From assembly GCA_009885735.1 (NCBI GenBank), contig VFKD01000217.1, positions 1 to 37,269 of the forward strand: DNA of 37,269 nt, read 5' to 3'. Of this stretch, positions 1 to 37,269 are shown one piece after another. The notes beneath the pieces were generated by a model that did not search any database, was not told the origin of the DNA, and was given only the letters and a program-made list of their open reading frames with translations. Position 1 is the first letter of the stretch; every line of letters begins with the position of its first letter. Source of the DNA: a bacterium. GTDB taxonomy: Bacteria > Armatimonadota > Chthonomonadetes > Chthonomonadales > CAJBBX01. Made by a program: the position numbers and the translations under genes.

Positions 1-2
1 GC

Positions 3-614
3 TTGGATCCGATTGACGGCACGAAAGGCTTCCTTCGCAATGAGCAGTATGCGGTTGCACTAGCTCTTATTGTGAAGGGTGAGGTGGTGCTTGGGCTGCT
101 CGGCTGCCCAAACCTGCCAAACGCGGATGGTTCTATTGGAGCAGTGTTTGGTGCTGAGCTTGCCCACGGAGCCTTCAGCGTGGCCGCAGATGACGTGCGT
201 ACAACAATCAGGGTGACAGACATTGCCCGTGCGTCCGCCGCATCGTTTTGTGAGTCGGTCGAGTCTGGTCATTCATCCCATTCCGATTCTGAGCGAATTG
301 CTGCGCGTCTGGGCGTGACGCAGCCACCTATCCGCATGGACAGCCAGTGCAAGTATGCGGCCATCGCGCGCGGAGATGCCTCCATCTACTTGCGGATGCC
401 CACGAGCGCGACGTATCAGGAGAAGATCTGGGACCACGCCGCCGGATGGCTTATGGTGAAGGAGGCGGGTGGGGAAGTGACGGACGTGTCCGGCGCGGTT
501 CTGAATTTCTCACTTGGCAGAACGCTCAGCGCAAATCGAGGGGTGGTGGCCACAAATGGCCGCATCCATGCCGAGGTGCTGTCGGCGGTTAGCGAGGTTC
601 TGAGCGGCGCCTAA
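3..614 (+). CDS. 3'(2'),5'-bisphosphate nucleotidase / inositol monophosphatase superfamily (HAL2/CysQ-like), 5'-truncated by window edge
   Basis: LDPIDGTKGFLRNEQYAVALALIVKGEVVLGLLGCPN matches the metal-binding DPIDGT(K)xF motif; a later WDHAAGWLMVKEAGGEVTD motif is the family signature. TTG at 3 is probably an internal Leu codon. Confidence 0.85.
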   Translation: MDPIDGTKGFLRNEQYAVALALIVKGEVVLGLLGCPNLPNADGSIGAVFGAELAHGAFSVAADDVRTTIRVTDIARASAASFCESVESGHSSHSDSERIAARLGVTQPPIRMDSQCKYAAIARGDASIYLRMPTSATYQEKIWDHAAGWLMVKEAGGEVTDVSGAVLNFSLGRTLSANRGVVATNGRIHAEVLSAVSEVLSGA

Positions 615-880
615 ACGCCTGCCTCCGACTGCGCGAGTAGTGCGATGTAGACCTCGGGGCCAACCTGCGCCTTCAAGCTTCTGTCGAGCTTCTTGGCTTT
701 CTGAGAGGCTGAGATGCACGTAGCCGCAGCGCATACATAGGCACCGCGGCCTGGCAGTTTCCCACCTTTGTCAAAAGCCACACTGCCGTCAGAGCCGCGA
801 ACCACGCGCAAAAGACCGCGCTTGTCTCCTGTTGTGCGACATGCGACACAGAGTCGCGTCGGTATGTGCTTTGGCCGCAT
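611..880 (-). CDS. ylxR: YlxR (DUF448) family RNA-binding protein
   Basis: HIPTRLCVACRTTGDKRGLLRVVR...GKLPGRGAYVCAAATC is the YlxR motif set (R-x-C-x2-C, GRGAYxC); located directly downstream of nusA. Confidence 0.88.
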   Translation of the reverse strand: MRPKHIPTRLCVACRTTGDKRGLLRVVRGSDGSVAFDKGGKLPGRGAYVCAAATCISASQKAKKLDRSLKAQVGPEVYIALLAQSEAGV

Positions 881-889
881 CCGCTAGGC

Positions 890-2140
890 CTAGACGGCCA
901 CCTCGACCTCAGCCGGCGCCTCATCCGCAGCAACAGGGGCCGACGCTCCGTTTGCGTGTCCGGATTCATCGACTGACGGGCTGTGGTCCGCGGTCTCCAT
1001 CGACGCCACTACGGCGTGATCGGCATCGTCAACTGGCACGGCGCTGTACGCAGGGGTGTCCTCTCCATCCGCCGTGGCGGACATCAACGCCGCACGAGCC
1101 ACCTGAGACTCGCTGCGAATGTCTATACGCCAGCCGGTCAATCGAGCGGCAAGCCGCACGTTCTGGCCGGACTTGCCAATGGCGAGGGAGAGCTGGTTGT
1201 CCGGCACGGTCACCAGCGCGCTCTTCTGTTCTTCGTTGATATCCACTTTCACCGCCTTGGCGGGTGAAAGGGCCTCGGCGATGAACTGCGAAGCCTCTGG
1301 AGACCAGCGAATGATGTCGATCTTTTCGTCGTAAAGCTCGTTCACTACCGACTGCACGCGCGTGCCCCTGTGGCCAACGCAGCTTCCCACGGGGTCGACC
1401 TTCTCGTCCCGCGAAGTGACGGCAATCTTGGAGCGTGCTCCAGGCTCTCGCGCCACTGCCTTGATGGTGACGATGCCGTCCGCAATCTCGGGCACTTCCA
1501 GCTCGAATAGGCGCCGGATGAGACTTGGATGCGTGCGGGATACTGTAACCTGCGGGCCTTTTGGGGTGTTGCGAACGTCCAGGATATAGAGCTTAATACG
1601 GTCGTGAAAGCGGTACGGTTCGGTGGGCACCTGCTCTTGGGGCGGGAGCACTGCCTCGACCTTGCCGAGATTGATCTGCACCGTCTTGTGCTCGCGGCGC
1701 TCCACCACCCCGGTGACTACCTCGCTCAGGCGAGCGTTATACTCGTCGAAGACTTTTGCCCGCTCCGCCTCGCGAAGCTGCTGCACCATCACCTGGCGCG
1801 CCGTCTGAGCGGCGATGCGCCCGAAGGTGGACGGCGTGACGTCCGTTTCTAGAATCTCTCCCACCAGAATATCCGGATTGACGGCTTGCGCCTCTTCCAG
1901 CAGGATGTCGTTTGGGCCCATCTCGGTCTCTTCGTCCGGCAGCACCACCGTCTTGCGGCAGTGGACCTGGAAGGATGCCTGAGACGAGTTTATCCGCACT
2001 TTGATCTCGCCGCCATGCGCGGCAAAGTTCTTCTTGTACGCAGTTACTAGAGCCTGCTCCAGCGTCTCGAGCAGCAGCTCCGGACTGATATCTTTCTCCC
2101 GCGCAAGTTGCTGCAGCGCGTCCAGGAAGTCCCCGTTCAT
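890..2140 (-). CDS. nusA: Transcription termination/antitermination protein NusA
   Basis: NusA N-terminal domain, S1 region (VTGVVERREHKTVQINLGKVEAVLPPQEQVP) and KH domains (DPVGSCVGHRGTRVQSVVNELYDEKIDIIRW; NQLSLAIGKSGQNVRLAARLTGWRIDI). AAGGAGG RBS upstream of ATG. Confidence 0.97.
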   Translation of the reverse strand: MNGDFLDALQQLAREKDISPELLLETLEQALVTAYKKNFAAHGGEIKVRINSSQASFQVHCRKTVVLPDEETEMGPNDILLEEAQAVNPDILVGEILETDVTPSTFGRIAAQTARQVMVQQLREAERAKVFDEYNARLSEVVTGVVERREHKTVQINLGKVEAVLPPQEQVPTEPYRFHDRIKLYILDVRNTPKGPQVTVSRTHPSLIRRLFELEVPEIADGIVTIKAVAREPGARSKIAVTSRDEKVDPVGSCVGHRGTRVQSVVNELYDEKIDIIRWSPEASQFIAEALSPAKAVKVDINEEQKSALVTVPDNQLSLAIGKSGQNVRLAARLTGWRIDIRSESQVARAALMSATADGEDTPAYSAVPVDDADHAVVASMETADHSPSVDESGHANGASAPVAADEAPAEVEVAV

Positions 2141-2166
2141 AGCTCACCCTCCTTAACAAAACGGAA

Positions 2167-2211
2167 GCCGCCCGTAAAGGCGGCCACAAAATAGCACAAA
2201 GAGCGGGCGGC
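2167..2211 (-). promoter_or_regulatory. Candidate transcription attenuator in nusA leader (terminator hairpin plus alternative antiterminator pairing)
   Basis: Minus strand: GCCGCC-TTTACG-GGCGGC hairpin followed by TTCCGTTTTG, just upstream of the AAGGAGG RBS. An upstream GCCGCCCG (2204-2211) is a perfect 8-nt complement of CGGGCGGC (2167-2174). Confidence 0.55.
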
Positions 2212-2299
2212 GCCCACACTTCCAGATGGCTCCGACGTCCAACGTACAGAGTATATCACAAAGGGCGGCGCGGGGCAAGGGGAGAAACACCGGGTCTCG

Positions 2300-2329
2300 T
2301 TGCTATGGGCGAGCCAGGGCGGCTATAAT
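2300..2329 (+). promoter_or_regulatory. Candidate sigma70-type promoter of miaB
   Basis: TATAAT at 2324-2329 with a weak -35 TTGCTA (2300-2305, 18-bp spacer); the miaB ATG lies at 2335. Confidence 0.5.
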
Positions 2330-2334
2330 GAGCC

Positions 2335-3771
2335 ATGCCAACACCTGTCGCCACGGCGCCTAGCTCCCTCTATCGCAGCTACCATGTTGTCACGTGGGGC
2401 TGCCAGATGAACGACGAGGACTCCGAGCAGATGGCGCTCGGGCTCGAGCAGCTTGGCCTCACTGCCGCACCCGATGTGGAGCATGCCGACGTGGTCATTC
2501 TGAACACGTGCTCTGTCCGGCAGAAGCCTGTAGACAAGGCGTACAGCAAGCTGGGCGAACTGCGCGAGCTTCAGCAAGAGCGTCCGCACCTTGTGGTGGG
2601 TGTGTGCGGATGCATGGCTCAAGTCGAGAGCGTCGAGCTTCGCAGGCGCGCACCGTTTGTAGACATCGTTCTGGGCACCGGCAACCTTGGAGCGCTCCCG
2701 CATCTTGTCCAGGAGGCGATCTCGCGCCGATCGCTGCCTAGAGATGGCGGGGCTGGAGCGGACCTCACGGAGATATCGCTGCCTCCACGCACCGGCCAGA
2801 CGGTCACCGACGTACCGCTGCGCAACATTCGTCGGCGCGCCAAGCTCAAGGCGCATGTTCCCATCATGTATGGGTGCGACAAGTTCTGCGCGTTCTGCAT
2901 CGTGCCTTTCACTCGGGGCAGGGAGCGGAGCCGGCCCACGTCCGAGATTCTCGCCGAAATTGAGGGCCTGGCAAGAGGTGGGACGCGCGAGGTGACGCTC
3001 CTCGGCCAGACGGTCAACTCCTATGGCAAGAATCTCCTGGAGGGAAGGGTCCCCTTCGCAGATCTGCTTCGCAGGGTTGGCGCCGTTCGGGGAATCGAGC
3101 GCATCCGATTCACATCGCCGTACCCGAAGGACTTCTCCGGGGACCTCATCAAGGCAATCTCGGAAGTGCGCGCGGTCTGCGAGCACGTTCATCTGCCTCT
3201 TCAGGTGGGCGATGACAGTCTGCTTGCTGCGATGCGCCGGGGGTACACAGTTGACGACTTTCGTCGCATCCTCTGGGAGCTTCGAGAGGCAGTCCCCGGC
3301 ATAGCGGTCACCACCGACATCATGCTGGGCTTCCCTGGCGAAACCGACGAGGCATTTCGCAACACGCTGACGTTTGTGCAGGAGTGCCAGTTCGATTCGG
3401 CATTTATGTTCGCCTACTCCGTGCGCGAGGGTACGAGGGCCGCCGAGATGGGGAATCAGGTGCCGCAGAGCGTTCGCATTGAGCGGCTGAAGGAGCTCAT
3501 AGACCTTCAGAACCGCATCACCTGTGAGATCAATGAGGCGCAGGCGGGCCGGGTTTTTGAAGTACTGGTGGAGGGCGCGAGCCCGAAGAACCCTCTGAAA
3601 GTGACCGGGCTAACGCGCACGATGAAGACGGTCAACTTCGATGGGGATTTACGCCTCATTGGCAGGCTGGTGGACGTTCGCGCGGTGAAGTCTCACCTGT
3701 GGGGATTCCAAGGCGAGTCTGTCGAGGAGCGTCTGCCCCTTTCGCAGCGACTCCCAGCCACAGTCTCGTAG
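2335..3771 (+). CDS. miaB: tRNA-2-methylthio-N6-dimethylallyladenosine synthase MiaB (radical SAM methylthiotransferase)
   Basis: N-terminal WGCQMNDEDSEQM, radical SAM motif YGCDKFCAFCIVPFTRGRERSR, TRAM-like C-terminus. Confidence 0.96.
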   Translation: MPTPVATAPSSLYRSYHVVTWGCQMNDEDSEQMALGLEQLGLTAAPDVEHADVVILNTCSVRQKPVDKAYSKLGELRELQQERPHLVVGVCGCMAQVESVELRRRAPFVDIVLGTGNLGALPHLVQEAISRRSLPRDGGAGADLTEISLPPRTGQTVTDVPLRNIRRRAKLKAHVPIMYGCDKFCAFCIVPFTRGRERSRPTSEILAEIEGLARGGTREVTLLGQTVNSYGKNLLEGRVPFADLLRRVGAVRGIERIRFTSPYPKDFSGDLIKAISEVRAVCEHVHLPLQVGDDSLLAAMRRGYTVDDFRRILWELREAVPGIAVTTDIMLGFPGETDEAFRNTLTFVQECQFDSAFMFAYSVREGTRAAEMGNQVPQSVRIERLKELIDLQNRITCEINEAQAGRVFEVLVEGASPKNPLKVTGLTRTMKTVNFDGDLRLIGRLVDVRAVKSHLWGFQGESVEERLPLSQRLPATVS

Positions 3772-3773
3772 CC

Positions 3774-6524
3774 TTGGCCACCAAGAGGGCAGCCCCGGCC
3801 CCTTCCAACTCTGCCGCCGCTTCGCCCTCCGCGGCAGGCGGCGACTCTGCGGCTCGCGTAGAGTCCGGCTACTCTGCTCGCACACCCCTCATGCGCCAAT
3901 ACTTCGAGGCTCGCGACGAGCATCCGGGCGTTCTGCTCTTGATGCGCGTGGGCGACTTCTATGAAGCCTACGGCGACGACGCCGTAGCCGTTGCCGAGCT
4001 GCTTAACATTACGCTGACGGGGCGCGATGACTCCGGGCAGCGCGTGGCGATGGCCGGCGTTCCGCACCATGCTGTCGAGCGCTACCTTGCCCGGCTCTTG
4101 AAGCTGGGTCGGCGAGTTGCACTCATGGAGCAGCAGGGTGAGCAGCCAACGGGCAAAGGGCTCTTCACGCGCAAAGTGACTCGGGTGCTCTCCCGCGGAA
4201 CGGTGCTGGAGGACGGACTGCTCGAGTCTGATGCGGCGAATCGCCTTGTCGCGGTCGCCTCGCGGGACGGACTCGTGGGAGTAGCCGCACTGGACGTCTC
4301 CACCGGTGAGTTTCTTACGACACAGTTCGATAGATCCGATGCCCTTAAGCGCGGCGCGGCGGAGGTGGCCCGACTCGATCCGTCCGAGGTGCTCATCGAG
4401 GAGGGTGACTGCATTCACTCTGCGGTTCTGGACCTGCTGGATGCTCGTCGCATCACGCCGATGCCCGCTTCCGGCTCCCTGTCGGACGCAGCGGCGACCT
4501 CGGTGCTGCTCGAGCACTTCGGCACTCTCAGCTTGCGTGGCTACGGCTGCGATGGCCTGCCGGCGGCGGCAAGGGCCTGCGCCCTGGCTCTCACCTATGT
4601 CAAAGGCTCTTGCGCTTCTGCGCTCAAGCATATTGTGTCGCTTGGCGCCTACTCCGTGGGCTCCACGATGCAGCTCGACGCCGCCACGCGCCGAAACCTC
4701 GAGATCACCCAGTCTCTGTCGGAGGGAGGGAGGCAGGGGTCGCTGCTTAGCGTTTTGGACAGAACCGTCACCCCGATGGGAGCGCGCATGCTGCGCGGGT
4801 GGCTGCTGGAGCCGCTGCTGGAGGCGGATCTCATCCGCGAGCGCCACGACGCCGTTGCAGAGCTGGCGGGCGATCCAATGATTCTCGAGGAGCTTCGCAG
4901 TTCGCTTCGCGGCGTGCAGGACATCGAGCGGTTGGTCTCTCGCGCTTCGGCGGGCGTGGCGAACGCACGCGATCTCGGAGCGCTTGCCTCCTCGCTATTC
5001 CGAACAGAGGCGTTGAGGTCGTCTCTCGTTCGTACACAGTCTCCCATTCTTGCGCGCTGCGCCGAACGGCTCAACGGCGACGGCACGGAGATATCTCTTC
5101 GCAGCATCGGCGACGAGGAGACTCTTGTACACCCCTCGGAGACCCAGGCGGAGCTGCGTGCCCGGCTCACAGGCGCCCTTCAAGACAACCCTCCAGTGAG
5201 CCTGCGCGACGGCGGGCTGATACGAGCGGGCCACAGCGAAGAGCTCGACGAGCTGCGCAGACTCGCGGCGGGCGGGAGAGGGTGGATCGCTGCATTTGAG
5301 GCGACCGCCCGCGCGAGCCTCAACATTCCTTCGCTCAAGGTGGGATTCAACTCTGTATTTGGCTACTATATCGAGGTCACTCGCACTCATCTCGACAAGG
5401 TGCCCGCCGAGTATATTCGCAAGCAGACCACCGCCAATGCGGAGCGCTACATCACTCAGGAGCTCAAGGAGTATGAGACCCGCGTCACGGGAGCTGACGA
5501 ACGAGCGGCAGATCTTGAGCACCACCTTTTCTGCGCCCTGCGAGAGCGAGTGGCCGCTGCCGCGCCGCAGCTTCTCGCGACGGCTCGGGCGGCGGCCACA
5601 GTGGACGTGCTGGCGGGACTGGCCGCCGTTGCGACAAGCAATCGCTATGTGCGGCCCGTGGTGGACGACGGTCTGACACTTCAGATTCGAGCGGGACGGC
5701 ATCCGGTGGTGGAGGCGCTGCGGGGAGTGGGCAGGTTCGTTCCAAACGACTGCCTGCTGGACAGCGACCTTTACCAGGTCCACATTCTGACAGGGCCGAA
5801 CATGAGCGGCAAATCGACCGCGCTGAGGCAGGTGGCGCTCATCGCATTGATGGCCCAGAGCGGCAGCTTCGTTCCGGCGGACGCCGCTCACATCGGAGTC
5901 GTGGACCGGATATTCACCCGGGTAGGCGCTCACGACGAGCTCGCCTCTGGGCAGTCCACCTTCATGGTGGAGATGAACGAGACGGCAAACATTCTTAACA
6001 ACGCCACCGAACGGAGCCTGGTGATCCTCGATGAGGTGGGCCGGGGCACCAGCACCTTCGACGGCCTCGCCATCGCATGGGCGGTGGTTGAACGCCTGGT
6101 TGCACTCGGCTGCAAGAGCCTTTTCGCCACTCACTACCACCAGCTCAACGAGATTGCCGCCTCCTGCGCGTCTGTCAAGAACTTTCGAGTTGCCGTTCGC
6201 GAGACCGAGAGCGAGGTCATCTGGCTGCACCGCGTGGTAGCAGGGGGCACGGACAAGAGTTACGGCCTGCAGGTAGCTCGCATGGCAGGCGTGCCTCAGC
6301 CGGTGGTGGCAAGAGCCAAGGCGATTCTCGAGAATCTGGAGCGTGGGTCTGGTCGCGCCAGGCCTTCGCCGCCTGCTGAAAAGCGGCTCCAGTTGACCCT
6401 GTTTGACCTCGAGCCGCACCCCGTCGTGGAGGCGCTTCGGCAGGTGGATGTGTCGGTGATGACGCCGGTTGAGGCGCTCATTCGGCTCGAGGAACTCGTT
6501 CGTCTGGCAGGCAGCGGACAGTAG
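3774..6524 (+). CDS. mutS: DNA mismatch repair protein MutS
   Basis: TPLMRQYFEARDEHPGVLLLMRVGDFYEAYGDDA, Walker A TGPNMSGKST, Walker B LVILDEVGRGTSTFDGLAIAWA. ORF is open from 3699; TTG at 3774 two nt after the miaB stop is a likely start, but the start is uncertain. Confidence 0.96.
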   Translation: MATKRAAPAPSNSAAASPSAAGGDSAARVESGYSARTPLMRQYFEARDEHPGVLLLMRVGDFYEAYGDDAVAVAELLNITLTGRDDSGQRVAMAGVPHHAVERYLARLLKLGRRVALMEQQGEQPTGKGLFTRKVTRVLSRGTVLEDGLLESDAANRLVAVASRDGLVGVAALDVSTGEFLTTQFDRSDALKRGAAEVARLDPSEVLIEEGDCIHSAVLDLLDARRITPMPASGSLSDAAATSVLLEHFGTLSLRGYGCDGLPAAARACALALTYVKGSCASALKHIVSLGAYSVGSTMQLDAATRRNLEITQSLSEGGRQGSLLSVLDRTVTPMGARMLRGWLLEPLLEADLIRERHDAVAELAGDPMILEELRSSLRGVQDIERLVSRASAGVANARDLGALASSLFRTEALRSSLVRTQSPILARCAERLNGDGTEISLRSIGDEETLVHPSETQAELRARLTGALQDNPPVSLRDGGLIRAGHSEELDELRRLAAGGRGWIAAFEATARASLNIPSLKVGFNSVFGYYIEVTRTHLDKVPAEYIRKQTTANAERYITQELKEYETRVTGADERAADLEHHLFCALRERVAAAAPQLLATARAAATVDVLAGLAAVATSNRYVRPVVDDGLTLQIRAGRHPVVEALRGVGRFVPNDCLLDSDLYQVHILTGPNMSGKSTALRQVALIALMAQSGSFVPADAAHIGVVDRIFTRVGAHDELASGQSTFMVEMNETANILNNATERSLVILDEVGRGTSTFDGLAIAWAVVERLVALGCKSLFATHYHQLNEIAASCASVKNFRVAVRETESEVIWLHRVVAGGTDKSYGLQVARMAGVPQPVVARAKAILENLERGSGRARPSPPAEKRLQLTLFDLEPHPVVEALRQVDVSVMTPVEALIRLEELVRLAGSGQ

Positions 6525-6661
6525 GGCCGGTTGTTTCGGCGGACTGCAGTTGCCTCATGACCAAGACGAGGCAGGAGTTCCATGTGCCGCGCATAGAACT
6601 ACCGTGGAAGTAGATTCGGTCCAGCCTAGAAGCTTGATGATGAACTCGCGACTTCACACCT

Positions 6662-6800
6662 GCGACTAAAGTCGCGGCTGGCAACGACACGAAATCCACC
6701 TTCGTGGATTGAGTATTCAGTGCCCGAAGGGGCACTTCGGGCCGTTTACAGCCGCGGTTTCAACCGCAGGGCCAAACAAAACCGATTGGTTTTTCATCGG
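6662..6800. repeat. Cluster of consecutive perfect hairpins in the mutS-mutL intergenic region
   Basis: GCGACT-AA-AGTCGC (6662-6675); AATCCAC-CTTC-GTGGATT (6693-6710); GTGCCC-GAAG-GGGCAC (6720-6735), overlapping alternative GCCCGAA...TTCGGGC (6722-6742); GCGGTT-TC-AACCGC (6754-6767); AAAACC-GATT-GGTTTT (6778-6793), overlapping alternative CCGAT...ATCGG (6782-6800). Confidence 0.8.
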
Positions 6801-6833
6801 CCTACTAGTGTCACTGGCTGAGGAGTAATGTAG

Positions 6834-8678
6834 ATGGCCGCAGGTCTTGCACCCTACAGCGAGCGCCACGCGCCCCACAGCGGGGAGCGCCCCCTCATTC
6901 GCCTGCTCGACGATGCGACAATTAATCGCATCGCCGCGGGCGAGGTCGTGGAGCGGCCCGCCTCTGCGGTCAAAGAGCTGGTGGAGAACGCCATCGACGC
7001 GGGCGCGAACCGAATTGTTGTTTCGCTCATGGAGGGAGGCAAGCGAAGCATTGAGGTTGTGGACGACGGGTGGGGGATGAGCGCGGAGGAGATGGTGCTT
7101 GCTGTTCAGCGCCATGCCACCAGCAAGCTCACCACGTCAGACGACCTGTTTAGAATCTCCACGCTCGGGTTTCGAGGCGAGGCGCTGCCCAGCATTGCAG
7201 GCGTCAGCCGATTCACGCTGGTGAGTCGCGTGCGCAGTTCTGATGAGGGCGCCCAGCTGCGGATTCACAATGGGGTCGATATCGAAGTAACACCCTGCTC
7301 GGCCGCCCCTGGAACTCGCATTTTGGTGGAGGATCTGTTTCACTCCACTCCTGCCAGACTGAAGTTCCTCAAGTCCACGGCCACCGAGGTGTCGAGAGCC
7401 TGCGATGCAGTGGGCCAGCTTGCCATTGGGCACCCAGGCGTCAGCTTCAGGCTCCTTCACGGCCCCCAGGAGCTGCTGCACTCTCCTGGCTCCGGGGATG
7501 CGCTCGCCGCCATCCACGCCATTTGGGGTAAGGCGGCGGCGGAGCGGCTCTTGAGCGTGGCGTACCACTCCGCGGGCCTGAACGTAAGCGGATATGTGGC
7601 CTCCCCTGAGATGAGCCGACCGGGGCGCTCTCACGAGCTGTTCTATGTGAATGGGCGCCCTGTGCGCTCGAGACTCTTGAGCCACGCGGTCGAAAATGCC
7701 TATCGAGCGCTCACTCCCGATGGTCGCTATCCGGCCGTCATTATCCACCTCGAGGTGGATCCGGGATGCGTGGACGTGAACGTTCACCCCAGCAAGCTCG
7801 AGGTGAAGTTCAGCCGAGACTCCGAGGTGCACCATGCCGTGGGCGCCGCTGTGTCTGAGTCGCTGCGAGCCGCCGGAGTGCTGCCCACTGTGTCCGCGGC
7901 ATCCATCGTGACCTACGAGCCCTCTGCGCCCATGGCGGGCGCTTCGTTCGTGCGTGAGAGCGCTGCTCTGTTCGATCCCGCGGGCTTTGCTGCGGCGAGC
8001 AGGCTGATGCCGGTTTATGGCGGCCTGCCTTCTGATGAGCGACCATTTGCATATGGCGCCACCGAAGCACAGGGCAATGACAGGCGTCCCTTTGCAGAGC
8101 AGCTCCGAGGTTTCCGAGTTCTCGGTCAGGCGCGCAACACCTATATTGTCGCCGCCACGCAGGACGGCATCGCGTTTATCGATCAGCATGTGGCCCACGA
8201 GCGCGTGCTCTACGAGTATCTCACAGAGAAGCGCGCAGGCCAGGGAACGCACTCGCAGCGGCTGCTCGAGCCCGAGACGCTTACGCTCGCCCCTGCCGAG
8301 GCCGCGCTGCTCACTTCGCGCCTCGCCGATTTTGCTGCCGCGGGGTGGGAGATTGAGCCGTTTGGTCCCACGACGTTCCTGCTGAGGGCCGCACCGTCCT
8401 TTGCGCGTAAGCGAGGGCATGCCGCGCTGCTGAAGGACATGATCGATGAGGTGGCTCACCAGTCTATCTCGCGCAGGCTGGTGGTGGACAGAGAGCACGT
8501 CACGATTACGAATGCCTGCAAGATGGCCGTGAAGGCCGGGGATCCGCTCGGCATGGAGGAGATGGTGGGCCTGCTCAACCAGCTTGCCGACACGCAAAAT
8601 CCCTACCTCTGCCCGCACGGCAGGCCCATCGTCGTGACCGTGCCGTACTCCACAATCGACCACAAGTTCCATCGTTGA
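6834..8678 (+). CDS. mutL: DNA mismatch repair protein MutL
   Basis: GHKL ATPase motifs RIAAGEVVERPASAVKELVENAIDAGA and STLGFRGEALPSIAGVS; C-terminal FIDQHVAHERVLYE and CPHGRP. Confidence 0.97.
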   Translation: MAAGLAPYSERHAPHSGERPLIRLLDDATINRIAAGEVVERPASAVKELVENAIDAGANRIVVSLMEGGKRSIEVVDDGWGMSAEEMVLAVQRHATSKLTTSDDLFRISTLGFRGEALPSIAGVSRFTLVSRVRSSDEGAQLRIHNGVDIEVTPCSAAPGTRILVEDLFHSTPARLKFLKSTATEVSRACDAVGQLAIGHPGVSFRLLHGPQELLHSPGSGDALAAIHAIWGKAAAERLLSVAYHSAGLNVSGYVASPEMSRPGRSHELFYVNGRPVRSRLLSHAVENAYRALTPDGRYPAVIIHLEVDPGCVDVNVHPSKLEVKFSRDSEVHHAVGAAVSESLRAAGVLPTVSAASIVTYEPSAPMAGASFVRESAALFDPAGFAAASRLMPVYGGLPSDERPFAYGATEAQGNDRRPFAEQLRGFRVLGQARNTYIVAATQDGIAFIDQHVAHERVLYEYLTEKRAGQGTHSQRLLEPETLTLAPAEAALLTSRLADFAAAGWEIEPFGPTTFLLRAAPSFARKRGHAALLKDMIDEVAHQSISRRLVVDREHVTITNACKMAVKAGDPLGMEEMVGLLNQLADTQNPYLCPHGRPIVVTVPYSTIDHKFHR

Positions 8679-8748
8679 TCCGCGGGGCATGGCCCTACAC
8701 ATGCCTGTGCAGCCTTCCCGCGTCGCAACCTTAAACTGGAGGATACCG

Positions 8749-11700
8749 TTGAGATCGCACCTGCGACTGTCCTTGCTCATCTGTTCACTGTTGGTGTTTG
8801 GCCTGGTTTTCGTCCCGTCATTGGGAGCCCAGACAGATTATCGCACAGCGCTTCTGCAGGGCCTGCCATTTCGATCCATTGGTCCGGCGATCATGGGTGG
8901 ACGCATCGACGACTTCGCAGTGGCGGAGGGCAATCCGTCGCTCGTCTACGCCGCTACGGCCTCGGGAGGCCTCTGGAAGACCGAGAACCATGGAACATCC
9001 TGGACCACCGTTTTCGATACTCAGGTCACCAGCAGTATCGGCGCGGTTGCGCTCGCGCCTTCCGACTCAAATGTGGTGTGGGTTGGGACGGGCGAGGCAA
9101 ACGGCCGCCAAAGCTCTTCGTGGGGGCATGGCGTCTATCGTTCCACCGATGCAGGCAAAACATGGACACACTGCGGCCTCGAATCGACGCTCGCGATAGG
9201 CCGCATTGTCGTACACCCGACCGACCCGAATACGGCCTTCGTTGCGGCGGCCGGCAGCTTGTGGGGCGCGAGCCAAGATCGCGGCGTCTACAAGACGACT
9301 GATGGCGGGAAGACCTGGATGCAGAGCCTTTTTGTGGATGCTGATACCGGCGCCATAGACCTTGTGATTGATCCTGCCATCCCTTCGACGCTCTACGCTA
9401 GCTCCTATCAGCGGCGGCGCACACCCTTTAGCTATCGTGGGCTCGGGGCGGGAAGCGGCATTCATAAGACGATGGATGGGGGCAGGACCTGGGTACGCCT
9501 CAACGAGGGCCTCCCAAAGGGACCACTTGGCCGTATTGGACTGTGCCTTTACAAGAAGAATCCCGCCATCCTCTACGCCATCGTGGAGCACGACGAGGGC
9601 GGCATCTTCCGGACGGAGAACGGCGGCGCCTCGTGGACGAAAACCGCAGGAATGGGCGCGAACAATCGACCTTCGTACTATAGCCAAATCCGCGTGGACC
9701 CCTCCAATGACCAGGTGGTCTGGACGGGAGGCTTGGCGCTGAGCATTTCTGTTGACGGCGCCAAGTCCTTTCGCGCCACCTTCGCTCCGGTTCACAGCGA
9801 TTTTCATGCGATATGGATCGACCCTGCAAACAGCAAGCACGTGCTCTCTGGATCAGACGGCGGAATACAGTGGAGCTGGGACCAAGGGCGCACTTGGGAC
9901 TTCGTGAGCACACTTCCATTAGCCCAGTTCTATGAGGTCGGCTACGACATGCGCACGCCCTACTGGGTCTATGGAGGCCTGCAAGACAACGGCACCTGGG
10001 GAGCGCCCAGCCGCACTCTGAACACCCAAGGGGTTACAAACGACGACTGGCAGAAGATTAACGGCGGCGATGGCTTCTTCGTGAGGCCCGATCCCACGGA
10101 CTGGCGGGTAACCTACGCAGAGTCTCAGAACGGATCCCTGGCTCGGATTAACGTTGAGCTGGGCGAGAGCAAGTCGATTCGGCCAAGAAGCGACGATGGG
10201 GAGACCTACCGATTCGACTGGAACTCTCCGCTCCTGATCTCACCGCACAATCCTCGCAGGCTCCTCTATGGAGGCAACAGACTGTTCATCTCCGAGGATC
10301 GCGGCGACACCTGGCGGCGCACCGAAGATCTCACGACAAAGCCCGATATGACGAAGCTGCCTATCTTCGGTTCGGTGCCTACCCGTGCGGAGCTGGCGCG
10401 CACGGAAGTAACGCCCAGCACCTATGGGCAGATCGTGACGCTCACGGAATCGCCTCTCAAGGCCGGAGTGCTCTACGCGGGCACCGACGACGGCAACTTG
10501 CAGGTGAGCAAGGACGACGGCAAGACCTTCGTTAACGTGGCGGACCGTGTTCCTGGGCTGCCCAAGGGAACCTATGTCAGCCGCCTGGAGGCGTCTCACC
10601 ATGCTCCGGGCCGTTGCTATGCGGCATTCGACGGGCATCGGGCAAACGACTTCGCGCCGTACCTCTACGTTACTGAAGATTATGGGCAGACGTGGGCGCG
10701 AATCTCGGCCGGCCTCGACCAGGGAAGCACGCTCAGCGTGGTGCGGGAGCACTTCCGCCAGCCGAATCTGCTCTTCGCGGGAGCGGAGCGGGGACTCTAC
10801 ATCTCGCTCAACCGCGGCGCCTCGTGGACCCGCGTTGCAGGCGGGCTGCCGACCGTACCGATTGACGACATCGCCATTCATCCGAGAGAGAACGACCTAA
10901 TTCTTGGAACCCACGGGCGGGGCATCTACCTGTTGGATGACCTCGGCGCACTCGAGGCCCTCGCCGGTGAGACCTCGGAGCCAGCGGCGATGATCTTCGC
11001 GCCCTCGCGGGGTCGCCAATATCGGCTGACGGACCCAAAGGGATTCCTCAGCAGCCGCTGGTTTGCGGGGGAGAATCCGCCCAGCGGCTTGGTGCTTCAG
11101 TACTACTTGAAGGAGAAGCCAACCGAAGCCTCGCCCGTGAAGATCGATATCCTGGAGAAGGACGGCAAGACGCTGGTTCGCGAACTTCGGCCCGGTGCGG
11201 GCGGAAGCGGGGGAGGAGGCTTTGGTGGCAGAGGCGGTGGTGCGCCGCCGCGCCCCTCCGCGCCGCAGGTGGGCCTGAATCGCACCGTATGGGACATGCG
11301 TGCGCAGGCGCCTCCACAAGGATTTAGGGGCCAGCGCGTGCGTCCCGGCGAGTATGTTGCTCGTCTATCTGTTGGCCCCATAGTGCAGTCCGTCCCCCTG
11401 AAGGTGGAGAATGACCCAAGGCTCAACTGGACCTCGGCGCAGGAGAAGGACTACTTTGGCGCCCTCGCCAGCCTGAGCCGATACTCTATCTTCCTTGCCC
11501 AGGCTCGCAAGGCCGTGACCGACGTGAAGACACAGCTCGTGGCCGCCGAGGCAGTCGAGGCGATGAAGTCTGCACCGAGCGAGACCAAGGCGAAGGTTGC
11601 TGAGTTCAAGCAGATGCTTGCCAAAGTGGATGCTCTCTTCGGAGTCGAGGCGACTCCGCGTCCGGGAGGCCGAGGGCCGGGCCGGGGAGCCGGAGCACCT

Positions 11701-11997
11701 GGCGGAGCTCCGCCCGTTTCTCCGACTCCTGAAGCCCAGCGGTCCCAAGTTCCTCCTCGTCCGGCGCCGTTTGCTCGCATCGCCACAGTTCTTGGCGATC
11801 TGGACCGTTGGTCGGAGCCTCCATCGAGAGAGCTGCGCCGCGAAATCGAGCGGCTTGGGTCCGAGCTTCGGTCTGCCATCGGCAAGGTCAACGGGCTCCT
11901 TGGCGCGCCGGTTGCAGAGCTGAACGCGGCACTCTTGGGCGCGGGCCTCGAGAAGATTGCCGGCGCGGCGACCATCGACACACGAGCGCTGCGGTAA
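8749..11997 (+). CDS. Secreted BNR/VPS10-sortilin-like beta-propeller protein (glycosyl-hydrolase-like annotation in many genomes)
   Basis: Signal peptide MRSHLRLSLLICSLLVFGLVFVPSLGAQ from TTG at 8749, preceded by GGAGG; repeated Asp-box-like motifs (TENHGTSWTTVF, STDAGKTWTHCG, TTDGGKTWMQSL, TEDYGQTWARIS). The ORF extends upstream to 8689. Confidence 0.88.
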   Translation: MRSHLRLSLLICSLLVFGLVFVPSLGAQTDYRTALLQGLPFRSIGPAIMGGRIDDFAVAEGNPSLVYAATASGGLWKTENHGTSWTTVFDTQVTSSIGAVALAPSDSNVVWVGTGEANGRQSSSWGHGVYRSTDAGKTWTHCGLESTLAIGRIVVHPTDPNTAFVAAAGSLWGASQDRGVYKTTDGGKTWMQSLFVDADTGAIDLVIDPAIPSTLYASSYQRRRTPFSYRGLGAGSGIHKTMDGGRTWVRLNEGLPKGPLGRIGLCLYKKNPAILYAIVEHDEGGIFRTENGGASWTKTAGMGANNRPSYYSQIRVDPSNDQVVWTGGLALSISVDGAKSFRATFAPVHSDFHAIWIDPANSKHVLSGSDGGIQWSWDQGRTWDFVSTLPLAQFYEVGYDMRTPYWVYGGLQDNGTWGAPSRTLNTQGVTNDDWQKINGGDGFFVRPDPTDWRVTYAESQNGSLARINVELGESKSIRPRSDDGETYRFDWNSPLLISPHNPRRLLYGGNRLFISEDRGDTWRRTEDLTTKPDMTKLPIFGSVPTRAELARTEVTPSTYGQIVTLTESPLKAGVLYAGTDDGNLQVSKDDGKTFVNVADRVPGLPKGTYVSRLEASHHAPGRCYAAFDGHRANDFAPYLYVTEDYGQTWARISAGLDQGSTLSVVREHFRQPNLLFAGAERGLYISLNRGASWTRVAGGLPTVPIDDIAIHPRENDLILGTHGRGIYLLDDLGALEALAGETSEPAAMIFAPSRGRQYRLTDPKGFLSSRWFAGENPPSGLVLQYYLKEKPTEASPVKIDILEKDGKTLVRELRPGAGGSGGGGFGGRGGGAPPRPSAPQVGLNRTVWDMRAQAPPQGFRGQRVRPGEYVARLSVGPIVQSVPLKVENDPRLNWTSAQEKDYFGALASLSRYSIFLAQARKAVTDVKTQLVAAEAVEAMKSAPSETKAKVAEFKQMLAKVDALFGVEATPRPGGRGPGRGAGAPGGAPPVSPTPEAQRSQVPPRPAPFARIATVLGDLDRWSEPPSRELRREIERLGSELRSAIGKVNGLLGAPVAELNAALLGAGLEKIAGAATIDTRALR

Positions 11998-12133
11998 GCG
12001 GCTTGGGCATTCGCGCGGGTTTGGCGCCCGGTATCGGCACATCCGACGCCGGGGCTTTGTTCGTCTCGCCTTTCGGGGCATCGGGTAAGATAGCTTCGTC
12101 AATATCATGCCGAACCGGAGCACGCAACCTCTC

Positions 12134-15100
12134 ATGACCGACGTCACCATCGAGCTAACCGAGCTTCTTCACCGACGCATCGTCATTCTCGACGGCGCGA
12201 TGGGAACGCTCGCCCAGGCTTGGCGGCTCGACGAAGCCGGCTTTCGAGGGGAGCAGTTTCGGGAACATCCCGTCGACCTCAAGAACAGCGTAGACATTCT
12301 GAGCCTGGTGCGTCCCGATCTCATCCTGGAGGTTCATCGCGCCTACCTGGACGCGGGCGCCGACATCATCAGCACCAACACCTTCAATGCTCAGGCCATC
12401 TCGATGGCGGACTATCAGCTCGAATCTCATGTCTACGACATGAATGTGGCTTCCGCGCGACTTGCAAAGCAAGCCATTGTCGAGTGTGGGCGCGCGGAAG
12501 GCGAAGCGAAAGCCTATGCCGCCGGATCGATGGGTCCCACGTCTCGCAGCGCCTCGGTAGTGGTGGACGTTAACCGCCCAGATTACAGGTCCGTCTCATA
12601 CGACGAGCTGGAATCGGCCTACTACACTCAGGCGAAGGGATTGCTAGATGGGGGAGCAGACATCCTGCTCGTCGAGACCACGTTCGATACGCTTAACCTC
12701 AAGGCGGGCCTTGCAGCCGTGCAGCGACTCTTCGATGAGGGGGAGCGCCGCGTTCCAGTGATGGCATCCCTCACGATCACGGACAAAGCTGGGGGCAACC
12801 TCACCGGCCAGAACCTCGAGGCGATGTGGAACTCTATTTCCCATGTGCCGCTGATCAGCGTGGGACTGAACTGTGCGCTCGGTCCGGACCTGATGAGGCC
12901 CTTCATTGAGGAGCTCTCCTCTCTTGCGCCCATCTTCGTGAGCGCCTACCCGAACGCGGGGCTGCCTAACCCTCTGAGCAAGACCGGCACGGGGTTCGAC
13001 CTGACCGCGGAGGAGATGGCTGAGCAGCTTCGTGAATGGGCGGAGCGAGGCTGGCTCAACCTCGTTGGCGGGTGCTGTGGCTCCACGCCCGAACACATTC
13101 GGCTCATACGTAAGGCGGTCGAGGGCATCCCCCCGCGCACTCCGCCCCAAATTGAGCCGCTGCTGCGCCTCAGTGGAACCAGGCCCTTCACATTGAGGCC
13201 GGACGTCAACTTTGTGAACGTTGGAGAGCGCACGAACGTGACGGGCTCGCCACGGTTTGCCAAGCTCATCCTGGCGGGTAACTACGAGGAGGCGCTGCGA
13301 ATCGCCCAGCAGCAGGTGACCAACGGCGCCCAAGTAATCGACGTGAACATGGACGAAGGCCTCCTGGACTCTGAGCACGCGATGAAGACATTTCTGACTC
13401 TCATACAAGGCGAGCCGAATATCAACTCCGTGCCTGTGATGGTGGACAGCTCGAAATGGAGCGTGATTGAGGCCGGCCTCAAGTGCCTTCCCGGCAAGGG
13501 AGTGGTCAACTCTATCAGCCTTAAGGAGGGCGAGGAGACCTTTATCCGTCAGGCAAGGCAAGTGCTGCGCTTTGGAGCGGCAGTCGTTGTGATGGCGTTC
13601 GACGAGCAGGGTCAGGCTGATACGCTGGAGCGCAAGGTTGCGGTCTGCACGCGCGCCTACCGCATTCTGACAGAGCAGGTCGGATTTGCCCCGCAGGACA
13701 TCATCTTCGACCCAAATGTGCTCACGGTAGCCACCGGCATCGAAGAGCACAGCGAGTACGGCAAGGCCTTCATCGAGGCCATCCGGCAGATAAAGGCCTC
13801 GCTTCCGTATGCTAAGGTCTCCGGCGGCGTCAGCAACGTCTCATTCTCGTTTCGGGGCAACAACGCTGTGCGAGAGGCCATGCACTCGGCCTTTCTGTTT
13901 CACGCGATCAAGGCCGGCTTGGATATGGGGATAGTGAATGCGGGCCAGCTTGCTGTCTACGAGACGATCGAGCCCGAGCTTCGCGACGCGGTGGAGGACG
14001 TGCTGCTCAACCGCAGGCCCGACGCTACAGACCGGTTGGTGGAGCTGGCCGAGCGCTACCGTGGTACGGAGCAGAAGTCCGAAGCACAGCAAGCACAGTG
14101 GCGTCAGCTTCCTATTTCTGAGAGGCTTTCGCACGCGCTGGTGAACGGTCTCACGGATCATATCGAGGCCGACGTGGAGGAAGCGCGGCTGCTTGCCGAG
14201 CGTCCACTGCATGTCATCGAAGGACCCCTGATGGACGGCATGAATGTGGTGGGGGACCTCTTCGGCGCGGGCAAGATGTTCCTGCCGCAGGTGGTGAAGA
14301 GCGCTCGAGTGATGAAGCGAGCCGTCGCGGTGCTGCTGCCCTACATGGAGGCTGAGAAGGCCGGGTCGGGGCTGGATCGCGCTGCGGGAACCGTGGTGAT
14401 GGCGACCGTGAAGGGCGATGTGCACGACATTGGCAAGAACATCGTGGGAGTCGTGCTGGAGTGCAACAACTTTCGCGTCATAGACCTTGGCGTAATGGTG
14501 GCTTGCGACAAGATCCTCGGTGCGGCGCGCGAACACAAGGCGGACATCATCGGTCTAAGCGGCCTCATCACCCCTTCGTTGGACGAGATGGTTCACGTCG
14601 CCAGCGAAATGCAGCGCGAGGGCCTCGATATTCCACTCCTCATCGGCGGGGCTACCACCAGCAAGGCGCACACCGCCATCAAGATCGCTCCTTCCTACGA
14701 GCGAGAGGTCGTACACGTGCTGGATGCCTCTCGCGCGGTCGGCGTGGTGAGCGCACTCATTTCGCCTGAGCTGCGTCCGCAGTTTGAGCGCGACAATCGC
14801 GCAGAGCAGGCCGCTGCACGGGAGCAGTATGCCGCCCGATCCGCGGAGCGCTCCATGCTGTCGATTGAGGCGGCGCGGAACCGGCGATTTCCCATTGAGT
14901 GGCGGTCGGAAGAGCTGCCCACGCCTTCGAGTTTAGGAGTGCGGTTGGTGAAGGATGTCCCACTCGACGTCCTCGTGCCGTATATCGACTGGTCTCCCTT
15001 CTTTCACGCCTGGATGATGCGCGGAAGGTTTCCGGCAATCCTTGATGACGAGACGGTGGGTCCGGCAGCTCGCGAGGTCTATGCGGACGGCCTCAAGATG

Positions 15101-15838
15101 CTGGATCAGCTCGTGGAGGGTCATTCTCTGGTGGGGCAGGGGGTCTATGGGCTCTTTCCCGCGAACTCGATAGGCGACGACATCGTCGTGTTCAAAGACG
15201 AATCAAGAACCGAGAGGCTGGCCGTTCTGCACACGCTTCGGCAGCAGGTGGACAAAGGCGCGGGTACGCACAACTACGCCCTGGCCGACTTCGTTGCACC
15301 CGAACACGCTGGGCTTCGAGACTACGTGGGCGCGTTCGCGGTAACCACCGGCCATGGCGTTTCCGAGCTTGGTGCAAAGTACCGCGCTGCTCTGGACGAC
15401 CACAGCGCGATTATGGTGGAGGCCCTGGCAGACCGTCTAGTCGAAGCATTTGCAGAATATTTGCACCAAATGGTGCGAATCGAGATGGGGCACGGCGATC
15501 CCCAGGAGTTGGGAGTAGACGATCTGATCAAGGAGCGATACCGCGGCATTCGGCCCGCTCCCGGCTATCCGGCCTGCCCGGACCACACCGAGAAACTGAC
15601 GCTCTTTGACCTTCTAGACGCCCATGCAAACACGGGGATAGCGCTCACCGAAAGCCTTGCAATGTCGCCCGGCAGCAGCATCTGCGGTCTCTATCTTGCG
15701 CATCCTCAGGCGCGGTACTTCCCGGTGGGAAAGATGGAGCGCGATCAGGTGCGAGACTACGCCGCGCGTAAGGGCATCTCACTCCACGAGGCACAGAGAT
15801 GGCTCTCGCCCAACCTAAACTATGAGCCCAATCCGTAG
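12134..15838 (+). CDS. metH: Cobalamin-dependent methionine synthase MetH, full length
   Basis: Hcy-binding domain ([11 protein letters not shown]...[12 protein letters not shown]), pterin domain ([14 protein letters not shown]), B12-binding motif ([19 protein letters not shown]), activation domain ([29 protein letters not shown]). ORF opens at 12107; the second ATG at 12134 is the more likely start. Confidence 0.96.
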
Positions 15839-16724
15839 GGGCGCCCCGATGTGGGTGCCCGAGCGATTCGGCGGCATGATGGTGGCGACGCTCTGCCACT
15901 TCGATTCGCTCGATCGTGTGGACGTGGCCTCAATCGCAATACATGCAGATCGGTTGATTGCTGCCGGAGTGGATGCACTCTGCCCGTGCGGCACCACCGG
16001 GGAGATGCTCTTCCTGTCCGCAGGCGAAAAAGTCCGAGTCGTCGAAGCAACCTGCCGGGCCGTCGCGGGCCGAGTTCCAGTGCTGGCCGGGGTGTGGGCG
16101 ACGACGGTGAAGCAGACTACATTCCTCGCCGAGGCAGCTGAATCCGCCGGCGCGGACGCCGTCTTTCTACCCACACCCGTGTACTATCCTGCGGACGACG
16201 AGGTGATATGCAACTGGTATAGAGCCGTCCATGAGGCGACTTCACTTCCAGTCTTCGCCTACAACATCCCGGCCTATGCGGCCAATTGTGTCTCGGCGGC
16301 GGCGGCTTCGCGGTTGGCAGGGGAGGGGACAATCGCGGGGATCAAGGATTCGACCGGAAAGCGCGAGCAGATTCTGTCGTATTTGGAGTCCGTAGGACCC
16401 GGTGGATGCGTTCTAGCGGCAAGCGACAGCTCCGCCAGCACTGCTCGAGAAATTGGCGCGCACGGGTTTATCTCGGCCATCGCAAATGTCTGGCCCAGCA
16501 CGTTTGTCAAGATTTGGCAAGGAGACATATCTCTGCAGTCTGGGGTCGATCGAGCCCGGACACTTGTGAAGAAGCATGGCGGCATCCCTGCACTCAAGTA
16601 CCTTGTCAGCAAGACAGGAATTGGGTCCAGCCAGTGTAGACTGCCGCTTTGTGGATTGAGCGACGATGCCATGGCGGAGCTCGACACGCTTCTGATTGAA
16701 GCACCCGAGATTGGCCTGCGCTAG
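15822..16724 (+). CDS. DapA/N-acetylneuraminate lyase superfamily aldolase (DHDPS-like)
   Basis: [13 protein letters not shown] (GTTGE), FAYNIPAY (YNxP), AGIKDSTG (Schiff-base Lys); ATG overlaps the metH 3' end by 17 nt. Substrate not assignable by eye. Confidence 0.85.
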
Positions 16725-19186
16725 GACTTAGACCGTTGCTTTCCTCGCCGACTGGAGTTTGGTCCCAGCTCTGTCTCGAACATGCCCCCATCCTCATCCG
16801 GTACGAGCATTCTGAACACCGGCACGATCTTGGTGGGACGTTCTGGATCTGGAGCCGCCATGCTGAACAACAGGCGCCCTTGCACCAGAAGCTGAATTGG
16901 AGGCGCATTAGCAGGGCCTCCAAACGCCTCGGTGGCGAAGACCTGCTGTGCTGGGAGGTTCAATCGCCCCACAGATGCGCCTTGTTCAGATGCCACGGCG
17001 CGACGCAGCGGCGGCGGCAGCGCGCCGACTAGGCGAAAACAGCCCACAAGCCCGCCCGTCACCCATCGCCATTCGCGAAGGCCATACTGCGCTCTGGCGC
17101 CTTCAGCCACACCAGAAGCCTGAAGCTGCGCATCGGAGAGGTTCGCTATCTCGCAGAGGTCGTCTAGGCGAAGTGTGCCGTGCTCTTTCTTCGCTGATCG
17201 CCACCGGTCCAGCAGCCTGTTCGGCACCTCCTTTGGCCGCTCATTGTAGAAGCTCAGTGTTCTGAATGAGTGCCAGTTCTGCTTGTGCGTCCACCTCATG
17301 CGAGAGCGATCCGCAGCTTTGCAGATGGCTGCGAAGAGCGTCTGACCTTTCGAGCTGATCTCGGCAGGATCATAGAGGCGAGTGAAGTGATCTCCTATCA
17401 CGTCCTCGCCAGTAGCGATGTGAATTGCCTCAAGCACGTCCGCTGTGGTGGCGCGGTCGCCTACCTGCGATGCGAGCGGGCCGGGCTCGTCTCGCCGTTG
17501 GCGCCTCACCTCCAGCTGTGCGTCCGCCGAATTCGGAGCATGTGGACGTGCGTCCTCCCTGCCATCCTCCTCGTCCGCTTCAAGCTTGCAGCTAGCGCTT
17601 ACAGTCAGGTTTACCAGCTTGCGAAGCCGAGGATCGCCGGCCCGGGCTGCATTCGCCCTGGCATTCCGAGGGCTTGTCGTCTCTGGGTTGGACCCTACGG
17701 CAAGGTCGCTCGCGGACATAATGGCCGCTGCATTCGCTCCGTCTGATACCTCGAAGCCAGAGCCTCCGATGAGCGACACCTGACCCAGTTCGTTCTGCTT
17801 TAGCGCAAGCATTGCAGTTCCTTGAGCCCCGCTGAACTGGGACGGAGGAACGCCGTTTGGAACGCTCTTGGCAGGTCCCACGCGGAATCCTCCGCCGGTC
17901 GCATCCACTCGCGTGCCAGATTGGTTCTGAAGTACTCCAGCCGACATGCCTGCAGGCATTTGGCTTCGAACTGTGTCGGGACCGTCCTCGGCTCCAGGGC
18001 CGAACTTGAGCGTCTTGCCATCACGCAGGCTTGCTAACTCCGCCCCTCCGAGTCCGAAATAGAGCTGAGTCGGACCCCAGCCTCCGTCCGCAAGCTTCTT
18101 CAGCAGCTCCTTGTCTTCCGGCGAGGCCGTCTCTGCGGCCTCCTTTAGCTCGTCGGGAGAGAGATCGGCGAACTTACGATAGCGCTCCATCTGCTCATTG
18201 AGCGCCAAGAGGGCTTTGTCTTTGTCCTGATTACGCATCTGCTGCTCGCGCAGTTGGGATCGAAGGTCCTGAACCACCTCATATCGGTAGGCACCCTCCG
18301 AACCGGTGCGCAGCCAGCGGAACTCAAACACCTCCGTAACGGCGCGCATCAAGTCTCGAACCGGGCGCTTTGTGCAGAAGAGGGTGATCTTGTCGTCCGC
18401 GACAGATCGCGACGGGACGAACTCAACTCCTGTCTGCTTCGACAGCGCAATGCAGAGTTCCGAGAACGAGATACCCTTCGCCGACAGTCCGACGGAGTGG
18501 TCTAGGCGAGGATCGACCACTGCTTTCTCGCGCTGCAGCGCCTGGTAGGCAGCGGTATCCGCATTAGGTTCCGGAGAGGCGAGGAGTGGGCGCGCTACAA
18601 CCACGTAAGGGTCGTTCGTCGTAGAGACCCATGCCGAATTACTGCTGCTCAATGGTTCCGCGTCATACTGCACAGCAGCCGGTCGGTTGATATCCTCGAG
18701 ATCGTCCACAATCGTACCGGCAACCGCAGCCGACCCGACCGTCGCAGGAACTCGCTTATGGGAGGGGCGATCAATTGCAATACGGACCCGCAGCTTGACG
18801 CCGGTCACGGGCTCGCCACTTGATGCAGGGGCGGCGCCGACTTGCTGCCCGGTCGCGGGAAACAGGATTGGCGTTGTCTCCGTAGACTCGACTCGACTAA
18901 ACCGATAGATCATAAGCACGGTGCAAGCTAGAATCAGGCCCGCAGCGGCGAACCGAGGCGACATGGCCGGCCTCAACCGGGAGGCGGCGACGCGGCCGAA
19001 AGGCACGAGTTCACGGGGCGACTGATATTCAGCCTTAAGCGTGTGCAGAAGTTGGCAGCCGGCGTCCAGCGCGGTCACAAACCGCTTGCAGCCAGTGCAG
19101 TTGAGAAGGTGTTGACGGACCTCATCCGATGTTGGCGTACCGCCTTGGCGTATTGCCTCCTGCTTCACTCGTCTGCAGCTAGTCAT
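16721..19186 (-). CDS. Large anti-sigma-factor-like protein: N-terminal zinc-finger (HLLNCTGC), one TM helix, long C-terminal region with secretin/STN-like segments
   Basis: HxxxCxxC motif, TM segment RFAAAGLILACTVLMIYRF, then about 720 aa including LDHSVGLSAKGISFSELCIALSKQTGVEFVPSRS (STN/secretin-N-like). ATGA overlap with the upstream ECF sigma gene. Confidence 0.75.
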   Translation of the reverse strand: MTSCRRVKQEAIRQGGTPTSDEVRQHLLNCTGCKRFVTALDAGCQLLHTLKAEYQSPRELVPFGRVAASRLRPAMSPRFAAAGLILACTVLMIYRFSRVESTETTPILFPATGQQVGAAPASSGEPVTGVKLRVRIAIDRPSHKRVPATVGSAAVAGTIVDDLEDINRPAAVQYDAEPLSSSNSAWVSTTNDPYVVVARPLLASPEPNADTAAYQALQREKAVVDPRLDHSVGLSAKGISFSELCIALSKQTGVEFVPSRSVADDKITLFCTKRPVRDLMRAVTEVFEFRWLRTGSEGAYRYEVVQDLRSQLREQQMRNQDKDKALLALNEQMERYRKFADLSPDELKEAAETASPEDKELLKKLADGGWGPTQLYFGLGGAELASLRDGKTLKFGPGAEDGPDTVRSQMPAGMSAGVLQNQSGTRVDATGGGFRVGPAKSVPNGVPPSQFSGAQGTAMLALKQNELGQVSLIGGSGFEVSDGANAAAIMSASDLAVGSNPETTSPRNARANAARAGDPRLRKLVNLTVSASCKLEADEEDGREDARPHAPNSADAQLEVRRQRRDEPGPLASQVGDRATTADVLEAIHIATGEDVIGDHFTRLYDPAEISSKGQTLFAAICKAADRSRMRWTHKQNWHSFRTLSFYNERPKEVPNRLLDRWRSAKKEHGTLRLDDLCEIANLSDAQLQASGVAEGARAQYGLREWRWVTGGLVGCFRLVGALPPPLRRAVASEQGASVGRLNLPAQQVFATEAFGGPANAPPIQLLVQGRLLFSMAAPDPERPTKIVPVFRMLVPDEDGGMFETELGPNSSRRGKQRSKS

Positions 19187-19836
19187 GGCGCCTTCTCCTC
19201 ATCCCTCATCGCTTTGTCGGCCCATCGCGCAAGGTCGGTCCTGGCGCGATAGAGAGAATTGTATACAGACTTTCGTGTGAGTCCCAGTGCGGCCGCGATC
19301 TGTTCCGCGGTGCATCCGTCCACTTCGTGGAGTGTGAGAATGACCCGCCTGATAGGGGAGAGCTGCTTCAGCGCCTCATCCACGGTGAAACGAGCAGACT
19401 CAGCCGTCATCCCGTCCGCAAGTTCCTCGGCAGCCTCGAGGGGTACCGTGTTCGCACGGTCGCGGGACCTGCTTCGGAGGCGGTCCTTGCATACATTGAC
19501 AGCGAGTCGAGTGACCCATGCCTCAAATTCGCCACTCCCGCGAAAGGTGGGCAGCCTTTCGATAATGCGCACCAGGACCTCTTGCAGCGCATCGGCGGCA
19601 TCTTCTCTGTGGGCCAGCATCGCCCGACAGAGCAGCGAGAGCCTTCGATGATGTGGCAAGAGGAGGCGCTCAATGGCGGCGTGGTCGCCGTGAATTGCCC
19701 TGGCCAAAAGGTCGCGCAAGGGCACGCCGGCACCCTCGTGCTGAAGGCCCATCGTCAGCCGATCAGATTGCTGCAGGGTCGCGCTCCTCCCAACATTATG
19801 GTCCTCTGCATATATGACGAAACAGGTCTCGCTCAT
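19183..19836 (-). CDS. ECF-type RNA polymerase sigma factor
   Basis: Region 2 (DAADALQEVLVRIIERLPTFRGSGEFEAWVTRLAVNVCKDRLRSRSR) and region 4 (LKQLSPIRRVILTLHEVDGCTAEQIAAALGLTRKSVYNSLYRARTDL). Confidence 0.93.
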   Translation of the reverse strand: MSETCFVIYAEDHNVGRSATLQQSDRLTMGLQHEGAGVPLRDLLARAIHGDHAAIERLLLPHHRRLSLLCRAMLAHREDAADALQEVLVRIIERLPTFRGSGEFEAWVTRLAVNVCKDRLRSRSRDRANTVPLEAAEELADGMTAESARFTVDEALKQLSPIRRVILTLHEVDGCTAEQIAAALGLTRKSVYNSLYRARTDLARWADKAMRDEEKAP

Positions 19837-19875
19837 TGCTCACCACCGTCAAAGAATCTTTTTGCGGTGCAGCGC

Positions 19876-19904
19876 TTGACAGAACGTTTGTGAACCACTA
19901 TAAT
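19876..19904 (+). promoter_or_regulatory. Consensus sigma70 promoter upstream of guaA
   Basis: TTGACA (19876-19881) - 17 bp - TATAAT (19899-19904), both hexamers exact consensus, 64 bp upstream of the guaA ATG. Confidence 0.85.
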
Positions 19905-19968
19905 AAGATATTGTCCACAGTCGTTCCTATCTCTTCGCTGCACGCTTTCACTCTTCCACGGGCACTTC

Positions 19969-21516
19969 ATGCTTCGAGATCCAACCGACGAGTTGATCGT
20001 CATCCTCGATTTTGGCGCACAGTACACGCAGCTCATTGCAAGGCGTGTTCGTGAGGCTCATGTCTATAGCGAGATACTACCCTTCGATACGCCTCTGGCG
20101 GAGATCGCTGCGCGGAAGCCGAGCGGAATTATCTTTTCGGGTGGCCCAAGCAGCGTTTACGCGGCTGGCGCTCCTTCGGTGTCCGAGGAAGTCTATCGCC
20201 TAGGCGTTCCAATTCTGGGCATCTGCTATGGCCTGCAGTTGATGGCAATGCAGTTGGGCGGAGCGGTTACTCCCGGAAGCACGGGCGAGTACGGCAAAGC
20301 CGAGATCACGATCATTGAGCCGGGAATTCTGTTTCAGGGCTTCGAAGCAAAGCTGCCGTGCTGGATGAGCCACGGAGATACCGTGGTGGGAGCGCCGGAA
20401 GGCTTCGAGGTGTACGCCACCACCCAGTCGGCGCCGATTGCGGCGATGGGTTGTCCGGCAAGGCAGTTGTACGGAGTACAGTTTCACCCAGAGGTTGTTC
20501 ACACGCCGTTTGGCGCAGAACTTCTACGGCGATTTGTAATCGAGATATGCGGCTGCGGAGGCTTGTGGACTGTCGAATCGTTCATCGAGGACGCCGTCGA
20601 TAGCATCCGGCAGACAGTTGGGTCGAGTGGCGTTATCTGCGGAGTGTCTGGCGGGATAGATTCGTGCGCAGTGGCTGCCCTGGTGCATCGGGCGGTGGGC
20701 GACCAGCTGACGTGCATATTCGTGAACCACGGCCTTCTGCGGGAGGGCGAGGCCGAGCAGGTGAGAACCGATTTCGCGGATGCATTAGGGATTCGGCTCA
20801 TCTATGCCGAGGCGACCGATCGGTTTCTCTCCCGGCTGGCGGGTGTCACTGATCCTGAGTGCAAGCGCAAAATAATCGGCGAGGAGTTTGTGAGGGTTTT
20901 CGAGCTTCATGCCGATAATATCGCCGGAGCGGAGTTCCTCGCGCAAGGCACGCTCTACCCGGACGTTATTGAGAGCGGCACGCGTACCGCTGCGAAGATC
21001 AAGACCCATCATAACGTCGGCGGCCTTCCCGAGAACATGCGCCTGAAGGTTCTTGAGCCGCTCAGGTATCTATTTAAGGATGAAGCGCGCGCCGTAGCCG
21101 CAGATCTGGGTCTGCCGGATTCCATTGTAAATCGCCATCCATTTCCTGGCCCAGGTCTGGCCATTCGCATCATGGGCGACGTTACGCTTGATCGACTTCA
21201 GATGCTTCGTGCCGCGGACGCCATCTTTATTGACGAGATTCGCAGCGCGGGTCTCTACTCCAGCATCTGGCAGGCATTTGCAGCGCTTGCTCCCGGAGTT
21301 CGCAGCGTTGGCGTGATGGGGGATGCTCGAACCTACGAGCACCCAATTATACTCAGGGCGGTCTCCAGCGAAGATGCGATGACCGCGCAATGGACGCGGA
21401 TTCCCTATGATGTGCTGGACAAAGTGAGCAACAGGATTGTGAACGAAGTGCCCGGGGTCAACCGGGTTGTATACGACATCAGTTCCAAGCCGCCCGCGAC
21501 GATAGAGTGGGAGTAA
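19969..21516 (+). CDS. guaA: GMP synthase (glutamine-hydrolysing)
   Basis: [70 protein letters not shown]-terminal KPPATIEWE. Confidence 0.98.
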
Positions 21517-22049
21517 CTCTCGGCCACCCGCCAATACCGGCAGTCGTCTATTCTGCCGAGGCGATTGCCACGAGAGTGCAGCAGCTTGGCCGTGAGATCA
21601 GCGCTCACTATCGCTATAAAGAGGTGATCGCCCTCGCTGTGATGAACGGCGCGATGCTTTTCGCCGCAGACCTTGTGCGGCAGCTTGACGTAGACGTAGC
21701 GCTGGACTCCATCACCGTGCGTTCGTATGAGCAGGGCACCGTGTCTCCTGGATCAGTTGAGCTGTTGAGCAGGCCGACACGGACATTGTCCGGCAAGCAT
21801 GTGCTCCTGATAGAAGACATAGTGGACACGGGGCACACGCTCAATTTCCTAAAGGCTATCCTGTGGGAGACAGGTCCGGCAACAGTGAGCTGCGTCTCTC
21901 TGTTGAACAAGCCGGTGAGGCGCCAGACCGAGGCGTATGCGGACTTCATTGGATTTGACATAGACGATGTATTCGTTGTGGGTTACGGACTGGATCTTGA
22001 CGGCCGATATCGTAACCTTCCCTATGTAGGATGGCTGCCGTCACTATAG
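21507..22049 (+). CDS. hpt: Hypoxanthine phosphoribosyltransferase
   Basis: PRPP motif [14 protein letters not shown] and flanking HPRT residues; GTG start overlaps the guaA end by 10 nt. Confidence 0.93.
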
Positions 22050-22051
22050 CA

Positions 22052-22079
22052 ATCTGCGCGGTACCATCCGCGTGCAGAT
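22052..22079 (+). terminator. Stem-loop immediately after hpt, upstream of rho
   Basis: ATCTGC-GCGG-TACCAT-CCGC-(GT)-GCAGAT, starting 3 nt after the hpt stop; T-rich ATTTTTCTT follows about 18 nt later. Confidence 0.45.
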
Positions 22080-22146
22080 CCTCGTTTCATTACATTTTTC
22101 TTCCCCACCAGATTTGCAATTGTCGGTTGGGTAAGGAGGCACAGGC

Positions 22147-23544
22147 TTGAGCAGATTACCTTCTAGAGACGTACCGGCGAATACTGGCAGCGCACCCCGA
22201 CGCGACAGCATGCGCGGCAAACGGCAGCGCGTTGATGCACCCCCTCCACGTAAAGTGGATTTTGATGAGAATCCGGTTAATCTTGCGGACCTCGAGAACA
22301 AGAGCCTGGACGACCTATTGGCCCTTGCAAGAGATGCCGGGCTAACCGTGGAGGTTCCCTCTCGGCGCGAGGACATTATCCGCCGTATACTCGATTCTCA
22401 GCCCGACAAGAACAGCATGCTCATGGCCCAGGGCATTCTCGAGATACTTGGGGAAGGGTGGGGGTTTTTGCGGCGCAACAACCTCACGCCCAATGCAGAA
22501 GACATCTACGTCTCGCAGACACAGATCAAGCGCTTTGCTCTGAAGACAGGCGACCTGGTTCGCGGGCAGGTTCGCCCGCCAAAGGATTCCGAAAAGTACT
22601 ACGGCCTGCTGCGAGTGGAACAGGTGAATGCCCTGGAGCCGGACGTCGCTCGGGCCCGAGTGAACTTCGATGACCTCACGCCGATCTATCCAAACGAGAG
22701 GCTGATTCTCGAAACTGCGCCCACGGAGATTGCGGGCCGGCTCTTCGACCTTATCTCGCCGGTTGGAAAAGGGCAGCGCGGCACCATCGTGGCGCCTCCC
22801 AAGGCCGGCAAGACGACAATCCTCAAGACCATTGCAAATGCTATCGCCACAAATCACCCCGAGATGGTGCTCCTCGTACTGCTTATCGACGAGCGGCCGG
22901 AGGAGGTGACCGACATTCGTCGCTCCGTTCGCGGTGAAGTGATCAGCTCGACTTTCGACGAGACTCCTGAGAACCATATGCGCGTGGCCGACATGGTGCT
23001 GGAGCAGGCGAAGCGCCTAGTGGAATCCGGCAAGGATGTAATTGTTCTTATGGATAGCCTGACTCGCTATACAAGGGCGTCCAATCTTACGGTGAGTCCG
23101 AGTGGACGCACCCTTTCGGGAGGGCTGGATCCGGCGGCGCTCTATAGACCGAAACGGTTCTTCGGCGCCGCACGTAATATTGAGGAGGGGGGAAGCCTCA
23201 CCATCCTCGCCACAGCGCTGGTGGAGACCGGCAGCCGGATGGACGACCACATTTTCGAGGAGTTCAAGGGCACCGGCAACATGGAACTGGACCTAGACCG
23301 GAACCTTGCCGACAGGCGAGTGTTTCCTGCAGTTGACATTATGAAGTCCGGCACCCGGCATGACGAGCTCCTGTATGACGAAGACACGATAAAGCGGATC
23401 ACCCAGCTTCGGAGACTGCTCGCAGGACTGTCGTCCATTGAGGCGACGGAACTTCTGATCGACCGCCTAAAGCACACGAAGTCGAACAAGGAGTTTCTCA
23501 AGATGGTAGACCGAACGATGAAGGCCAGCGAGTCGACCGAGTAG
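22147..23544 (+). CDS. rho: Transcription termination factor Rho
   Basis: GWGFLRRNNLTPNAEDIYVSQTQIKRFALKTGDLVRG, Walker A APPKAGKTTILKTIANAI, LLIDERPEEVTDIRRSVRGEVISSTFDE; TTG start after AAGGAGG. Confidence 0.98.
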   Translation: MSRLPSRDVPANTGSAPRRDSMRGKRQRVDAPPPRKVDFDENPVNLADLENKSLDDLLALARDAGLTVEVPSRREDIIRRILDSQPDKNSMLMAQGILEILGEGWGFLRRNNLTPNAEDIYVSQTQIKRFALKTGDLVRGQVRPPKDSEKYYGLLRVEQVNALEPDVARARVNFDDLTPIYPNERLILETAPTEIAGRLFDLISPVGKGQRGTIVAPPKAGKTTILKTIANAIATNHPEMVLLVLLIDERPEEVTDIRRSVRGEVISSTFDETPENHMRVADMVLEQAKRLVESGKDVIVLMDSLTRYTRASNLTVSPSGRTLSGGLDPAALYRPKRFFGAARNIEEGGSLTILATALVETGSRMDDHIFEEFKGTGNMELDLDRNLADRRVFPAVDIMKSGTRHDELLYDEDTIKRITQLRRLLAGLSSIEATELLIDRLKHTKSNKEFLKMVDRTMKASESTE

Positions 23545-23575
23545 CGACCGCAGTACTAGCAGCGGAGAAACAGAC

Positions 23576-24100
23576 GTGAGCAACGATTTCAAAGACCTCT
23601 TTCCGGACGACGACCCTCTTAAGGAGGGTGGACTACTGGGAGGAAAGCACAGCAGTGGCGAGCCGGAAAACCTCGGCCCACGGGCGCTTCACGAGAAGGA
23701 AGTGCGGATTATCGGAGTGTTTGAGCACGCCGATCCGAGTGAGGGCGATTCCCGAAAGTGCTTTGTGCTGTTGCAAGACAACGCAGGGCGCAAACTCCCA
23801 ATCTGGATTGGCGAGAACGAGGCAGGCGCGATCGTGATGGCAATTCAGGGCAAGCAGTTCGATAGGCCCCTGACGCACGACCTCCTAAAGATTGTGGTTG
23901 ATAGGCTGGGCGGAGAAGTAGTTCGCATCGTCATTGACGACCTCTGGCAGGACGTCTACTATGCAAAGGTGACTATCGACCAGGGAGCCGAGTCTATCGA
24001 GATCGACTGCCGTCCGAGCGATGCTCTCGCAATCGCCATGCGCTCGAGAGCGCCTGTTTACGTGGCGGAGGACGTGCTGCACTCCATGGAGGAGGCCTGA
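23576..24100 (+). CDS. Bifunctional nuclease family protein (BFN, DUF151)
   Basis: LPIWIGENEAGAIVMAIQGKQFDRPLTHDLLKIVVDRLGGEVVRIVIDDL...IDCRPSDALAIAMRSRAPVYVAEDVL; GTG start. Confidence 0.92.
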   Translation: MSNDFKDLFPDDDPLKEGGLLGGKHSSGEPENLGPRALHEKEVRIIGVFEHADPSEGDSRKCFVLLQDNAGRKLPIWIGENEAGAIVMAIQGKQFDRPLTHDLLKIVVDRLGGEVVRIVIDDLWQDVYYAKVTIDQGAESIEIDCRPSDALAIAMRSRAPVYVAEDVLHSMEEA

Positions 24101-24273
24101 TACTTCCTTCGTCGTTCGGCGGGTGGTTCCGAGAACGGCGTGTGACCGTGTTTGCCCTTCCACAGGTCTGCATTGCGAGATGAACCCGGGTTCCGGGTAA
24201 GTCTCCTTCCCCACAGTTGACATAACAGACATTATCGGACGTTTTCTAAGTCGTCATTCCAGTGCATATAGCA

Positions 24274-24330
24274 GAAAAGGCGCGGCATCTCCGTGGCTTT
24301 GTCGCCACGATCGATACCGCGCCTCATTTC
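24274..24330 (-). terminator. Candidate intrinsic terminator of the response-regulator/small-membrane-protein unit, with nested stem architecture
   Basis: Outer stem AGGCGCGG (24278-24285)/CCGCGCCT (24317-24324), inner stem CGTGGC (24292-24297)/GCCACG (24304-24309), about 6x7-nt internal loop; TTTT run on the minus-strand 3' side. Confidence 0.5.
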
Positions 24331-24391
24331 TTGATTCACCTGCACCTGTGCATAACTGGAGTGCCGGACACTCCCTGCCAAGGTTGTGGGA

Positions 24392-24598
24392 TTACGCCGG
24401 CACCGGCGAGCTCAGATGCGCATGAATCTCACGCATCTTGTCGTCGCAATCCTTGAGTACATCCGCCACTGAGCGCGCCATGCCCGGGGGCAGTGCTGCA
24501 CGCCGCTTGAACAGGAATGCCAAGGAGACGACCGTTACGCTCAGGGCCAGCACTCCGAGAAGCATCGCTGCGTCGCGGCGATCTCTACTCACGCCCAC
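24392..24598 (-). CDS. Small single-TM hypothetical protein
   Basis: 68-aa ORF with TM segment AAMLLGVLALSVTVVSLAFLF, 14 nt downstream of the response regulator on the same strand. Confidence 0.5.
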   Translation of the reverse strand: MGVSRDRRDAAMLLGVLALSVTVVSLAFLFKRRAALPPGMARSVADVLKDCDDKMREIHAHLSSPVPA

Positions 24599-24612
24599 GG
24601 TTCTCTCCGGTC

Positions 24613-25038
24613 CTATCCGCCGCCCAAGTCATACCGCTTGCCGCCGTCTGAGCCGTCGTCATCCAGTGACTTGAAGATGCGCTTGACAAACGCGATGAGC
24701 TCCATCGGATTGAACGGCTTCGTGAGGTAACAGTCCACGCCGGACTGCCATCCACGGAACACATCGGCATCCTGCGCCTTAGCCGTAAGCATGATCACGG
24801 GTATGTCTCGGGTAACCGGATCCTTCTTTAGGTTCTGCAGGACTTCGAATCCGTCCATGTAGGGCATCATCACGTCCAGCACGATAAGGTCAGGCGACTC
24901 AGAGGCTACCTTCTCGAGCGCTTCCTTGCCATCATATGCGGTCACTACCTCATAGCCTTGGCGCTCGAGGTTCACCTGGACGAGACGTACAATGTGCCGC
25001 TCGTCGTCAACCGCTAGTATCTTCTTAGGCATTCTCAT
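24613..25038 (-). CDS. Single-domain response regulator (CheY-like receiver)
   Basis: KILAVDDERHIVRLVQVNLERQGYEVVTAYDG...PDLIVLDVMMPYMDGFEVL...PVIMLTAKAQ...CYLTKPFNPMEL; no output domain. Confidence 0.94.
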   Translation of the reverse strand: MRMPKKILAVDDERHIVRLVQVNLERQGYEVVTAYDGKEALEKVASESPDLIVLDVMMPYMDGFEVLQNLKKDPVTRDIPVIMLTAKAQDADVFRGWQSGVDCYLTKPFNPMELIAFVKRIFKSLDDDGSDGGKRYDLGGG

Positions 25039-25089
25039 TCCTATTCGCTGGAGTAGTGGGTCGTTAGTCTACCGGCGATGTGCTACGCC

Positions 25090-25118
25090 ATTGTAACACA
25101 GGCCAATGGGAGTGTCAA
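25090..25118 (-). promoter_or_regulatory. Sigma70-type promoter of the response-regulator gene, with a dyad overlapping the -35
   Basis: Minus strand TTGACA - 17 bp - TACAAT. Perfect inverted repeat GTGTCAA-CGGT-TTGACAC (25112-25129) spans the -35 box. Confidence 0.7.
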
Positions 25119-25129
25119 CGGTTTGACAC

Positions 25130-25894
25130 CTACGCGCGCGGCAGCAAGTAAGCAGCGCGCTCTAGTTCCCAATCTGTTAAGTCACTTTCTGTACATCTCA
25201 CCTGCAATGCAGACTCGAATCCGCGCACCAGCGCGGCGCTGAGCGTCTCATCGTCAACCTCTTCGAGCGGATAGCTCCTTGGTGACGACGCGCCCACGAA
25301 CAGTACATCATACGCATCGGATGGCTCAAAGTGCCGTATCGATGACTGCATCAGTATTGCAGAGCCTCTCCTGCAAAGGGCGCTTCCGATGAGCTTGTCG
25401 CCAGAGGAGGCGACCAGATCCAATTGGCTCACATCGGCGAAGCAGTCCCCTGCTCCTGCGTTGCGAGCCTGGATCGGCGGAGCCGCTATTGCGACGCCCA
25501 AAGCCTCAAGCGCAACCCTAATGCCGCCTCCAAGATACCTGTAGATTCCAGGTATTGAGCCGGCAACCGGCAGATCGCTCGATTGCAGCGCGACGCTGAG
25601 TGTCTGATCAGTTCCATGGAGCACACCTCGTCCACCGGTCGGTCTTCGAAGGATTTGCACTTCCATCGCTGCGCACGCTTGTCGGTTTATTGTCTTGCTA
25701 ATGGACTGAAAGCGTCCAACAGAGATCGACATCGCTGACCAAGTGTACAGCCGCAAAGTAGGTGGGGCGATTCCTGCGCCGACCGCATCCAGTATAGCTT
25801 CATCGACGGCCATGTTCCACGCGGGGTTTTGCTCTCCATGAAGGATGAGCCGCCAGACTCGGCATCGCGCAGGATTCAGCGTTGTGTCAGCCAT
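25130..25894 (-). CDS. Lipoate-protein ligase A / BPL-LPL family protein
   Basis: NPAWNMAVDEAIL, PTLRLYTWSAMSISVGRFQ, LRRPTGGRGVLHGTDQTLSVAL, SSGDKLIGSALCRRGSAILMQSSI. Confidence 0.9.
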   Translation of the reverse strand: MADTTLNPARCRVWRLILHGEQNPAWNMAVDEAILDAVGAGIAPPTLRLYTWSAMSISVGRFQSISKTINRQACAAMEVQILRRPTGGRGVLHGTDQTLSVALQSSDLPVAGSIPGIYRYLGGGIRVALEALGVAIAAPPIQARNAGAGDCFADVSQLDLVASSGDKLIGSALCRRGSAILMQSSIRHFEPSDAYDVLFVGASSPRSYPLEEVDDETLSAALVRGFESALQVRCTESDLTDWELERAAYLLPRA

Positions 25895-25917
25895 ATCGAC
25901 CGCGCAGTCCGCGTTGA

Positions 25918-28872
25918 TTATCGGGACTCATAGGCCTGCACTTCATAGGACTCGAGTGGAGGGCATGAGCAGGCGATGTTGCGGTCTCCATAGACATTGT
26001 CAATTCTGGCTACAGGCGGCCAGTACTTGGACTCATCAAGCCACGCCGCAGGGAAGGCGGCCTGTTCGCGCGAATACGGCCTGTCCCACTCCGTGGCTGT
26101 CACCTGCCGAGCCGTGTGCGGGGCCCGCTTGAGCGGGTTGTTCGCGCGGTCGACCTTGCCCTCCGCGATGGCTGTAATCTCAGCACGGATGGCGATGAGC
26201 GCTGAGCAGAATCGATCCAATTCTCGCATAGATTCACTCTCGGTCGGCTCAATCATGAGTGTACCCGCAACTGGGAAAGAGACTGTGGGGGCGTGAAAGC
26301 CGTAATCCATGAGCCTCTTCGCCACATCCTCAACCTCAACTCCCGACGTTACCTTCAAGGGCCTCAGGTCGATGATGCACTCGTGCGCTACGCGCCCATT
26401 CTTGCCGCGATAGAGCACCGGATAGTGGGGTTCAAGACGCTCCGCCAAATAGTTTGCGTTCAGTATGGCCATTTCAGAGGCATATCGCAGGCCGGCAGAG
26501 CCCATCATTCGAATGTAGGCGTATGAGATTGGTAGGATGCCGGCGCTTCCCCAAGGCGCTGCCGAGACCGGATGGATGGCGCTGGTGCCGCCAACCTGAG
26601 CAAACGGATGGCCGGGCAGAAACGGGCCAAGCTGCTCGGTGGCGCAGATTGGCCCCATGCCGGGCCCGCCTCCGCCATGCGGAATACAGAAAGTCTTGTG
26701 CAGATTGAGGTGGCAGATGTCCGCGCCGAAGTCGCCGGGCCTGCAGAGGCCCACTTGCGCGTTCATGTTCGCGCCGTCCATGTAGACGAGGCCGCCGTGT
26801 TCGTGGATGATCGAACATATCTCCTCAATGCCTTCCTCGAACACGCCGTGGGTGCTCGGATAGGTCACCATGAGGGCCGCTAGAGCCGCTGAGTGCTCGG
26901 CAGCCCGTGACCGCAGGTCGGCCAGATCCACATTCCCGTCCTCATCGCATTTAACCACCACCACGCGCATGCCCACCATGGCTGCGGAGGCAGGGTTTGT
27001 GCCGTGCGCGGACTGCGGAATGAGGCAGACGCTTCGACCTGCGTCTCCGCAAGACAAGTGGAACGCACGAATGACCAGCAGGCCCGCAAACTCGCCCTGG
27101 CTGCCGGCATTTGGCTGCAGCGACACGCATGGGAGGCCGGTGATTGCGGCGAGCATTCGCTCGAGCCTATCAAATAGAGCGGCATAGCCTTGGGCTTGCT
27201 CTGCCGGGGCGAACGGATGCATCTTGCCAAACTCGGGCCAGGTAATCGGTATCATTTCTGCCGCGGCGTTGAGCTTCATGGTGCAGGAGCCGAGCGGGAT
27301 CATTGAGTCAGCAAGCGAAAGGTCCTTCGCCTGGAGCCTGTTCATGTACCGCATGAGTTCGGTTTCAGACCGGTACATCGAGAAGATTGGATGCTTGAGC
27401 GGCGGAGACTCGCGCAGGACGTGTTGCCTGATCGTGAAGGAGCTTTCAATCGTCCCACCCGTAGTGGGCTCCTTGCCGGTAACAGCATAGAAGATATCGC
27501 TTACGTCCTGCTCAGTCGTGGTCTCGTCCAGCGATATCACTATGGCAGAAGTCGAGATGTGCCGCAGGTTGATCTTTAGTTCGGCGCACCGAGCGTGTAT
27601 TCCCGCCTTATCATCCGTATCCACCTGGATTCTGAGGGTATCGAATACCTCTTCGGTGTCTATCGTGACTCCTGCGGATGACAGCCTTTGCGCAAGACCG
27701 ACTGCAAGGCGATTCACTCGTTGAGCAATCCTCCGCAGGCCCTCTGGTCCGTGGTAGAGCGCATACATAGAGGCAACCACGGCCAAAAGCACCTGGGCCG
27801 TGCAGATGTTGCTGGTAGCCTTGTCTCGCCGAATGTGCTGCTCCCTGGTCTGCAGCGCCAGCCGATATCCGGGCCTGCCCTCGGCATCTTTCGACACTCC
27901 CACGATTCGGCCTGGAAGCTTGCGGCTGTGAACTTCCCTGGTGGCAAGGAACGCCGCGTGCGGTCCGCCATAGCCCATTGGCACGCCAAACCGTTGCGTG
28001 CTGCCCACCACGATGTCTGCGCCGCACTCGCCAGGTGGTCGCAGAAGCGCCAGGCTGAGGATGTCCGCGGCAACTACAGCCATTGCGCCGGCCGAATGAA
28101 CAGCTTGTACGAAGCGCCCAACATCGCGCAGCCTGCCGTCTGTGGCCGGACACTGCATGAGGGCGCCGAAAACAGGTTCGCACGCCTGAAACTCATCCGG
28201 ATCACCCCTCACGATGCGTATTCCGAGCGGCTCAGCGCGGCCCTGAATTACGGAAATCGTTTGGGGATGGCAGTCATTCGCCACGAAGAACGCATTTGCG
28301 TCACCGGGATGAATGTGCCGTGCGAGCGCCATCGCTTCGGCTGCAGCCGTGGCCTCGTCCAGCAGCGAGGCGGTTGCAATCTCCATTCCAGTCAGCTCGA
28401 CGACCATGGTTTGGAAATTGAGCAGGGCTTCTAGGCGGCCCTGCGAGACCTCGGCCTGATAGGGAGTGTAGGGCGTGTACCAGCGCGGATCCTCGAGGAC
28501 GTTTCGGAGGATAACCGGGGGCGTAATGCAGTCCGAATAGCCGCAGCCTAGATAGCTCCGCCAGACTTCATTGCGCGACGCGACATCTCTCATCTCGGCG
28601 AGCGCGGCATGTTCGGAGAGGCCGCAGCCCGTGGCGCAGCTCAGCAAGTCTGCCTCGGACCGGATACCTCGGGGCAGTGTCTCGGCAATGAGCGCATCGA
28701 CAGACTCGGCTCGAACCACGGCGAGCATCGACGGGATGTCGCTTTGGCGGGGACCAATGTGCCGCCACACAAATGAGTCTGGAGGGATTATGTCGTCCAG
28801 TGAGAGACCTCGGAGTGGGGTTCGAATACTACTTGACGGGCTCGTCCACCAGCGCGGCATACGCGGATGCAT
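25918..28872 (-). CDS. gcvP: Glycine dehydrogenase (decarboxylating), full-length single-chain P protein
   Basis: RHIGP N-terminus, [37 protein letters not shown]-Lys motif [22 protein letters not shown]. Start uncertain; overlaps the gcvH end. Confidence 0.97.
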
Positions 28873-29224
28873 CCATCAGGCTGTCCAGCTCGGCCAGGTT
28901 CTGCATTCGGACGCGAATCATCCAGCCCCTGCCATAGGGATCTTGGTTCACGAGTTCCGTCTGGTCTCCAAGCTCGGTGTTCGTCTCTTCAACCAAGCCT
29001 GTCAGCGGGCTATAAAGGTCGGAAACGGCCTTCACGGACTCTACCGCGCCAAAGGTCGCATCCTTTGCGAGCACACGTCCGGCCTCCGGCAACTCAACAT
29101 AGACAATATCTCCAAGCTCGGCCTGGGCATGGTCCGTGATGCCGACTGTCGCTAAATCTCCAACAACGCGCACCCACTCATGGCTCTCGGAATAACGGAG
29201 GTCGGCTGCAACAGCCATTCGCAT
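28829..29224 (-). CDS. gcvH: Glycine cleavage system H protein
   Basis: SESHEWVRV...[22 protein letters not shown], lipoyl-Lys motif [15 protein letters not shown]. Confidence 0.97.
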
Positions 29225-29250
29225 CTCCCGGCGCCCTGGACGAGCGCACG

Positions 29251-30336
29251 CTAGTCTGAAATAAGATCCTTCTTGGGAACCACAATTGCCTGATGGCGCC
29301 TACCGCGTACATCTACATCTACCAGCGAACCCTTGCGATGGAAAGGCGGCTGGAGGTAGGCCATGCCCAGTCCAACGCCTCTGACTGGCGAAAAGACGCC
29401 GCTCGTAACGGTTCCAACCACCTCGGCCCCGCTGAACAGATTATACCCCTGCCGAGGAACGATTCTCTCGCTGAGCCGCAGGCCGACGAGGCGCCTTGAT
29501 GGACCAGACTCGACAACCTCCAGAATGGAGGAGCGGCCCACGAAATCGCCCTTATCCAGCTTCACCACCCACATCAGTCCTGCCTCGACCGGATTCGTAT
29601 CTTCGCCTATCTCATGCCCATAGAGAGGATAGCCGGCCTCGATCCTCAGGGCATCCCGGGCGCCCAAGCCGCATGGAACCGCGCCCGCGGCTAGGAGCTT
29701 CCCCCATACCTCAAGAGCTGCGTCCGCACTCATAACGAGCTCGAAGCCGTCCTCGCCCGTGTATCCTGTTCGGCAATAGAGAACTTCCAAATCGCCCAGG
29801 CGGGTAGTGCCGAAGGTAAACCGGCTGCTCGACCACACGTCCGTCGCTGCCAGGCTCGATAGCATCTGGACTGCTGCCGGCCCCTGCAGAGCGATCATCG
29901 CGGTTGACGTGGTCTCGTCGGCTAGGACGACATCCTTGCCATGGTTGGCGCGAAGCCACGCCAGGTCCTTCTCAGCATTTCCGGCATTGATGACTAAGTA
30001 GAATTCATGGGAGGAGACGCGGTACACGATGATGTCGTCGATGATTCCGCCGTGGTTATTAGTGAGCAGCGAATAATGCGCGCAGCCTGGCGCAAGACCT
30101 CGGATGTCGTTCGGGGTGAGATAGTCTAGAAAGGCTTCTGCGCCAGGACCGCTTACTCGAACTCGCCCCATGTGGCTGATGTCGAATATCCCGGCGCCGG
30201 ATCGCACCGCGCGGGCTTCTTCCAGAATGCCAGCGTACTGCACGGGCATCTCCCAGCCGGCAAACGGGACCATGCGCGCACCAAGCTCAACGTGTGCGGA
30301 GTAGAGCGGCGTACGTCGGGAGCTATCGTCCGTCAT
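29251..30336 (-). CDS. gcvT: Aminomethyltransferase, glycine cleavage T protein
   Basis: MVPFAGWEMPVQY, GIFDISHMGRVRVSGPGAEAFLDYL, TGYTGEDGFEL, RIEAGYPLYGHEI. Confidence 0.97.
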   Translation of the reverse strand: MTDDSSRRTPLYSAHVELGARMVPFAGWEMPVQYAGILEEARAVRSGAGIFDISHMGRVRVSGPGAEAFLDYLTPNDIRGLAPGCAHYSLLTNNHGGIIDDIIVYRVSSHEFYLVINAGNAEKDLAWLRANHGKDVVLADETTSTAMIALQGPAAVQMLSSLAATDVWSSSRFTFGTTRLGDLEVLYCRTGYTGEDGFELVMSADAALEVWGKLLAAGAVPCGLGARDALRIEAGYPLYGHEIGEDTNPVEAGLMWVVKLDKGDFVGRSSILEVVESGPSRRLVGLRLSERIVPRQGYNLFSGAEVVGTVTSGVFSPVRGVGLGMAYLQPPFHRKGSLVDVDVRGRRHQAIVVPKKDLISD

Positions 30337-31151
30337 AAGTGCAGCCCTTCGTTCGGATCAACAAGGCGCAGCCTGCCGAACACCACGGCGGTGCCGTCCC
30401 GAATCTCTACCTTCTCAAGAGTGAATGACTTCCCCAGGCCCAAGTCTCGGTCGATGTCGAGGATCGGATTTAAGGTTCGGAGGATATTGCGCGCGAAGGC
30501 TTCAGGCACGGGCCGTCCATTTACCTTCACGACTGCCTCCTCCAGGAAGAGGTATCTGCCCTCTCGGGGAACTGCCTTCGCTGTCGCCTCGGCAAGGATA
30601 ACTGCGCCAAGAACCGAAACCTCCGCGCGAACAAATGCTGTACCATTCGTGAGGCGCACCTCTAGGATCTTCGTCATTGGGAACTTGGCCTGCAGGAACG
30701 AGCGCAGCGCCTCTTCGCTAACTTCCGCCTCGGCAGTCCCCTCCCCTGCCCTGCGGATGACGATATGTCCGCCGAATGCCGCATGGTTCGAATCAAAGTC
30801 GACGTTTGGCAGCGACGCCTTGAACCTTACAAGCCTAAGGTTTCTCAGGCTTGTGTCTGTGAGAGAAATTTCCAGCTTGCGAATATGAGCTAGGGGACCT
30901 CTGCCTGAGTGGATTCGCAGTGGAAGCATGTCCGCGCGAATTCCTGAGCCAGTGATCTGCGTGATGGACGATCGGCCCGCGAGAAGGCCGAAGGCGCCGC
31001 TCGGCTCCACTCTTGTCCTGAGCATTCCGCCGACGAGTGTCTTTCGCAGGTCTCGCTTCAGCACGCTCTCGGCCCGCTGCTGCGCGAGGCCTGAGAAGAG
31101 CGCGAGCCCAAGAAGTGCAAACGCAGCATCGCGAAGACCGTCGCTACTCAC
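30333..31151 (-). CDS. DUF2993/LmeA-like exported protein
   Basis: N-terminal hydrophobic segment followed by repeated LmeA/DUF2993-type pattern (ITGSGIRADMLPLRIHSGRGPLAHIRKLEISLTDTSLRNLRLVRFKASLPNVDF). GTG at 31151 overlaps the livF stop; its end overlaps the gcvT ATG (ATGA). The ORF track extends it upstream to 31271 inside livF. Confidence 0.7.
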   Translation of the reverse strand: MSSDGLRDAAFALLGLALFSGLAQQRAESVLKRDLRKTLVGGMLRTRVEPSGAFGLLAGRSSITQITGSGIRADMLPLRIHSGRGPLAHIRKLEISLTDTSLRNLRLVRFKASLPNVDFDSNHAAFGGHIVIRRAGEGTAEAEVSEEALRSFLQAKFPMTKILEVRLTNGTAFVRAEVSVLGAVILAEATAKAVPREGRYLFLEEAVVKVNGRPVPEAFARNILRTLNPILDIDRDLGLGKSFTLEKVEIRDGTAVVFGRLRLVDPNEGLHL

Positions 31152-31848
31152 CGAGATAGGCCTTGCGCACGTCATCGTTAGCGAGCAGGTTCTGTGCGGT
31201 ATCTTCAAGGACCACCCTGCCGGTCTCCAGCACGTAGCCGCGTGCGGCGACGCGGAGCGCTTGGAAAGCATTCTGCTCGACCAGCAAGACCGTCACGCCC
31301 TGAGCGTTGATGTCCCGGATTATCTGGAATATCTGCTGCACCAAGAACGGCGCGAGACCTAGCGACGGCTCATCCAGCATGAGCAGCCTCGGGCGCGACA
31401 TCAGGGCCCTTCCGATAGCAAGCATCTGCTGCTCTCCTCCCGAGAGCGTGCCGGCGGATTGAGTAAATCGCTCCTTTAGCCTCGGAAAGAGCTGGAGCAC
31501 GCGGTCCACATCTTCCGCAATCCCGCTGCCCTTCTTCCGGGTGTATGCGCCCATCTCAATGTTCTCGCGCACGCTCATGCTTGCGAACACACGGCGGCCC
31601 TCGGGCGACTGGCAGATGCCGCGCTGAACAACAAGGTGAGGGGCAAGGCGGGTTATATCCTCGCCCTCAAACATTATGCGGCCCGACCTGGGCCGAACCA
31701 GGGCTGAGACTGAGCGGATGGTGGTGCTCTTGCCTGCTCCATTTGCACCGATCATCGTGACGATCTCGCCCTGATTCACCGTGAGGCTCACCTGCTCGAG
31801 TGCATGGATAGCGCCGTAATAGACGTCGATCTTCTCTAGAGTTAGCAC
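31144..31848 (-). CDS. livF: Branched-chain amino acid-type ABC transporter ATP-binding protein LivF
   Basis: Walker A GANGAGKSTT, signature LSGGEQQMLAIGRAL, Walker B LLMLDEPSLGLAP; LivF-typical YGAIHALEQVSLTV. Confidence 0.95.
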   Translation of the reverse strand: MLTLEKIDVYYGAIHALEQVSLTVNQGEIVTMIGANGAGKSTTIRSVSALVRPRSGRIMFEGEDITRLAPHLVVQRGICQSPEGRRVFASMSVRENIEMGAYTRKKGSGIAEDVDRVLQLFPRLKERFTQSAGTLSGGEQQMLAIGRALMSRPRLLMLDEPSLGLAPFLVQQIFQIIRDINAQGVTVLLVEQNAFQALRVAARGYVLETGRVVLEDTAQNLLANDDVRKAYLGE

Positions 31849-31875
31849 TCTGAATCTCTCCGATCCTTCAATGTG

Positions 31876-33948
31876 CTAGCCACTTGCGGCCTCTTCACCC
31901 AGATAGGCGGCAATCACCTTCGGGTCTCGTCGGATCGCCTCTGGGCTGCCCTGGGCGATGATCACTCCATAGTCCAGGACGTATATCCTCTCACAAATTC
32001 CCATCACGACCTTCATGTCGTGCTCAATGAGCAGTATCGTCAGTCCAAATTCATCTCGGATGCCGCGGATGCACTCCATCAGCTCCGACTTCTCTTGCGG
32101 GTTCATTCCGGCGGCCGGCTCGTCCAGCAGAAGCAACTTCGGGCGCGTAGCCAATGCGCGGGCGATCTCCAATCGCCTCTGCGCGCCGTATGGCAGCCCG
32201 CCGGCCTGTTCATCCGCTACAGAGCCTAGGTCGAAACGCTCGAGCAGCTTCATTGCGTGGGCGCGCTGCTCATGCTCCTCCCGGTCCATGCGAACCGTTT
32301 GCATCAACGCATCGAAGAGCTTGGTCTTGCGCTTTCCGTAGCTGCCTACCAGAACATTCTCGATGACGCTCAGGTCCGGAAACAGACGAATGTTCTGGAA
32401 CGTACGCGAAATTCCAAGGTTGCAGAACTGAAATGGACGCAATCCGGGTCTGTTGCGACGCCGGCCCTTGGAAGTGACGAGAGAGACCGCTGCAGCAAGG
32501 CCCGTGATCGCTAAGACCATCGGTGACTTGATAGACATGCTGAAGACGCTCATCATCGCGGCTGGAGCGACATTGAGCGGCAGCGAGTAGATTACCGTAG
32601 CCCCAATGTAGCCCACTAGGCCGCATAGTGCGGCATCCAGCCCAATGAGCCCTGCTCTCGCCGATGGAGAATAGGGCTGGTCCCCTGCAATCTGTTTTCC
32701 GGCTAGCCGGACAGCGCCGGATGACGGCTCATAGACTCCCGTCAGGAGATTAAACACGGTGGTCTTGCCCGCCCCATTTGGGCCGATCAGGCCGACGAGT
32801 TCACCAGTTCGAAGCTGAAGATTGAAGTTATCTACGGCCACAAGTCCGCCAAATCGCCGCGTCACTCCCTCGCAATTGAGAATCTCGTGTGTGCCGACTG
32901 GCGGGGCGTGCATCGTCGCCCGTGGTTCAGGGGCTGGCGTCGGCGGACGCTTCTTGCGTTTCAACAGCGTGAGTTCGGCTCGCCCCATGAAGCCTTGGGG
33001 GCGCAGCATCATGGTGAGAGTCAGCAGCAGGGCGAACAGCACCAAGCGATATTCGTCCTTGTAGAAGTCCTTTATGATGCCGACGTTGGCGGTGCGCAGC
33101 CACTCCGGAAGCGCGGTGAAGAACACGGCCGTGAGGACTGCCCCCGTGATGCTCCCCAAGCCCCCAAGGACCACCATCACCACGATATTGATCGACATCA
33201 CGAAGTTGAACGACTTCGGAAGGATGAACTGCTCGTTGTGCGCATACAAACTTCCGGCGGCGCCAGCCAGAAACGCGGCCAGGACGAACGCGGTCACCTT
33301 CACTTGGGTGGTGTTGACCCCCATCGCGTCGGCGGCCACCTCGTCTTCTCGCACCGAGAGGAACGCGAGGCCGTGAAGAGATCGCTTTAGATTGCGAGAG
33401 ATACCGATGGTCACCGCTGCGAGACCAAAGACCCAAAAGAAGCTCGTCAGCTTCGGGATGCCGCTGAAGCCGATCGCTCCTCCCAGGAACTCCGTCATCG
33501 GCAGCATGCTTGTGTTCTCCAGGAGAACACGAATGATCTCGCCGAAACCGAGCGTCACGATGGCGAGATAGTCCCCTCTCAGCCTCAGGCTGGGAACGCC
33601 AACGATCCACCCAAAGAGAGCCGATGCTGCTCCGCCAACGATGCACGAGAGAACCAGACCCATTCCATTCTGTAATCCAGGAAACTTGAACGTGATTGCG
33701 GCGCCCACATAAGCGCCTACCGCAAGGAAGCCGGCGTGGCCGATGGAGAACTGACCGGTGAAACCGTTGACGATGTTGAGGCTCACCGACAGGGTGACGA
33801 ATATGCCGGATAGAAGCAGCACCCTCAGCATGAACGGGTTGAATGCAGGCTGCCCATCGGGGCGCCTAACGTTCAGAAAGGCGTCCAGGCCATACAACAA
33901 GCCGGCGATGACAACGCAGAGACCGATCTGCTTGGCTAGCTTGGCCAT
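31876..33948 (-). CDS. livM-livG: LivM permease - LivG ATPase fusion with a hydrophobic insertion inside the ATPase domain
   Basis: LivM motifs (GFTGQFSIGHAGFLAVGAYVGA, LRLRGDYLAIVTLGFGEIIRV) at aa 1-330; LivG domain from about aa 354 with Walker A GPNGAGKTT, RTFQNIRLFPDLSVIENVLVG, LPYGAQRRLEIARAL, LLLLDEPAAGMNP. Confidence 0.95.
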   Translation of the reverse strand: MAKLAKQIGLCVVIAGLLYGLDAFLNVRRPDGQPAFNPFMLRVLLLSGIFVTLSVSLNIVNGFTGQFSIGHAGFLAVGAYVGAAITFKFPGLQNGMGLVLSCIVGGAASALFGWIVGVPSLRLRGDYLAIVTLGFGEIIRVLLENTSMLPMTEFLGGAIGFSGIPKLTSFFWVFGLAAVTIGISRNLKRSLHGLAFLSVREDEVAADAMGVNTTQVKVTAFVLAAFLAGAAGSLYAHNEQFILPKSFNFVMSINIVVMVVLGGLGSITGAVLTAVFFTALPEWLRTANVGIIKDFYKDEYRLVLFALLLTLTMMLRPQGFMGRAELTLLKRKKRPPTPAPEPRATMHAPPVGTHEILNCEGVTRRFGGLVAVDNFNLQLRTGELVGLIGPNGAGKTTVFNLLTGVYEPSSGAVRLAGKQIAGDQPYSPSARAGLIGLDAALCGLVGYIGATVIYSLPLNVAPAAMMSVFSMSIKSPMVLAITGLAAAVSLVTSKGRRRNRPGLRPFQFCNLGISRTFQNIRLFPDLSVIENVLVGSYGKRKTKLFDALMQTVRMDREEHEQRAHAMKLLERFDLGSVADEQAGGLPYGAQRRLEIARALATRPKLLLLDEPAAGMNPQEKSELMECIRGIRDEFGLTILLIEHDMKVVMGICERIYVLDYGVIIAQGSPEAIRRDPKVIAAYLGEEAASG

Positions 33949-33952
33949 CTGG

Positions 33953-35110
33953 CTAGACCTTCTCCACTGTGTACTTGCCTAGCAGGCCGGCAGGCCTAAA
34001 CAGCAGTATGGCAATGAGGATGACAAAGGCGATCGCATCCTTGAAGGAGCTGAATGGGGAGCCTGCGATGAATGTTTCGGCAACACCCATAATGACGCCG
34101 CCAAGCACTGCTCCACCCAGATTGCCGATGCCGCCCAGCACTGCCGCTACGAAGGCCTTGAGCCCGAACATAATCCCGGTGTTCGTATCGAAGCTGAACT
34201 GAGTGAGGCCGTAGTTCAGGAATCCGCCAGCGCCGGCCATCGCGGACCCTATCAGAAACGTGAAGGAGATCACGGTGTTGGTATTAATCCCCATCAATGC
34301 TGCCGCCTCGCGGTCGTAAGCGACCGCTCGCATCGCCTTTCCCATCCTGGTTCGGCGCACGATATACATCAATAGGGTGACCAGCACAATGGCGGAGACC
34401 AACACGATCACCTGTCCCCTGTTGACGCTGATCGCTAGACCCAGAACGTTGAGGTTGAGGGTCGCTCCCACCAGTTCCTGGCCCCCTGGGAGCGATGCAA
34501 TGGAGTAGGCCTGCGTTCTTGCTCCGAAGACCGCCTGGCCGCCGTTTTCGAGCAGAAGCGAGACGCCGATCGCAGTGATGAGTGCGGTCAGCCTGCCGGT
34601 TCCCCGAATCGGCTTATAGGCGGTTCGCTCAATGATGACCCCGAGAGCCGCGCACCAGCCGACGCTCACCATCACCGACACCGCACCGCCCACCAAGACA
34701 GAGGTCTGGGCGACGCTCGTGAGCCCACCGAACAACTTCTCGCCCACTAGCACGAAGGCCGAACAGAGTGTTTTTAGAAGGACGAAGGCTAAGCCAAAGC
34801 CTGCAAGCCTGAGGCCCACGGCTCGCGGGTTCCGCAGATTGCCGCGCAGGCTTACAATGAGCCCAACCATCAGGACCATCGCGAGCACAACCACGAGCGC
34901 GTCCTGATCGATATTGGCGGGATGAAAGCCAAGAACGACGAACATGCCCATATAGGCGCCTATCATATAGACGTCGCCATGGGCGAAGTTGATGAACTTG
35001 AGGACACCATAGACCATCGTGTAGCCTATAGCGATGAGAGCATAGACGCTTCCGAGCTGAATGCCGTTGACCAGTTGTTGAACGAACAGTTGAAGCGTCT
35101 GATCTTCCAA
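33953..35110 (-). CDS. livH: Branched-chain amino acid-type ABC transporter permease LivH with an extra hydrophobic segment
   Basis: NGIQLGSVYALIAIGYTMVYGVLKFINFAHGDVYMIGAY, ERTAYKPIRGTGRLTALITAIGVSLLLEN, GLKAFVAAVLGGIGNLGGAVLGG; 385 aa. Confidence 0.95.
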   Translation of the reverse strand: MEDQTLQLFVQQLVNGIQLGSVYALIAIGYTMVYGVLKFINFAHGDVYMIGAYMGMFVVLGFHPANIDQDALVVVLAMVLMVGLIVSLRGNLRNPRAVGLRLAGFGLAFVLLKTLCSAFVLVGEKLFGGLTSVAQTSVLVGGAVSVMVSVGWCAALGVIIERTAYKPIRGTGRLTALITAIGVSLLLENGGQAVFGARTQAYSIASLPGGQELVGATLNLNVLGLAISVNRGQVIVLVSAIVLVTLLMYIVRRTRMGKAMRAVAYDREAAALMGINTNTVISFTFLIGSAMAGAGGFLNYGLTQFSFDTNTGIMFGLKAFVAAVLGGIGNLGGAVLGGVIMGVAETFIAGSPFSSFKDAIAFVILIAILLFRPAGLLGKYTVEKV

Positions 35111-35312
35111 GGCGTCCTCTCAGCTACGCGCAAGAAGAAGACCGGGACTCTCCCGGCCTCGTTCTTGTACTGTTGAAGCTTTGCTTGAGTCTGACGACGC
35201 TCTGCCTTAGACCGACGAGTTGTGTACGGTCCCGTGACTCGTTGCACGCAACTGGGCGCACCGCCTGTAGGATTCGCCCAACGTATTGTGTCCTGGATTC
35301 CGGTCCTGTACT

Positions 35313-35458
35313 GTCACGCTGAGCGGAGCTTCCGCCGTTTGGAAGCGCGTCATTCCCGCATGGTGCTAGCGGGAACGAAGCATCCGACTGTATCATTGTA
35401 TACGCGAGCGGACCCTGCGACTTCGCCACGATACGACTGTGGCTTCGCTCAGGGTGAC
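35313..35458. repeat. MITE-like / dispersed-repeat-like element with imperfect terminal inverted repeats
   Basis: GTCACGCTGAGCGGAG (35313-35328) versus CTTCGCTCAGGGTGAC (35443-35458): inverted, 14/16 matching; internal hairpins GCTTCC/GGAAGC (35328-35346), TTCCCGC/GCGGGAA (35353-35375), GCCAC/GTGGC (35425-35443). Confidence 0.65.
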
Positions 35459-35543
35459 AATGACAAAGGCGTCGCCAAATGTCGAGGACATCACTGTTCT
35501 CAAGGCTTGACACAACTACAACATCTTTTGGGACTCAAGCGAT

Positions 35544-36725
35544 CTAGTTCGGAGCAACTGTTGCCATGTAGACAAACTTGCGCCCTTTTATCTGCAGCAT
35601 CACGGCGGACTTGTCTGCATTCCTGTCAGAGTTCATGGTGATGGTGCCGGTCACTCCCTTGTACCCGGAGGTCTTGGCAAGTTCGTCCCGCAGTGACGGA
35701 CCGTCAATCACCTTCACTCGCTTCATTGCCTCGGCCACTATCATCATGGCGTCGTATCCCAAAGCAGTGAGCGCCCCTGGGGTCTTGTCCGCGCCGTATT
35801 TTGCGCGGTATGCGTCCACAAAGGACTTGACGGCAGGCGCCGGGTCGTCCACCGCCATGTGGTTGCTGAAGTAGCTTCCCTCCAGTGCGTCCTCGGCGGT
35901 AACGAACAGGTCCTGCGAATCCCATCCGTCTCCGCCCAAGAGAGGCGCGGTGATGCCAAGCTCGCGGGCCTGCTTGCCGATGGACCCAACATTCTTGTAG
36001 TAGCCTGGAACCAAAAGCACGTCGGGGTTTGCCGTCTTGATCTTGGTGAGCTGCCCCTTGAAGTCCGTGTCTGCCGCGGCATATGCCGCCTCGGAGACAA
36101 TCTTGCCGCCCATTTGCTCGAAGTTCTTCTTGAACTCGGAGCCGAAGTCCTTGCTGTATGGACTCGCGTTGTCCACGAAGATCGCAGCGGTTGTCTTCTT
36201 GAGGTTCTCTCGGGCGAACTTAGCGACTACGTAGGCCTGGAACGGGTCGATGAAGCAGACTCGAAAGATGTAGTCGCCCTGCTGTGTCACCTTAATGTTG
36301 GTGGACGAGGGCGAGACCATCGGGACTTTGTTGGACTGGCAAATCGGCGCGGCGGCGAGGCTTAGCCCGCTCGCGACCTCTCCAATGACGGCTACCACCT
36401 TGTCATTCGTGATGAGCTTGGTCACCGCGTTTGCTGCCTTCGCCGGATCGCTCTCGGTATTCTCCGCTCGCAGTTCGATATTCTTGCCGTTGATGCCGCC
36501 GGCCTTGTTGATCACTTCGATAGCGATGTCAATACCTTCGTGCGTGCTCTTGCCAAAGTCGGCCTCGCTGCCGCTCTCGGAGAGGTAGGAGCCGACCAGA
36601 ATTGTGTCGCCGGTACCACCGCCACCGGTTCCGCCGCTCTGCGGCGCCGAGTTGCAGCCCGATAGGACGATCAACCCAAGCAGGCCCGCCAACCATGAGG
36701 CGGTGTGCAAACGTCTATTGTGCAT
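35544..36725 (-). CDS. livK: Branched-chain amino acid-type ABC transporter substrate-binding lipoprotein
   Basis: Lipobox LSGC (GLIVLSGCNSAP), then ILVGSYLSESGSEADFGKSTHEGIDIAIEVINKAGGINGKNIEL, typical of the periplasmic-binding LivK/LivJ family. Confidence 0.93.
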   Translation of the reverse strand: MHNRRLHTASWLAGLLGLIVLSGCNSAPQSGGTGGGGTGDTILVGSYLSESGSEADFGKSTHEGIDIAIEVINKAGGINGKNIELRAENTESDPAKAANAVTKLITNDKVVAVIGEVASGLSLAAAPICQSNKVPMVSPSSTNIKVTQQGDYIFRVCFIDPFQAYVVAKFARENLKKTTAAIFVDNASPYSKDFGSEFKKNFEQMGGKIVSEAAYAAADTDFKGQLTKIKTANPDVLLVPGYYKNVGSIGKQARELGITAPLLGGDGWDSQDLFVTAEDALEGSYFSNHMAVDDPAPAVKSFVDAYRAKYGADKTPGALTALGYDAMMIVAEAMKRVKVIDGPSLRDELAKTSGYKGVTGTITMNSDRNADKSAVMLQIKGRKFVYMATVAPN

Positions 36726-36831
36726 GTGATGCTCCTATAAGGATTGTGTCGCTGCGAGCAGACCCGTTGCCTGCGCGAAATGTTGAGCGCAATAGGCGCG
36801 TCGCTTACTGCACCCAATTGTAGAGTTGACG

Positions 36832-37269
36832 CTAGTCGCGAGGCGCGTGGCGATCTGAGTGCGTGAGCGGCGCCGCATTCTCAAGCAGCGCCTGACAGAT
36901 GTCGATACGACTAATAATACCCACCAGCTTGCCGTTTGCGGTAACCGGCAGCCGCTTGACCCGCCTCTCCACCATCGTGGCAGCGGCGTCGCGAACGCTT
37001 GCATGCTCATCTACGGAGATGGCTGGAGCGCTCATTACGTCCCGAACCAGGTGAACCTTGACCTTGCTTATAAGCCCTTCAAAGGCCCGAGACTCATCGG
37101 AATCGATGCCGGACGCGAATGGCTGCAGCAATGCGGCGATGACGTCGTGCTCCGTCAGCACGCCGATGAGAGAATCGTTTGAATCAACGACGGGAAGGCC
37201 GCTCACCTGATAGAGGTCCATCCTATCAACGGCGTCCATCACGGTTGCTTCGGGATGGATGCGAACAAC
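36832..37269 (-). CDS. Tandem CBS-domain protein, 5' end beyond window
   Basis: Two CBS motifs: DLYQVSGLPVVDSNDSLIGVLTEHDVI and TMVERRVKRLPVTANGKLVGIISRIDI. The reading frame (VVRIHPEATVMDAVDRM) stays open to the window edge. Confidence 0.88.
   Translation of the reverse strand, partial: VVRIHPEATVMDAVDRMDLYQVSGLPVVDSNDSLIGVLTEHDVIAALLQPFASGIDSDESRAFEGLISKVKVHLVRDVMSAPAISVDEHASVRDAAATMVERRVKRLPVTANGKLVGIISRIDICQALLENAAPLTHSDRHAPRD

Follow-up and report, generated by a model that had tools for sequence, protein, structure and literature searches.

The window analysed here, the whole stretch of 37,269 nucleotides, carries a Liv-type operon on the minus strand (36725-31144) that consists of genes for a binding protein, LivH, a LivM-LivG fusion and LivF. 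The first gene (35544-36725, minus) encodes a periplasmic binding protein of the branched-chain amino-acid type (LivJ/K-like; Pfam Peripla_BP_6, 1.3e-64). It is followed by the gene for the permease partner LivH (33953-35110, minus), whose best stretch of match to Pfam BPD_transp_2 starts past a LivH insert described below, by the fusion gene (31876-33948, minus), and by the gene for the second ATPase, LivF (31144-31848, minus; Pfam ABC_tran), which is without an insert. The other permease loci of this genome that were read contained no second Liv-type ATPase. Directly downstream of livF lies a gene for an LmeA-like phospholipid-binding protein (PF11209; 30333-31271, minus), whose frame overlaps the end of livF. 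The Liv operon is followed by genes for glycine cleavage, namely gcvT, gcvH and gcvP, the last encoding a single chain of 984 residues (25918-30336, minus). The name gcvP was given from the sequence itself, and as the listed gcvP frame overlaps the end of gcvH, its start is probably further in.

The fusion gene is a single open frame of 690 codons. Its product comprises a LivM permease domain (aa ~1-330), a Pro-rich linker (~331-352) and a LivG ATPase domain (~353-690), with Pfam matches to BPD_transp_2 (1.8e-37) and ABC_tran (5.3e-29). The initial annotation had described the frame as intact and the catalytic motifs as retained, and this proved to be so; the frame stays open between 33948 and 31876, and all five ABC motifs were located. 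Walker A (GPNGAGKTT, aa 389-397; 32758-32784, minus) and the Q-loop strand (RTFQNI, aa 515-520, with RTFQ at 515-518; 32389-32406, minus) are invariant in our alignment. The signature LPYGAQRR (585-592), Walker B LLLLDEP (605-611) and the H-loop IEHDM (641-645) lie within 32014-32196 (minus), and a BCA_ABC_TP_C tail (PF12399) is present at aa 663-688 (9.8e-12; 44.7 bits against a cut-off of 25.5). Against the NCBIfam LivG equivalog NF008449, the fusion scored 302.4 bits, below the cut-off of 362. Both this profile and that of UrtD matched the fusion in two pieces, the second of which starts at the end of an insert in the ATPase domain. Judged by profile matches, the nearest family of the fusion ATPase is the LivG of NF008449, though the protein stays below the level set for the strict equivalog.

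The insert consists of aa 423-501 (32446-32682, minus) and is situated between Walker A and the Q-loop. These coordinates are exactly those given in the initial annotation, which had placed the segment correctly and put its length at about 78 residues; the translation gives 79. Its further statement that canonical LivG has only a short linker at this position agrees with a comparison of 80 homologous loci from GTDB genomes, in which the spacer from Walker A to RTFQ was 37 residues in nearly all LivGs, against 117 in the fusion. The insert ends 13 residues ahead of the invariant RTFQ. We could not assign it to a known domain. The best Pfam match was PetN with an E value of 0.031, which is unconvincing, and the inserts of the other groups described below were likewise without a convincing match. 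Matches in the PDB were obtained only at E values of about 0.9. With Foldseek, the closest solved folds were domains of the MJ1267/LptB type, with the insert appearing as unmatched extra columns. A separate tblastn search of plasmids returned only distant homologs.

We examined 101 genomes around the window, and found 13 LivM-LivG fusions in families f1 and f3 of its order, Chthonomonadales (Armatimonadota). The insert is present in every one of them (spacer 101-120), including that of a single-contig genome (G015, 3.44 Mb), and this recurrence rules out an assembly error. In the same families, the unfused LivGs that were read (6/6) have the 37-residue spacer and no insert. The insert region is 31-49% identical among the fusions of the order. 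Asp438 is invariant and Arg431 and Gly446 are nearly so, and the loose consensus is R-x6-D-x7-G(G/W)(I/L)(I/V)G-x-I-x2-TS.

Selection on the insert was estimated from sequence pairs with unsaturated dS, all of which come from the Chloroflexota and Planctomycetota, where LivGs with an insert at the same site also occur (see below). In these pairs dN/dS is about 0.35-0.5 in the insert and roughly 0.06-0.15 in the LivG flanks. Pairs from Chthonomonadales have a saturated dS; in these, the insert shows far less nonsynonymous than synonymous difference, but more nonsynonymous difference than the flanks do. Constraint on the hairpin is present but weaker than on the ATPase core, and relaxed purifying selection of this kind matches what is expected of a lipid-facing hairpin. 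The codon-position GC of the insert is close to that of the flanking coding DNA. Taken with the recurrence in 13 genomes and the intact frames and catalytic motifs, these results make it extremely improbable that the insert is an assembly error, a frameshift remnant, an intein- or intron-like element or a product of gene decay, a reading for which the unusual architecture speaks and nothing else does.

The insert had been claimed to contain at least two long apolar stretches. We indeed found two non-overlapping hydrophobic peaks on the Kyte-Doolittle scale, averaged over 19 residues (KD19), with values of 1.79 and 1.78. Among 20,000 shuffled versions of the insert, 51 reached this pair of values, and none of 1,298 soluble 79-residue windows from LivG domains did. 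As single peaks in the soluble domain can reach 1.78, it is the pair and not a single peak that discriminates. The 37-residue spacers do not exceed 1.08, and the native LivM helices in the same protein peak at 1.42-2.23. The two peaks of the window exceed the 1.6 rule of thumb by no more than a moderate margin, and by a rough estimate the insertion energy of each helix is slightly unfavourable, similar to the weaker native LivM helices. Inserts of the Chloroflexota have KD19 values of 1.7-3.35 with mostly favourable estimated insertion energies for the second helix, and those of the Planctomycetes are weaker, with a second peak of about 1.2-2.0.

A structure of the whole window fusion was predicted with AlphaFold2 from a 55-row alignment (mean pLDDT 92.7, pTM 0.91). 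The predicted first helix of the hairpin covers aa 428-458 (32575-32667, minus), with the 1.79 peak in its hydrophobic core (~435-453), and its mean pLDDT by 10-residue block is 73-97, lowest at the C-terminal end. A short helix or turn (aa 462-472; 32533-32565, minus), predicted to lie at the outer face, joins it to the second helix (aa 476-496; 32461-32523, minus), whose core (~473-491) contains the 1.78 peak. Directly past the second helix is the basic stretch KGRRRNRP. A Planctomycete LivG with an unrelated insert at the same site was also predicted to have two long helices (74-95 and 133-157), and their block pLDDT exceeds 90. Among 47 insert-bearing LivGs of three phyla, the density of Lys plus Arg is 0.206 before the first helix, 0.046 in the loop and 0.231 after the second helix, and the flanks exceed the loop in 47/47. 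This positive-inside pattern suggests a hairpin whose two ends are cytoplasmic. The putative membrane helices proposed at the outset are therefore upheld by two long AlphaFold2 helices and positive-inside flanks.

The same data bear on whether the insert might instead form a helical arm, either soluble or interfacial (monotopic or amphipathic), resting on the surface of the membrane or against LivF or LivM rather than spanning the bilayer. The moderate hydrophobicity in the window and the weak values in some Planctomycetes would fit such an arm, as would a Trp-rich insert of 32-34 residues at the same site in some Anaerolineae, which has no transmembrane-like peak where scored (L035), and there is a precedent in the soluble arm inside the ABC domain of ABC-F proteins. 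On the other hand, the two 19-residue apolar peaks and the Lys/Arg-poor loop are found in all 47 sequences, and the hydrophobicity and second-helix energies of the Chloroflexota inserts argue for spanning helices. We consider an interfacial arm rather unlikely, and a transmembrane hairpin the better reading.

As every insert in the order occurs in a fusion, we considered whether the insert is tied to the joining of LivM to LivG. This holds inside Chthonomonadales and fails elsewhere. Twelve LivM-LivG fusions with a 37-residue spacer and no insert were present in Synergistota, Desulfovibrionaceae, Nitrospinota and others (L003, L005, L018, L041-43, L046, L051, L060, L065, L066 and L096), and 35 inserts were found without a detected fusion. 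Since insert-free fusions are common outside the order, fusion and hairpin are separable traits. It is also hardly credible that the hairpin substitutes for transmembrane helices that LivM or LivH has lost. Such a swap is conceivable in a fused transporter, and the idea has that plausibility on its side, but the LivM of the window, with approximately 10 predicted helices, is similar in length to unfused LivM, and LivH has gained a hydrophobic stretch and lost none.

The stretch gained by LivH differs within the order. In the window (aa 64-142; 34685-34921) and in locus L083, a hydrophobic insert of ~75 residues precedes ERTAYKP. In other order members, the hydrophobic insert of LivH is a different one that follows ERLAYRPLRN; the LivH of L086 has neither. 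These alignment patterns indicate that hairpin-like inserts arose in LivH at two sites, independently of the LivG insert. A linkage between LivG and LivH hairpins was considered and rejected, as the LivG insert of L086 occurs without one in LivH, and L102-104, L108 and L111 display the reverse.

Inserts of ~71-90 residues at the same site were identified in LivGs of the Chloroflexota (matches in 20/350 genomes, 19 LivGs read completely) and the Planctomycetota (matches in 13/343 genomes, 12 LivGs read completely); as one query was used per phylum, the genome counts are lower bounds. No LivM homology was detected in frame upstream of these LivGs by BLAST against the LivM of the window, a search that distant fusions could escape, and they appear to be unfused. 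The architecture, initially described as unusual, is not a standard feature of LivG; it is not unique either, having arisen at the same site in other phyla. No homology between the inserts of different phyla was detectable, with hhalign probabilities below 1%, compared to 99.6-100% for halves of one group. In a LivG tree from which the insert was left out, the insert-bearing proteins of Chthonomonadales form one clade (96*), and a branch at 96* parts them from the insert-bearing proteins of the other two phyla. A single clade for all inserts was rejected by the AU test (p = 0.022), which points to at least two acquisitions at one site. The inserts of the Chloroflexota and Planctomycetota may share one origin.

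Shorter inserts of 32-34 residues are found at the same site in LivGs of the Chloroflexota, mostly Anaerolineae (L004, L006, L007, L081 and L035). Four of the five are Trp-rich, and no transmembrane-like peak was seen in the one that was scored (L035). It is possible that this short insert is an interfacial relative or an intermediate of the hairpin.

A further alternative gives the hairpin a role in regulation or coupling, in which it would sense the conformation of the permease or the lipids and signal to the Q-loop, rather than act as a mere anchor. The short distance to RTFQ, the adjoining coupling-helix site, and a pair of conserved polar residues, Asp and Arg, spaced by two turns of the first helix would all suit such a function. 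However, the insert evolves faster than the surrounding domain and its sequence is unrelated between phyla, and on these grounds we favour a generic membrane role and regard a dedicated coupling element as improbable.

Taking these results together, we consider it likely that the insert is a transmembrane hairpin that anchors LivG in the membrane beside the permease. The apolar peaks, the charge pattern and the predicted helices strongly suggest that the hairpin actually enters the membrane; its placement beside LivM and its anchoring function we infer. In this model, the hairpin would exit the nucleotide-binding domain of LivG right before the strand running into the Q-loop. The long first helix would cross the membrane, the short Lys/Arg-poor outer loop would turn, and the second helix would return to the basic cytoplasmic stretch ahead of the Q-loop. 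Strand S5 of CFTR NBD1 (488-491) is part of the coupling-helix site (PMC3776845), so the exit of the insert, next to a strand that motif spacing suggests to be the S5 equivalent, plausibly faces the membrane. LivG would thereby become an integral membrane protein, with the hairpin most likely adjoining the transmembrane bundle of LivM and LivH, and the likeliest task of the hairpin would be to keep the ATPase docked on the permease and stabilise the complex. In this lineage, the covalent fusion of LivM to LivG would do the same job at the other end of the domain, and with LivM already fused, a further anchor seems superfluous. In those insert-bearing loci that were checked, the LivF spacer from Walker A to PEGR is 38-39 residues, and as LivF is without an insert, the LivG/LivF pair would be asymmetric. 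A broader proposal, which we put forward as a doubtful one, is that transmembrane hairpins converged on one hot spot ahead of the Q-loop and can make importer ATPases integral subunits, with this second link between the nucleotide-binding domain and the membrane helping to couple ATP binding to movement of the permease on the LivG side only.

In the textbook view, the ATPases of ABC importers are soluble subunits, held at the membrane only through docking on the permease. The insert-bearing LivG ATPases are probably themselves anchored in the membrane. If so, a recurrent and conserved transmembrane hairpin inside the ATPase breaks the soluble-subunit rule and marks a structurally permissive, membrane-facing site adjoining the Q-loop. 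The natural constructs with and without the hairpin, fused and unfused, could then be used to test how far coupling in importers depends on docking of the nucleotide-binding domain. In the openly accessible full-text literature, we found no description of a transmembrane insertion in LivG or another ABC ATPase domain.

Among known systems, the closest is the LivG family of HAAT importer ATPases itself (NF008449/PRK11300, including E. coli LivG and M. jannaschii MJ1267, PDB 1g6h/1gaj), with which the window protein shares the ABC fold and motifs, the BCA_ABC_TP_C tail and the operon partners. It differs in the ~80 extra residues before the Q-loop, the predicted transmembrane hairpin and the fusion to LivM. 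For MJ1267, a "LivG insert" specific to domains of the LivG type has been described, which corresponds to the site that binds the coupling helix in other ABC domains (cited in PMC3776845). That element is a normal feature of LivG of canonical length, whereas the insert of the window is additional and N-terminal to the Q-loop. The MJ1267 element presumably lies C-terminal to the Q-loop, at window aa ~539-563. The regulatory insertion of CFTR NBD1 (residues 405-436; PMC3776845) is similarly an extra segment inside an ABC nucleotide-binding domain, but it is disordered, soluble and phosphoregulated, and occupies a different position in the domain. The insert-free Liv fusions of Synergistota, Desulfovibrionaceae and others likewise join LivM to LivG, but retain the 37-residue spacer. 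ABC-F proteins carry a helical-hairpin arm inside the ABC domain, which is soluble and binds the ribosome, and they are not known to associate with permeases. Their arm and the predicted hairpin of the window are alike in emerging as helices from an ABC ATPase domain.
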